A stretch of DNA of 52,812 nt from Nitriliruptorales bacterium (GTDB lineage Bacteria; Actinomycetota; Nitriliruptoria; Euzebyales; JAHELV01). The notes under the pieces were generated by a model. The model did no database searches and was not told where the DNA came from. It was given only the letters and a program-made list of their open reading frames with translations. The stretch covers positions 1 through 52,812 of the forward strand of contig JAHELV010000024.1 in assembly GCA_024644015.1 (NCBI GenBank). Direction: 5' to 3'. Shown one piece after another: positions 1-52,812 of the stretch. The translations under genes and the position numbers were made by a program. The number at the start of each line of letters is the position of its first letter. Position 1 is the first letter of the stretch.

Positions 1-881
1 CCGACGGGCGTGCCACGCTGGGCGGGCAGCGCCGCGTTGATCAGCATGCCGCAACTGTCGAAGCGGTCCGACGGTTGCTTGCTCATGCCACGCTGCAGTG
101 CACCGCCGACGGTCTCCGCCATCACGTCGTCGTGCGCCAGTGACGGGGCCGGCGCCATGAGGTGCGCGCCGTACAGCCTCGAGCGGCTCGCTTGCAGGAA
201 GGGTGGCTGTCCGATCAACGTGTGGTAGAGCGCGCAGGCCAACGAGTACTGGTCGGTCGCACCGACGGCCGGCTCGCCTCGCAACTGCTCGGGCGCCACG
301 TAGAGAATGTCATCCACGGGGGCGCCGCGTGGCTCAGCCGTCAGGAGGTCGCGCAGCAGCAGGCCGGACCCGAAGCCGGTGAGGTATCCGACGTACGCGA
401 CGTCGTGGCCGCTGCTCGGACCGACCCAGATGGTGCGGGGACTGAGGGCCCCGTGCACCACGTCCGCACGATGGGCAGCATCGAGGGCGCCGGCGAGCTG
501 CGCGAAGAGTGCCAGCGCCGCCGACTCGTTGATCGCGCCGCCATGCGCCAACATCTCGCCAAGCGGCACCGCGCGTACAGCTGCGGACGAGACGAACGGG
601 TGACCATCAACGACACCGAAGTCCTTCGGGCCGACGATCGACGGGTGATCGACGGCACCAGCCCGTTGGGCCTGTGCAAGGAACTGCCGCACGAGCTCGG
701 CGGCGTGCTCGTCGGTGTCGTCGAACGCGCCGGCGATGCGCACCAGGAACCTCGGCGCGCCGGACCGCGCCGAGGCCTCGCCGCTGTCAGCGGTTGCCAG
801 ATAGGTGGTGCTGACGGCGTCGGCCGCGACCGAACGGAGCAACCGGTATGACCCGAACACGCGGCCCGCGGCTGGGATCAT
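1..881 (-). CDS. Ser/Thr protein kinase-like protein, catalytically degenerate (partial, C-terminus outside window)
   Basis: The reading frame is open from an ATG at 881 to the window edge (about 293 codons); no in-frame start lies between it and an upstream in-frame TGA. The fold is that of a Hanks-type kinase: an APE motif inside VAPEQLRG (about residue 195), followed by the conserved DxYSLA helix and a GQPPF segment. The key catalytic positions are changed. There is no glycine-rich loop after RLLRSVAAD. The VAIK lysine region reads FLVRIA (Arg48). The HRDLKPxN loop reads HGALSPRTI (catalytic Asp replaced by Ala145). DFG reads GFG (169-171). I infer a pseudokinase that binds a partner or regulates rather than phosphorylates. 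Any transmembrane or extracellular sensor would lie in the missing C-terminus. It follows the acylase gene on the same strand after a 110-bp gap, so shared transcription is possible. Confidence 0.75.
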   Translation of the reverse strand, partial: MIPAAGRVFGSYRLLRSVAADAVSTTYLATADSGEASARSGAPRFLVRIAGAFDDTDEHAAELVRQFLAQAQRAGAVDHPSIVGPKDFGVVDGHPFVSSAAVRAVPLGEMLAHGGAINESAALALFAQLAGALDAAHRADVVHGALSPRTIWVGPSSGHDVAYVGYLTGFGSGLLLRDLLTAEPRGAPVDDILYVAPEQLRGEPAVGATDQYSLACALYHTLIGQPPFLQASRSRLYGAHLMAPAPSLAHDDVMAETVGGALQRGMSKQPSDRFDSCGMLINAALPAQRGTPV

Positions 882-960
882 GTCACCGACGTGTCCGCGC
901 CTCGGCGCGACAGGTCCAGCTCCTCATGCGCCCACGATACATTCGACAATACTACTCAAA

Positions 961-976
961 GTGATGCTGACATCAC
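961..976. promoter_or_regulatory. Inverted repeat GTGATG-N4-CATCAC upstream of the pseudokinase
   Basis: Perfect 6-bp arms separated by 4 bp, inside a short AT-richer segment (about 935-990) between the acylase stop and the pseudokinase start, about 80 bp upstream of the latter. The small dyad with no T-tract looks more like an operator than a terminator. The regulator is unknown. Confidence 0.3.
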
Positions 977-991
977 GCTTGATGTTATCCC

Positions 992-3511
992 TCACCGCTC
1001 GGCCTGTTGTCCGCCGGTTGGCGCGAGCACCAGTTGGTCCGTCGCCGCTGCGGACACCGCCTGCACGCTCCAGCGCATCGGAATGGACCCGCCGGCCGCC
1101 CAGCGTCCGACCTGATCGGTGTAGTGCGGCGAGAAGGCGTGGCCCGACACCCCGGTCAGGTCGATCCATCGTGACGCATCGAAGTTCGACAGGTCGACGA
1201 CCATCCGCATCGAAGGCACCCAGTCGACGTCATAGCCGGCGGTCGCCGTCCAGCCGGTCGCATCGACGATCGAAGTGCCCCCGCCCACGCGCACGGGCCC
1301 ACGGTTGAACAGGCGCTCGATCGGTCCGACCCCCGACGAGCCCAGCGTCGGGTGTCGCAGCGTCAGCGTGTGCAGATCGCCCCACCGCCATGCTGCGACG
1401 TCAGCGCCGAGGACATCGGCCAACTCGGCGTGGGCGTCGGCCAACGCCGCACGGAGCATGTCATCGAGCTGCTCGACTTCGGTGGTCCGCTGATCGTCCC
1501 ACCACGTCGCGGTGGGCGACGCGACCTGCCGGCGCACGACTTCCATCCAGCGCCCACCGCCGTTGATAGCGGTGTCTGGTGGCAGATCGTCGGAGAACGC
1601 CCGGTGCAGCAGGTGCCGCCACACCGCCGCGAAGTAGGCGCCGGGCGCGCTGTCGACGGTCTGCTGCAGGTCCCAGCCGGCCAGCAGGTCCCGCGCGGCG
1701 CGGACGTCGTCGGGCACCTCGGTCGCCACGAGCAGCGGCACGAGGGTCGCCGCGAGCCCGTTGCGGGCATCGAACTGTGTCTCCAGCAGCTCGGCCACGG
1801 TGAGGTCGTCGGCGCCCCGCACGAGTTCACGCAGGCGTTGGCTGCGCCACCCGTACGCGTGGTCCCTCGACAGCCACGGGCCAGCACCATCGGCGATGAC
1901 CGGCTGGTTCGCGGCGACGATGAACCCGTCGGGAGGATCGCGGACCCAGGGCAGCTCGTCGAAGGCGAGGAAACCCTGCCACTCGTGCGCCCCCGTCCAC
2001 CCGGGGACCGGCCACCGGCCATCGTCGCCGTCCGCACGGACCGGGATGCGACCGGGCGCCTGGTAGCCGATCGTGCCGTCCACGTCGGCGTACACCAGGT
2101 TCTGCGATGGCACCTCGAACAGTGCCGCCGCCGCACGGAACTCGTCGAAGTCGCCGGCGAGGTTCAAGGCGGGAAGCGCGTCGAAGGTCGTGCCGGGCTG
2201 CAGTGCCGTCCATCGCAGCGCAACCGCCAGGTCCGCGGACTCCCCGCCGTCGGGCGCGTGCCTGGTGACCGTGGACAGCGAGTCGACGGCGTCGGACAGC
2301 AGGGGGCCGTGGCGGGACGACCGGACGGTGATCTGCACGTCGTCGCCTCCGGCGACCCGGATCGTCTCGCGGCGTCGCTCGAGGTCGACCATCTGGCCGC
2401 TGTACTCGTACGTGTCGCCGACGATGCGCTCCAGCACGTAGTCGGCGACGTCCGGACCAAGGTTGGTCATTCCCCATGCGATCCGCGCGTTGTGGCCGAT
2501 CACGATGCCCGGCAGGCCTGAGAACGAGTACCCCGTGACGGTGTAGGGGCACGCGGCGCTCACCTTCCTGCAGTGCAGCGCCATCTGGTACCAGATAGAC
2601 GGTTGCTGGGGTCCGAGATGCGGGTCGTTGGCCAGAAGTGGCCGCCCGGTGGCCGACCGATCGCCCGCGATGACCATCGAGTTGGAGCCCAGCCCCGAGC
2701 CTGCGGGTCCGAGCATGTCCGGCACGGCGGCCAGCGCGTCTGACACGTCCGCCAGCACGGCCCGCGATCGGCCGTCGACGATCGCACCGGCGGGCCGCCG
2801 GGGGCTTGCGGTGACTCGGCTGCCCTCGACGATCGGCGCCCGCAGATCGAACGGGAACGGCGGCCACAGCTGCTCGACCTGCTCGAGCGTCAACGACTCG
2901 GTGTAGGCGACGCGGTCGAACTCGTCCTCGATGTTGCCGCGCAGATCCCACGCCATCGCCTTGAGCCATGCCAGGCTGTCGACCGGAGTCCACGGCTCAG
3001 GTTCGTAGCCGGGGCGTGCCAACCCCAGGACCGCGTACTCGAAGGCCATGTCACCGGTGTCCCGCTCCGCGAGGTACGCGTTGACGCCGCGGGCGTACGC
3101 TTCGAGGATTCGCACGCTCTCGGGTCGCAACAGCGCCAGCTCCCGTGCGGCCACCCGCCGCCAGCCAAGCGTCCGGATGACCCGGTCGGTCTCCACCTGG
3201 CTCTGGCCGAAGAGCTCCGACAACCGGCCCGCGGTCGTGTGCCGGCGGACGTCCATCTCCCAGAACCGGTCCTGGGCGTGCACGAATCCCTGCGCAGCGA
3301 ACAGGTCCTCGGTCGTGTCGGCGTAGACGTGGGCGACGCCGAACGCGTCACGGTAGACGTCGACTGGACGCTCCAGTGCGTCCAGACGCACCGTGCCCGC
3401 GGTCTGGGGCCAGGGCCGGCGGACGGCCGCCACGACGGCGATGACCGTCGCGACCAGCGCCAGCACGACCAGCGCCACCACGGCGACGAGGGCGCGGCGC
3501 AGCCAGCTCAC
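992..3511 (-). CDS. Penicillin acylase family protein (Ntn hydrolase), membrane-anchored
   Basis: 839 residues from a GTG start, the usual length for the penicillin/cephalosporin acylase family (peptidase S45). An N-terminal hydrophobic segment (about 6-31) acts as signal or anchor, so the enzyme works outside the membrane. The alpha-chain region carries the typical DxxGVAHVYAD and AAQGFVHAQDRFWEM segments (about 55-88). The autocatalytic cleavage site is in GLGSNSM, with the N-terminal nucleophile expected to be Ser276, followed by a DPHLG motif (296-300) typical of the beta chain. The family cleaves amide bonds of beta-lactams, N-acyl-homoserine lactones or acylated amino acids after self-processing into two chains; the substrate here cannot be told. 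The next gene downstream on the strand is the pseudokinase. A 229-bp gap containing a terminator-like hairpin separates it from the oxidase gene upstream. Confidence 0.9.
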   Translation of the reverse strand: MSWLRRALVAVVALVVLALVATVIAVVAAVRRPWPQTAGTVRLDALERPVDVYRDAFGVAHVYADTTEDLFAAQGFVHAQDRFWEMDVRRHTTAGRLSELFGQSQVETDRVIRTLGWRRVAARELALLRPESVRILEAYARGVNAYLAERDTGDMAFEYAVLGLARPGYEPEPWTPVDSLAWLKAMAWDLRGNIEDEFDRVAYTESLTLEQVEQLWPPFPFDLRAPIVEGSRVTASPRRPAGAIVDGRSRAVLADVSDALAAVPDMLGPAGSGLGSNSMVIAGDRSATGRPLLANDPHLGPQQPSIWYQMALHCRKVSAACPYTVTGYSFSGLPGIVIGHNARIAWGMTNLGPDVADYVLERIVGDTYEYSGQMVDLERRRETIRVAGGDDVQITVRSSRHGPLLSDAVDSLSTVTRHAPDGGESADLAVALRWTALQPGTTFDALPALNLAGDFDEFRAAAALFEVPSQNLVYADVDGTIGYQAPGRIPVRADGDDGRWPVPGWTGAHEWQGFLAFDELPWVRDPPDGFIVAANQPVIADGAGPWLSRDHAYGWRSQRLRELVRGADDLTVAELLETQFDARNGLAATLVPLLVATEVPDDVRAARDLLAGWDLQQTVDSAPGAYFAAVWRHLLHRAFSDDLPPDTAINGGGRWMEVVRRQVASPTATWWDDQRTTEVEQLDDMLRAALADAHAELADVLGADVAAWRWGDLHTLTLRHPTLGSSGVGPIERLFNRGPVRVGGGTSIVDATGWTATAGYDVDWVPSMRMVVDLSNFDASRWIDLTGVSGHAFSPHYTDQVGRWAAGGSIPMRWSVQAVSAAATDQLVLAPTGGQQAER

Positions 3512-3648
3512 GTCACCGCGACCGACGGCTTGACACGACCACTCCTAGCGACCTCGCCCACTGCGGCCCGATCGTGCCACATCCGCACACCGGCAGCCTC
3601 GTATCCGGTCACAGCGATGGCAGTACGGCCGAGCTCGACGTACGTCGT

Positions 3649-3683
3649 CAGGGCCCGTCTCGAGGCGCACAAGACGAGCCCTG
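3649..3683 (-). terminator. Hairpin downstream of the copper oxidase gene
   Basis: Arms 3649-3660 (CAGGGCCCGTCT) and 3672-3683 (AGACGAGCCCTG) pair over 12 positions with one mismatch, around an 11-nt loop. It lies 57 bp past the oxidase stop codon in the direction of transcription and has no U-tract, as is common in GC-rich actinobacteria. The rest of the 3512-3740 gap shows nothing I can name. Confidence 0.5.
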
Positions 3684-3740
3684 CTGCGTGCCGGCGACCG
3701 GGCTGAGGCGTCGAACACGCAGTCCTGACGGTCGCGGCCG

Positions 3741-6158
3741 CTAGCGCGCCCCTATCGCGACGTAGCCCACCCGTTCGGCGCCGTGGCGGACCTCACGGTC
3801 GAAGGACCGCTCCTCCTGCATCCGCACCCGGGCCGTCCGCGACGTTATCGCGTCGTGTCGAAGGACGACGGGGTCGCCGCCCCGAGCGGTCTGGCCGGCG
3901 GCGATGACCCGCGGCGTCGCGAGCCACCGGCCGAACCGGATGCGCTTCCACTGGTGGGTCACCGACACCGATGTCACACCGGTCCAGATCGGACGACCGT
4001 CGATGCGGCCTCGACCGGGTGTGAGCGCCAGGTAGTGGACGGTCTCCTGACCGTGCCGTCGACCGCGCCGCTCAGCGGCTTCGTTGCCCTGCAGCCGCGC
4101 CTCGAAGCCGGCGGCGCCGACCCTGCGGACGCGCACCGTCGCGGCGCGTCGGTCGAAGTCACTGACCACCTGGGGGATGACGATCGGGGTGCGACCGAGT
4201 TCAGTGTCGAACCGGGCCCGACGCCAGCGCCCATCCCCGGTGAACGCGCCGGCCTCCAGCGCCACGTCGCCGATCTGGTGACGCCCCGGCTCGGCGGCGA
4301 TGAACGACAGCGTCTCGAACGTATGCCGGCTGCGCAGATGTGGCCAGGTGTCCAGCTTGAGCTCGAACCCGTCGGTCGTGACGTTGCGGACCCGGGCCAT
4401 CACCGGTCTGCCGCCGTTCGACGACGCCGCCCCGGCCGCCACGACCGGCATACGCTCGAACGGATGCTCGAAGGTCACGGGGATCCAGCGTGCCGTGGAT
4501 CCCTGTGGGAGGGTGACGCTGCCGGTCTGGACCGCAGCACTGACATGTGGGGCAACGGGCGCGAGCCGGAGGATCTCCGCGACCGAGGGCACACCCCGCT
4601 CGTCGAACACGAACAGCAGGTAGCGCCCGGGCGGCGCGATCCTGGCGTTGCGTGGCGCAGTGACGGTCAGCCGACCATCGGCCTGGTCGAAGTCGAGCTC
4701 CATGAACCGCTGATCCATGTCGAAGCTGTGCGTCACCGACCCCGTGCGGACCAGTGCGACCTTCGAGATCTGCTGCGCGCCGGCTACACCGACGGCGAAC
4801 GATGTGCCGTAGTCGAGGTCGCCCACGCTGGTGATCTGCGGCCGGGCGGCCAGCCGACCCGACCCGTCCTCGTCGAACAGATAGGGCGGATAGTAGATCT
4901 CGGCGTTGAGATTGGTGACCGGCCCTGGCGGGCCGCCGCCGGCGGTCAGCACGGTACCGTCCGGCAGCAGCAGCGCCGACGAGTGGTACAGGCGGGCCTT
5001 GGCGGCGGCCGCACCCTTGCGCCAGGTGCCCGTGTCGGGGTTCCAGATCTCGACGTACCTGGTCGCCGCGTCGAGTTGCTGGTTGCGACTCGCCCCACCG
5101 CTGACGAGCACGTGGCCGTCGGCGAGCACGGTGGCGTCGGACCACGCACGGTACGACCGCAACGATCCGGTCTCGGTGACCGTTGGCCGTGCCCCGTTGA
5201 TGTCGATGACAGAGGCCTTGCCGTCACGCCGGGTCAGCAGGATCTTGCCGACGTCGAACATCGCAGCCGGTGTCCTGTTGTCCGTGGAGGGACCCGGGTA
5301 GGTGCCGACACGGGTGACGGCGCCGCGGCCCGAGGGGTCGAGTGACCACATGCCACGGTCACCCTTGGTGACCACGAACACGTTCCCATCCGGAGCGACC
5401 CAGCTGCGCGGATACCACCAGCGCCCATAGCCGTAGACGTCGTGGGACGCCGCCCCGGGCAGCCTGCGCCAGCCGTTGACGGCGCTGTAGACCTCGGGGA
5501 CCACGGTGGGATTGGCCGTCTGGTCATCACGCCCACCGTGAACGAGCACCTCGCCGTTCGGCAGCGTGGTGGCGGTCGGGTACCAGCGTGGGTACGACAT
5601 CTCGTCAGCGAGCCGCGTCAACGCGTTCGTCTGTGGGTCGAACACGTTGACGTCGTTGACGGCGTCGTTGAACCCTCCACCGGGGGCGCCGTTCTCCTCG
5701 CCTCCGGTGATCAGGACGCGGCCCGTGGACAAGACGGTCTGTGCGCTGCAGAACAGGTTCGTCTTGGTGTGCACCGGCAGCGTCGTGTGGCTGTTCGCGC
5801 TGAGCCCGCGGGACGGGTCCCAGACGTCGTAGTCGAAACCGTACGACGGCCGGCCGGCCGTCACGCCGTAGGTCAAGACCTTGCCGTCGGGAAGCAGGAT
5901 CGCGTTGAGCGCCCCGAGTGGCCACGGGGCCGCGGACGACCATGCACCTGTGACGTGGGGTCTGGCCGTCTGCTGGATCGCAGCGGCGCTCGTACCGGGA
6001 TCGTCGCCCCGGTCGATGGGGCCGGTCGGTCCGATGTCGGTGAACTCGTCCCCGCTGACCGTTGCGGCATGCGCTGCTGGAGACGCCACCGGCATGAGCG
6101 AACAGACGAGCGCGAGCGGAATCGACGACGCTGCAACGCGCAGACGCAAGAAGAGCAA
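3741..6158 (-). CDS. Secreted galactose/glyoxal oxidase-like radical copper oxidase with C-terminal lectin-like repeats
   Basis: 805 residues. The start is a TTG preceded by a strong GGAGGT at 5-nt spacing. A Sec signal peptide ends near residue 31 (AHA-A). Kelch repeats (about 80-400) form the propeller. The copper and cofactor positions of the galactose/glyoxal oxidase family appear complete. Cys137 (in FCSAQ) and Tyr193 (in RWYPT) would form the Tyr-Cys cross-link. Tyr391-His392 (in RLYHSSALLLPDG) and His477 (in GSVTHSFD) would be the remaining ligands. The Ig-like DUF1929 domain follows (about 436-535). After it come about 265 residues holding three divergent copies of an 80-90-residue sandwich resembling H-type lectin modules, with recurring patterns such as W-I-P-V-T-F and V-R-V-R-x-V. 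The family oxidises alcohols or aldehydes to give H2O2. I infer extracellular, polysaccharide-directed oxidation. Confidence 0.85.
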   Translation of the reverse strand: MLFLRLRVAASSIPLALVCSLMPVASPAAHAATVSGDEFTDIGPTGPIDRGDDPGTSAAAIQQTARPHVTGAWSSAAPWPLGALNAILLPDGKVLTYGVTAGRPSYGFDYDVWDPSRGLSANSHTTLPVHTKTNLFCSAQTVLSTGRVLITGGEENGAPGGGFNDAVNDVNVFDPQTNALTRLADEMSYPRWYPTATTLPNGEVLVHGGRDDQTANPTVVPEVYSAVNGWRRLPGAASHDVYGYGRWWYPRSWVAPDGNVFVVTKGDRGMWSLDPSGRGAVTRVGTYPGPSTDNRTPAAMFDVGKILLTRRDGKASVIDINGARPTVTETGSLRSYRAWSDATVLADGHVLVSGGASRNQQLDAATRYVEIWNPDTGTWRKGAAAAKARLYHSSALLLPDGTVLTAGGGPPGPVTNLNAEIYYPPYLFDEDGSGRLAARPQITSVGDLDYGTSFAVGVAGAQQISKVALVRTGSVTHSFDMDQRFMELDFDQADGRLTVTAPRNARIAPPGRYLLFVFDERGVPSVAEILRLAPVAPHVSAAVQTGSVTLPQGSTARWIPVTFEHPFERMPVVAAGAASSNGGRPVMARVRNVTTDGFELKLDTWPHLRSRHTFETLSFIAAEPGRHQIGDVALEAGAFTGDGRWRRARFDTELGRTPIVIPQVVSDFDRRAATVRVRRVGAAGFEARLQGNEAAERRGRRHGQETVHYLALTPGRGRIDGRPIWTGVTSVSVTHQWKRIRFGRWLATPRVIAAGQTARGGDPVVLRHDAITSRTARVRMQEERSFDREVRHGAERVGYVAIGAR

Positions 6159-6497
6159 GCACTACCTCCACGGTCAGCCCGGTTCACGCGCATCCGATGG
6201 GGATTGCGCACCTGAGCCCGACCGTAAGGAGTTACTGCCTGTAATTACTCCGTGTAATTGACTAATTGCACGAATGGGGAGAACGTCATCGTGTGATGCA
6301 CATGCGCAACATCTACTGCGCGAAACCGATCATCGATCACACAGAGAAACTGCGGGGAGAAGTATTTGTACTACATAGCGTAATAGCGCCGGTGAAACAG
6401 CACGTCGCCGTTCCAGTCCTCCGGTCCGCACCTGGTCCGGCGTCCCACCTCGGGAAGCGGAAGCGGCAGGTCGTGACAAGTCAGGCAGCGCCGGACG
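6159..6497. other. Intergenic region, AT-richer centre, no gene seen
   Basis: This 339-bp gap lies between the oxidase start and the stop of the AAA-LLM fusion. Positions 6225-6275 and 6360-6400 are clearly AT-richer than the surroundings and contain a direct repeat of TGTAATT 13 bp apart and an imperfect dyad (GGAGTTA...TTACTCC, 6228-6251). It probably holds the promoter of the oxidase gene on the minus strand. No convincing -35/-10 pair or reading frame was found. Confidence 0.4.
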
Positions 6498-7988
6498 TCA
6501 CTGCGTCTCGTAGGCCGCGATCACCGGCGCGAACCGCTCTACGGCGGCCGGGTCGTCGAGGTCGGCCAGCGCGACGATCGCGGTCTGTACACCGACGTCG
6601 GCGAGCAGCCTGAAACGACCGATGTGATCATCGATCGTGCCGGCCAGCGAGCGCTCCGCATAGGACTCCGCCGACAGCGACGAGCCGGCGGCCGCGGCGA
6701 CACGCCGCACGAGATCGGCACGGTCGGCGCCCACGAGCACCGACGACAGGTGGGTGACCTCGATGTCCGCGATGTCACGACCGACGTGCCCGCAGTGTGC
6801 ACGCAGGACCTCCAGCTTGTGCTTCACGCGATCCGGCTCCCCCATGAGGTTGCAGGCGTCGGCGTACTGCGCGACCAGACGCAGCGTCACACGCTCACCG
6901 CCGCCGCCGACGAGGATCGGCACATGCTCGGAGATCGGACGCGGATAGCAGACGGTGTCGCGAGCGCCCAGGACCGCGCCGTCGAACTGCGGCGTACCGG
7001 CCCCCCACATCCGGGGCAGCAACTGCAGCGCGTCCTCGAGCAGTGCGAGTCGCTCAGGCGGCGGCGGCAGCGGCCAGCCATACGCGTCGTGCTCGCGACG
7101 GAACCACGCGGCGCCCAGACCACACACGGCGCGACCGCCGCTGAGCACATCGAGGGTCGCGACGATCTTGGCCAGATGGGAGACGTTGCGGAAGGTGATC
7201 GCGCTGACCAGCACGCCCAGGCGGCAGCGCGTGGTGACCGCGGCGAGGTAGCCCAGCGTCGTGTAGCTCTCGAGGATGTCCTCCCACTCACGGCCGACCT
7301 GGGGGATCTGGATGACGTGGTCGCCGACCCACAGGCTCGAGAACCCGACCTCCTCGGCCGTCCTGGCGATCGCGGCGATGCGGCCGGCTGTCTCGTGTGG
7401 CCGGCCGGGCCATTGGAACGCGGAGATGTGCAGACCGAACCGCATGCCGACGGGCTCCTGTCGTTGGCGCGCTGCCGCCGCAGGCGTGTGCAGCAGCGCA
7501 GTGGGGGCGATCGTGACGTCGCCGGGCGCGAACACCCGCTCGAAGCCGTCTGCGTGCACCTGCTCACGCACCAGCGGCCAGGCACGCAGTTGCGCGGCGA
7601 GGGCTTTCGCCGGCACGGGCCGGTCCCGGCCTCGGTTGCGTTCCCGACACGTTGCGGCAGGTTCGTCGAACGCGACCGCGTAGCAGGGCACGGCATGGCG
7701 CCGGGCACGATCGATGTAGCCGCGGCGCCGGTCGTCGTCGAGCGCAAGCGAGTCGATGACCGTCAGCAGACCCCGACGCAGCCGGCGCTCGACCACCTCG
7801 TCGAGTAGTTCGAACGCGTCCGTGCCGGCCCGCTGGTCGTGCGGCCCCTCCCCCACCAGCGCGCGCAACGCGTCGCTGGAAACCACCTGTCCGGCGCGGA
7901 ACTGTGCGCGAGCCCAGTGTGACTTCCCGGCGCCCGACGGCCCGACCAGCACCACGAGCGCCCGTGTCGGAAGCCGCACCTCGTCCAC
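6498..7988 (-). CDS. Fusion of a P-loop polynucleotide-kinase-like domain and an F420-type LLM oxidoreductase
   Basis: 496 residues from GTG 7988, chosen because AGAGGA lies just upstream; a TTG at 8012 is the longer alternative. Residues 1-150 are a small P-loop kinase (Walker A GPSGAGKS near 15-22, then a VVSSDALR segment and an arginine-rich lid ERNRGRDRPV), similar to AAA/PNK-type kinases. Residues from about 182 (MRFGLHISAFQWPGRP) to the end form a luciferase-like monooxygenase barrel of the F420-dependent LLM class, with typical SLWVGDH, GYLAAVT and PRPISEHVPILVGGGGE segments. F420 dependence is inferred from the family. The junction contains an ATG (7445) with AGGAG 9 nt upstream, so a separate oxidoreductase may also be made. 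It lies 14-38 bp downstream of the metallo-hydrolase gene and is probably cotranscribed with it. Confidence 0.82.
   Translation of the reverse strand: MDEVRLPTRALVVLVGPSGAGKSHWARAQFRAGQVVSSDALRALVGEGPHDQRAGTDAFELLDEVVERRLRRGLLTVIDSLALDDDRRRGYIDRARRHAVPCYAVAFDEPAATCRERNRGRDRPVPAKALAAQLRAWPLVREQVHADGFERVFAPGDVTIAPTALLHTPAAAARQRQEPVGMRFGLHISAFQWPGRPHETAGRIAAIARTAEEVGFSSLWVGDHVIQIPQVGREWEDILESYTTLGYLAAVTTRCRLGVLVSAITFRNVSHLAKIVATLDVLSGGRAVCGLGAAWFRREHDAYGWPLPPPPERLALLEDALQLLPRMWGAGTPQFDGAVLGARDTVCYPRPISEHVPILVGGGGERVTLRLVAQYADACNLMGEPDRVKHKLEVLRAHCGHVGRDIADIEVTHLSSVLVGADRADLVRRVAAAAGSSLSAESYAERSLAGTIDDHIGRFRLLADVGVQTAIVALADLDDPAAVERFAPVIAAYETQ
7443..7459 (-). promoter_or_regulatory. Possible internal ribosome binding site and start at the LLM domain boundary
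   Basis: AGGAG (7455-7459) precedes an in-frame ATG (7443-7445) by 9 nt, exactly where the LLM domain begins (MRFGLHIS). This placement at a domain boundary suggests either a relic of two formerly separate genes or a second translation start. Confidence 0.4.
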
Positions 7989-8026
7989 GTGGTCCTCTCG
8001 GCGACGCGCCAACGTCGGACGCGGTG

Positions 8027-8839
8027 CTAGAGGCGGTCGGCCAACTCGGCGACCCTGGCGTCGGCATCCTCCTCGACCGGCTCACCGTGCCCGAACAGCA
8101 ACGTTTCGAACTGCAGCGCCGACAGCTTGCGCACCGACTCGATTGCCGTGGTCATGTCGGCGGTGTACGCCGCGTCGGGACCGGCGACGCCGCCGCCATC
8201 GGCGGCTCCCACCAGCGCGTCGCCGGCAACGAGGACACCACCGGTCGGATCGAGCACGCTGATGTGACCGGGCGTGTGGCCCGGCGTCGCGACGATCCGC
8301 AGGCCCAGCACCTCGTCGCCGTCGGCGACCGGCTCGACCTCCTGCGCGACATTGATCGCGAGCAGATCGGCCTCACCGGCGTACGCCCGTGCGTTGGCCG
8401 CTTCGAGGATCGCCGCCGCGCTGCCGATGTGATCGGGGTGGTTGTGCGTGAAGATCACGTGCTCGACCGCGTACCACCCCAGCCCCAGTTCCGTCAGCGC
8501 GTCCTCGATGTCGGTCTCGCTGCCCTTGACACCCGCGTCGACCACCACCACCTGGTCGTCGCTGACCAGCAGGTAGGCCGAGACGAAGCCGAGATCGACA
8601 CGGCGCCAGTCAAAGGCCGCGGCGGATGGCGGCTCGGACGGTTCGCTCGACGGCGCGGACGTCGAGCTGTCCGCGTCCACGCCGGACCCCTGCGGCGGCG
8701 TCGACGGCACCGGTTCGGCGACGCCGGCGGGACTGTCGGACGCGCAGGCGGCGGTTGTGCCGATGATCATGAGACCCGCGCCCGCCCGCGTGGCGTGGGC
8801 GAGGAACAGGCGCCGGCCGTACCGGCGGGCGGCTTGCAC
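8027..8839 (-). CDS. Tat-exported metallo-beta-lactamase-fold lipoprotein
   Basis: 270 residues from GTG 8839, with GAAGGAG 6 nt upstream. The reading frame extends further upstream, but that part overlaps a pseudogene remnant and has no supporting signal. The N-terminus carries a twin-arginine motif GRRLFLA (about 8-14), a hydrophobic stretch and a lipobox-like TTAAC (Cys32), then a Ser/Pro/Glu-rich linker to about 75. The hydrolase domain has the metal motif THNHPDHIG, a later GHTPGH, an AGDAL and the final GHGEP, all typical of MBL-fold hydrolases (glyoxalase II-like subgroup). It is predicted to be a lipid-anchored zinc hydrolase outside the membrane; the substrate is unknown. The stop codon is close to the AAA-LLM fusion start, suggesting an operon. 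Confidence 0.85.
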   Translation of the reverse strand: MQAARRYGRRLFLAHATRAGAGLMIIGTTAACASDSPAGVAEPVPSTPPQGSGVDADSSTSAPSSEPSEPPSAAAFDWRRVDLGFVSAYLLVSDDQVVVVDAGVKGSETDIEDALTELGLGWYAVEHVIFTHNHPDHIGSAAAILEAANARAYAGEADLLAINVAQEVEPVADGDEVLGLRIVATPGHTPGHISVLDPTGGVLVAGDALVGAADGGGVAGPDAAYTADMTTAIESVRKLSALQFETLLFGHGEPVEEDADARVAELADRL

Positions 8840-8896
8840 GTCCGTCTCCTTCGTGTGGTCGAGCGGATCCGGATGGTGGCCAGCATATAGAACGCC

Positions 8897-9132
8897 GAGA
8901 TCGACCTGGGCTTTGGATCGGCGGCCCACGAGGTCGACCATCCCCAACCCGGCTCGGCCGAGGCCGATCCGGGGCGCTGGCTCACGTCGATCGCTGCGGC
9001 CTGCTGTGGGACGTCGCAGCCGACGTCTGGTCGTCGGCAGCGATCGCGGCGCTCGACCTGCCAGCGTCGACGCTGCCACCGGTCGTCGGCTCCGCCACGG
9101 TCGCCGGTGTGCTGCATGCGCCCCTGAACTAA
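8897..9132 (+). pseudogene. Decayed FGGY-family carbohydrate kinase (xylulokinase-like) remnant
   Basis: Two pieces of protein in different frames resemble one FGGY kinase. Frame A (from 8897, directly after an in-frame TAG) reads EIDLG, then EVDHPQPGSAEADPGRW, matching the start of the ATP-binding region and the family's typical HPQPGWAExDPxxWW stretch. Frame B (ending at TAA 9130-9132) reads GLLWDVAADVW and IAALDLPASTLPPVVGSA, matching a block that normally lies about 150 residues further on. I infer internal deletions and at least one frameshift. No start codon or complete domain survives. The assignment is from memory of family motifs, not from a search. Confidence 0.55.
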
Positions 9133-9299
9133 CACTGAGCAATATAGATACTACACAACGGTTTGTTCTTCTACCTTGTGTACGGTTGTCACTACCGCAA
9201 ATGCATGATTGCTGCCAGGACACGGCATGGTGCGCACTATGGATTCGTCATGTTCTGTGCAATGCTGGCGAGGTCGCTGTGTTCGAACATGAAGGAACG

Positions 9300-10316
9300 A
9301 TGCCAGGCACCGATGCTCACATGTATCGGCTGGGGTTGGGTCTTGCGACGCTTCTGATGGCGATCCAACTCACCGAGAAGGAACCCGACGAACGTCGCCG
9401 CGCCCGCAAACAGTCGGTGCTCCAGGAGAAGTGGGCGGTACTGCGGAGCACGTTCCCCGACGAACTGGCGGACCTGCAGGGCTACGGTGGCACCGGTCCG
9501 TCGGTGCGCCAGCTGACCGCCGCCTTCGAGCGTGCGACCGGCCCTTGGAGCGCCGCACGTCGCCGTGCGCTGCTGATCGACGTGTTGATGGGCGACCCGT
9601 TTGCGCCCTACGAGCTGAAGGTCTCCGTCGAGCACGCGCAGAACGCAGTCCACTCCGTCGCTGTGCCCATCGGCCTCGACGACGATGAGATCACTCGACT
9701 GTGGCTGGTCTGGAACGACGCGTTGACGGCCTACCGGCCCTCCCGCTGGCGCAAACCGGATCAGACGTCGAAGAACATCCCCGCGCTGACGACCGGTGAG
9801 CTCGTCCTGCCACCACCGCGGGCCGACACGACCAGCGGCGGAGCGTCGGCGGACGCTCTGGCCAGCGACCACAACCTCGCGTTGCTGGCGGGTGGGAGCC
9901 TGTCCGCCTCGGACGTCGAGATGGCGGGCGGCATGTGGCTCGTCGCTCCCCAGCCGGAGGACGAACCCGCCGCCGCGGCCCGTCGGTTGCTCGCGCTCGA
10001 GCTCGCCAACGCACGTACCGAGCTGGTCAAGCTCCAGATGAGCCACGCGCTGGTCGTCCAACCCGGACTCGCGGACGCCGTGACCACGGGAGCCGTGATC
10101 GAGGCGCTCGGCGCCATCCACGCCCGCGTCGCAGGGCAGCTCGATGCCGAACGCGAGCGCAACGACGACGACGCGCAACGGATCCGGACACTTCAGGAGA
10201 TGCTCAACGCCATCCAGCTGGCGGAAGAGCAGATCGAACGCGCCGCTGCGGCCGCCACTGCGAGCTCCGGGACGACCGAAGACATCCGACGCACCGCACC
10301 GGAGCCGGCGACGTGA
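9300..10316 (+). CDS. Hypothetical protein, mostly helical, function unknown
   Basis: 338 residues. ATG 9300 was chosen because GAAGGAA lies just upstream; the frame stays open further upstream but runs through the kinase remnant and an AT-rich leader. Residues 1-25 include a short hydrophobic stretch (GLGLATLLMAIQL). The first half is helical with W and R/K clusters (WAVLRSTFPDEL; RPSRWRKPD). The second half has a GGSLSASDVEMAGGMWL segment and a long coiled-coil-like tail (about 240-320), ending in an acidic/Ala-rich region. I do not recognise the family. It is divergent from the metallo-hydrolase operon and convergent with the alpha/beta hydrolase. The 9133-9299 leader is AT-richer and likely holds its promoter. 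Confidence 0.7.
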   Translation: MPGTDAHMYRLGLGLATLLMAIQLTEKEPDERRRARKQSVLQEKWAVLRSTFPDELADLQGYGGTGPSVRQLTAAFERATGPWSAARRRALLIDVLMGDPFAPYELKVSVEHAQNAVHSVAVPIGLDDDEITRLWLVWNDALTAYRPSRWRKPDQTSKNIPALTTGELVLPPPRADTTSGGASADALASDHNLALLAGGSLSASDVEMAGGMWLVAPQPEDEPAAAARRLLALELANARTELVKLQMSHALVVQPGLADAVTTGAVIEALGAIHARVAGQLDAERERNDDDAQRIRTLQEMLNAIQLAEEQIERAAAAATASSGTTEDIRRTAPEPAT

Positions 10317-10391
10317 GCACGTTGGACGATCAGCGCTGACCTGTACGCCGGGCGACCCGTCACACCCCGGGCCACCCGCGCGTCCCGTGGG

Positions 10392-11270
10392 TCAGCCGCC
10401 CCCCGCTCGAACCGGAAGGCTCGCGCGCTCGCGGAGGAACAGCGCGACCCGGTCGATCATGTCGACGCCGTCGAGCAGCACGCGATCGTTGTGGCCGGCG
10501 TCGGCGACCACCAGCAGATCGGTGCCGTCCCCCGCGGCCTCGACGACCCGCATGCTCAGGTCGGGCGGAACGATCTCGTCCTGCTCTGCGACGACCACGA
10601 GCGTCGGACCGTCGTAGGTGGCGATCCACCGCGCTGTCGGGAACGGGTCGCGAAGCAGCAGCCGCACCGGCAACCACGGGTAGTGACGTTGCCCGACGGC
10701 CGCGAGGCTGGGGAACGGGGAACGCAGGATCATCGCGCCGGGCGGGTGGTCCATGGCGAGCCCCGCCGCGACCGCCGTCCCCAGCGACTCGCCGAAGTAG
10801 ACCGTCCGCGCGGCGTCGACCCCGCTGCGACGTTGCAGCGCCCGGGCGCCCGCTCGGGCGTCTGCCAGCAGACCGAGCTGGGACGGCCGTCCCGGATTGC
10901 CGCCGTACCCCCGGTAGTCGAGGAGCAGCGTGGCGAGCCCACGAGCACGCAACGCCGCGGCCAGCGGGGCACGTCCGGCCCGGTTGCCCCCGTTGCCCGG
11001 CAGCAGCAACACCGCACCGACCGTCTCTCCGGCTGCGGGGACGTACCACGCACGCAGGCGGAGCCCGTCAGCGGTCGTGACCGTCAGCGCCTCGGCAGCG
11101 GGCAGGCCGACGCTGGCCGGCGCGGGCACGACGTCGCCCGGGAAGTAGATGAGCGCTCGCTGCCCCAGCCAGATGCCGAGTACACCCAGGACCACGCCGG
11201 CGACGATCGCGGTCACCATGCGGACCGCGGTTCCGCGCCGCACCACGATGCCGTCCTCCGCCGACCGCAC
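10392..11270 (-). CDS. Alpha/beta hydrolase, membrane-anchored
   Basis: 292 residues from GTG 11270; ATG 11219 just before the membrane segment is an equally possible start. One transmembrane segment (about 19-36, MVTAIVAGVVLGVLGIW) puts the catalytic domain outside. The alpha/beta-hydrolase core shows an oxyanion-type LLPGNGGN, LLLDYRGYGGNPG, the nucleophile elbow GESLG (about 161-165), the acid in VVAEQDEIVPP and the base in DAGHND. It resembles the ABHD13/BEM46-like branch of serine hydrolases; substrate not determinable. It lies downstream of typA on the same strand with a 76-bp gap and faces the hypothetical gene ending at 10316. Confidence 0.85.
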   Translation of the reverse strand: MRSAEDGIVVRRGTAVRMVTAIVAGVVLGVLGIWLGQRALIYFPGDVVPAPASVGLPAAEALTVTTADGLRLRAWYVPAAGETVGAVLLLPGNGGNRAGRAPLAAALRARGLATLLLDYRGYGGNPGRPSQLGLLADARAGARALQRRSGVDAARTVYFGESLGTAVAAGLAMDHPPGAMILRSPFPSLAAVGQRHYPWLPVRLLLRDPFPTARWIATYDGPTLVVVAEQDEIVPPDLSMRVVEAAGDGTDLLVVADAGHNDRVLLDGVDMIDRVALFLRERASLPVRAGGG

Positions 11271-11346
11271 ACTGGGTGACCGAGATTAGCCGACCGCCAG
11301 GTGCCGGCACGGGCAGGCGCTCCCTGCGTGGGGTGCACCGGCCAGG

Positions 11347-13170
<1,824 letters not shown>

Positions 13171-13246
13171 TGGTGGGCTCGCAGTGCGGGAGGATGCCGC
13201 GAACGCGGCCCGGCGATGGTAGCCGCACTCGGTAGGCTGCGCGTCC

Positions 13247-14182
13247 GTGTGGCGTCTCAGTGAGCTCGCCGTGGACCGCAGCCCGGCCGCCTTGCGCCGA
13301 CCGGTCGAGCTTCTGCTGCGCACCGTGGAGGACACCATCGACGATCGCGTGCCGGGGCTGGCGGCAGAGGTCGCCTTCTTCGTGCTGCTGTCGCTGCCGC
13401 CGCTGCTGCTGCTCGGACTGGGCACGGTCGGCTACATCGGCGACGCCGTACCGGGGTTCGCCGACGATGCCTCCGGGCGTCTGTTGAGCCTCGGCGGCGT
13501 GGTCCTGAGCGCCGACACGATCGACCTGCTGCGGCCGGTGGTCGAGGGTGTGTTGACCGAGGGCCGCGCGGACCTCGCGTCGCTCGGCGTCGTGCTCACC
13601 ATCTACTCGGCCTCACGTGCGCTGCGGGTGATCGTCATCGCCGTGGCCATCGCCTACGACCTGCCGGAGCGGCGCCCGTCGTGGCAGCAGCGGATGTGGG
13701 GACTGGGGTTGACCATCGGCGCCGTGCTGCTGGGTGTCGTGGCCGTCCCGATTCTGGTGATGGGACCCGGCTTCGGGCGCGTGATCGGCACGTATCTGGC
13801 CGCGGGCACCGTGATCGATCTGGTCTGGCGCGTCCTGTACTGGCCGGCGGCGGCGCTGCTCGCGACCGGCCTGCTGGCGTGGGTGTTCCACGTCGCCGCG
13901 CCGTGGCAGACGCCGTGGCGACGTGATCTGCCGGGCGCGGCGCTCGCCATGGTCCTGTGGCTCGTGGGCAGCGCCGGACTGCGGCTGTACACGTCGGGTT
14001 CGGTCCTGAGCAACCCCGTGTTCGCGCCCCTGGCGGGCCTGCTCGCCCTGCTGTTGTGGCTGTACGTCTCGGCGTTCGCGGTGCTGCTGGGCGCCGAGTT
14101 CAATGCCGAGATCGAAAAGATGTGGCCGACCAACGGTCCAGCGGAACGTCGAGCGCCCGCAACGGCCGACCGAACACCGTGA
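13247..14182 (+). CDS. YihY/BrkB family inner membrane protein
   Basis: 311 residues from a GTG start. Six or so hydrophobic segments and the family's typical N-terminal amphipathic region ending in [18 protein letters not shown], together with [13 protein letters not shown] and the C-terminal [26 protein letters not shown] block, identify the YihY/virulence factor BrkB family (formerly misannotated as RNase BN). The molecular function is not established. The hydrophilic tail after residue 290 is short. The 122-bp gap before the aldo/keto reductase contains no gene I can support. Confidence 0.92.
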
Positions 14183-14304
14183 TCCCGCCGCGCGTACGCG
14201 GCGATCGCGGCGCCGACATGCTGGATCAGCCCGGCGATGTATGGAGCCGCCCGCCGACCGGGAACCATCACGCCGTAGCCCTTCTGCGATCTCGAGGACG
14301 ATCA

Positions 14305-15282
14305 ATGGACACCCGGACGCTCAACACGCTGCCGACCTCCGCGCTCGGGCTGGGATGCATGGGCATGACGTTCGCCTACAGCGGCGCCGAGACCGAGCGC
14401 AGCATCGCGACGCTGCGCCGTGCGCTGGCTCTGGGCATCACGCTGTTCGACACCGCCGACATCTACGGTCCCGGGACCAACGAGGAGCTCATCGGCCCCG
14501 TCCTGAACGAGCACCGGGCAGATGTCGTCCTCGCGTCGAAGTTCGGGGCGCGGTCGCTGGAGATCGACGGGCGCGCTCCCGATGGGCGGCCCGAGTACGT
14601 GCACCGCGCGTGCGACGCGTCACTGCGTCGGCTCGGCATGGACCACATCGACCTGTACTACCAGCATCGGATCGACCCCCGGGTACCGATCGAGGAGACG
14701 GTCGGCGCCATGAGCGACCTGGTGGCCGCCGGCAAGGTGCGCCACCTGGGCTTGTCCGAGGCGGCACCGGAGACGATCCGGCGGGCACACGCCGTCCACC
14801 CGATCACCGCCGTGCAGACCGAGTACTCGCTGTGGACACGCGACGTCGAGGCCGACGTGCTGCCGACGCTGCGCGAACTGGGCATCGGCCTGGTCGCCTA
14901 CAGCCCGCTCGGGCGCGGCTTCCTCACCGGCCAGATCACCAGCCCCGACGATCTCGCCGCCGACGACTGGCGCCGCAACAACCCACGGTTCCAGCGCGAG
15001 AACTTCCAGCGCAACCGCGACCTGGTCGACGCCATCACACGGATGGCGGACGACAAGGGTGTGACGCCGGCGCAGCTCGCCCTCGCATGGGTGCTCGCGC
15101 AGGGCGACGACATCGTGGCGATCCCCGGCACGACAAGGCCGCAACGCGTCGAAGAGAACATCGGCGCGCTCGACGTCACGCTCACCGGCGACGACCTCGC
15201 GCGGCTCGACGAGATCGCGCCGGTCGGCGCGGCCGCCGGCACGCGGTATCCCGCACCGATGATGTCGATGCTCAACAACTGA
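14305..15282 (+). CDS. Aldo/keto reductase
   Basis: 325 residues from ATG 14305 with GAGGA 7-8 nt upstream. A (beta/alpha)8 barrel of the AKR superfamily with the catalytic tetrad visible: Asp and Tyr in FDTADIYG, Lys in ASKFG, His in YYQHRID. The NADPH-binding end shows [14 protein letters not shown] and [17 protein letters not shown]. It resembles the AKR13/general stress group, which reduces aldehydes and ketones with NADPH in the cytosol. The substrate is unknown. It appears monocistronic, followed by a hairpin at 15381. Confidence 0.93.
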
Positions 15283-15380
15283 CGCCCAGAGACGACTGCG
15301 GCCACACGGCGGATCGCCGACGTGGCCGACGTCCGCGGCGGCGACTGACCCGCCGCGATCCACAGCCCGTCCCAGGCCCT

Positions 15381-15416
15381 GGACCCCCGAAACAAGTTAG
15401 TCAATCTCGGGGATCC
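15381..15416. terminator. Dyad between aldo/keto reductase and the sortase operon
   Basis: Arms GGACCCCCGA (15381-15390) and TCGGGGATCC (15407-15416) pair at 9 of 10 positions around a 16-nt AT-richer loop. It could be a factor-assisted terminator for the reductase gene or an operator for the operon that starts 60 bp later. No U-tract. Confidence 0.35.
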
Positions 15417-15475
15417 GACCCCGGCGACGCGTCGATACGGTGCTGATACGACGGCGTGGAAGGGATGCGGGCACA

Positions 15476-16810
15476 GTGGCGACGACGACCAGCACGACAC
15501 GCCTCCTCCGGGCGGTCGTTGTCGGCGTGCGGGTCGCCCTGGTCATCGCCCTCATCGCGGTGGTCGTGCCGATGGTCGTCGGCGAACCCGGTGTGCTCGA
15601 CCGGCTGCTCGGCCGCGGCCGCCCGGTCGATGTGTGGACCGAGGCCAGTGTGGTGTTCACCCGCGACGGCGCCACGACCACCCAGCGTCGCCAGCTGCGC
15701 TCGCAGCTCCAGGCGCACCTCGCGCATCACGCAACGCTGAGCATCCGCTTCATGCGGGCGACCGTGTCGGGGGACCCCAGCTTCGTCGATGCGGCCAACG
15801 CCGTGCTGGTGCGCAACACCGCCGACCTGCGGTCCACGCTCGAGCCCGCGATCGGCGAGAAGCATGCAGCGGCGTTCGCCGACGGCTGGGAAGAGCAGAC
15901 CCGACAGCTGTTCAGCTACGCCGCAGCGGTGCGCGACGACGACGAGGCCGCCAAGAAGGACGCCGCTGCGGCCCTGGGCGACTACGTCTCCAGCCAGGCC
16001 ACACTCGTCGAGGACGCGACCAACGGCCGCCTGGACGCCCAGCTGGCGGCCACGAAGCTGCAGATGCAGATCGACCTGCTGCTCTTCCAGATCGACGCCT
16101 ACAGCACGCACAACTACGCCCAGGCCTACGAGCTCGAGCGCGCGGCGTTCGCCAACATGTATCCGCTGGGGGCCGCCATAGCGGCAGCAGCAGCCGGCCA
16201 GGACCCGCGCGACACCGCGACGTCACCGCGCGAGGAGACCGCATCGTCGCTGGCGTTGCTGATGGACGAGCACGTCGAGCTGACCATCGATGCCGTTCGC
16301 GCCGGCGCCAACGGCTCGAGCGAGTTCGCCGCCGCCGCCGGGGCGTTGGACGCCAACACGGCCGAGCTGACCGACGCGATGGACGCGCTGCTCGGCTCCA
16401 GGCGCGCCGAGCGCTTCAATCGCCGGTGGGTCGCCCACGTCGACCAGCTGATGCGCTACACCGTCGCGGTGGCCGAGGACGACCTCGGCGAGCGCACCCG
16501 CCTGCAGCGTGAGCTCGACGCCACCATGAGCGGGCTGGGGCCGGCGCTCGCCAGAGCCACGGGCGGCGCCGTGAAGCAAAAAGCGATGGCCAACGCGATG
16601 ACCACCCACCAGTACCAGATGCTCGACCAGATCGCGGCGTACGTGAACGGCGACTACGAGCGCGCCCATGACACGGCCTACGAGGCGTACACCCACGTGA
16701 ACGACCTGGCGCAACGACTCGGTCGCGCGCTGGGCAAGGCGGTCCGCGACGGCCTGCCCCGCGGCGGCGCCGCAACGGGTGGCGGCGGGACGGCGACGGC
16801 GGCGACATGA
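15476..16810 (+). CDS. Membrane-anchored protein with two helical repeat domains; operon partner of the class F sortase
   Basis: 444 residues from GTG 15476 (GGAAGGG 11 nt upstream); GTG 15440 is a possible longer start. A signal-anchor segment lies at about 11-34. Residues 80-235 and 258-420 are two copies of an all-helical module. Each has a histidine-containing first helix, an NTA(D/E)L segment, an (A/E)RF/AAF...W helix, an (F/Y)xxAV(R/A)(D/E)DD stretch and a closing (Y)xxAYE segment. This pattern recalls four-helix ferritin-like repeats, but I cannot name a family. No LPXTG-like sorting signal is visible; the tail is Gly/Ala/Thr-rich. The stop overlaps the sortase start (ATGA), so translation is coupled. 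The pairing suggests it is presented at the surface together with the sortase's work, but this is inference. Confidence 0.75.
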   Translation: MATTTSTTRLLRAVVVGVRVALVIALIAVVVPMVVGEPGVLDRLLGRGRPVDVWTEASVVFTRDGATTTQRRQLRSQLQAHLAHHATLSIRFMRATVSGDPSFVDAANAVLVRNTADLRSTLEPAIGEKHAAAFADGWEEQTRQLFSYAAAVRDDDEAAKKDAAAALGDYVSSQATLVEDATNGRLDAQLAATKLQMQIDLLLFQIDAYSTHNYAQAYELERAAFANMYPLGAAIAAAAAGQDPRDTATSPREETASSLALLMDEHVELTIDAVRAGANGSSEFAAAAGALDANTAELTDAMDALLGSRRAERFNRRWVAHVDQLMRYTVAVAEDDLGERTRLQRELDATMSGLGPALARATGGAVKQKAMANAMTTHQYQMLDQIAAYVNGDYERAHDTAYEAYTHVNDLAQRLGRALGKAVRDGLPRGGAATGGGGTATAAT

Positions 16811-17472
16811 GCGCGTGCCGCCCTGCGCATCGAGCCGCCGGCGCGTTGCTGCTCGGTGCGCTGCTGATCGGCGGGTGTGGGAGCGTGCGCGCGGTGCCGG
16901 ACGCGGCATACGACCGGGCGGTCGGCTACTTCGACCGCTGGGCCGAGGAGCGCGAACCGCAGCCGAGAACCGTCGCCGACGGCCTGCGCGACTACACGCC
17001 GGCCGATCGCACCTCAGTGGTCGCGGCACCGGTCCGTGTCGAGATCCCGTCGGTCGGCATCGTCAGCGATCTCGAAAGGCTCGGTCTCGCGGCGGACGGC
17101 GCGATCCGGACACCCGACGACTGGGACGCCGCAGGCTGGTACCGCCGTGGGCCCCGACCCGGCCAGCAGGGCGCGGCGGTGATCCTGGGCCACGTCGACT
17201 CGAAGACCGGTCCCGCGGTGTTCTACAGGCTCAACGAACTCCGGGCGGGCGATCGCATCACCGTCACCCGCGCCGACGGCACGGTGGCGGTGTTCGAGAC
17301 CAACCGCGTCGAACAGCACAGCAAGACCCGCTTCCCGACCGACGACGTCTACTACCCGACACCGCAGCCGACGCTTCGACTGGTCACGTGCGGCGGCGAG
17401 TTCGACGCCGACGCGGGCAGCTACCGCGACAACCTCGTCGTGTTCGCCCGGCTGGTGGCCGAGCGCGTGTAG
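16807..17472 (+). CDS. Class F sortase, predicted lipoprotein
   Basis: 221 residues from the ATG overlapping the preceding stop. A signal sequence ends in the lipobox IGGC (Cys24), unusual because many sortases are anchored by an uncleaved helix. The catalytic triad is complete: His129 in ILGHVDS, Cys195 in LVTCGG and Arg207 in YRDN. The core segments RVEIPSVGI and the final DNLVVFARL are typical of actinobacterial class F (SrtF-like) transpeptidases, which usually anchor few or unknown substrates to the cell wall. Convergent with the propeller lipoprotein gene, with 7 bp between the two stops. Confidence 0.92.
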   Translation: MSACRPAHRAAGALLLGALLIGGCGSVRAVPDAAYDRAVGYFDRWAEEREPQPRTVADGLRDYTPADRTSVVAAPVRVEIPSVGIVSDLERLGLAADGAIRTPDDWDAAGWYRRGPRPGQQGAAVILGHVDSKTGPAVFYRLNELRAGDRITVTRADGTVAVFETNRVEQHSKTRFPTDDVYYPTPQPTLRLVTCGGEFDADAGSYRDNLVVFARLVAERV

Positions 17473-17479
17473 GCCGCGG

Positions 17480-18505
17480 TCACCGCTCGCGGGTCCACGT
17501 ACCCCCGTCCGCAGAAGTCCAGATCACCCCGCCATCGGGCGTGGCACCGACAGCGACCAGACGACCATCGACCGCCGTCAGGTCGTGGATCTGATCCGTC
17601 GTCGCAAACGGTTGCGGATCGACGTCGAGCCGCTGCCAGCCCGCGCCGTCGTTCGAACGCCACGCCACCGGCCCGACGTCGGCGACATGACGTCCGAGCG
17701 CGACGAACCCGTCCTTGGTCGCGGCCACCCCCTGAACGGTCGTGGCCGCGAAGTCACCGTCGGCCCGCACGGCCCCGTCGGTCACGTCGGCCCACATGAG
17801 CCCTCCGTCGAGGCCGAAGCCGCCGACCACCACAACACCGCCACGGACCGCCACGTCGCTGACGGTCGCCTCGGTCCCGGTCAGCTCGTCGGTTTCGAGC
17901 CGCCACGACCGCCCGTCGCCTGATGTGTACAGCACTCCCGCCGCCGCCTCGCCGCCCTCGGCGGCGAGCAGGTCACCGACGGCGAGCCACCGGCCGTCGG
18001 AGAACGTGACCGCGTTGACGCGAGCGCCGATGCCGTCGGTGGCCGCCTGACGATCCCATCGTGTGCCGTCGCCGGACGTCCAGACCTGCGAGACCTCGCC
18101 GTCCCCGCCGCCGAACGCGAGATAGCCGTCCGGGCCGGCCGCGACGCCTCGGAGCCGCGCGGCTCGCGTCGCGCCGGCAACCCGTGCGCGTCGCCACGTC
18201 ACGCCGTCCGACGTGATCCACGCCGCCGCTGCACCGTCGGCGGCGCCGACCGCGATCACGACGCCGTCCCCGTCGGCGATCCCGTACAGTGCGGCACCCT
18301 CGAGGCCGTTCGTCACCGCCGCCGTCCGGGTCGGCGCGTCCACTGATGGCGTGGGACGCGGTGGTGGGATCGCGGTTGCCGCGGCCGACGGGCCCGCCGC
18401 CGGTTGATCCGGCACGGAACCGGCACACGCGGTGAGCACGATCACGCAGCAGGCGGCCGCGGCACGGACAAGCGGTCGACGGCGCGACCGCCACAGCGAA
18501 CTCAC
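17480..18505 (-). CDS. Beta-propeller lipoprotein
   Basis: 341 residues from GTG 18505, which overlaps the preceding stop as GTGA. The signal peptide ends in a lipobox (VLTAC, about residue 26-27), followed by a Pro/Ala/Thr linker. The body is a run of about six blades with recurring patterns such as W-x-T-S-D/G-D-G-x-x-W and GVAAGPDGYLAFGG/AVDGRLVAVG, as in sialidase/BNR-type or YCF48-like propellers. No catalytic residues of sialidases are evident. Probable extracellular binding protein. It is the last gene of a three-gene operon (propeller, peptidoglycan enzyme, propeller). Confidence 0.8.
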   Translation of the reverse strand: MSSLWRSRRRPLVRAAAACCVIVLTACAGSVPDQPAAGPSAAATAIPPPRPTPSVDAPTRTAAVTNGLEGAALYGIADGDGVVIAVGAADGAAAAWITSDGVTWRRARVAGATRAARLRGVAAGPDGYLAFGGGDGEVSQVWTSGDGTRWDRQAATDGIGARVNAVTFSDGRWLAVGDLLAAEGGEAAAGVLYTSGDGRSWRLETDELTGTEATVSDVAVRGGVVVVGGFGLDGGLMWADVTDGAVRADGDFAATTVQGVAATKDGFVALGRHVADVGPVAWRSNDGAGWQRLDVDPQPFATTDQIHDLTAVDGRLVAVGATPDGGVIWTSADGGTWTRER

Positions 18506-19170
18506 AGCGGCTTGTTGCGCAGGGCGTGGGTGGCCAGACGCCACAGGAACCTGCGGTAGACGCGTGGGCTGACGGACACGCGATGCGGGACGTCGAGCCG
18601 CTTCTTCAGCACGTGGAACGCACGATCGGTCAGCGGCCCGTAGAGACCGTCCACCGCCAGGCCCGCGTCGATCATCACGTTCGCCGCGCGCTGCACGAAG
18701 ACGGTGTCAGAGCGGTAGCCGGTGTTGAAGACGAGCGCGCCACCGCCGTCGTCGAGATGCAGGTGGTCACGGTGCGCCGGGTTGTACCAGGCGTCGAGCA
18801 CGTACTTGAACCACCGGCGTGCCAGTGCGTCGACCCCGATGTAGCGACGGCGCTGCGACAGGAGCCGGCTGGCGTGATGGCCGCCGACCGGGCGGCAGGC
18901 GGTGTTCTGCCAGCGGACGATGTCGAGGTCGAACGCGCGTCCGAGTCCGTGGTACGTGGGCTTGTTGACGTAGGCGCCCGCAGTCGCGATCCATCGCAAT
19001 CCCCCGTACCAGCCGGGCGCCGCGCCGGCGAGATTGCGCGACAGGTTGTCGAGCTTGTGCTCGAACTCGTGGGTCGAACGCGCGTAGAACGGCTCGATGT
19101 GCGGGCTGATCCGCACGTAGCGGAGGGGAACGCCACCGATCGTCCGGTACGAGCTCTCAGTCGGCGGCAT
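18502..19170 (-). CDS. M15/extensin-like peptidoglycan peptidase-like protein with C-terminal peptidoglycan-binding motif
   Basis: 222 residues from ATG 19170, with GGAGGG 7 nt upstream; it overlaps the upstream gene by 14 nt. The catalytic-domain signature is GLGRAFDLDIVRW (about 98-110) and HRDHLHLD (about 158-165). These supply the conserved Asp and His-x-His zinc ligands of the M15/extensin-like D,D- or L,D-carboxypeptidase fold. The last 75 residues include VQRAANVMIDAGLAVDGLYG, which resembles a PG_binding_1 repeat. No signal peptide is visible with this start, which is odd for a wall enzyme; export by another route or a mis-set start is possible. Its place between two exported propellers points to a cell-wall role. 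Confidence 0.75.
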   Translation of the reverse strand: MPPTESSYRTIGGVPLRYVRISPHIEPFYARSTHEFEHKLDNLSRNLAGAAPGWYGGLRWIATAGAYVNKPTYHGLGRAFDLDIVRWQNTACRPVGGHHASRLLSQRRRYIGVDALARRWFKYVLDAWYNPAHRDHLHLDDGGGALVFNTGYRSDTVFVQRAANVMIDAGLAVDGLYGPLTDRAFHVLKKRLDVPHRVSVSPRVYRRFLWRLATHALRNKPL

Positions 19171-20338
19171 GCAACTGCCCTCCCTCCAGCACCGGGGCGC
19201 CGCGGTGCGTGCCGACCACGACCACATCGCCCGAGATGACCGCCAGGTCACCGACCAGCGCCTCCGGACCGGCGAGCATCGAGACGTCGAGGGTCACGCG
19301 TTTCCATCTGCGGCCACCGGAGTGCGACACCAGGTAGCGCGGTCGCGGATCGCTGAACGACGTTCCGGCTACCAACAGGCGCCTGCCGTCGACCCCGATG
19401 CCCTGCAGCGCCACACCCCGCAGCGCGCGGCGCGAAGCCTCTATCATCGACCAGCGCCGTCCGTCCGGCGACGTCCAGACGGCGCCGCCCGCGATGTCGA
19501 CACTGGTCGCGTACCACCGGCCGTCCCGATCGACGGCGACGCCGGTGAACGAGCCCTCGGCCATGTCCGCGCCGGCACCGAGGTCTGCCTGTCGCCAGGC
19601 GGCACCGTCGGTCGACGTGAGCACCAGCCCCCGGGCGCCCTGCACGCCGTCGCTGTCGAGCGTGCTGCCGACGGCGACCAGTCGCCCTTTGCCGCTGGCG
19701 ATCGCGATCAGGTGTGCGTGGGGCCCGACGATGTCGTCGAACGTCTGGCCGGTCCATTTGACGCAGTCGGTGGTCCACCAGATCGACGGCGACCGGCGCC
19801 GCTCGGTGAACGTGACCTTCGCATCAACTCCCGGCACGATGCCGCTCTCCGCGACGTGCCGCACGGCACGCTCCGTCGTGGAACCGACGGCGACGAAGTG
19901 CCCGTCGTAGCCAGTAGCGCCCCACACCTCCGTGATCGACCGGTCCGGCGTGGCCAGCGTGTGCTCGATCCACTGGGCGCCGTCGTCGGTCAGCCACCCG
20001 AGCGGTTCGCCGTCGGAGGACTGGCCCACCACGAGCACCCCGCGGTCGCTCCTGCACACCGACCGCGGCTGGCCGCGATCGGACAGCTGGGCACGGTGGA
20101 TCGGCCGCTGCTCGTCTGTCTGCCGCGTCTGCCTGGCGTGCGTGGCGGTCTGGACGTCGGCCCTGCCGTCGCCGGCGGCGTCGGGGTTGCGGCGCCGGCG
20201 CGCGGGCACCGTGGGGTGCGGTAGGCGTGCGGGCCCGTCTGGGACATCGATCCGGCCGCGGCTGACGTGGCGGAACAACAGCGTTGCGCCGATGCCATAG
20301 GTCGTCCCGGTCAGGATCTGCCGCCGCGACAGCAACAC
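19157..20338 (-). CDS. Tat-exported beta-propeller protein
   Basis: 393 residues from GTG 20338, chosen because it places a classic twin-arginine signal at the N-terminus (LLSRRQILTGTTYGIGATLLF); the frame remains open to GTG 20437. The mature part begins with an Arg/Thr/Gln-rich low-complexity stretch (to about 95), then six or seven blades with the repeated W-x-T-S/T-D-G-x-x-W and GRLVAVGST/GHFVAVGS motifs shared with the lipoprotein at 17480. No lipobox. The stop lies inside the start region of the peptidase gene. The paired propellers may recognise the same wall ligand. Confidence 0.75.
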   Translation of the reverse strand: MLLSRRQILTGTTYGIGATLLFRHVSRGRIDVPDGPARLPHPTVPARRRRNPDAAGDGRADVQTATHARQTRQTDEQRPIHRAQLSDRGQPRSVCRSDRGVLVVGQSSDGEPLGWLTDDGAQWIEHTLATPDRSITEVWGATGYDGHFVAVGSTTERAVRHVAESGIVPGVDAKVTFTERRRSPSIWWTTDCVKWTGQTFDDIVGPHAHLIAIASGKGRLVAVGSTLDSDGVQGARGLVLTSTDGAAWRQADLGAGADMAEGSFTGVAVDRDGRWYATSVDIAGGAVWTSPDGRRWSMIEASRRALRGVALQGIGVDGRRLLVAGTSFSDPRPRYLVSHSGGRRWKRVTLDVSMLAGPEALVGDLAVISGDVVVVGTHRGAPVLEGGQLHAAD

Positions 20339-20682
20339 CTGCGGTCCGCCGCTTTGCTGTTCCCCGGTGTCGGGCAACCCCGCCAACCCCCGTTGTCCAG
20401 GCTCGGCGAAGCGGTCGACACGCCACCGGCGCCCCACCTCCGCTGAGCGCGGCCGCCGGTGGCGGGACCATGGCGAACACTAGCGATCGGCGGGTGAAAG
20501 GCAACGATCCCCGACGTCGATGCCGCTCGGTCCGCGGCCGTGTACGGGCGGTGGTCACACACGGGCCGCCAGCATCGAATTAACTAGTTCGTCATGGCTG
20601 CAACGGATGGTGTCCATTGGTCCCCCAGGTGCAGCAGTTGACGGGACCTCTAGGATGAACCGAATCGTGCGCACAGCGCGCG
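20339..20682. other. Divergent intergenic region
   Basis: 344 bp between the propeller operon (minus) and a hypothetical gene (plus). Part of it (20339-20437) could be an N-terminal extension of the propeller gene. An AT-rich patch at 20577-20595 and a 6-bp dyad GGTCCC/GGGACC (about 20620-20653) lie before the plus gene and may be its promoter and operator. I see no RNA gene. Confidence 0.35.
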
Positions 20683-21597
20683 GTGTGCAGGTTGCTGGCG
20701 ACGCTTGGAGCGGGCGTGTATTCCCGTGGACGGTCGAAGGTCAATGTTGTCACGGTGGTCGTCGCTGCGCTGGCCGGCCTCGGAGCCGGCTTCGCGCTTG
20801 TGATGCTGACGTCCGGGGACTCGTCCGGGCAACCGGATCTGGCCTCGATGGCACAGGTCGACCTGTCGGAGGCGCCGGAGGAAGTGTCTGAGCCGACAAC
20901 GCCCGAGACGCCTCCGGCGGAGGCGCCCGGGACCTCCGAGACGCCCCCGGATTCGACAACGGGATCGGTGCTGGCGTCGTGTGCGCAGGCAGCCGCTCTC
21001 GCGGATGCAGCCGTCGCCGCTGCACGCACGTCCCTGGGCAACTGGGAGACGCACTACGGCGCCCAGATCGCCTTCGACAACGGCGAGATCGACGGCGCAG
21101 AGGCGAAGCGCCGCTGGGCGGAATCGAAAGAGCCCGCGCAGCGCAACATCGACGCGTTCCGCGCCGCCCGCGAGGCTCTGCCCACCGACGATCCCTGTGC
21201 GACGGTCGACGCCGAGGCACTCGAGAACAGCGAACGCCGCCAGGCGCGGCGGTGCGCGGCGCGCGGCGCCGCCGTGGCGGACGTGATGGCGGACGCGCAA
21301 CCCGCCCTGGACGACTGGCTCGCGCATCTCGAGATGATGGCAACCCGTGACCAGTACGCCATCGACGAGTACCTGGCGATCTGGACAGCGGCGGTTGCCG
21401 ACGCCCCCGCTGCCATGCGGGCGTTCGCCGCGGCGTCCGGTGCCTACGACGACCTCGGCGACTGCGGCCCGGCCCGAGCGGCGCTGGAGTACGCCCCTGT
21501 CGCCGTCGTCAGCATGGGGGCCGGCACCGATCCGGCCGCGGCCAGGATCCAATGCGTGCTCACCAGCGAGGGACGGCGCCAGGTGACGACGACCTGA
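20683..21597 (+). CDS. Membrane-anchored hypothetical protein with extracellular helical domain
   Basis: 304 residues from GTG 20683; no better start with a ribosome binding site is obvious. One transmembrane segment (about 21-43), then an acidic Thr/Pro/Glu linker (50-95), then a helical outside domain with four to six cysteines (CAQAAAL, DPCATV, RRCAARG, GDCGPA, RIQCVL) likely paired in disulfides. The LGNWETHYGAQIAF...EIDGAEAKRRWAESK segment has a W-x-x-H pattern that I have seen in actinobacterial secreted hypotheticals, but no function is attached to it. It stands alone, 62 bp before the F420-type oxidoreductase gene. Confidence 0.7.
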   Translation: MCRLLATLGAGVYSRGRSKVNVVTVVVAALAGLGAGFALVMLTSGDSSGQPDLASMAQVDLSEAPEEVSEPTTPETPPAEAPGTSETPPDSTTGSVLASCAQAAALADAAVAAARTSLGNWETHYGAQIAFDNGEIDGAEAKRRWAESKEPAQRNIDAFRAAREALPTDDPCATVDAEALENSERRQARRCAARGAAVADVMADAQPALDDWLAHLEMMATRDQYAIDEYLAIWTAAVADAPAAMRAFAAASGAYDDLGDCGPARAALEYAPVAVVSMGAGTDPAAARIQCVLTSEGRRQVTTT

Positions 21598-21659
21598 GGG
21601 CTTGAACGCGTAAGGGTCCGGGGAGGGTCGAAGCGGCCCGCCGGGGTACCGTGGCGCCG

Positions 21660-22616
21660 ATGGGACCCCAGCTCGGAATGTGCTTCGACCGGACCTTTCC
21701 TCCGGCGTTCGTGCTGGAGGTTGCCGAACAGCTCGAGTCCCGCGCGATCGACCAGCTGTGGGTCATCGAGGACTGCTTCTACACCGCGGGCGTCAGCCTC
21801 GCCGCCGCCGCGCTCGCACGCACCGACCGGTTGACGGTCGGGCTGGGCATCCTGCCGGCGGTCGCGCGCAACCCGGCGATCACCGCGATGGAGATCGCGA
21901 CCCTGGCGCGCCTCGCGCCCGGCCGGATCGTGGCCGGGATCGGACACGGCGTGCAGGAGTGGATGGAGCAGATGGGCGCACGAGCGCCGTCGCCCGTCGC
22001 GGCACTCGACGAGGTGCTGACCGCAGTCCGTCACCTGCTCCGCGGCGACACGGTCACCCGGGCCGGGCGACATGTGACCTTGCGTGACGTTGCACTGGAC
22101 CAGCCGCCTGACGTCGTGCCGCCGGTGCTCGCCGGTGTGCGCGGACCCGTGTCGCTGGCGATGGCCGGTCGCCGAGCCGACGGTCTCGTCATCGCCGAGG
22201 GCGCGGGACCTTCGTACGTCCGCTGGGCGATCGACCAGACCGGCGACCCCGGCCGCTTCCGCGTCGCGGTGTTCACCGCGCTGTGCATCGCTGACGACGC
22301 CAGGGACGCCCACCGGACGATGGCGCCCTTCGTCGCCGGACTGTGCGCGTCACCATCGCCGAACATTCGTGCGCATCCGAACTTCGAGCAGATCCGTGAC
22401 CGCTGGCAACGGCGCGGCGAACAGGGGCTCGTCGACATGCCGGCCGCGTGGTGGCGGGAGCTCGGCGCCATCGGCACCGTCGACGACGCGGTGGCGCACG
22501 TCGGCGCGCTCCGGGACGCGGGCGCAGATGACGTGAGCCTGTTTCCCGCACCCGACGTCGCCGTCGCGCGACAGCAACTCGACGACGTCTCCCACGTCGC
22601 CGAGGCCTTCCGTTGA
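21660..22616 (+). CDS. LLM class F420-dependent oxidoreductase
   Basis: 318 residues from ATG 21660 (GGGG 13 nt upstream); GTG 21651 in the same frame is an alternative. A luciferase-like barrel: LGMCFDRTFPPAFVLEVAEQLE start, QLWVIEDCFYTAGV, RLTVGLGILPAVARNPAITAMEIATL, and RIVAGIGHGVQEWMEQMG, which is the typical phosphate-binding GxGxG-like stretch of the F420-dependent group. The C-terminal AIGTVDDAVAHVGALRDAGADDVSLFP also fits. The substrate is unknown and F420 use is inferred from the family. It is convergent with the membrane phosphatase gene over a hairpin at 22611-22658. Confidence 0.88.
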   Translation: MGPQLGMCFDRTFPPAFVLEVAEQLESRAIDQLWVIEDCFYTAGVSLAAAALARTDRLTVGLGILPAVARNPAITAMEIATLARLAPGRIVAGIGHGVQEWMEQMGARAPSPVAALDEVLTAVRHLLRGDTVTRAGRHVTLRDVALDQPPDVVPPVLAGVRGPVSLAMAGRRADGLVIAEGAGPSYVRWAIDQTGDPGRFRVAVFTALCIADDARDAHRTMAPFVAGLCASPSPNIRAHPNFEQIRDRWQRRGEQGLVDMPAAWWRELGAIGTVDDAVAHVGALRDAGADDVSLFPAPDVAVARQQLDDVSHVAEAFR

Positions 22617-22658
22617 CGGGCTGCGCCCCGCCAGCGGTGAACGGGCCGCAGAGCAACG
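22611..22658. terminator. Bidirectional hairpin between convergent genes
   Basis: Outer arms CGTTG (22611-22615) and CAACG (22654-22658), inner arms CTGCGCCC (22621-22628) and GGGCCGCAG (22643-22651) with one bulge, around a 14-nt loop. It overlaps the stop of the plus gene and reaches the last 2 bp before the stop of the minus gene, consistent with shared termination. Confidence 0.45.
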
Positions 22659-22659
22659 T

Positions 22660-23661
22660 TCATCCACGCCGGTTCTGCTTCGGTTGCCGTACGGTCACCT
22701 CCGTCACGATGAGCCGATGGTCCGACCCGTCGAAGGATCCGAGCTCCCGCGCGACGGCAGCCACCTGACGGCTCAGCAGGACGTGGTCCACCGGGATCCC
22801 GATCAGCGGCGCGCCGAACGTCGGTGCGACGGTCGGCGCACGCAGACCGACGTCGAGCAGGCGGCGCATCGACGGCGACCAGGGCGCCGTGTTGCAGTCG
22901 CACGCGAGCACGTGCGGCCCGGCGCGTGGCAGGACCGTCTCGACCAGCGCCGTTATCGACCGGTCGTGGCTGTCGGCCCAGGTGCGTGTGACCGGTGGCA
23001 GCGGGTGGAACGCGACGATGTCCAACGGTGCGCCGTCGACCGTCGCAGCCACCACCGTCGCGGGTCGCGTGTCCGCCAACGGCACGACCTGCACCGGCCA
23101 GGCGTCTCGCGCCAGCACGACGGGAGGCGCCAGCGTCACATCAGCGCTGTCCGACGTCGGCAGCCGCGACAGGTCGTCGAGCCGCGCGTCGAGCTTGTCG
23201 GCGATGTCGGCGCTCTCCAGCAGCACGACGATGTCGGCGTCGGCCTGCGCGATGGTATGCGCGAAGCCGTCGACGTCACCGGCCCCGGGACCCGTGTTGT
23301 AGACAGCGATCCGCACGGTCCGCTCGGCCGGCGCGTCGACCGTCGTCAGCGCGACGGTCGGCGCCACGACACTGACGATCAAACCGATCGCGACGAGCAA
23401 GAACAGCAGTCCGGTCCGCCACCAGCCGACGTACAACAGGACGACCGCGGCGACGGTCGCGAGAATCGTCTGTGGCCAGCGCAGGTAGGTGACGAACGCC
23501 CATGGCCACTGCCCGCCCGACAGCAGGCCGGCGAGCACGCCCAGCGAGACGACGGCGGCCACGACCACCGCGATGCTCCCGGCCGCCTGCGCTCGCCGGC
23601 GTCGGGTCCGGACAGCACGACGCCGTGCCAGCGTCCGCGGCGTGACCTGCGTCCGGGTCAC
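22660..23661 (-). CDS. Membrane-bound endonuclease/exonuclease/phosphatase family protein
   Basis: 333 residues from GTG 23661, overlapping the AddA-like stop as GTGA. After a strongly basic N-terminus, three hydrophobic segments (about 27-50, 57-80 and 83-107) are followed by the EEP domain outside the membrane. Catalytic positions are visible: Asn in VYNTGPG, Glu in VLLESAD, His in FHPLPP, Asp/Asn in ACDCNTAP and the terminal GSDHRLIV. This three-segment plus EEP layout is common in actinobacterial secreted DNase or phosphatase-like proteins. Translation is coupled to a DNA repair gene, so a nuclease role is conceivable, but the membrane topology argues for an external substrate. Confidence 0.87.
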   Translation of the reverse strand: MTRTQVTPRTLARRRAVRTRRRRAQAAGSIAVVVAAVVSLGVLAGLLSGGQWPWAFVTYLRWPQTILATVAAVVLLYVGWWRTGLLFLLVAIGLIVSVVAPTVALTTVDAPAERTVRIAVYNTGPGAGDVDGFAHTIAQADADIVVLLESADIADKLDARLDDLSRLPTSDSADVTLAPPVVLARDAWPVQVVPLADTRPATVVAATVDGAPLDIVAFHPLPPVTRTWADSHDRSITALVETVLPRAGPHVLACDCNTAPWSPSMRRLLDVGLRAPTVAPTFGAPLIGIPVDHVLLSRQVAAVARELGSFDGSDHRLIVTEVTVRQPKQNRRG

Positions 23662-26600
23662 GTCGCCGCGACCGTCCGCGCCACGTCCGCCGCGCATGCG
23701 TCCACGTCGTCCAGCTCGCGTTCGATCGCGCCGTCGGGTGTCAGGAACACGAACACGACCCGAGCGACCCGCTCGCCGGTGGCGGCTGCGACCGCCAGCG
23801 CGTACGCGCCGCCCTGGGCGCGGTAGCGTTCGAGGCGGGCGTCGAGGTCAGCCGCCGACGAGGCAGTCTTGTAGTCCACGATCACCAGACCGGCGTCGGT
23901 GCGGTACAGCAGGTCGATGTAGCCCTCGAGCGTACGACCGTCCACCACTGTGGCGACGAAGGTCTCACGCCAGCGCGGGCAGCCGACCGCCTCCCGGACG
24001 CTCGGTGCCGACAGCGCCGCACCGGCCAGCTGCTCGACGGTGAGCTCCCGACCGATGACACCCTCGGCCGCGGTCTGCGCCGCAGCGGCGGCGGCAAGCC
24101 CTTCGCCGGTTGCCAGATCGATCGTCTGCAGCACCGCGTGAACGGCCCGGCCGATCGCCGTGCCGTAGCGGCCCTTCTGCCACGGTGCGAGGTCGAGGTC
24201 CCGGGGACGCTTGTCCGCACCGGCGACAATCTCGTCGTCGAGCCCGTGCGTCGCCAACAGCGCGACGTCGGTGGCACCGACGCTGCGGCGGCGGGCGCTG
24301 GTCGCCAGGACACGGGCGTGCTCGGCCTCCCACTCAGCGGGCGGCGGCAGTGGCGGGACGGGCGCAGGGGACGCCGCTGCAGCGGTGGCGGGCGGCGCGA
24401 CAGCGTCGGAGGGACCGTGCTGACCGCCGACATCGGGCGAGGTGCCTGCGATCAGCTCAGCGTTGGTGCGCAAGGCGGCGCCGGCCGTCTGCCGCTGCTT
24501 GCGGTGCACCGACACGACGAGATGGTCGCAGGCCCTCGTGCAGGCGACATACAGCAACCGCAGCCGCTCGTGGAAGTCCATCTGCTCGTCGACCGGGCGG
24601 AAGTCCTCGAACTCGGGCGTCATCAGCGTCGAGCCGACACGCAGCCCCATCGCCTGACCTGGCGGGAACGACACCTGCACCCGCGTGTAGCGGCCACGCG
24701 GCAGGGTGGTCATGCCCGACAGCACGGCGATGGGGAACTCCAGCCCCTTCGACGCATGAATCGTCATGATCCGCACAGAGTCGTCGTCGGTCTCGGGCAG
24801 GATGGTCTCGGCGACCCGCGTCGTCTCTGACGCCTGCATGCGCGCCCACTCGACGTACTGTCGCAGCGTGCCGGCCTCGGCCGCACTCCACGCGCGCGCC
24901 TGGTCGACCACGAAGCGCAGCCGACGCCACATGTCCCGTGGGCGCCCGTGGGCGTAGGCCAGCTCGAACAGCCGCCGGTCGCGGACCAGGCGATCGAGCA
25001 CTTCGGACGGCGCCATCCACGGCAGCTGCGCGTGCAGATCGCGAAGGTACGCCAGCGCCGCGACCACCGGGTGGTCGGCGGGTAGGTCGTCGCGCGGCGG
25101 TGCGCGCAAGCTCCAGGCACCGCGATGCTCGAGCCGGTAGGTCACCAGATCGTCGTCGCCGCAGGCGAACAGCGGCGACCGCAGCGCCGTGACCAGCGCC
25201 AGCTGATCGGTCGGGTCGGCGAGGGCGCGGACCGCCGCGAGCAGTTCGCGGACCTCGCGCGTCGAATACACCAGCGAGCTGGTCTCGGCGCGGTACGGGA
25301 TGCCGCGCTCGTCCAGCGCCCGTTCGAGCGCCTGCAGCGACGTTCGGGCAGGCAGCAGAATCGTGATGTCGCCCAGCCGTGCCGGCCGCCACCGCTGCGT
25401 GCCGTCATGCGCCCGGTCGGCAACCGTCCAGCCCCGGGCGGCCAGCACGGTGTCGGCGACGTCGGCGGCCTCCCGCTCCCGCAGCTGCTCGGCCGTCGGG
25501 TCGTCGGAGTGTTCGCCACCGAGCAGCAGCACCGGCGGACCAGCGGTGGGACACCCCCGCCCCGGCGCCGCAGCGAGCGGCACGTACGCGGGTTGCGAGC
25601 CCGGCTCGTGCTCGATCAGGGAGCCGAACACGTGGTTGACCCAGTCGATGACCGGCGGCGCCGACCGGAAGTTGGTGATCAGTGACACGACCGGTTCGCC
25701 CAGCGTCTCGCGCGCCCGCAGGAAGACGTCGATGTCGGCACGCCGGAAACGGTAGATCGACTGCTTGGGGTCACCGACGAAGAACAACCGGCCAGGCTCC
25801 ACCGCGGCCTCGGACCAGGGCACCTCGGACGCGTCGGGGTCGTCCGACGCGATGAGCACCGCCAGATCGACCTGGATCGGGTCGGTGTCCTGGAACTCGT
25901 CGAGCAGCAGCCGCCGGTACCTCCGTCGCAGCGCACGACGAACTGCGATCCCGTGGGCGGGGTCGCGGAGCAGTTCCCGCGCCATGACCAGCAGGTCGTG
26001 GAACTCCAGCCGGCCGGCGGCGCGGCGCTCCTGCGCCGCCGCCAACGTGAAGTCGGCCACCTCCAGTGCGATCCGCCGCAACGTCGACAGCGCAACGTCG
26101 CGCGCCAGCGTCGCCCGCGCCTCGCCGATGGCCGCAAGCCGCTCGACGATCGCCGCCTTGTCCCGCCAGTTGCCCTTCCGCCCCCAGCGGGTTCGAAACG
26201 ACGGCCTGGGCGCCGCCAGCAGTTCGAGCACTTCGTACTCGTCGGACGCCGCCCGCAGGTGGCGGGCGTGGTCGGCGATCGGACCCGTGAGCAGCGTGCA
26301 GAGCCGATCGCTGTCATCCGAGCACTGGTCGCAGTCCCTGACCAGCGCCTCGATGTCGGCGATGATCGCCGCTGCGTCGCACGTCGGTGGCTGCGCGCGC
26401 TCCCAGGGCAGCCGCTGCTGGTCGGCCACCAGATCCCAGTTGTCTCCCATCACCGACGCCAGGTGCCGGACGTCGTCGAGCGTGATCCCGGCGCTCAGCG
26501 CCAGCAGCACGGCCCGCTCCAGCTGCGGGTCCGCCAGCAGGCGATCCCGGAACTGCCGCCAGCGGTCCTCGAACTCGACCTGGGAGGCCACCTCGTCGAG

Positions 26601-26978
26601 GACGTCGACGTCGGGCGGTAGGCGGGCCTCGATCGGGTGCTCGGTGAGTATCCGCTGCGCGAATGCGTGCAGCGTCGAGATCGCGGCCGCGTCGACCTGC
26701 TCCACCGCCGTCCGGAAGGTCGCGTCATCCGGGTCGGTGGCACGCTGTTCGGCGGTGAGCCGACGTCGAATGCGGTCGCGCAGCTCTGCCGCGGCCTTCT
26801 CGGTGAAGGTGATCGCGGCGATCTCGCGCATCGCGATCCCAGCCCGCACGAGCGCGACCACGCGGTCGACCAGCGACCGGGTCTTGCCGGAGCCCGCACC
26901 GGCCTCGACGAACAACGTGCGCCCGAGGTCGGTCGCGACGCGCTCACGGGCGCGTTGGTCGGGTAGCGCCGTCGTCAC
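23658..26978 (-). CDS. UvrD-family helicase-nuclease, AddA-like
   Basis: 1,106 residues from GTG 26978, overlapping the AddB-like stop as GTGA. SF1A helicase motifs are all present. Walker A is AGAGSGKT (about 25-32), motif Ia ITFTEKAAAELRDR, motif II LLLDEFQDTDPIQ and motif III VGDPKQSIYRFRRADI. Motif IV is LITNFRSAPPVIDW, motif V IMTIHASKGLEFPIAVLSG and motif VI LLYVACTRACDHL. The C-terminal 250 residues hold a RecB-type PD-(D/E)XK nuclease with GYIDLLYRTD and VIVDYKTAS, giving the Asp and Lys of the active site. With the adjacent AddB-like gene it should form a double-strand-break end-processing machine feeding RecA. A linker (about 880-930) is Ala/Pro-rich. Confidence 0.92.
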   Translation of the reverse strand: MTTALPDQRARERVATDLGRTLFVEAGAGSGKTRSLVDRVVALVRAGIAMREIAAITFTEKAAAELRDRIRRRLTAEQRATDPDDATFRTAVEQVDAAAISTLHAFAQRILTEHPIEARLPPDVDVLDEVASQVEFEDRWRQFRDRLLADPQLERAVLLALSAGITLDDVRHLASVMGDNWDLVADQQRLPWERAQPPTCDAAAIIADIEALVRDCDQCSDDSDRLCTLLTGPIADHARHLRAASDEYEVLELLAAPRPSFRTRWGRKGNWRDKAAIVERLAAIGEARATLARDVALSTLRRIALEVADFTLAAAQERRAAGRLEFHDLLVMARELLRDPAHGIAVRRALRRRYRRLLLDEFQDTDPIQVDLAVLIASDDPDASEVPWSEAAVEPGRLFFVGDPKQSIYRFRRADIDVFLRARETLGEPVVSLITNFRSAPPVIDWVNHVFGSLIEHEPGSQPAYVPLAAAPGRGCPTAGPPVLLLGGEHSDDPTAEQLREREAADVADTVLAARGWTVADRAHDGTQRWRPARLGDITILLPARTSLQALERALDERGIPYRAETSSLVYSTREVRELLAAVRALADPTDQLALVTALRSPLFACGDDDLVTYRLEHRGAWSLRAPPRDDLPADHPVVAALAYLRDLHAQLPWMAPSEVLDRLVRDRRLFELAYAHGRPRDMWRRLRFVVDQARAWSAAEAGTLRQYVEWARMQASETTRVAETILPETDDDSVRIMTIHASKGLEFPIAVLSGMTTLPRGRYTRVQVSFPPGQAMGLRVGSTLMTPEFEDFRPVDEQMDFHERLRLLYVACTRACDHLVVSVHRKQRQTAGAALRTNAELIAGTSPDVGGQHGPSDAVAPPATAAAASPAPVPPLPPPAEWEAEHARVLATSARRRSVGATDVALLATHGLDDEIVAGADKRPRDLDLAPWQKGRYGTAIGRAVHAVLQTIDLATGEGLAAAAAAQTAAEGVIGRELTVEQLAGAALSAPSVREAVGCPRWRETFVATVVDGRTLEGYIDLLYRTDAGLVIVDYKTASSAADLDARLERYRAQGGAYALAVAAATGERVARVVFVFLTPDGAIERELDDVDACAADVARTVAAT

Positions 26979-29900
26979 GACGATGCCGCCCGGGGTATCC
27001 CGTCGCGGGCCGCCCGCTGCCAGTCGGGGGTGGCGTCCTCGTGCGCGGCCAGCGCATCGGGGTCGACAGCCGCCAGGTAGTCGCGCAGCATCGGGTTGGT
27101 GCGGATGCGTTCCCACTGGCGGAACAGATCCGAGGTTCCCAGCCCGTCAGGGTCACAGAACACGCACTCGATGTAGCTGTTCCACGACGGCCCATCCGGC
27201 GGGCGCATGGGGAACAGGCCGTCGCCGATGCCGTCGGCGATCACCCGCAGAGCCGCGAGCAACCGCGCGACCACGTCGTCGGTCAGCCGGTACCCGATCC
27301 GGCGGCCGTCACCTCGGCGCGACACGAACCAGTACTCGGTGTGTACGCCAGCCGCGTCCGGATAGGCGGCTCGGACCGCCAGGCCGTAGATCGGCAACTG
27401 CAGCTTGTCACCGGCGGCGAGCGGCGCGTCGGCGCTCAACGCGCGAAACCGCTGGTCGCTGCCGGTCTTGTAGTCGGCGACGTACACGGTCCCGTCGGCG
27501 GCCATGTCGACGCGGTCGATGCGACCCCGGACGCGGATCGAGCGACCGTCGCCGAGCGCGATCACCAGCGGGTCCACGCCGTTCGCGAAGCCGAACTCGA
27601 GCTCGGCGGCCACCGGCGTCAACGTGGCCTCGCGACGTCGCTGGTCGTCACGGCCGACGAAATCGGCGAACTCTGCGACCAGCCGCTCACGATCGCGCCG
27701 CCACAGCAGCGGATGGCCCGTCACCCCCCGTGCGCGTGCCTCGCCCAGCGAGCGCTCAGCCAGATCACCCATCAACGCACGCGCCGGGGCGGGCCACGGC
27801 TCAGCCGGTCCGGGGGCGTCGACCAGCAGCGTCGTCAGCCAGCGATCCAGCACGTCATGGAACACCGATCCGCTGTCGCGTGCCGAGATGCGGAGCACCT
27901 CCTCGGGGTTGTCGACCGGTCTGACCCGCAGCACCTGGTCCATCAGGAACGCGTGCGGGCACGCTAGCCAGGCCTCGAGCGCGGACGCCGACGTCACCCG
28001 GTCACGCATCGCATCGGCGACCATCCTGGCCGCCCGGCCCTCGAGCCGGCCCGTGAAACGCCCGAACCTGCCGGCGGCGCGCTGACGCACCAACGTGACG
28101 GCGCGGCGCAGGTCGGCATCGGCGGCGACGATCGGATGGAGCGACAACCCCGACGCGCCATGAGCGCCGCTGGGCGAGATGTCCGCGAGGGCACGCAGCG
28201 CGTAGTCCTGCCGAGTCGCGGGGAACCCGCTGCGACGCACCCGCCCGGCGAACGACGGTACGACGTCCAGCCACGGTGCGTCGTGTGGCAGCAGCCGTGC
28301 ACGGCCCGCCGAGCCGTCGACCTGCTCGACGGCGTCGAGCAGCCACCTCGACGGCGGGCGGTCGACGCTGCGACGCAGATCACCGCGCGGCTGGACCAGC
28401 ACCCGCCGCCGGCGCGCACCGGCAAGCGCCGCCAGCAGGTGCCGGTGCTCGACACCGACCCGGTCGGTCCGTGGGCGCAGCTGGTCGGCGACCGTCCAGC
28501 GATCAGCGTCCGGCAGCAGCGAGTCCTCGCGCGGAGTCGTCGGCGCCACCCCCTCGGCGAGACCGAGCACCACCACCAGATCGAGGTCGACCCCCAACGC
28601 GGCGGCCGGGGTGCCGACCAGAACGCCGCGTCCCAGCTCACCGGTGCGGCCGAGGTCGTCGTCGAGCTCGGACTCCAGCGCCCGCCGGAACGTCGACAGG
28701 TCGGTCTCGGGTTCCACGACGTCCAGTCCGGCCAGGCGATCGAGCGCGGCCTCGACACGGTCGGCGGCATCGATCTCGGTCTGCGGCCACCCGTCACGCC
28801 GACGGTCGATCCACGTACCGAGCATGTGTCGGCACCAGGCACTCAGCGCCGGCCAGGTGCGCAGCCGCTCTGCACGACCCAGCGACGCCATCAACGACTG
28901 CACGGTGTCGGCGAGCTGCCCGGCCCTACGGGCGTTGCTGCGGCTGCGCTCCGCGCGCCAGGCCGGCGCGTCGACCTCCGGCGCGTCGGCCCGGCGCTGC
29001 TCGTCATCGGCGTACCGGCGCAGGCGTTCCACCCACTCGGTGCGGCCGTGGACGATCCCGGCGTCACGGGTGATGCGCTCCCACGTGCCGGCCGGCAGCC
29101 ACCTGCCTCGCTGGTCGACGACAGGTGCCGACGTCAGCAGCCCCATCACCGACGGCCGATCGAAGTCGCGGTTGCGCAGGTCGAGCAGGTCCAGCAGCCA
29201 GCGGCCGACCATGCGATCCGTCAGCGGACGGACCGCGGCCCCGTTGCACGTGATCGTCGCAGCGTCGAGGTGCTCGTGGACGATCCGCGCGTACGGCTCG
29301 GCGCTCGGGTACAGGATCGCCATGCGCTCCAACGGCATGCCGTCCCGTGCGGCCGCGACGACGCAGGCGACCGCCGAACGTGCCTCCTCATCGGCATCCG
29401 AGACCGTTACCACCTCGACAGCGACATCCCCGCCCCCCGGCTCGCTGCGCTCGCCCTCACCCCGCACATCCCCGCCCCCCGGCTCGCTGCGCTCGCCCTC
29501 ACCCTCCACATCCCCGCCCCCCGGCTCGCTGCGCATGAGAGACGACGGCGGCGGCGCACCGAGCCGATCCAGCGAGCGGACCACGTCAGCGTCAGCCTGC
29601 GCGACCCCGGTCATCCCGGCGACGACCTCGACCGAGGTCGCATCGGCGAGCGCACGCAGGAGGGCGGCCGCCGGCAACGAAAGATCCTCCGGCAGGTAGA
29701 TCAGCACCGTCCCGAGATCGCCGATCACCGACGACCCGGCGACGAGCGCGCGTTCGGCCGACGCCATGAGATCGGCTTCCTCGTACCAGTCGGCGAGGAT
29801 CAGCTCGCGGACCGCACGGTGGACCCGGACCGCCTCAGCCGAGCGCCCGCGATGCCGGGCGAGTATGTCCAGGGCGCCGGGAGTCAGCTTCGACAGCTCA

Positions 29901-30298
29901 CGGTGCGCACGGACCAGCGCACGTTCGGTGGACGGATGGCCCGCGACCGGTCCGAAGATGCCGGGCGTGGTGCGCAACACCCTGCGGACCGCGGCGCCGA
30001 TCAGCGGTGTGGACACCGGCCGCCGACCCGCGGCGGCCAGCGCCGGCGCACCGAGCAGCTCGGCCAGGCGGTACACGGTGAGCAGCGCCAGACCGGCAAT
30101 CCCGCTGCCGCGCGACGTGACCGGCCCCAACGCGCCGGACGCAAGAAGGCGGCGGGTCGACACGCCGACGTAGTTGGTGGGCACCAGAACGCTGACCGGG
30201 TGCAGCGGATCGTCGGCCTTTGCCGCCGACAGCCGCGCGCGTAGCAACTCGGCCGCCGCGCGGCCGTACGGCGTCACGAACAGCTGGGGACCGGGCAT
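26975..30298 (-). CDS. AddB-like PD-(D/E)XK nuclease/inactivated helicase
   Basis: 1,107 residues from ATG 30298. The N-terminal region keeps the UvrD-like fold (LFVTPYGRAAAELLRARL; VLVPTNYVGVSTRRLL), but there is no Walker A, as in AddB and actinobacterial RecB-like partners. The C-terminal nuclease shows VRGRIDRVDMA and VYVADYKTGS (Asp, Asp-x-Lys). The family's Fe-S staple is incomplete: the first Cys (in LACPHAFLMDQ) and the C-x2-C (ECVFCDPDG) are there, but the fourth position, normally Cys six residues later, is Gly. A 14-residue tandem repeat (RSEPGGGDVRGEGE type) interrupts the helicase-like part near residue 255-295. It is the first gene of the AddB-AddA-EEP run and lies 54 bp downstream of the anti-sigma gene. 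Confidence 0.87.
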   Translation of the reverse strand: MPGPQLFVTPYGRAAAELLRARLSAAKADDPLHPVSVLVPTNYVGVSTRRLLASGALGPVTSRGSGIAGLALLTVYRLAELLGAPALAAAGRRPVSTPLIGAAVRRVLRTTPGIFGPVAGHPSTERALVRAHRELSKLTPGALDILARHRGRSAEAVRVHRAVRELILADWYEEADLMASAERALVAGSSVIGDLGTVLIYLPEDLSLPAAALLRALADATSVEVVAGMTGVAQADADVVRSLDRLGAPPPSSLMRSEPGGGDVEGEGERSEPGGGDVRGEGERSEPGGGDVAVEVVTVSDADEEARSAVACVVAAARDGMPLERMAILYPSAEPYARIVHEHLDAATITCNGAAVRPLTDRMVGRWLLDLLDLRNRDFDRPSVMGLLTSAPVVDQRGRWLPAGTWERITRDAGIVHGRTEWVERLRRYADDEQRRADAPEVDAPAWRAERSRSNARRAGQLADTVQSLMASLGRAERLRTWPALSAWCRHMLGTWIDRRRDGWPQTEIDAADRVEAALDRLAGLDVVEPETDLSTFRRALESELDDDLGRTGELGRGVLVGTPAAALGVDLDLVVVLGLAEGVAPTTPREDSLLPDADRWTVADQLRPRTDRVGVEHRHLLAALAGARRRRVLVQPRGDLRRSVDRPPSRWLLDAVEQVDGSAGRARLLPHDAPWLDVVPSFAGRVRRSGFPATRQDYALRALADISPSGAHGASGLSLHPIVAADADLRRAVTLVRQRAAGRFGRFTGRLEGRAARMVADAMRDRVTSASALEAWLACPHAFLMDQVLRVRPVDNPEEVLRISARDSGSVFHDVLDRWLTTLLVDAPGPAEPWPAPARALMGDLAERSLGEARARGVTGHPLLWRRDRERLVAEFADFVGRDDQRRREATLTPVAAELEFGFANGVDPLVIALGDGRSIRVRGRIDRVDMAADGTVYVADYKTGSDQRFRALSADAPLAAGDKLQLPIYGLAVRAAYPDAAGVHTEYWFVSRRGDGRRIGYRLTDDVVARLLAALRVIADGIGDGLFPMRPPDGPSWNSYIECVFCDPDGLGTSDLFRQWERIRTNPMLRDYLAAVDPDALAAHEDATPDWQRAARDGIPRAASS
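29424..29540 (-). repeat. 42-bp tandem repeat within the AddB-like gene
   Basis: Nearly identical units start at 29424, 29466 and 29508 (about 2.7 copies, period 42). Each encodes 14 residues on the minus strand (RSEPGGGDV plus an acidic RGEGE/EGEGE spacer). The period keeps the frame, so the array lengthens a flexible Gly/Glu-rich loop without breaking the protein. The near-identity suggests recent slippage or unequal crossing over. Confidence 0.85.
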
Positions 30299-30352
30299 GG
30301 CGACCAAGCATAGGCACCACGCCGCGGCGCCGGTGGCGACCCGCCCGCCCGG

Positions 30353-31033
30353 TCACGCCTCCGATCGCGAGACGAAGTCGAAGACCATGATGAGATTGCC
30401 GTCCCGATCGGTCACCTCGACGCGCGCGAGCTCGGCACGGTCGATCGAGCTGGCGCCGCGGACACGGGCGTTGCCCGACGACGTCACGCCCCACGTGCCG
30501 GCGCGCTCTCGGCGACCGTCGTCGGCGACCGCCCACAACACATAGGCGTCGCGGCGCGGGAGATCGGCCGCCTGCAGTTCCACGGTCGTCCCCCACTCCC
30601 AGGCGATCGCCGCGACCTCGCCGGTGGCCGCCGTCGAGCCCGCGGGCGCCGACGCCGCCGCGACGATCACGCGGTCGGGCTCCGACTCCCACGGTGCCAC
30701 CGCGACGACGGCGGCCACCAGTGCGACGATGCACGCAGCGACCGCTGCGCTGCGCCAGCGCCGTAGCTGCGTCAGCAACGAGCGCTCGTGGTCCGCCAGC
30801 CTGCGGATCACGCCGTCGAGCAGATCCTGCGACGGGACCAGCAGATCGGCCTGTACCTCCCGCGCACTGACCCGCCCCAGCAGCCCGGGCAACGCGCTGA
30901 GACGCGCGAGCTCGTCGGTGCAGTCGCGGCACTGCGTCAGATGGTGCTCGATCATGCGGCGTTCGACCGGATCGATCGCACCCAGGACATACGCGCCCAA
31001 CGACTCACGCAGCTGTTGGTGCTCGGGCGTCAT
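30353..31033 (-). CDS. Zinc-type anti-sigma factor (RskA-like)
   Basis: 226 residues from ATG 31033, which overlaps the sigma factor stop as ATGA. The N-terminal anti-sigma domain has a zinc-binding HHLTQCRDC (H-x3-C-x2-C) after an acidic/helix start (LRESLGAYVLGAIDPVERR). One transmembrane segment (about 92-113) follows a WR-rich stretch. The outside part (about 115-226) resembles the RskA/anti-sigma K domain (YVLWAVADDGRRERAG; ARVEVTDRDG). It should hold the ECF sigma factor at the membrane until an extracytoplasmic signal triggers its release, usually by proteolysis. Confidence 0.92.
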   Translation of the reverse strand: MTPEHQQLRESLGAYVLGAIDPVERRMIEHHLTQCRDCTDELARLSALPGLLGRVSAREVQADLLVPSQDLLDGVIRRLADHERSLLTQLRRWRSAAVAACIVALVAAVVAVAPWESEPDRVIVAAASAPAGSTAATGEVAAIAWEWGTTVELQAADLPRRDAYVLWAVADDGRRERAGTWGVTSSGNARVRGASSIDRAELARVEVTDRDGNLIMVFDFVSRSEA

Positions 31034-31536
31034 CCGACCACCCCCATCTCCTCGAGCCTCAGCCGCAACGCGCGCAGTCCGTAGTACAGCCGCGACTTGA
31101 CCGTGCCGTCGGGCACGCCGAGCAGTGCCGCCGCCTCGGCCACGGTGTGCCCGCGGTAGTGGCACGCCAGTATGGCCTCACGGTGGGCGAACGAGAGTCC
31201 CGAGAGCGCCTCGGCCACCTGCCAGGTCTCCAGCATCCGGTCGATGTCGTTGACCGGATCGGTCAAGCCGACCGACAGCGCGGAGTGCTCGGGACGCGCG
31301 TCGCGACGGCGGACACGGTCGATGATCAGATTGCGCGCGATCGTGAACAGCCACGCCGACACCGGCCCCCGGGTCTCGTCGTAGCGATCGCGGGCACGCC
31401 ACGCGCGGACGAGCGTGTCCTGCACCACCTCCTCGGCGGCCTGGCTGTCGCCCAGCCGACGGTAGGCGAAGACATACAGCGGTCCGGCGTAGACGTCATG
31501 CAACGCCCGCACCGATTCCACTCCTGACGTGCCCAC
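31030..31536 (-). CDS. ECF RNA polymerase sigma factor
   Basis: 168 residues from GTG 31536, with AGGAG 10 nt upstream; a second GTG (VRALHDVY) with its own AGGAG is a shorter alternative. Region 2 contains LYVFAYRRLGDSQAAEEVVQDTLVRAW and SAWLFTIARNLIIDRVRRR. Region 4 has HREAILACHYRGHTVAEAAALLGVPDGTVKSRLYYGLRALR, the -35 recognition helix. The pairing with an RskA-like anti-sigma factor suggests a SigK/ECF19-type system. Its operon also carries a lipoprotein just upstream. Confidence 0.95.
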   Translation of the reverse strand: MGTSGVESVRALHDVYAGPLYVFAYRRLGDSQAAEEVVQDTLVRAWRARDRYDETRGPVSAWLFTIARNLIIDRVRRRDARPEHSALSVGLTDPVNDIDRMLETWQVAEALSGLSFAHREAILACHYRGHTVAEAAALLGVPDGTVKSRLYYGLRALRLRLEEMGVVG

Positions 31537-31562
31537 CGTCGTCTGGCTCCTGCGATCACGCG

Positions 31563-32117
31563 TCAGTAGCTGAGGCTGGCAGCCGCATCGTCACCGGTGA
31601 TCCTCTGCCCGTCCGGCCCGACGACCCACCAGATGCCGCCGACTCCCTGCCCGTTGGTGTCACCGGCCGCCTGGTCTCCGGCGAAGTAGTACAGCGGCTG
31701 GCCGTCGTAGGTGACCTGTGCCGTGCCGTCATCACGCTCGGTGATGTCCAACAGGCTCTCGTCGACGCCGTCGCCGGCGGACACGTCGTCGGTCAACGGC
31801 GGCCAGTTCGCGGCGCAGTCACCGGTGCACGCGCTCGTCTGGTCGGTGTCGTTGTCGAACACGTACAGCGTCATGCCTTCGCCGTCCACCAGGATCGATC
31901 CGAGATCGGTCTCACTGACCTCGACCGTGGCCCCCGCGGCGGCCGCGGGCTCGGACGTCTCGGCGGGCTCGGACGGCACGGCTGCCGGCTCTGAGGATTC
32001 GGCCGCCGCGGGCTCGGATCCGGCCGCCTCGTCACCGGCGGACTGGTCGTCGGCGCTCCCACAGGCGGCGAGCACAAGCAGCGTAGCCAGCAGCAGCGCG
32101 AATCGTCGGGCGGTCAT
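31563..32117 (-). CDS. Predicted lipoprotein with Yx(F/W)xxD repeats (COG4315-type)
   Basis: 184 residues from ATG 32117, with GAGGAG 6 nt upstream. The signal peptide ends in the lipobox LAAC (about residue 18). A Ser/Pro/Glu/Ala-rich linker precedes the domain. The two typical repeats are TLYVFDNDTDQTSACTGDC-A-x-x-WPPL and LYYFAGDQAAGDTNGQGVGGIWWVV, a signature of small secreted COG4315 lipoproteins. Biochemical role unknown. It is 26 bp upstream of the sigma factor gene, so the three genes form one operon. Such lipoproteins commonly accompany ECF/anti-sigma pairs and may be a target or signal component. Confidence 0.87.
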   Translation of the reverse strand: MTARRFALLLATLLVLAACGSADDQSAGDEAAGSEPAAAESSEPAAVPSEPAETSEPAAAAGATVEVSETDLGSILVDGEGMTLYVFDNDTDQTSACTGDCAANWPPLTDDVSAGDGVDESLLDITERDDGTAQVTYDGQPLYYFAGDQAAGDTNGQGVGGIWWVVGPDGQRITGDDAAASLSY

Positions 32118-32149
32118 CGTGCACTCCTCATCGTGGTCGTCGGTAGGTA

Positions 32150-32175
32150 CTACGGCGTTCACACCCGAATGGTTC
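32150..32175 (-). promoter_or_regulatory. Candidate ECF-type promoter of the lipoprotein-sigma-anti-sigma operon
   Basis: On the minus strand GAACC (32171-32175) and CGTAG (32150-32154) are separated by 16 bp, which resembles the AAC-type -35 and CGT-type -10 of ECF sigma factors. The lipoprotein ATG lies about 33 bp past the -10. This would fit autoregulation, but the match is short. Confidence 0.3.
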
Positions 32176-32767
32176 ACCCCCGGCCGGGATTCGCACTGGA
32201 TCCGGTGCCTGACCGTGGCGGACGCCAGTCGTAGAGCGCGCCGTCGAAGGGAGCCAGGCGGCTCGAGATCAACGCGCGGACCTCGTCGACGGCCGCCCAC
32301 GCACGGTCGACCAGCCACTGGGGGTAGCCGAACCGTTCGCGATGGTCGGCGAACTCGTGCTCGTCGAGCAGGCGTACCCCGCCGTCGGCCCACCATGACA
32401 CGTCGAGGTCGAGGTCGACGAAGCGCAGGGTGCGGTCGGCCCACGTCGAGGGCAGCGCGATGTTGACGTAGTGCTTGTAGGGCCGCCAGTCGGCGGACCA
32501 CGCGACCTCGAGGTTCCAGTAGCGGCCGAGCTCGTGGAGCCGCAGCACATGACGCGGCGCTGGCCGATCACCGCGATAGCTGCGCATCGGCGTGCCGGCG
32601 GGTGCCCACGCCTGCAGGCGGTCGCCGTGGTCGGCGACGACGGTCGCCCGGTACTCGTAGTGCAGCGAGCCGTCGTACTTCGTCGACGCGACGACGATGG
32701 TCGCGCCGGGATCCAGCCGCGCGCTGTGTACAGGCTCGACCACAACCACCTCCCTCGACACTGACAT
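32174..32767 (-). CDS. DUF402 family protein (FomD-like fold)
   Basis: 197 residues. ATG 32767 is used; a GTG eight codons on has a better AGGGAGG just upstream. The DUF402 signature is clear: TLRFVDLDLDVSWWADGGVRLLDEHEFADHRERFGYP, with the Asp-rich metal site, and an earlier basic WRPYKHYVNIALP segment that binds phosphate in relatives. FomD-type members hydrolyse cytidylyl phosphonates; most DUF402 proteins act on nucleotide di/triphosphates. It is likely cytosolic. It is divergent from the HD-GYP surface genes across about 200 bp and not clearly tied to the ECF operon downstream. Confidence 0.88.
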   Translation of the reverse strand: MSVSREVVVVEPVHSARLDPGATIVVASTKYDGSLHYEYRATVVADHGDRLQAWAPAGTPMRSYRGDRPAPRHVLRLHELGRYWNLEVAWSADWRPYKHYVNIALPSTWADRTLRFVDLDLDVSWWADGGVRLLDEHEFADHRERFGYPQWLVDRAWAAVDEVRALISSRLAPFDGALYDWRPPRSGTGSSANPGRG

Positions 32768-32965
32768 GCCCCCTACCCCGGTCTCAGCGCTGGTGACGCC
32801 GTGGCTCCAGCGCTTATTCCGCGGCCGTTCGGAGCGACGAGACGGGTGACGTGACCATCGTGCCTCGCGCAGGTGGGATCCCGGCCTGCCCCACGGGGCA
32901 GTACGGGCCAGTCACGAACCGGCCGACGAAACCGGCACACCAACGAGTGCACGAACCAGAGGGTC

Positions 32966-35900
32966 ATGACGAAGGCAGCCACCAGCCACGTGGAGGACCG
33001 CTGGAACGCCAGACCGGTCCTGGCTGCGATCGTCCGCGGCGTGGCGTTCCTCGTGCCGATCGCGATGTCGACCGCGTTCGCAATGATCGTGACGGCCGCT
33101 CTGCCGTCACCGAGCTCGCGTGCCACGCAGATCACGATGTGGCTGGTGGTCGCCGTCGCGTCCACCGGTGTGCTGATAGTGACCGACGTCGCGGCACGGC
33201 GGATCCTGCCGCTGGCGGCGCTGCTCAACCTGTCGATCGTGTTCCCGGACGAGGCGCCTTCCCGGTACAAGATCGCGCGTCGTGCCGGCGGCGTCCGCAG
33301 CCTGGAGGCTCGGCTCGAGCAGGCGCGACGCCTCGGCGTCACCGACGAGCCAAGCAGGGCGGCCGGGCTCATCCTCGAGCTCGTGACCGCGCTCCAGCGC
33401 CACGACCGCAAGACACGCGGCCACTCGGAGCGTGTCCACCTGTTCACCGAGATGCTCGCGCAGGAGCTGAAGCTGCCCGATGGGGATCGCGACCGGTTGC
33501 GCTGGGCCGCACTCGTGCACGACGTCGGCAAGTTGACGGTCGCCGAAGACGTGCTGAACAAGCCTGCGAAACCCGACCCCGACGAGTGGGAACAGCTGCG
33601 TCGACATCCCAACGAGGGTGCCAAGCTGTGCGAGGCGCTGCGAGCCTGGATGGGCGACTGGTGGCTGGCGATCGAACAGCATCACGAGCACTACGACGGC
33701 AACGGCTATCCCCGCGGACTCGCCGGCAGCCAGATCTCGCTCGGCGCACGCATCGTCAGCGTCGCCGACGCGTTCGAGGTGATGACCGCCGCTCGCTCCT
33801 ACAAGCATGCACAGACCGCAGCGGCCGGCCGCGAAGAGCTCTCACGGTGCGCCGGCACGCAGTTCGACCCCGCCATCGTCCGTGCATTCCTCAACATCTC
33901 GCTGGGTCGACTGCGGCTCGCGCTGGGGCCCCTCGCGTGGCTGGCCCAGTTCCCCGCACTCGAGAGTGTGATCCGCGCGGGCGGCCTGCTGCGGCTCGCG
34001 GGCGGGCTCCTGACCGCCGGCACCCTCGCCGTGCTGATCGGCGCGCCGACCCACGCAACCCCGACCCCCGCCGCGTCCGCCGGCGAAACCGTTGCTGACC
34101 TCGCCGACCACGCGACGCCCCCCGCACGCGAGCCGCGCGTCTTCGTCACGACCGACGAACCGGTTCTGTCAGTGCCGATACTGATTCCACAAGCCGATCC
34201 GTTCACGCCAGCGTCGGACCTACCGGACACTGCGGCGCCTGAGCCGAATCCGACTCCGCCTGCTCCGGTGTGGCCGACTCCCGCGAACCCCGTGCCACCA
34301 TTCGAACCGCCCGAGGGCCCTCCCGTACCACAGCCTCCCGCGGAGACGCCGCAACCGCCTGACGAGCCGACGCCGCAGCCAACTGACGGGCCGACGCCCT
34401 CGGACCCGGTGGCAACGCCGCCGCCGGCGCCACCCCAGACCCCGCCGACCGCGGTTGCGGACGCGACCACCATGGCCGAGGACACGGTCGCCACCATCGA
34501 CGTCCTCGCCAACGACACCGATGCCGACGGTGATGCCCTCGCGGTGACGTCGGTGACCGCCGGCGGCGCCGGCGCCACCGTCCTCAACGGCGACGACACG
34601 ATCGACTACACCCCCGATCCCGAGGCGAACGGAATCGACAGCTTCACCTACGACGTCACCGACGGCGCCGCAACCGTCACGGCAACGGTCACCGTGACGG
34701 TCACCGCGGTCAACGATGCACCCAGCTTCACCCCAGGTGCGGACCAGTCCATCGCCGAGGACGCGGGCCCGCAGACCGTCACGAACTGGGCCACCGCGAT
34801 GACTCCGGGGCCGGCGAACGAGGCGTCTCAGACCACCAGCTTCAACGTCGTCGCGGACGACCCGGCCCTGTTCGTGGCCGGCCCGGCCGTCGACCCGGCG
34901 ACCGGGGACCTGACGTACACGCCGGCGGACGACGCGAACGGCACCAGCACCATCACGGTCGTCCTACGCGACAACGGTGGGACCGCCGACGGAGGGGTCG
35001 ACGCGAGTGCACCAGCGACGTTCGACGTCGTGATCAGCCCGGTCAACGACCCACCGACGGCGTTCGACGACACTGCAGCCACGCAGGAGGACACGGCCGT
35101 CGTCATCGATGTGCTCGCCAACGACACCGACGTCGACGGTGACGTGCTGTCCGTGGCGTCCTACGACGCCGCCGGCATCACCGACGGCGCGCTCGTCGAT
35201 CTGGGCGGCGGGAGCTTCCGCTTCACACCCGATCCGGACTTCTTCGGGACGCAGACGTTCGACTACGTCGCCGCCGACCCGTCGGGCGCGACCGCGTCCG
35301 CGACGGCGACGATCACCGTGGTCCCCCAGCCCGACGACCCGATCGCCGCCGACGACAGCTACTCCGTCGCGGTGCTCGCCGTGCTGACGATCCCGGCGCC
35401 CGGCGTGCTGGCCAACGACAACGACCCCGACGACGACCCGCTGACGATCACGGCGAACACCGACCCGGCCCTCGGCCTGTTGACGCTCAACCCCGACGGT
35501 TCCTTCACCTACATCGGGGTGGTCCTCGGCGACCAGACCTTCACGTACACCGTCAGCGACGGCACCGGCAGGTCCGACACGGCGACCGTCACCATCAGCG
35601 TGCAGGCCGCCCCGGTCACGACGTCGACCTTCTACCTCGGCACGAGCGGCAGCGACCCCGACAACTACGCGCTCGAGGACGCGGCCCCGCCGGCGGGCGA
35701 CCCTGAACCCGACCACGACAGCGATGGCAATCCTGGGCTGCACATCAACAACAGCAGCGGCAACGAAGACGACACCGACCCCACGAAGTACCAGCACTGG
35801 ACCCGGACGTACAGCGCGCCGACGACGTACTCGGGCGAGGTGCGCCTCGCGTTGTGGAGCACGCCCGAGAACTTCGACGACAGCGACGACGGCCATTACC

Positions 35901-36145
35901 ACATCTACCTGCACGACTGCGCGAGCGACGGCACCGACTGCAACCTGCTGTTGGAGACCGACTCGCACATCGACGACTGGAACGGCGGCGTGGCGGACTG
36001 GACGTTCAGGGAGCTGTCGCTCGGCAGCATCGACCACACGTTCGCCGTCGGGCGCATGCTGCGGGTGCGCCTGATGTTCGGGCACAACGCGATGTGGGTG
36101 GCGATGAGCCAGGACCGCCCGACACGGATCATCCTCAGCGACTAG
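32966..36145 (+). CDS. HD-GYP phosphodiesterase-like protein fused to outside cadherin-like repeats (copy 1)
   Basis: 1,059 residues from ATG 32966 (GAGGG close upstream). Two N-terminal membrane segments (about 20-45 and 54-73) precede a complete HD-GYP domain (about 130-320): RGHSERVH, LVHDVGKL (His185-Asp186), RRHPNEGAKL, EQHHEHYDGNGYP and ARIVSVADAFEVMTAARSYK. A third membrane segment follows at about 341-360. A 130-residue proline-rich stalk leads to four repeats of about 90-110 residues (about 495-880). Three are cadherin-like/Big_9 type (motifs EDTVATIDVLANDTDADGD, DSFTYDVTDGAA); the second is more divergent. A C-terminal 170-residue domain with YQHWTRTYSAPTTYSG and GHYHIYLHDCAS ends the protein. 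The predicted topology puts the phosphodiesterase inside and the repeats outside. Intact HD-GYP domains degrade cyclic di-GMP; activity here is inferred. The joining of HD-GYP to a large ectodomain is very unusual. Confidence 0.9.
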   Translation: MTKAATSHVEDRWNARPVLAAIVRGVAFLVPIAMSTAFAMIVTAALPSPSSRATQITMWLVVAVASTGVLIVTDVAARRILPLAALLNLSIVFPDEAPSRYKIARRAGGVRSLEARLEQARRLGVTDEPSRAAGLILELVTALQRHDRKTRGHSERVHLFTEMLAQELKLPDGDRDRLRWAALVHDVGKLTVAEDVLNKPAKPDPDEWEQLRRHPNEGAKLCEALRAWMGDWWLAIEQHHEHYDGNGYPRGLAGSQISLGARIVSVADAFEVMTAARSYKHAQTAAAGREELSRCAGTQFDPAIVRAFLNISLGRLRLALGPLAWLAQFPALESVIRAGGLLRLAGGLLTAGTLAVLIGAPTHATPTPAASAGETVADLADHATPPAREPRVFVTTDEPVLSVPILIPQADPFTPASDLPDTAAPEPNPTPPAPVWPTPANPVPPFEPPEGPPVPQPPAETPQPPDEPTPQPTDGPTPSDPVATPPPAPPQTPPTAVADATTMAEDTVATIDVLANDTDADGDALAVTSVTAGGAGATVLNGDDTIDYTPDPEANGIDSFTYDVTDGAATVTATVTVTVTAVNDAPSFTPGADQSIAEDAGPQTVTNWATAMTPGPANEASQTTSFNVVADDPALFVAGPAVDPATGDLTYTPADDANGTSTITVVLRDNGGTADGGVDASAPATFDVVISPVNDPPTAFDDTAATQEDTAVVIDVLANDTDVDGDVLSVASYDAAGITDGALVDLGGGSFRFTPDPDFFGTQTFDYVAADPSGATASATATITVVPQPDDPIAADDSYSVAVLAVLTIPAPGVLANDNDPDDDPLTITANTDPALGLLTLNPDGSFTYIGVVLGDQTFTYTVSDGTGRSDTATVTISVQAAPVTTSTFYLGTSGSDPDNYALEDAAPPAGDPEPDHDSDGNPGLHINNSSGNEDDTDPTKYQHWTRTYSAPTTYSGEVRLALWSTPENFDDSDDGHYHIYLHDCASDGTDCNLLLETDSHIDDWNGGVADWTFRELSLGSIDHTFAVGRMLRVRLMFGHNAMWVAMSQDRPTRIILSD

Positions 36146-36302
36146 CGGTCCCGGCGTCGACGTTCAGGGATCGCGCACGGCGCTTACGCATCGCGCCGTG
36201 TGCGCGACGGGCTTGTGGAAACGACCAACGCGCAGAGCGGTCCGACAACCCGTGACCATGGGACGCCACCGGACGATCCGCGCCGGCGGTTGAGGACGCG
36301 CG

Positions 36303-38801
36303 ATGGCACGGGCACAGATCGGTAGGGCGGAGGGCCGGTGGCGAGCGAAGCCGGGCCTGGCGACGGTCGTCCGGACGGCCGCGTTCCTGGGACCGGTCGC
36401 CATGTCCGCCGCCTTCGCGATCGGAGCCGGCGCAACCTTACCGCCGGCACCGACCACCACGTCACGCATCGTGATGTGGCTGATCGTCGCCGCCGCGTCG
36501 ACCGGCGTGCTGCTGCTGACCGACCGGGCTGCCCGGCGCCTGCTGCCGCTGGCGGCGCTGCTGAACCTGTCGATCGTCTTTCCCGATCATGCGCCCTCGC
36601 GGTACCGCGTCGCCCGCCGCGCAGGCGGCGTCAGAACCCTGCAGGCACGGCTCGAGCGGGCGCGGCAGCTCGGCGTCGAGCGCGAACCGGTTGCTGCGGC
36701 GGCGCTGATCCTCGAGCTCGTGACGGCGCTGCAGCATCACGACCGGCGCACACGAGGGCACTCCGAACGCGTGCATCTGTTCACCGAGATGCTCGCGGCG
36801 GAGCTGGGGCTGCCGGAGGCCGACCGCGACCGGCTGCGCTGGGCGGCGCTCGTGCACGACGTCGGCAAGCTGACCGTCCCCGCCGACGTGCTCAACAAGG
36901 CCGACGCGCCCGACCCCAGAGACTGGGAGCTACTCCGGCGGCACCCGGTCGAGGGCGCACGGCTGTGCGCGGCGTTGCGACCGTGGATGGGGCGCTGGTG
37001 GTCCGCGATCGAACAGCATCACGAGCACTATGACGGCAACGGCTATCCACGCGGCCTGGCCGGCAAGGACATCTCGCTGGGCGCACGCATCGTGAGCGTT
37101 GCCGACGCGTTCGAGGTGATGACCGCCGCACGCTCGTACAAGCAGCCCATGAGCGCGGTCGCGGGGCGGGAAGAGCTCGCACGGTGCGCAGGCACGCAGT
37201 TCGACCCGGACATCGTGCGCGCGTTTCTGAACATCTCGCTGGGCCGGCTCCGGATCGCGCTCGGGCCGCTTTCGTGGCTGGTGCAGTATCCCGCGCTCCA
37301 GGGCGCGATCCGCACGGAACACCTGCTGCGACTGGTCAGCGGCATGGCGGCCGCCGCGACCACTGCTGTCCTCATCGGCGCTCCGACGTCAGCGACCGAC
37401 GGGCCGTCCCCGAACGCGGCCACAGCGGTCGCGGCGGCTGACCGGGCGGCCGGCCAGACGGGACGCCAGCCCCCACCGGTCGCCGCTGTCGAACCGCGGT
37501 CAGCGTCACGGGTGCCGCCCATCGTGGTCGCCGAGGACGCCCCGTTCACTGCCGTTCCGCAGGTCTCGGACCTCGAGATCACCGAGGTGGCGCCGCCGGC
37601 GACGCAACCGCTGCCTGCCCCGCCGGACGGGCCGGCGGCCGGGCAGCCCGCGTCCCCTCCACCGACACCGACCCGCGCGCCACCCCCCGCAACCACAGCG
37701 CCGTCACCCGCCGCGCCGACCGCAACGGCCGACACCGCGACGGTCGCCGAGGACGGCACGGTGACCGTTGACGTGCTGGCCAACGACCGCGACCACGACG
37801 GCGACCCGCTGCGCGTCACAGCCGTTGGTGTCGCCGGCATCGGTGCCGCGGCCCACAACGGCGACGGAACGGTCACGTACACGCCGGACGCCGACGTCCA
37901 CGGCGTCGACACCTTCGACTACGAGATCACCGACGGGACCGCCCGCGCAACCGCGACGGTCACGGTGACCATCACGCCGTCGCCCGACGAGCCGATCGCG
38001 TCCGACGATCGTTACGTCGTCGAGCGCAACAGCCAACTGGTCGTCACCGCGCCGGGCGTCCAGGCGAACGACCGCGACGCCGACGATGACGTGCTCACCA
38101 CGACGCTGCTGTCACCTCCGGCTCAGGGCACATTGGTGCTCAACGCCGACGGGTCGTTCACCTACGCCGCGAACGGCCCCGCTGGCGTGTTCTCGTTCAC
38201 CTACGAGGTCGCCGACGGGACGGGACGGTCAGACCAGGCGACCGTCACGATCGACGTGGGGTCGACCGTGAACCACAGCCCGTTCTGGTTGGCGGGCAGC
38301 GGTACCGACGCCACCACATACGCGTTGACGACATCGCCACCTCCGCGGCAGAGTCCGGAGCCAGACCACGACGCCGACGGCAACCTGGGCCTGAGCCTCA
38401 GCGACAGCGACGGCACGGCGACCGAGACGGACCCGGCGGCGTACCAGCACTGGACCCGGACGTTCGGCGCGCCGACGACCTACTCGGGTCAGGTCCGGCT
38501 GGCGCTGTGGAGCACGGTCGCCGACTTCGACGGCACCGCAGACGGCCACTATCACGCCTACCTGCACGACTGCGCGAGCAACGGCACCGATTGCCGGCAG
38601 CTGCTGGCGACCGACGCGCACATCGACGGGTGGAACGGCGGCGTCGATGATTGGGTCTTCAAGAACGTGGCGCTCGGCAGCATCGACCACACGTTCGCCG
38701 CGGGTCGCATGCTCCGGCTGCGCCTGATGTTCAGGCACACCGCCATGTGGATCGCGACGAGCGGGAACCGCCCGACGCGTATCATCCTGACCGGACCGTA
38801 G
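36303..38801 (+). CDS. HD-GYP phosphodiesterase-like protein fused to outside cadherin-like repeats (copy 2)
   Basis: 832 residues from ATG 36303. It aligns without gaps to copy 1 over the first 320 residues, and every HD-GYP metal and signature position is kept (HDVGK at 185, EQHHEHYDGNGYP at 237-249). The third membrane segment lies at about 343-363, then a proline-rich stalk with a different sequence, and only two cadherin-like repeats (EDGTVTVDVLANDRDHDGD; FDYEITDGTARAT) instead of four. The C-terminal surface domain is strongly conserved with copy 1 (YQHWTRTFGAPTTYSG, GHYHAYLHDCASNGTDC, NGGVDDW). Tandem duplication followed by change in ectodomain length is the simplest reading. The 157-bp gap after copy 1 holds no visible terminator, so cotranscription is possible. 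Confidence 0.9.
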   Translation: MARAQIGRAEGRWRAKPGLATVVRTAAFLGPVAMSAAFAIGAGATLPPAPTTTSRIVMWLIVAAASTGVLLLTDRAARRLLPLAALLNLSIVFPDHAPSRYRVARRAGGVRTLQARLERARQLGVEREPVAAAALILELVTALQHHDRRTRGHSERVHLFTEMLAAELGLPEADRDRLRWAALVHDVGKLTVPADVLNKADAPDPRDWELLRRHPVEGARLCAALRPWMGRWWSAIEQHHEHYDGNGYPRGLAGKDISLGARIVSVADAFEVMTAARSYKQPMSAVAGREELARCAGTQFDPDIVRAFLNISLGRLRIALGPLSWLVQYPALQGAIRTEHLLRLVSGMAAAATTAVLIGAPTSATDGPSPNAATAVAAADRAAGQTGRQPPPVAAVEPRSASRVPPIVVAEDAPFTAVPQVSDLEITEVAPPATQPLPAPPDGPAAGQPASPPPTPTRAPPPATTAPSPAAPTATADTATVAEDGTVTVDVLANDRDHDGDPLRVTAVGVAGIGAAAHNGDGTVTYTPDADVHGVDTFDYEITDGTARATATVTVTITPSPDEPIASDDRYVVERNSQLVVTAPGVQANDRDADDDVLTTTLLSPPAQGTLVLNADGSFTYAANGPAGVFSFTYEVADGTGRSDQATVTIDVGSTVNHSPFWLAGSGTDATTYALTTSPPPRQSPEPDHDADGNLGLSLSDSDGTATETDPAAYQHWTRTFGAPTTYSGQVRLALWSTVADFDGTADGHYHAYLHDCASNGTDCRQLLATDAHIDGWNGGVDDWVFKNVALGSIDHTFAAGRMLRLRLMFRHTAMWIATSGNRPTRIILTGP

Positions 38802-38959
38802 CTGCTGGCTGCGCAGACGGCCCGATGGCTCTGCGAGCCGCGCGCCAGACGTCGGCGCGCACTGGCCGCACGCCACATCCGTGCAGGCGCAGGCCCCTGA
38901 ACTGCGATGTTGCGAGCGCGCAGGCGCGCCGCTCGTCGGCCTGATCGGGCGGACGGCTG

Positions 38960-40570
38960 ATGGTGCCCTATAGCTGTGTCATGCAGAGGTGGCCGCCCCA
39001 GTCGCACGCACCGCCACGCCGTCGCGGGGAGCGGGGCGGCGCCCGTGGGCCCCAGGTGCAGGCGCACCGGTCCGCCGCCGCCCGCCTGGCGACCAGTCCC
39101 ATTCCGTGGTTGATCGTCCTCGTCAGCGCAGTGGCCGCGACACTGGCCACCCTCACGACGAGCGCCGCGCAGACGACGACGCGCGCCTCGCACACCATGC
39201 GGAGCGTCGAGCCACCGGCGGCCACGGTGCGGTCCCAGGATGCCAAGCCGGCAGCATTGTCGGCGGTCCGCGACGGCGTCTATCGCTACGACTTCGAGGA
39301 CGCGGAGGGTGCGCTCGACGGCTGGACCGCAGCGGGCACCGCCACCCTCGGCATCGACGACACCGTGGCACGCGGGGGCAAACGGTCGCTGCGGCTGACA
39401 CCGCATCCCGATCGAGCACGCCGCTACCTCGAAGCCAGGGCCACCATCGGCGACATCGCGGATCTGACATCGCTGCGCGGGGCGAGCATCACGTGCCGCA
39501 TGCGTCCCAGCCGTGAGCTCCGTGCAGCCGCCAACGCCCATGCCGGCCTGGTCGTCGAGGACGCGGGCGCGGGGCTGGACTTCAGTCACCACGTCGTGCT
39601 CGCCGACACCGACCGTTCCTGGGTCCGCGTGTCGATGATCGTCGGGGCGACCGGCGAGACGGCCGTTGACGGCAGCACCGTGTTCCAGTCGGCGCGGTTC
39701 GACGGCGCGACCCCGGCGAAGCTCGGCGTCTTCGTCAACACCGATGACGCGGGGCCCCTGGCCGATCCCGTGCACATCGACAGCTGCGTCATCGATGCGT
39801 CCCTCGGCACCGTCCGTTCGAACGCGGACCGGATCGCGGCTGCGGCGGCAGCTGGACCGCACGCCGCCGGCCGCTATGACGGAGGCGTCTCCGTGCCCGA
39901 GGTGCCGGCGGCGGGGCCCAGCCCCGACACACCGGAGACTCAAGTCGTCGACCGCGAGGCGCGACCCGGCGACGACGGTCAGGACCGATTCCCCGACGAG
40001 CCGTCCGCCGGAGCGCCCGACGTCCAGCCGGGCATCGACGAGCACCTCGTCACGTACGACTTCGAGGCGTCCGATACCGCTGAGAGCCTCAGCGGATGGA
40101 CCGCGTCGGACGGCGCGACACTGCGCATCGACGACAGCGTCGGCCGCCACGGCTCCCGCTCACTTCGTGCGATCCCCTCCCCCGGTGACGCCGGATACGT
40201 TGGCGTCGCGGCCGAGCTCGGCGCTCTGGTCGACGCACCGAGCTTCACACTGGGCGGGGCAACGATCCGCTGCCACGTCAACGCGGGCGTCGAGAACGCC
40301 GGGCCCGGCGCACACGCAGGTCTGGTGATCCTGGACGGTCACGGCGGCCTGGACTACGGACCAACGGTCACGGTGACCGACGGCGCCTGGACCGAGGTGT
40401 CGTTGACCGTCGGCGCTCGCGGCGAGCGCGGGCACGGTGGCGAGACGGTCGCACAGACCCCCGGGTTCGATGGGGACGCAGTCACCACGCTCGGCATCCA
40501 CGTCGCCGCCGACAGCGGACCGATCACGCGCGTCAACGTCGACGACTGCGTGATCGACGGCGGTTCCTGA
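38960..40570 (+). CDS. Anchored surface protein with two carbohydrate-binding-like sandwich domains
   Basis: 536 residues from ATG 38960 (ATG 38981 is a shorter choice). A basic N-terminus and a hydrophobic segment (about 48-69) form a signal-anchor. Two copies of a 165-residue module follow (about 109-275 and 366-536), separated by a Pro/Asp/Glu-rich linker. Each starts Y-D-F-E and contains G-W-T-A, GT/GATL-x-IDD and RSLR near the start, and an HAGLV(V/I)-x-D segment in the middle; each ends with D-x-C-V-I-D. The pattern resembles CBM4/9-like or laminin-G-like jelly rolls, but the ligand is unknown. The last cysteine pairs with one in (I)xC(R/H)(M/V) upstream in each copy. It follows the two HD-GYP surface proteins in the same direction and may belong to the same surface module. 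Confidence 0.8.
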   Translation: MVPYSCVMQRWPPQSHAPPRRRGERGGARGPQVQAHRSAAARLATSPIPWLIVLVSAVAATLATLTTSAAQTTTRASHTMRSVEPPAATVRSQDAKPAALSAVRDGVYRYDFEDAEGALDGWTAAGTATLGIDDTVARGGKRSLRLTPHPDRARRYLEARATIGDIADLTSLRGASITCRMRPSRELRAAANAHAGLVVEDAGAGLDFSHHVVLADTDRSWVRVSMIVGATGETAVDGSTVFQSARFDGATPAKLGVFVNTDDAGPLADPVHIDSCVIDASLGTVRSNADRIAAAAAAGPHAAGRYDGGVSVPEVPAAGPSPDTPETQVVDREARPGDDGQDRFPDEPSAGAPDVQPGIDEHLVTYDFEASDTAESLSGWTASDGATLRIDDSVGRHGSRSLRAIPSPGDAGYVGVAAELGALVDAPSFTLGGATIRCHVNAGVENAGPGAHAGLVILDGHGGLDYGPTVTVTDGAWTEVSLTVGARGERGHGGETVAQTPGFDGDAVTTLGIHVAADSGPITRVNVDDCVIDGGS

Positions 40571-40602
40571 CCCCGATCGATCCTCTGGAAGTGTTGGCGC
40601 TG

Positions 40603-43600
40603 TCAGTCCGGCAGGTCGCCGATCGCACGCAGCACGCGTTCGGGTGACACGCGGTGCGCGGTGCCCAGCGACTGTGCGAACAGCGCGACGCGCAGCTCTT
40701 CGATCATCCAGGCGATCTCCAACACGTCCGGCGCGGTGCGGCGCGGCGGTGCCAGACGCTCGAGCCGCTCACGGTACGCGCGCACGACCGTGACGATGTC
40801 GTCCATGCGGTCACGGTCACGATCGGGGTCCCGGGCCACGGTGTCGAGGCGTCGCCGCAGCGCCTGCAGGTACCGCGCCACGTCGTCGAGGCGGCGCACG
40901 CTCTTGGCGGTCACGAACCCGGCGTGCACCAGCCCGCGCAGCTGCGCGGTCATGTCGTTGACCGCCCGCCGGGTGCCGGGCACGTGCATGGCTGCCAGAC
41001 GGTCGTCGATCTCCCCCGCCGTGGACAGGATCTGCGCGACGGTTGTGAGGACCTCGACCAGCGCGTCGTCGAGGTCGCCCCGCACGCGTGCGAGGAGTGC
41101 GGCGAACGCGTCGGCCGACCACACCGGTGCGCCGTGTCGACGCATCAGCTCGTCGACGGTGGCGGTGCGCACGTCGTCGATCAGCGCCGTGACGCTGCCG
41201 TGCGGATTGGCGGTCAACGCCAGCTTGGTGGCGGTGTCGAGCCGGCGGGTGACCTGCGCCACGGTCGAGCCCGCGTTGAGCAGCAGCAGGCGGCGCGTGC
41301 CTGTCCACATCGCCACCGTCTGCTCGCGCTGGCTGCCGAGCACGCGAACCGCGACGCGGTCACCGTCGTCGACCAGCCCGGGAAACCCGGTCAGGGCGTG
41401 GCCGTCGTGGTGTGCGGTGACCGTGCGTGGCAGCTCGCCGAACGTCCAGGAGGTCAAGCCACTGCGCTCGATGCCGGCGGCGTCGGTCAGGCGCGCGCGC
41501 AGCCGTGGTGCGAGTCGCTGCCGCAGCGCGGACAGATCGTCATCTGCAGCGATCTCGCGTCCGTCGTCGGTCACCCGGAACCGGACGCGGAGGTGGTCGG
41601 GGAGCTGCTCGGGTCGCCAGTCGCCCTCGGCCACCGTGACGCCGGTGACCTGCCGAACGGCACGGCTGAGGACGCCGAGCACCGGCCCCTCAGCGGGAGC
41701 GATCCGATCGAGCACGGCCCGTGCGGTGTCGGGAATCGGCACCAGGCGGCGCCGAACGTCTTTGGGCAGCGTGCGCAGCAGCTCCGTGACGAGTTCCGTA
41801 CGCAATCCCGGGACCAGCCACTCGAACCTGGCCGGGTCCACCCGGTTGAGCGCGGCGAGCGGCACGTCGACGGTGACACCGTCGCCTGCGGCGCCGGGCT
41901 CGAACCGGTAGGAGACCGGCAGCACGAGGTCGCCGTGGCGCCAATGATCAGGGAACTGGTCGTCGTGGGCAGCGGTGCCGGCGCGGTCGAGGACGACGTC
42001 CCACGGCAGGTCGAGGAGGTGCGGCTTCCGCCGACGGATGCGTTTCCACCAGCCGTCGAAGTGGCGGGTCGACGTGACGTCGGCGCCGACGCGGGCGTCG
42101 TAGAAGGCGAACAGGGTGTCGTCGTCGACCACAACGTCGCGGCGTCGCAGCTTGTCCTCCAGCGCGTGCGCCTGTTCGATCCGTTGCCGGTTGACCCGCC
42201 AGAACTCGTGGTGCCCCAGCCAATCGCCCTCGACCAGCGCGTGACGGATGAACAACGCGCGGGCCTGCGCAGCGTCGACGGCCGCGTAGTCGACAGTCCG
42301 AGCGGTGACCAGCGGCAGGCCGTACAGGCGCACCCCCTCGTGCGCCACCGCCTGTCCGCGCCCGGCGTCCCACCATGGGTCGCTGTAGGCGCGGGTCACC
42401 AGATGGTCGGCCAGCTGCTCGGCCCACTGCGGCGTGATGCGCGCGACGGTCCTGGCCCACAGCCGGGACGTCTCGACCAGTTCGGCGGCCACGATCCACT
42501 GCGGCGACCGTTTGAACAGCACCGACCCCGGCTGGATGGCGAACTTCGCTCCCCGGGCTCCGCGGTAGTCGCGGCCGATGCCGTCGCGCAGGCCGATGTG
42601 TGACAACAGCCCGGCCAGCAGCGACCGATGGATGACATCGGGCTCGGCCCGTTCGTCGGTGCAGCGCATCCCCAGGTCACGGCTCACCCGGCGCAATTGG
42701 GCGTGCAGGTCCTGCCACTCGCGCACCCGCAGGTAGTGCAGATGCTCGGCGCGGCACAGCTTGCGGAACTGGTTCGACGACAGCTCGTCGCGTCGCTCGC
42801 GAACGTAGCGCCACAGGTGCAGCCACGTGATGAAGTCCGAGCTCTCGGCGGCGAACCGCGCGTGCAGCGCGTCCGCGGCCTGCTGCTCGCCGGTCGGCCG
42901 TAGACGAGGGTCCGGAATCGACAGCGCCGCGGTGATCACCAGGACCTCGTCGAGGCAGTTGTTGCGGTCGGCCTCGATCACCATGCGGCCCAGGCGCGGG
43001 TCGAGCGGAAGTCGCGAGAGCGTGCGACCGACGGGCGTCAGCGCCAGGGCGGCCGTACCGGTGTGACCAGGACGTGACCGTCGACGTGGCGCGGCATCCG
43101 GCGCGATCGCACCGAGCTCGTGGAGCAACGCCAGCCCGTCACGGACCTGGCGGCGGTCGGGCGGGTCGAGGAATCCGAAGTGGTCGATGTCGCCCAACCG
43201 CAGCGCCGCCATCGCCAGCAGCACCGACCCGAGGTTGGTGCGCAGGATCTCGGGCTCGGTGAACCGTGGGCGGGCGGCGTAGTCCTCCTGTGAGTACAGC
43301 CTGATGCAGACGCCGTCCGCCGTGCGCCCGCACCGGCCCGCGCGCTGGTCCGCGGACGCCTGGGAGATCCGCTCGATCGGCAGCCGCTGGACCTTGAGCC
43401 GTGCGCTGTAGCGGGAGATGCGCGCGTACCCGGGGTCGATCACGTAGCGGATGCCGGGGACGGTCAGTGAGGTTTCGGCGACATTCGTCGCCAGCACGAT
43501 CCTGCGGCCCGGGTGCGGCTGGAACACGGCCCGTTGCTGGGCGGGCGCCAGCCGGGAGTACAGCGGCAGGATCTCGGTGTCGGCCAGGTCGAGGCCCGAC

Positions 43601-44514
43601 AGCGCGTCGCCGGTGTCGCGGATCTCCCGCTCACCCGACAGGAACACGAGGATGTCGCCGGGCTCCTCGGCGGACAGCTCGGTGACGGCCGCAGCGATGC
43701 CGTCGGTCTGGTCGAGTGGTTCGGTGTCGTCGCCGTCCAGTGGCCGGTACCGCACGTCGACCGGGTACATGCGTCCCGACACCTCGACGATGGGCGCGTC
43801 GTCGAAGTGTCGCGAGAAGCGCTCCGGGTCGATGGTGGCGGAGGTGATGATCACATGCAGATCGGGTCGTCGCGGCAGCAGCTGGGTGACGTAACCGATG
43901 AGGAAGTCGATGTTGAGGCTGCGCTCGTGCGCCTCGTCGATGATCAGCGTGTCGTACGCGGCCAGGGCGGGGTCGGCCTGGATCCCGGCCAGCAGGATGC
44001 CGTCGGTCATGACCGAGACCAGCGTGTTGTCGCTGATGCGACGGTTGAAGCGGTACTCGTAGCCGACGGGTCCGCCCAGCTCGACGTCGAGCTCGTCGGC
44101 GATGCGTTCGGCCACCGTCCGTGCCGCGAGCCGCCGCGGCTGTGTGTGGCCGATCATCCCGCGTACGCCCCGCCCGAGCTCCACGCAGATCTTTGGCAGC
44201 TGGGTCGTCTTGCCCGAGCCGGTCTCGCCCGCGACGACGACGACCTGGTGCTCGCGGATCGCGGCGGACAGGTCGTCGACCCGCGCGGTGATCGGTAGCG
44301 CCGGCGGATAGGTGACCGGCGGCACGTTGCCACGCCGCCGCTGGATGTATCGTTCGGCGGCGTCGACCTCGTTGGCGACCGCAGCCAGCGCCGCTGCCCG
44401 ACGTTCTGCGTCGTCGTATCTGTTCGCTTTGTTCAGCCGACGTCGCAGCCGTCGCTCGTCGCGCAGCGTGACCTGCGCAATTCGCGCGCGCAGATCGGCC
44501 ACCGCCGCGGTCAC
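40603..44514 (-). CDS. hrpA: ATP-dependent RNA helicase HrpA
   Basis: 1,303 residues from GTG 44514 with GGAGG 4 nt upstream; this equals the usual HrpA length (about 1,300). The frame stays open upstream to 45087 but runs through the tandem repeat and is not coding. DEAH helicase motifs: Walker A GETGSGKT (95-102), GHTQPRRLAARTVAERIA, DEAH in LIIDEAHERSLN, SATID, LVFLSGEREI, TNVAETSLTVPGI and QRAGRCGRTADG. The ratchet/OB-fold region and the long HrpA-specific C-terminus (DUF3418) follow. It is thought to act on mRNA and on stalled ribosomes. Convergent with the surface-protein gene ending at 40570. Confidence 0.95.
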   Translation of the reverse strand: MTAAVADLRARIAQVTLRDERRLRRRLNKANRYDDAERRAAALAAVANEVDAAERYIQRRRGNVPPVTYPPALPITARVDDLSAAIREHQVVVVAGETGSGKTTQLPKICVELGRGVRGMIGHTQPRRLAARTVAERIADELDVELGGPVGYEYRFNRRISDNTLVSVMTDGILLAGIQADPALAAYDTLIIDEAHERSLNIDFLIGYVTQLLPRRPDLHVIITSATIDPERFSRHFDDAPIVEVSGRMYPVDVRYRPLDGDDTEPLDQTDGIAAAVTELSAEEPGDILVFLSGEREIRDTGDALSGLDLADTEILPLYSRLAPAQQRAVFQPHPGRRIVLATNVAETSLTVPGIRYVIDPGYARISRYSARLKVQRLPIERISQASADQRAGRCGRTADGVCIRLYSQEDYAARPRFTEPEILRTNLGSVLLAMAALRLGDIDHFGFLDPPDRRQVRDGLALLHELGAIAPDAAPRRRSRPGHTGTAALALTPVGRTLSRLPLDPRLGRMVIEADRNNCLDEVLVITAALSIPDPRLRPTGEQQAADALHARFAAESSDFITWLHLWRYVRERRDELSSNQFRKLCRAEHLHYLRVREWQDLHAQLRRVSRDLGMRCTDERAEPDVIHRSLLAGLLSHIGLRDGIGRDYRGARGAKFAIQPGSVLFKRSPQWIVAAELVETSRLWARTVARITPQWAEQLADHLVTRAYSDPWWDAGRGQAVAHEGVRLYGLPLVTARTVDYAAVDAAQARALFIRHALVEGDWLGHHEFWRVNRQRIEQAHALEDKLRRRDVVVDDDTLFAFYDARVGADVTSTRHFDGWWKRIRRRKPHLLDLPWDVVLDRAGTAAHDDQFPDHWRHGDLVLPVSYRFEPGAAGDGVTVDVPLAALNRVDPARFEWLVPGLRTELVTELLRTLPKDVRRRLVPIPDTARAVLDRIAPAEGPVLGVLSRAVRQVTGVTVAEGDWRPEQLPDHLRVRFRVTDDGREIAADDDLSALRQRLAPRLRARLTDAAGIERSGLTSWTFGELPRTVTAHHDGHALTGFPGLVDDGDRVAVRVLGSQREQTVAMWTGTRRLLLLNAGSTVAQVTRRLDTATKLALTANPHGSVTALIDDVRTATVDELMRRHGAPVWSADAFAALLARVRGDLDDALVEVLTTVAQILSTAGEIDDRLAAMHVPGTRRAVNDMTAQLRGLVHAGFVTAKSVRRLDDVARYLQALRRRLDTVARDPDRDRDRMDDIVTVVRAYRERLERLAPPRRTAPDVLEIAWMIEELRVALFAQSLGTAHRVSPERVLRAIGDLPD

Positions 44515-44870
44515 GGGTCCTCCACTTCTCACCGTACGATCACGAGGCACGGCGCAGTTGGGCACCCTCGACGGTATCCGTCGCCGTGGCAGCACACCCG
44601 CGCCGCGCCCACGCGGGTGCACCAGCGACCGGATGCGGGCTGCAGCGCACCCACTCCACGGTCCCGCCCCCACGCGGGTGCACCAGCGACCGGATGCGGG
44701 CCGCAGCGCACCCACCCCACGGTCCCGCCCCCACGCGGGTGCACCAGCGACCGGATGCGGGCCGCAGCGCACCCACCCGCCAAGCCGCGGGTGCTGCTGC
44801 TCGCGGATGACCGTGCCGCACTGTGCCAGGGTGGGGTCGAGGCCCTGGGTCGAGAGGGATCGGACACACC
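44515..44870. repeat. Intergenic region with a 61-bp tandem repeat (array at 44608-44778)
   Basis: Inside this 356-bp divergent intergenic region, copies start at 44608, 44669 and 44730 (2.8 copies, period exactly 61). Each unit begins CCCACGCGGGTGCACCAGCG and contains CCGGATGCGGGCYGCAGCGC. Within and between units GCACCC and GGGTGC form a hairpin, and GGTGCACC is a self-complementary core. The period is not a multiple of three and no reading frame is conserved, so the array is non-coding. It lies in the 5' region of both hrpA (minus) and the VOC gene (plus). The flanks (44515-44607 and 44779-44870) show no gene. Confidence 0.88.
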
Positions 44871-45548
44871 ATGGACGGAGACGCCGCTCGCCGAGCGAAG
44901 GATCGCAGGAAGCGCGAGGATCTCCTCGCGGGCCTTCGCCTGGAAGCGCGGCTGCGGGAGGCAAATCCGCCGCCTCCCGCGCGCGCGCAGGAGGAGCGCA
45001 ATCGCCGGTACGACCGTATCGCCGCGATACTGCGCGACGTCGACGACGGCTCGCCCGCGGCCGGCTATGTCGATGCCCAGACGGCACAGCTGCTGCGCGG
45101 CGAGCTCGCGCGACTCGAACGCGCGAGGTCGGGTGATGACGCGGCGTCTGACGACGACGTCGTGATGCCGCTGGTGGCGGTCGAACGGTTCAACACGATC
45201 CTGTACTGCCGGCACTGGCGGCCGACCGTCAGCTTCTACCGCGACGAGCTACGTCTTCCGGTGATCGCCGAGTACGACTGGTTCGTCGAGCTCCGCATCA
45301 CCGCCGGGTCGTCGCTGAGCATCGCCGATGCGGCGAAGGCGACGATCGGCGATGTCGGCGGCCAGGGCATCACGTTGAGCTGGAGGGTCACCGACCTCGC
45401 GGCGACGCGGCGGCGACTGTCGGATGGCGGACTCGAGCCGTCCGACATCCGGGCGCTCGGCGATGCCTCCGCCTTCTACGTCGCCGACCCGGAGGGGCAT
45501 CGCATCGAGGTGTGGTCCGACGCCGGTCCCGACGTCTCCGCGTCGTGA
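44871..45548 (+). CDS. VOC (glyoxalase/bleomycin-resistance) domain protein with N-terminal helical extension
   Basis: 225 residues from ATG 44871 (AGAGGG 14 nt upstream). Residues 1-100 are charged and helical (RRAKDRRKREDLLAGLRLEARL; QTAQLLRGELARLERA), with no family I know. Residues 105-220 form a VOC fold: RFNTILYCRHWRPTVSFYRDELRLPV at the start and ASAFYVADPEGHRIEVWS at the end, with the Glu metal ligand in IEVW. Such domains bind a divalent metal and act as dioxygenase, isomerase or drug-binding proteins. An internal ATG (45166) could give the VOC domain alone. The stop overlaps the channel start (GTGA), so the two are translationally coupled. Confidence 0.82.
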   Translation: MDGDAARRAKDRRKREDLLAGLRLEARLREANPPPPARAQEERNRRYDRIAAILRDVDDGSPAAGYVDAQTAQLLRGELARLERARSGDDAASDDDVVMPLVAVERFNTILYCRHWRPTVSFYRDELRLPVIAEYDWFVELRITAGSSLSIADAAKATIGDVGGQGITLSWRVTDLAATRRRLSDGGLEPSDIRALGDASAFYVADPEGHRIEVWSDAGPDVSAS

Positions 45549-46447
45549 GCAGCCCACGGACCGGCCGGGAAGGCGCGGACGGCTGGCGGGAACGGACGCG
45601 ACACGTCATCTTCGAAGCCGACACGCCCGCTGGAAAGGCGTTCGACGTCGTCCTGCTCGTCACGATCGGCGTCAGCGTGCTGCTGGTCATGTTCGAGAGC
45701 GTGGGCGGCATCAGCCGGCGGTACCCGACGACGTTGCTCGCCCTCGAGTGGGTCGTCACGATCCTGTTCACGCTGGAGTACGTCGCGCGGCTGGCGACCG
45801 CCGAACACCCCGCCCGGTACGCACGCAGCTTCTTCGGAGTCATCGACCTGCTGGCGACCCTGCCCGTGTACATCAGCATCGTCATCCCCGGCGCGCAGTC
45901 ACTGTTGGTCGTGCGGTCGCTGCGACTGCTGCGCGTCTTCCGCGTCTTCAAGATGGCGCACTGGCTGCGGGAGGCGAACTACCTGCTCGACGCCGTCCGC
46001 TCCAGCGCACAGAAAGTGATCGTGTTCCTGCTGACCGTGCTGCTGATCAACGTGATCGTCGGCTCGACGATGTACGTCATCGAAGGCGCCGCGAACGGGT
46101 TCGACAGCATGTTCCGTGGCGTCTACTGGTCGATCGTCACCATGAGCACAGTCGGCTTCGGCGACATCGCGCCACAGACCGGTCTCGGACAGGTGCTGGC
46201 CGCGGCACTGATGATCATGGGCTACAGCGTGATCGCCGTGCCGACCGGCATCGTCTCCGCCGAGATGACCAGCGCCCGTCATTCTGCCCGGCAACGGCGG
46301 ACGTGCGCGACCTGCGGTCACGACGAGCCTGATCAGGCCGCCCGTTTCTGCCGCCGCTGTGGTGCCGGGCTCGACGTCGTCGCCGACACCCCCTCGACAG
46401 CTTCGGGCCTCAGCATGTCTCGACCTTCAGTAGAGGGTGAGGCATGA
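45545..46447 (+). CDS. Voltage-gated-type potassium channel with C-terminal zinc ribbon
   Basis: 300 residues from GTG 45545, overlapping the VOC stop. Six membrane segments: S1 about 33-52, S2 60-82, S3 93-115, S4 with regularly spaced arginines (RSLRLLRVFRVFK, about 121-135), S5 150-172 and S6 205-230. The pore loop carries the K+ selectivity filter in STVGFGD. The cytoplasmic tail after S6 ends in a zinc ribbon: CATCGHDEPDQAARFCRRCG (two C-x2-C pairs, about 255-275). Known prokaryotic Kv-type channels rarely carry this module. It may sense metal or redox state or link subunits, which is inference. Followed by a short Ser/Thr tail. Confidence 0.9.
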   Translation: MSSPRTGREGADGWRERTRHVIFEADTPAGKAFDVVLLVTIGVSVLLVMFESVGGISRRYPTTLLALEWVVTILFTLEYVARLATAEHPARYARSFFGVIDLLATLPVYISIVIPGAQSLLVVRSLRLLRVFRVFKMAHWLREANYLLDAVRSSAQKVIVFLLTVLLINVIVGSTMYVIEGAANGFDSMFRGVYWSIVTMSTVGFGDIAPQTGLGQVLAAALMIMGYSVIAVPTGIVSAEMTSARHSARQRRTCATCGHDEPDQAARFCRRCGAGLDVVADTPSTASGLSMSRPSVEGEA

Positions 46448-46667
46448 CTCTGGGATCTTGGATCGAAGTGACGGAGACCCTTGCCTCCATCGTGCGGCCA
46501 CTGCGGCCGTTCGACAGCTCTCAGTACCGGACACGTCACAGAATGTTTATCCGTCATCACGCCTCTGGAGGATGCACACCGCCGGTTCCGTGAGTAGCGT
46601 CGACCAATCGGTGCGTCAGCGGGGCGGGAACCGGCAGCGGCGCACCGGGTGGGGAGGCTACGCGGCT

Positions 46668-49073
46668 GTGGATGATGACAGGCGGGTCGAGGCGATCACG
46701 GCGACCGCACGGGGGGGTGGCGGCCGGCGGGTCGTCGGCTGCGGCGGTATGGGCAAGACCCATCTGCTGGACCGGGTGGCGGCGGCGCTCGGCGACACGG
46801 CCGTCGTCCGGTGGAGTCCCGCGATCGAGCCTGAGCCCGCTGCCGGCGGGGGCGTGCTCCTCGCAGACGACGTGCAGCTCGCCGAACCCGAAGGGCTGCG
46901 CGTCCTGGCGCACTGGCCTGCTGGCGTCGTCGCCACCCACCGGCCGGCGCGGCCCGCCGCCGAGCAGATCCTCGACGCCGTCGATGGCGCACCGCTGGTG
47001 CTCGAGCCGCTGGACGTCCGCACGGTGGCGGAGGTCCTGACCGCCGCCTGGGGCCAGTCGCCTCAGTCTTCGATCACCGAACAGATCCTGACCGCAACGG
47101 GCGGCGTGCCCCGACTGGTGCTCGCGATCGCGGGCACCGGACCCGTCGGCGAGATCGCCGGCACCGCCGCGCTCAGCGAGATCGTCCGTTCGGAGCGCCA
47201 GCGGCTCGACGACGACGCACGCGCACTGCTCGACGCCGCAGGCGTCCTGTCGGGTCTCGACGTGTCGGTCCTGGCGGCCGCCGCGGATCTTCCGATCGAC
47301 AGAGCGACGGACGCCGCCGAGCAGCTCGCCGCCGCCGGCCTCACGCTCGATGCCGGCGGACGTATCGCCCCGGTGCTCGCAGCGGCGATCCGGCAGTTGG
47401 TGCCGGTGTCGGAGGTGACGGCCATCGTCGACCGCGCCGCTTCGAGCGCCGTGCGGATGGGCCATGACCTCACCGCGATCGCCGAGCACATCCGAGCGAC
47501 CGGTGTCACGAGTCCCGCGGCTGCCGCGTGCCTGCTGGGCGCGGCACACCAGGTGCTGGAACGCACGCCCCATCGCGCACACGCGTGGGTCGAGGCCGCC
47601 GGTGACGGCGGCGCGGCCGCGAACGACGTCACGGCGCTGCGCGCCCTCGTCGCGTTTCGCCAGGGCGAGGTCCGCGACACCGTCACCGCCGTCGACGAGT
47701 TGCTGCGGGCCGACCCGCAGTGGCGCGACGGAGCCCTGAAGCGCGACGCCGTTGAGGCGGGAGCCGTCATGCTGGCGCGACGCGGCGCGTGGGACCGCAG
47801 TGCCGCGCTGGCCGCAGCGGTCGGGCCCGGCGCGGGCAGCGCGGTCGCCCTCGCGGCGATCTCGCGGCTGGCAATCGGCGACGTGCGGGGCCTGCGAGCG
47901 GTGGTCGAGGACGCCACCGGAACCACGTCACCGCAGTTGCGCGCCGCCGCCGCGACCACGCTCGCGCACGCGCTGCACACGACGTTCGCCGACGATCCGT
48001 CGCCCGCGCTGTCGCTGCTGCTCGAGGCGGCAGGACTGTACGAGCTGTCGTCGCCGACGGTGCGCCTACCCGTGGCGCCGCGCACCCTCGCGGGGCTCGT
48101 CGCCTGCCAGCTATGGGAGTTCGACGTCGCGGCGCAGATCCTCGCGGACCCTCCCGCGCAGCCAGACGACCCGCTGACCGCAGGTCGCCTGCTGCGCGCG
48201 TGGGTGGCGCTGCGCCGCGGTGACTGGGTCGCTGCGCTGGCAGAGGTGGAGCGGCACCGGGCAGCCGGACCGTCCGACGAGCGCGAGACGCTGGTGGCGT
48301 GCGCCGTCGAGGCCGGCGTGGCACGCCGGCGTGGCGACCTGGAAGGTATGGACGTGGCGTGGCGGGCGGCGCGGATGCTGCTGCTGCGGCTCGCGCCGGA
48401 TCTTCTGGTGACACAACCGCTCGGCGAACTGCTCATCTGTGGTGCGCGGCTGGGCGACAGCACCACGGTCCACAACAGCCTGTCGGCGGTCCGCCGCCTC
48501 CTGGCGCGGGCCGACCACCCACCCCTGTGGACGCTGCCCGTGCTGTGGGACGAGATGCACATCGCGATCGCCCTCGACGATCTCGACGGCGCGCGGACTG
48601 CCGCACGCGCAGCCGCGGCGACGCCGCACGCGATTGGACGCGCCAGACCGGCCACGCTGGCCGCCCAGTGCTGGGTGGACGCGCTGGCCGCCCCGGCCGA
48701 GCCCGGCCGGGTCCGCGAGGCTGCGACCGGGCTGGCCGACATCGGTTTGACATGGGAGGCATCGCGGTTGGCGGGGGCCGCCGCCATCCGCCTGACCGAT
48801 CGCAGCGCGATGCGTGAGCTGCTCCAGTTCGCGCGCGGGTTGACGGCCGAACGAACGCCGCAGCTGGCCGCCGCCACCAGCGACCTGTCGCCGCGCGAAC
48901 GCGACGTCGCCGCGCATCTGCTCGCGGGGTTGACGTACCGCGAGATCGGTGGCCAGCTGTACATCGCCCCGAAGACCGTGGAGCATCACGTGGCCCGCAT
49001 CCGGCGCAAGTTGGGGGTGAAGACCCGCGCCGAGCTGCTGCTGGCGCTGCGGCGCCACGTCGCGGTCGTCTAG
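46668..49073 (+). CDS. LuxR-family STAND regulator, IniR-like
   Basis: 801 residues from GTG 46668, chosen for the GGGGAGG 10 nt upstream; ATG 46572 and GTG 46437 in the same frame lack a well-spaced site. The N-terminal NTPase has Walker A GCGGMGKT (about 24-31) and Walker B GGVLLADDVQ. A long alpha-helical (TPR-like) middle follows. The C-terminal 65 residues are a LuxR/GerE helix-turn-helix (LSPRERDVAAHLLAGLTYREIG...KTVEHHVARIRRKLGV). Together with the two dynamin-like GTPase genes facing it, this matches mycobacterial IniR, the activator of iniBAC under cell-wall stress; whether it regulates this operon is inference. Its stop overlaps the GTPase stop in a shared CTAG. The 220-bp gap before it has no visible gene. 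Confidence 0.85.
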   Translation: MDDDRRVEAITATARGGGGRRVVGCGGMGKTHLLDRVAAALGDTAVVRWSPAIEPEPAAGGGVLLADDVQLAEPEGLRVLAHWPAGVVATHRPARPAAEQILDAVDGAPLVLEPLDVRTVAEVLTAAWGQSPQSSITEQILTATGGVPRLVLAIAGTGPVGEIAGTAALSEIVRSERQRLDDDARALLDAAGVLSGLDVSVLAAAADLPIDRATDAAEQLAAAGLTLDAGGRIAPVLAAAIRQLVPVSEVTAIVDRAASSAVRMGHDLTAIAEHIRATGVTSPAAAACLLGAAHQVLERTPHRAHAWVEAAGDGGAAANDVTALRALVAFRQGEVRDTVTAVDELLRADPQWRDGALKRDAVEAGAVMLARRGAWDRSAALAAAVGPGAGSAVALAAISRLAIGDVRGLRAVVEDATGTTSPQLRAAAATTLAHALHTTFADDPSPALSLLLEAAGLYELSSPTVRLPVAPRTLAGLVACQLWEFDVAAQILADPPAQPDDPLTAGRLLRAWVALRRGDWVAALAEVERHRAAGPSDERETLVACAVEAGVARRRGDLEGMDVAWRAARMLLLRLAPDLLVTQPLGELLICGARLGDSTTVHNSLSAVRRLLARADHPPLWTLPVLWDEMHIAIALDDLDGARTAARAAAATPHAIGRARPATLAAQCWVDALAAPAEPGRVREAATGLADIGLTWEASRLAGAAAIRLTDRSAMRELLQFARGLTAERTPQLAAATSDLSPRERDVAAHLLAGLTYREIGGQLYIAPKTVEHHVARIRRKLGVKTRAELLLALRRHVAVV

Positions 49074-50605
49074 AGAGACGCCCGCGGCCGGCCACGCGCC
49101 GCGCGTTCGTCGCCCGCGGCCAGGTCTGACAGGATGCCCTCACAGCTGCGGGCGACGATCGCCGTGACCTCGACCGTCGCCCTCGCTGCCAGCGGATGCT
49201 CGGCGCGGCTCCGCCAGCGTGCCCACGCGTCGAGCGCCGCCTGACGAACCACGTCGCCGTCCTGTCGTGCGCCCTCGTCCGACGACAGTCCCAGTCGGGT
49301 CAACGGATCGGCGCCGTATCCACCGAGCAGCCGCTCGGCCTCGGCCGAGGCCGCGTCGTCCAGCGCGACGGTCCCGGCACGCAGCGCGTTGAGCAACCGG
49401 GCCTCGGCGAACGCGTGGGTGCCGGTGACGATCTGCTCGAACTCGCGTGCAAGGTCGTCGCCGCCCCGGGAGGGGTGCGAGTACAGCACCGACGACAGCA
49501 CCGCCAGGCCAGAGCGAGCCTTCAACAGATCGGCACGCCGCGCGAACTGGACGAGCAGGGTCTCGCGCAACGCCCCGACACCGCTGCGTGCCACCAGTGC
49601 GTCCGCGAGGGCCGCTGCGGTGGTCGCCTGCCCACTGCGGATCAGCGCCAGGCTCAACCGGATCCCGAAGACCCCCAGCCGGCACAGCAACGACCGCCGG
49701 ACATCGGCGTCGAGGTCAGAGGGCGCGTCGGCCGCAGCGAACCGGTCGGCCGACAGCAGCAACCGGTCGAGCGTCTCGCGGTCGAGCGCGACCAGCGCGG
49801 CGAGGGAGCGGAACTCGTCCTCACGCAGCGTCGCACCGGTCTCCGCCAGCAGACCAGCGACGGGCAGCACGGTCTGGCACAGCCGCCGCACCTGCGCGTC
49901 CTGCCGGTACCGACCCGCGATCCGCGCCGCGGACTCCAACGCCGCCAGCCGTCCCGCACCGACCTCGTCGGCCCGGGCCAGGACGCCGACCGCGTTCATG
50001 GGGGCGGCCTGCGCGGCGACATCGTCGCGGAACGACTCGAGGAACCGAGCGTCCGACGCATGAAGATGCCGCATCAGGTAGCACACGGCGTCGGCGGCGC
50101 CCGGCCGATCGTCCGGTGCGAGGTAGGCGTGGGTGCGGGCCGACACCTCCGCCGACACTGAACCGATCCCCGGCGTGTCGATCAGCGTCAACGACCGCAG
50201 CGTCGCCGCGGGCCACTCCACGACCACACGGTCGATCGACGCCGGGTCGCGGCCCTCCAGGTCGATCGTCAGCGCCTGCTCGCCACGCCGGAAGGCCAGC
50301 GGCTGCGGTGCACCGTCGGCGGCGTGCGCCGAGACCCGGTAGGTCAGCCCATCGCGATACCACGTGATGATGCGCGTGCACTCGCGCGCATCGGTCGCGG
50401 CCAGCCGTTCGCCGACGAGCGCGTTGAGCAGGGTCGACTTGCCAGCCTTGACCTTGCCGGCGAGCGCGACCCGCAGCGGTTCGTCGATGCGCTCCCTGGC
50501 TGCGCGCAGGTCCTGTTCGGCGCCGGTGTCCGCGTAGCGCTCGCGCGCGCGCTCCAACAGTGCCGCGACCCGATCTCTGACGGCGCTGCCCTCGCCGGCG
50601 TTCAT
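49070..50605 (-). CDS. Dynamin-like GTPase, IniC-like
   Basis: 511 residues from ATG 50605, overlapping the upstream stop as ATGA. G1 is GKVKAGKSTLLNAL (about 50-63), G3 is LIDTPGIGSVSAE, and the G4 region reads GVLARADEVGAG, as in the IniC branch. The rest is helical (stalk-like), without a clear membrane helix. In mycobacteria IniA and IniC are dynamin-family proteins induced by isoniazid and ethambutol and thought to work on the membrane together. It is the last gene of the minus-strand operon. Confidence 0.85.
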   Translation of the reverse strand: MNAGEGSAVRDRVAALLERARERYADTGAEQDLRAARERIDEPLRVALAGKVKAGKSTLLNALVGERLAATDARECTRIITWYRDGLTYRVSAHAADGAPQPLAFRRGEQALTIDLEGRDPASIDRVVVEWPAATLRSLTLIDTPGIGSVSAEVSARTHAYLAPDDRPGAADAVCYLMRHLHASDARFLESFRDDVAAQAAPMNAVGVLARADEVGAGRLAALESAARIAGRYRQDAQVRRLCQTVLPVAGLLAETGATLREDEFRSLAALVALDRETLDRLLLSADRFAAADAPSDLDADVRRSLLCRLGVFGIRLSLALIRSGQATTAAALADALVARSGVGALRETLLVQFARRADLLKARSGLAVLSSVLYSHPSRGGDDLAREFEQIVTGTHAFAEARLLNALRAGTVALDDAASAEAERLLGGYGADPLTRLGLSSDEGARQDGDVVRQAALDAWARWRSRAEHPLAARATVEVTAIVARSCEGILSDLAAGDERAARGRPRASL

Positions 50606-52443
50606 CGCCGATCCCCGTCGTCCGCGACCAACTGCAGGGCGGCGTCGCGCAGGCCGGCGATGCGGGCGAGCTCGGCGTCCACGTCGCCCAGGCGTCGGGC
50701 GCGCTCCTGCTGATCTGCGCGCACCGCCTGCTTGGCTGCGTCGAGCGCTTCGGAGGTGCTCTGCTGAAGGGCGACGGCCTGTTCGCTGAACACGTCACGC
50801 AGTGTTCGTTGCAGCCGGCGCAGACCGTCCCGGGCGTCCTTGCCCACCGAGAAGCCGACCTCGTCGACGTACGAGCGACACGCCTGTCTGGCCTGCTGCC
50901 GGCGTTGGTTGAGTGCGCGCTCCTTCTCGTCGCGGATCGCCTTGCGCCCGAGCACGACACCGAAGCTCAGCGACACCGGGTTGAACAGCCCGAACCCCAT
51001 CACGCTGCCGATGATGCCCGTCATCATGACTCCGCCGTACGAGCCACGCAGCGCGGTGAGCCCCCTGTTGGCCAGGCTGGTCGCGCCCGCGTCCACCGGC
51101 TGGGCCGGACGGACCTGCTCCAGCCGGTCCAGCGGCACGTCGACACCGACACCGGCGAGCGGCGCGGCCTGCTGGTCGGCGAAGTGCTCGGCGACCCGGT
51201 CCGCCAGTTCACGTGCGCGCCGGGTCACCATTGCGTAGCTGGCGGCCACCTCGGTGTTGACCATGCGGTACAGCCACTGCTCGAGCTCGGCCCAGATCTC
51301 GCCAGGATCAACGTCGGCGACCGCGTCGTCGACCCGCGTGACGATCGCGCGCGTCCGCGAACGCAGGTCGTGATCGGCGTCGGCCGCCAGATCGGCGATG
51401 CCGTCCGACAGCGTCTGCTGCCAACGCGCGGCCCGGTCCCGCAGCTCGGTGGCGCGGTGCTGCGCGCGTTCGAGCTCGGCGATCAGCTCGGCCGACCGGT
51501 CCGGATCGGCCAACGCGTCACGTTCGGCACGGTAGCGCGCTTCGAGCTGATCGGCGACACCGGCGACCACGTGGGCGGCGGCCCGGCGCCCGAGTTCCGC
51601 GGCGTTGCCCGCCACGCCCGTGCGCAGGTACGCCAGCAGCGCCGGGTAGCCCGACTCGACGTTGAGCTCACGGTTGTTGTGTGCGGCCGCGAAGGATCGC
51701 AGGGGCGCCGAGGTGGCCAGCAGCTCGGCCCGCAGGCCCCGCGTCTGAAGGTGTGCGCGATCGAGGTCGGCCACCGTGCGCCACTGCGGATAGAAGTCGG
51801 TCTTGGTCAGCACGCAGGCGATCGTCGGGCACAGATCGCGGGCCATCTGGAGAAACGCCAGCTCGGACTCGGTCAGCTCCTGGGAGGCGTCGGTGCACAG
51901 CAGCACGGCGTCGGCGGACGGCAACGCGGCCACGGTCGCGGCGCTGTGGGTCGAGCCGAGGCCTCCGACCCCCGGAGTGTCGACGAGGACGAGCCCGGAC
52001 GCGAGCAGGTCCCGCGGCATTCCGACCTCGACGGCCTGCAGGTTGCGCTCGTTGCCCGGGTTTCCCGTCTCGGAGACGAATGCGGCGACCTCGTCGAGTG
52101 CGATCGGCCGGCGCCGCGGCCGTCCGTCGGCGCCGTCACCTGCCCACAGCGCGAATGCCTCCGGCGTGGCGGCGTGCCGCACCACCGTGGGCACCGCCGT
52201 GGCGACATCGTCGTCGACGGGGCACACGGGGGCTCCGACGAGCGCGTTGACCAGCGAGCTCTTGCCCTGCTTGAACTCGCCGACGACCAGCACCCGGCTG
52301 ACCGGGTCGGTCACACGCGAGCGCACCCGCTCTATCTGCGTACGCAGATCCGGGCGCTCGTACGCCGTGGTCGCGCGCTGCGCCAGATCGAGCACACCGA
52401 TGACCGGGTCGTCACTGGCCGCGACGGTCTGCGTGGTGCGCAC
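50602..52443 (-). CDS. Dynamin-like GTPase, IniA-like
   Basis: 613 residues from GTG 52443. G1 is GEFKQGKSSLVNAL (55-68), with a switch I Thr in the DDVATAVPTVV segment, G3 DTPGVGG (155-161) and G4 LTKTD (212-216). The stalk is long and helical. A hydrophobic segment (about 470-499, GVMMTGIIGSVMGFGLFNPVSLSFGVVLG) can insert into the membrane like the lipid-interacting loop of IniA. In M. tuberculosis IniA is a membrane-remodelling dynamin linked to tolerance of cell-wall drugs. Coupled to the IniC-like gene by an ATGA overlap; separated from the iniB-like gene by 109 bp with two dyads. Confidence 0.87.
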   Translation of the reverse strand: MRTTQTVAASDDPVIGVLDLAQRATTAYERPDLRTQIERVRSRVTDPVSRVLVVGEFKQGKSSLVNALVGAPVCPVDDDVATAVPTVVRHAATPEAFALWAGDGADGRPRRRPIALDEVAAFVSETGNPGNERNLQAVEVGMPRDLLASGLVLVDTPGVGGLGSTHSAATVAALPSADAVLLCTDASQELTESELAFLQMARDLCPTIACVLTKTDFYPQWRTVADLDRAHLQTRGLRAELLATSAPLRSFAAAHNNRELNVESGYPALLAYLRTGVAGNAAELGRRAAAHVVAGVADQLEARYRAERDALADPDRSAELIAELERAQHRATELRDRAARWQQTLSDGIADLAADADHDLRSRTRAIVTRVDDAVADVDPGEIWAELEQWLYRMVNTEVAASYAMVTRRARELADRVAEHFADQQAAPLAGVGVDVPLDRLEQVRPAQPVDAGATSLANRGLTALRGSYGGVMMTGIIGSVMGFGLFNPVSLSFGVVLGRKAIRDEKERALNQRRQQARQACRSYVDEVGFSVGKDARDGLRRLQRTLRDVFSEQAVALQQSTSEALDAAKQAVRADQQERARRLGDVDAELARIAGLRDAALQLVADDGDRR

Positions 52444-52481
52444 CGCTCACCCCCGATGGTTGCCTGTCGTAGAACACGGAT

Positions 52482-52511
52482 GACGGCCGGTAGCGATCGC
52501 TGCCGGCCGTC
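52482..52511 (-). terminator. Strong hairpin between the iniB-like and iniA-like genes
   Basis: Arms GACGGCCGG (52482-52490) and CCGGCCGTC (52503-52511) pair perfectly. The inner AGCGATCGCT (52492-52501) is itself self-complementary, so the stem can extend by a wobble pair and three more pairs. It may weaken transcription into the GTPase genes (attenuator) or stabilise the upstream mRNA end. Confidence 0.5.
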
Positions 52512-52530
52512 GACCCTAGCGCGCGGTGGT

Positions 52531-52544
52531 CAGGTGGCCACCTG
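52531..52544. promoter_or_regulatory. Perfect 14-bp palindrome after the iniB-like gene
   Basis: CAGGTGGCCACCTG is fully self-complementary and lies 8 bp past the iniB-like stop codon. It could be a small hairpin (5-bp stem, GGCC loop) or a dimeric protein-binding site for the GTPase genes. Confidence 0.4.
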
Positions 52545-52552
52545 TGCGACGG

Positions 52553-52812
52553 TCATCCGTGGTGGGCGTGGTGGCCACCGCCGTCCTCCGAGACGTCGAT
52601 CTCGACGTCGAGGTCGGTCTCCTCGTACGACTTGGTGATGGTGTCGTTGTCCTCGTCGTTGGTGAACGAGTCCTCGATGTCGACGTCCAGATCGGTGTCG
52701 ACCGAGTGGTCGCTGTTGTCCTGGAACGAGTCCTCGACCTCGAGATCCAGGTTGGTCGAGCTGTCGGTGTTGCCCGAGTCCTCGATCTTGAGGTGCTTGG
52801 AGTGGTCGGACT
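52553..52812 (-). CDS. IniB-like acidic repeat protein (partial; N-terminus outside window)
   Basis: The frame is open from the window edge to TGA 52553-52555, giving the last 85 residues. They are very acidic and Asn/Ser/Thr-rich, with a repeated motif of about 22 residues: DLEVEDSFQDN..., DLDVDIEDSFTND..., DLDVEIDVSED. The protein ends in a Gly/His tail (GGGHHAHHG). This composition and its place upstream of the IniA-like gene suggest the IniB-type protein; the diagnostic N-terminal domain is not in the window, so the identity rests on context. The His-rich end could bind metal. Confidence 0.6.
   Translation of the reverse strand, partial: SDHSKHLKIEDSGNTDSSTNLDLEVEDSFQDNSDHSVDTDLDVDIEDSFTNDEDNDTITKSYEETDLDVEIDVSEDGGGHHAHHG

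Follow-up and report, generated by a model that had tools for sequence, protein, structure and literature searches.

A kinase fold known from nucleic-acid repair and an F420-type redox enzyme form an unexpected pair, and the locus described here raises the question of whether the two truly make one protein, what such a protein might do, and whether a translation start signal lying between them serves to release the second half alone. The gene occupies positions 6498-7988 on the minus strand of a 52,812-nucleotide stretch of DNA from a Nitriliruptorales bacterium, hereafter the window. In the window sequence it is a single open frame of 496 codons plus a stop, with a GTG start at 7988, and its homologues share the same N-terminus in alignment. 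An earlier note, drawn from the sequence alone, had described a PNK-like kinase joined in one frame to an LLM oxidoreductase. Domain searches agree: Pfam places a Pnkp-type P-loop kinase domain (AAA_33, E 2.9e-26) on residues 11-135 (7584-7958, minus strand) and Bac_luciferase (E 4.4e-44) on residues 182-434 (6687-7445, minus strand), the latter region also matching TIGR03560 above its cut-off, and the fusion is conserved in other genomes. The oxidoreductase fold continues beyond the Pfam extent to residue 496. Between the two domains, residues 156-181 (7446-7523, minus strand) form a linker that is the least conserved region of the protein (mean share of the commonest residue 0.36, versus 0.62 and 0.65 in the domains). 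An AlphaFold2 model of the fusion protein is confident (mean pLDDT 91.3, pTM 0.89) and depicts the linker as partly ordered: residues 158-161 form a strand and 168-177 a helix.

Two separate genes might have been wrongly joined in this genome by a frameshift or an assembly error. The earlier note had suggested searching relatives for fused and split versions, and held that its reading would fall if all relatives had split genes and the present frame resulted from a sequencing frameshift. What the search returned is a one-frame fusion in many genera: 74 rows, or 69 distinct fusions once near-identical rows were merged, and no case in 127 loci of a kinase-only frame beside a stand-alone oxidoreductase. 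Since relatives carry the identical one-frame architecture in many independent genomes, we reject the artefact reading, whose probability we consider negligible.

The fusion is present in all three other genomes of the same genus, including G001, where the oxidoreductase is shortened: about 87 residues (query 379-465) are absent in frame from this copy (L009, G001:C52), the kinase half being intact, and the gap reflects a deletion, gene decay or faulty assembly. In the class of the window genome, a full-length fusion was found in 8 of 66 genomes, with G001 counted; a ninth match, in G018, consists of the oxidoreductase only. In a phylum sample of 396 genomes, the fusion was detected as one segment in seven, to which a frame check added G008 and G119, and this count is a lower bound at the threshold used. 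The class of G202 has the fusion in 36 of 395 genomes. Among the matches listed (the best 80 loci), the genera represented are Kribbella, Nocardioides, Pseudonocardia, Phycicoccus, Kineosporia, Antrihabitans and Salsipaludibacter, and several metagenome-assembled Acidimicrobiia also carry the fusion. One carrier (L038) bears an Acidobacteria label, and in a Nakamurella copy (L062) the kinase part has no in-frame alignment. Plasmids gave 33 matching records out of 72,556, none covering 80% of the query, so that the plasmid records revealed no fusion.

A quick tree built from 121 oxidoreductase domains groups 46 fused rows and two 'solo' rows in one clade (SH-aLRT 100). The tree program reports three label changes between fused and solo, which would be explained by one gain together with these two solo rows (L052 and L068): both begin at or near a contig end, so that a kinase half may just be absent from the assembled sequence. 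The pairwise identities of the two domains are only moderately correlated (r 0.58 over 2701 pairs). We regard the fusion as genuine and conserved; it looks old, it is common to many actinobacteria and it probably had a single origin within them.

Turning to the kinase half, the NCBIfam Pnkp model TIGR04075 is matched over model residues 2-154 only (E 8.1e-35), at a score of 116.6 bits versus a cut-off of 750 bits, which leaves the protein outside the full bacterial Pnkp family. The nearest solved chains by sequence are 4gp6 (E 3.6e-22) and 4gp7 (E 4.5e-22), with 4jst and 4mde as further near structures. All four are 171-residue entries titled 'Metallophosphoesterase' and correspond to the kinase domain of Clostridium thermocellum Pnkp. 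In that enzyme, K21, S22, D38, R41, R116 and R120 are catalytic, and K22, S23, D39, R42, R117 and R121 of the fusion align to them, the chain index being one higher. When either S or T is accepted at position 23, the full set is found in 67 of 74 rows, corresponding to 62 of the 69 distinct fusions, which places these on the side of the Pnkp-type kinases; in the other 7 of 69, R117 or R121 is altered. Across the whole fusion protein, seven residues (K22, D39, R42, D79, D223, H224 and Q227) are unchanged in all 74 rows. The N-terminal half would be an ATP-dependent kinase related to the 5'-hydroxyl kinase domain of bacterial Pnkp, either by descent from it or as its sister. No complete Pnkp scores above the cut-off in the window's own genome. 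In a congener, Pnkp-like gene pieces lie across several frames (L138, G002:C62:33875-34828) and represent a broken or badly assembled Pnkp.

The oxidoreductase half scores 244.5 bits against the NCBIfam model TIGR03560 (F420_Rv1855c), whose curated cut-off is 231.4 bits, and would be a TIM-barrel hydride-transfer enzyme of this F420-dependent group. Structure searches with the complete two-domain model as query return oxidoreductases only. The best fold matches are the F420-dependent Mer (Z 32.5) and the FMN-dependent SfnG (Z 31.4); because the two match nearly equally, the fold does not separate F420 from FMN, and F420 is here a predicted cofactor. The namesake of the family, Rv1855c, is cited as an F420-dependent oxidoreductase, and discussed as a possible resistance gene, in parts of PMC11502347.

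Whether F420 is available to the host was approached through its synthesis genes. The window's own genome contains CofD and CofE; CofG and CofH have no match there at E 0.001, which makes the F420 supply uncertain. Eight genomes, the window's own G000 (C71:4908-6557) and its relatives G001, G002, G003, G018, G030, G034 and G035, have CofE and CofD above cut-off and no match to CofG or CofH at E 0.001, and they may import Fo or possess an unknown Fo synthase. As carriers occur both with and without CofG/CofH, we discarded the idea of a tie between the fusion and F420 synthesis.

The neighbourhood of the gene offered no operon clue to a substrate. We clustered neighbours in 38 fusion loci, counting groups without the fusion itself and without opposite-strand groups that overlap it. 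The widest groups comprise 8 and 7 loci, most of them confined to Kribbella or Nocardioides, and no partner gene recurs widely across genera in these 38 loci. In the window, a metallo-beta-lactamase-fold gene (8027-9223, minus strand) lies upstream on the same strand and ends 38 bases before the fusion start codon; within loci reaching 1.5 kb per side, this gene was found next to the fusion in no locus but the window's own, which is present twice. Also in the window are a galactose-oxidase-like kelch protein (3741-6158, minus strand), which matches Glyoxal_oxid_N and, toward its C-terminus, an H-type lectin domain, and a 519-aa frame (8757-10316, plus strand) that has no Pfam match at E 0.001 and whose true start may lie further in. 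A role in a defence system was considered and dropped, PADLOC having returned only a weak oxidoreductase match.

What, then, of the start signal between the two halves? The earlier note had pointed to AGGAG followed by ATG at the domain boundary, and both are there: a candidate Shine-Dalgarno (SD) sequence, AGGAG, at 7459-7455 on the minus strand and, after a spacer of 9 bases, a candidate internal start, the in-frame ATG of Met182, at 7445-7443. A boundary ATG is present in 13 of the 74 fusion rows, and 10 of these 13 are preceded by an SD core (5 or more bases, located 4-11 bases from the ATG), as opposed to only 4 of the 405 other in-frame ATGs of the 74 fusion genes. The enrichment at boundary ATGs is real. 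Moreover, in genes whose ATG stands at position -2, the SD is found one codon earlier than in genes with the ATG at position 0, a joint shift that keeps the spacing usable, and AGGAG persists while the codon preceding GAG varies between CAG, AAG and GAG. These three observations argue for an internal SD and ATG that are actually used, so that the gene would yield two proteins, the complete fusion and a free oxidoreductase that begins at Met182. We nevertheless find this reading doubtful. The SD and ATG are kept in only 10 of the 69 distinct fusions, which is not the conservation expected of dual initiation; the signal is absent from the congener G003, as well as from G008, a member of the genus to which G006 and G012 belong, and its distribution over a 45-fusion tree takes 5 changes. 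An independent-pair test of ATG versus SD is not significant (median p 0.125), the pairs being too few to reach 0.05. Finally, when the ten positive genes are resampled synonymously, an SD arises with a probability of 0.70-0.98, and no codon-level excess indicative of selection on its synonymous sites is observed: the string largely follows from the residues Q, E and K of the linker. Loss in relatives, the tree changes with a non-significant pairing, and the lack of codon-level selection together disfavor a maintained function. Hence the signal announced by the earlier note stands, whereas the separate oxidoreductase that it might produce is disfavored.

The same signal may have a historical explanation, namely that it is the now decaying remnant of the start of an oxidoreductase gene that once stood by itself and later became fused to a kinase gene lying upstream. 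This is what a signal situated at the domain start and scattered patchily over one large clade would suggest, and many solo oxidoreductases among the matches listed align from query residue 182 onward. The pre-fusion arrangement itself was not seen, however, because none of the 127 loci has a kinase frame adjacent to a stand-alone relative, and we accept this history only tentatively, as a serious possibility. Most likely, the internal start is either such a relic or a by-product of the linker residues, and we rank these two accounts ahead of dual products; possibly, it is still weakly used in some lineages.

Our preferred interpretation, which we hold with moderate confidence, is that of one two-headed enzyme combining a putative kinase with F420-type redox activity in a single pathway, whose fusion would have arisen once in actinobacteria and then been retained as a unit. 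The kinase would phosphorylate a hydroxyl, and the oxidoreductase would serve that same short pathway and probably share the compound with it, as the earlier note had supposed; catalysis by this predicted two-domain enzyme, its use of F420 and the shared substrate are proposals. Counting against the interpretation are the nearly equal fold match to SfnG, the failure to find CofG and CofH in the window's own genome, the altered R117 or R121 in 7 of 69 fusions, the shortened oxidoreductase of G001 and the moderate correlation between the domains' pairwise identities. A quite different role for the kinase can be imagined, in which its phosphorylation of a ribityl-type cofactor or precursor, converting Fo into Fo-5'-phosphate or riboflavin into FMN, would supply or tune the cofactor of the fused oxidoreductase, the internal start providing free oxidoreductase in some lineages. 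We regard this combined scenario as highly improbable. If the two-headed enzyme is the correct interpretation, the fusion narrows the substrate search for this branch of TIGR03560 to compounds that could undergo phosphorylation as well, and the open F420 question therefore becomes testable with one purified protein.

A literature search yielded no description of this kinase-oxidoreductase architecture, and no mention of the fusion occurs in the portions consulted of PMC11502347, PMC8498797, PMC6279831 and PMC4411300. Public genome annotation probably contains this architecture already.

The two halves can each be set against known systems. As in the N-terminal kinase of bacterial Pnkp, the P-loop, SSD..R and R-N..R motifs are present in the fusion, whose kinase is 45% identical over 132 residues to that of a full Pnkp in G018; unlike in Pnkp, what follows the putative kinase is an oxidoreductase, without a phosphatase or ligase domain. 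The C-terminal half is like the TIGR03560 class of LLM enzymes both in its score, above cut-off, and in its TIM-barrel fold, which matches Mer and Fgd, but the fused members form a clade of their own, separate from the stand-alone TIGR03560 members sampled. Mer, the F420-dependent methylene-tetrahydromethanopterin reductase, is the top structural match (2.6 A over 290 residues); yet it is only 23% identical and has no kinase domain, and the fusion falls far below the cut-off of the NCBIfam Mer models. What is new in this protein is the pairing, each of its two families being known already.

Follow-up and report, generated by a model that had tools for sequence, protein, structure and literature searches.

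Changes in cyclic di-GMP that follow a surface or envelope cue outside the cell are usually studied through flagella, pili and separate adhesin-release systems, and cyclic di-GMP sensing is poorly known in the phylum Actinomycetota. HD-GYP phosphodiesterases of the PmGH and RpfG type usually carry REC, PAS or GAF domains at the N-terminus. PknB-type Ser/Thr receptor kinases connect a cytoplasmic kinase through one membrane helix to exchangeable outer domains. Among actinobacterial membrane HD-GYP proteins, HdgA and HdgB of Streptomyces, with hdgA intact and hdgB degenerate, were described as 6TM-HD-GYP proteins, with no ectodomain mentioned (PMC6205966).

We analysed a contig of 52,812 nucleotides from a Nitriliruptorales bacterium (the window), in which two neighbouring forward-strand genes, identified by ORF, Pfam and hydropathy analyses, encode putative HD-GYP receptor proteins: P0001 (32966..36145, 1059 aa) and P0002 (36303..38801, 832 aa). 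They resemble the PmGH and RpfG type in the HD_5 domain, seven of the eight PmGH metal ligands, the GYP motif and the substrate residues. They differ from it in that the putative sensor part lies outside at the C-terminus, in an added two-helix N-terminal module and third helix, and in an R or K at the position of PmGH E185. With HdgA and HdgB they share membrane attachment, and their genome also holds intact and degenerate members; the published description of the Streptomyces proteins sets the two groups apart. The likeness to PknB-type kinases (a cytoplasmic enzyme, a membrane helix and exchangeable outer domains) is one of layout only, as no protein kinase domain was matched by Pfam in the window proteins, which have three helices and a predicted phosphodiesterase instead of one helix and a kinase. 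Judged from their sequences, P0001 and P0002 are rather probably transmembrane phosphodiesterases of the one-component type, acting on cyclic di-GMP and carrying exchangeable sensor or adhesin modules on the outside in a PknB-like layout.

Reading frame, duplication and genomic setting

The two ORFs are co-directional, 157 bases apart, and contain no internal stops. GC3 exceeded GC2 in all segments (0.87/0.51 in residues 1-366 of P0001 and 0.90-0.99/0.47-0.55 in its ectodomain), indicating that enzyme and repeats share a single reading frame. The initial annotation, which placed these parts in one protein, is confirmed on this point. An artefact or frameshift joining enzyme and repeats was ruled out by the single frame and by the same domain order in other genomes.

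The two proteins are 63% identical overall and 73% identical across residues 1-366, with a dN/dS of ~0.27 in residues 1-366 and ~0.5 in the C-terminal domain. These values indicate an old duplication, with both copies kept under purifying selection. A recent duplication or an assembly duplicate was ruled out by the 73% identity and a dS of ~0.75 in residues 1-366.

The pair is absent in congeners G001 and G002 and is thus accessory within the genus, by loss in congeners or by gain here. In G002, a helicase gene is followed directly, without an N gap, by DUF402, lipoprotein, sigma and anti-sigma genes; P0001-P0003 were undetectable at this clean syntenic site. The same genes follow in G001, but that junction contains a stretch of N together with P0003-like fragments and so is not a clean empty site; in G003 the helicase match lies at a contig end. 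The ECF sigma factor and zinc-finger anti-sigma pair beside the site (30353-31536) is retained in G001 and G002, where the HD-GYP pair is missing. No conserved operon partner or pathway-indicating neighbour was seen around the relatives; we counted this, like the absence from congeners, against the favoured reading. P0003 (38960..40570, forward strand; ORF, Pfam and hydropathy) is a co-directional neighbour that may share an operon with the pair; it has one membrane helix, two similar segments of ~160 aa and a weak CBM_4_9 match. Elsewhere in the window, two adjoining dynamin-family GTPases lie on the minus strand (49070-52443). All four genomes of the genus contain a degenerate paralogue without HD-GYP motifs; one copy (L076:6087-7679, G000:C101) has the same N-terminal module and a Pro-rich tail.

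The HD-GYP domain and its predicted substrate

HD_5 was matched at residues 142-304 of both proteins, at 33389..33877 in P0001 (E 3.5e-31, 108.7 bits) and at 36726..37214 in P0002 (E 3.6e-33, 115.1 bits), against a curated Pfam cut-off of 27.2. We mapped the active-site residues onto PmGH numbering by alignment (PMC4159591). Both proteins keep seven of the eight metal ligands (H189, H221, D222, H250, H276, H277 and D305). They also have the GYP motif, D183 and K225 for catalysis, and R314 and K317, which contact guanine; D308 is replaced by E. These motifs and residues agree with the initial annotation of an intact HD-GYP domain. The eighth ligand, E185, is replaced by K149 in P0001 and by R149 in P0002. 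A carboxylate at this position, the mark of the trinuclear E/D-T-G subgroup, is absent in both proteins, which places the pair outside that subgroup and suggests that the metal centre is probably binuclear. An R or K here is unusual even within the Y/F subgroup, and we counted this against the favoured reading; PmGH without E185 is still active, at a reduced level (PMC4159591). The residues kept indicate that both domains are likely active as phosphodiesterases.

The replacement of E185 would also fit an HD-GYP part that acts on another cyclic dinucleotide or merely binds a nucleotide as a switch, and so would the best PDB sequence match, the 3'3'-cGAMP-specific HD-GYP 5z7c, and the degenerate paralogues across the genus. 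With the remaining catalytic residues and R314/K317 kept, and with 13 GGDEF proteins encoded by the genome, we regard this as quite unlikely; cyclic di-GMP would be the substrate of both domains. The genome encodes three HD_5 proteins: P0001, P0002 and one of the response-regulator type. In this third protein (L003:757-2229) the HD-GYP domain follows a receiver domain and its HD motif is degenerate; immediately upstream of its gene lies one for a protein that, by eye, is HDOD-like.

Predicted topology and outer domains

Hydropathy analysis indicated helices at about residues 14-48, 53-78 and 339-362 in both proteins. The first two, with a basic linker, form the N-terminal module (residues 1-138; 32966..33379 in P0001, delimited by hydropathy and the family alignment). 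The third (residues 339-361) lies at 33980..34048 in P0001 and 37317..37385 in P0002, and was found in 66 of the 67 relatives scored below. It is followed by a stalk, recognised by its Pro-rich composition, at 34049..34444 and 37386..37712, respectively. Residues 78-338 contain 37 K/R, versus 14 or 23 in the tails of 698 or 471 residues; across the 67 relatives, K/R amounted to 12% of the HD-GYP part versus a median of 2.8% of the tail. An HD-GYP domain in the cytoplasm and a C-terminus outside are consistent with the N-terminal helix pair, the basic charge of the linker and the scarcity of K/R in the tail, and from hydropathy and charge we infer this orientation. Both the third membrane helix and the outward direction of the stalk, as initially proposed, were upheld by these data. 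An AlphaFold model of full-length P0001, built from two sequences, reached a pLDDT of 33.

The third helix is weakly hydrophobic, rich in A, V and G, and signal-like in both proteins and in most relatives, and candidate A-x-A sites (APTHA/TP and APTSA/TD) lie at its end. The products might therefore be pro-proteins, cut at a signal-peptidase-like site after helix 3, with the ectodomain released and the HD-GYP part staying behind as a membrane enzyme; the occurrence of the C-terminal domain on proteins with a signal-like start would agree with this. By eye, however, the A-x-A site varies among relatives, and the fusion is kept across classes, which processing alone does not require. We consider such processing very unlikely.

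Beyond the stalk, Pfam and NCBIfam identified four Big_9/cadherin-like (tandem-95) repeats in P0001 (34445..35611) and two in P0002 (37713..38252). The Big_9 matches (E 8.5e-60, 200 bits, and E 1.7e-36, 125 bits, respectively; Pfam cut-off 23.6) and the tandem-95 matches (NF012211; 201 and 119 bits; NCBIfam cut-off 90) were all above cut-off, confirming the annotated cadherin-like repeats and their numbers. Tandem-95 and Bap-like adhesins resemble the window proteins in their Big_9/Cadherin_5 repeats; the window repeats are carried on a membrane enzyme instead, and the secretion signal or anchor of those adhesins was not identified in the window proteins.

Both proteins end in a conserved domain of about 175 aa, delimited by homologue alignment and predicted structure (35627..36142 in P0001; 38283..38798 in P0002, the copy modelled). 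It had no match above cut-off in Pfam or NCBIfam and no PDB sequence match. PepX_C (PF08530) gave weak sequence matches in the domains of 2 of 25 relatives (best E 0.0012) and none in the window domain. The AlphaFold model of the P0002 domain, made with 25 homologues, is all-beta with a pLDDT of 96.7, and it aligned with 8yzo over 157 residues (Z 17.2, rmsd 2.5). CocE/PepX C-terminal domains scored Z 10.6-17.2, and the best unrelated fold scored Z 8.6. The domain is thus predicted to be a jelly roll of the CocE/NonD and PepX C-terminal type, in agreement with the weak PepX_C sequence matches. The domain annotated as conserved and novel is indeed conserved, but its novelty did not hold: it lacks a Pfam match, yet its predicted fold is known. 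The likeness to PepX_C, CocE and NonD hydrolases covers the whole length of the domain; the window proteins differ from them in having no alpha/beta-hydrolase domain, and the homologues contain two invariant Cys and mostly retain a DxDxDG-like stretch.

This C-terminal domain was found in 27 of 395 genomes from the class of G107. Its carriers include HD-GYP proteins, proteins with a signal-like start, and Ser/Thr kinases. Two such kinases (L099:4518-6254 and L130:92-1807, from genomes G107 and G666), called by a PF00069 match in G107 and by the sequence of L130, end outside in a PepX_C-like domain. That HD-GYP proteins share the domain with receptor kinases is our main reason for favouring a receptor function. 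Seven further carriers (L131, L133, L136 and L145-L148) have a signal-like start followed by a PepX_C-like domain and a Thr-rich stretch, and end in a hydrophobic segment; they look like a surface protein family without apparent description.

The family in actinobacterial genomes and its proposed function

With a profile built from just the N-terminal module (A4), we found matches in 21 of the 396 genomes sampled from the phylum and in 54 of the 395 from the class of G107; these samples overlap. Mostly from these samples, we collected 96 distinct proteins with the module. By strict motif patterns, 79 of them were intact, and the 67 of these whose frame was closed at the 3' end formed the scored set. 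Repeats were present in 28 of the 67, the C-terminal domain in eight, both in six and PASTA in two (L080 and L082), with PASTA predicted to be extracytoplasmic. Pfam agreed with our local profiles in the relatives scanned, 12 repeat-bearing and two PASTA-bearing. In the other direction, 35 of the 67 had a tail that was only Pro/Ser/Thr-rich or unrecognised, which we counted against the favoured reading. The family is widespread in these actinobacteria and shared across classes.

The initial annotation had proposed a search for this domain order across genomes, and the exact order of the window pair recurred in L132 and L143, among others; L134 has the same order and then further repeats until the contig stops. 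Two giants, L137 and L141, exceed 2000 aa. In L050:1-2830 (G006), repeats continue in another frame past the Pro-rich stretch, through a frame change or an assembly error. A pattern search of named-genome contigs returned only generic HD-GYP proteins because the patterns fell in or near the HD-GYP motif, and says nothing on absence there; in a tblastn search against plasmids, each of the matches listed covered a single part, HD-GYP or Ig.

In a quick tree of the N-terminal module and HD-GYP part, several branches of which are weak, P0001 and P0002 were sisters (100) beside the same-order relatives L050-L052 (SH-aLRT 92). Transfer from a second class was unsupported, given this grouping. At least 12 label changes for repeats and at least six for the C-terminal domain were needed on the tree, suggesting that the outer parts were repeatedly gained, lost or exchanged.

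With repeats on 28 of the 67 relatives, the architecture is common in the lineage. Of the reservation that it might be already common and characterised, only the first half held: the open-access literature searched contained no description of an architecture that joins HD-GYP to cadherin repeats, tandem-95, PASTA or Bacterial Ig. The main text of a 2022 census names neither a cadherin nor an Ig-like domain, and a bare listing in its supplementary tables is possible. Within the open-access literature searched, the architecture is apparently undescribed so far.

We propose that the cytoplasmic HD-GYP domain would, most likely, hydrolyse cyclic di-GMP. The chain would exit the cytoplasm via helix 3, the Pro-rich stalk would span the wall, and a rod of Ig/cadherin-like repeats would be displayed outside with the PepX_C-like jelly roll at its tip. 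Binding of a ligand or surface outside may then alter the phosphodiesterase activity across the membrane, as in PknB-type kinases with swappable ectodomains.

The outer part may instead serve first as an adhesin, mainly attaching cells to surfaces or to one another, with binding causing the HD-GYP domain to lower cyclic di-GMP in direct contact sensing, as the initial annotation proposed. Tandem-95/cadherin-like repeats are a typical feature of adhesins; in some relatives the protein grows to 2400-2600 aa, with as many as ~10 repeats, and a CshA adhesin repeat was also matched in one relative. Many relatives, however, have just one repeat or a short Pro/Thr-rich tail, and the C-terminal domain also occurs on receptor kinases, for which PASTA is typical. 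We therefore hold adhesion as the primary role to be unlikely; a contact-sensing adhesin is, moreover, a special case of a receptor phosphodiesterase.

For the reading of P0001 and P0002 as receptor phosphodiesterases, PASTA domains, otherwise typical of PknB-type kinases, on two HD-GYP relatives and the window C-terminal domain on two kinases form a link between the families. More tentatively, and with appreciable doubt, there may be an actinobacterial class of receptor phosphodiesterases that is the cyclic di-GMP counterpart of PknB-type kinases and draws on a common pool of outer modules, its giant adhesin-like forms sensing contact or matrix directly. If so, one outside cue could be wired to phosphorylation or to cyclic di-GMP turnover. 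With an enzyme inside and a modular rod outside on one polypeptide, their link would be directly testable by domain swaps. If true, the receptor phosphodiesterase reading would mean that, in this phylum, the layout of receptor kinases also serves the breakdown of second messengers.
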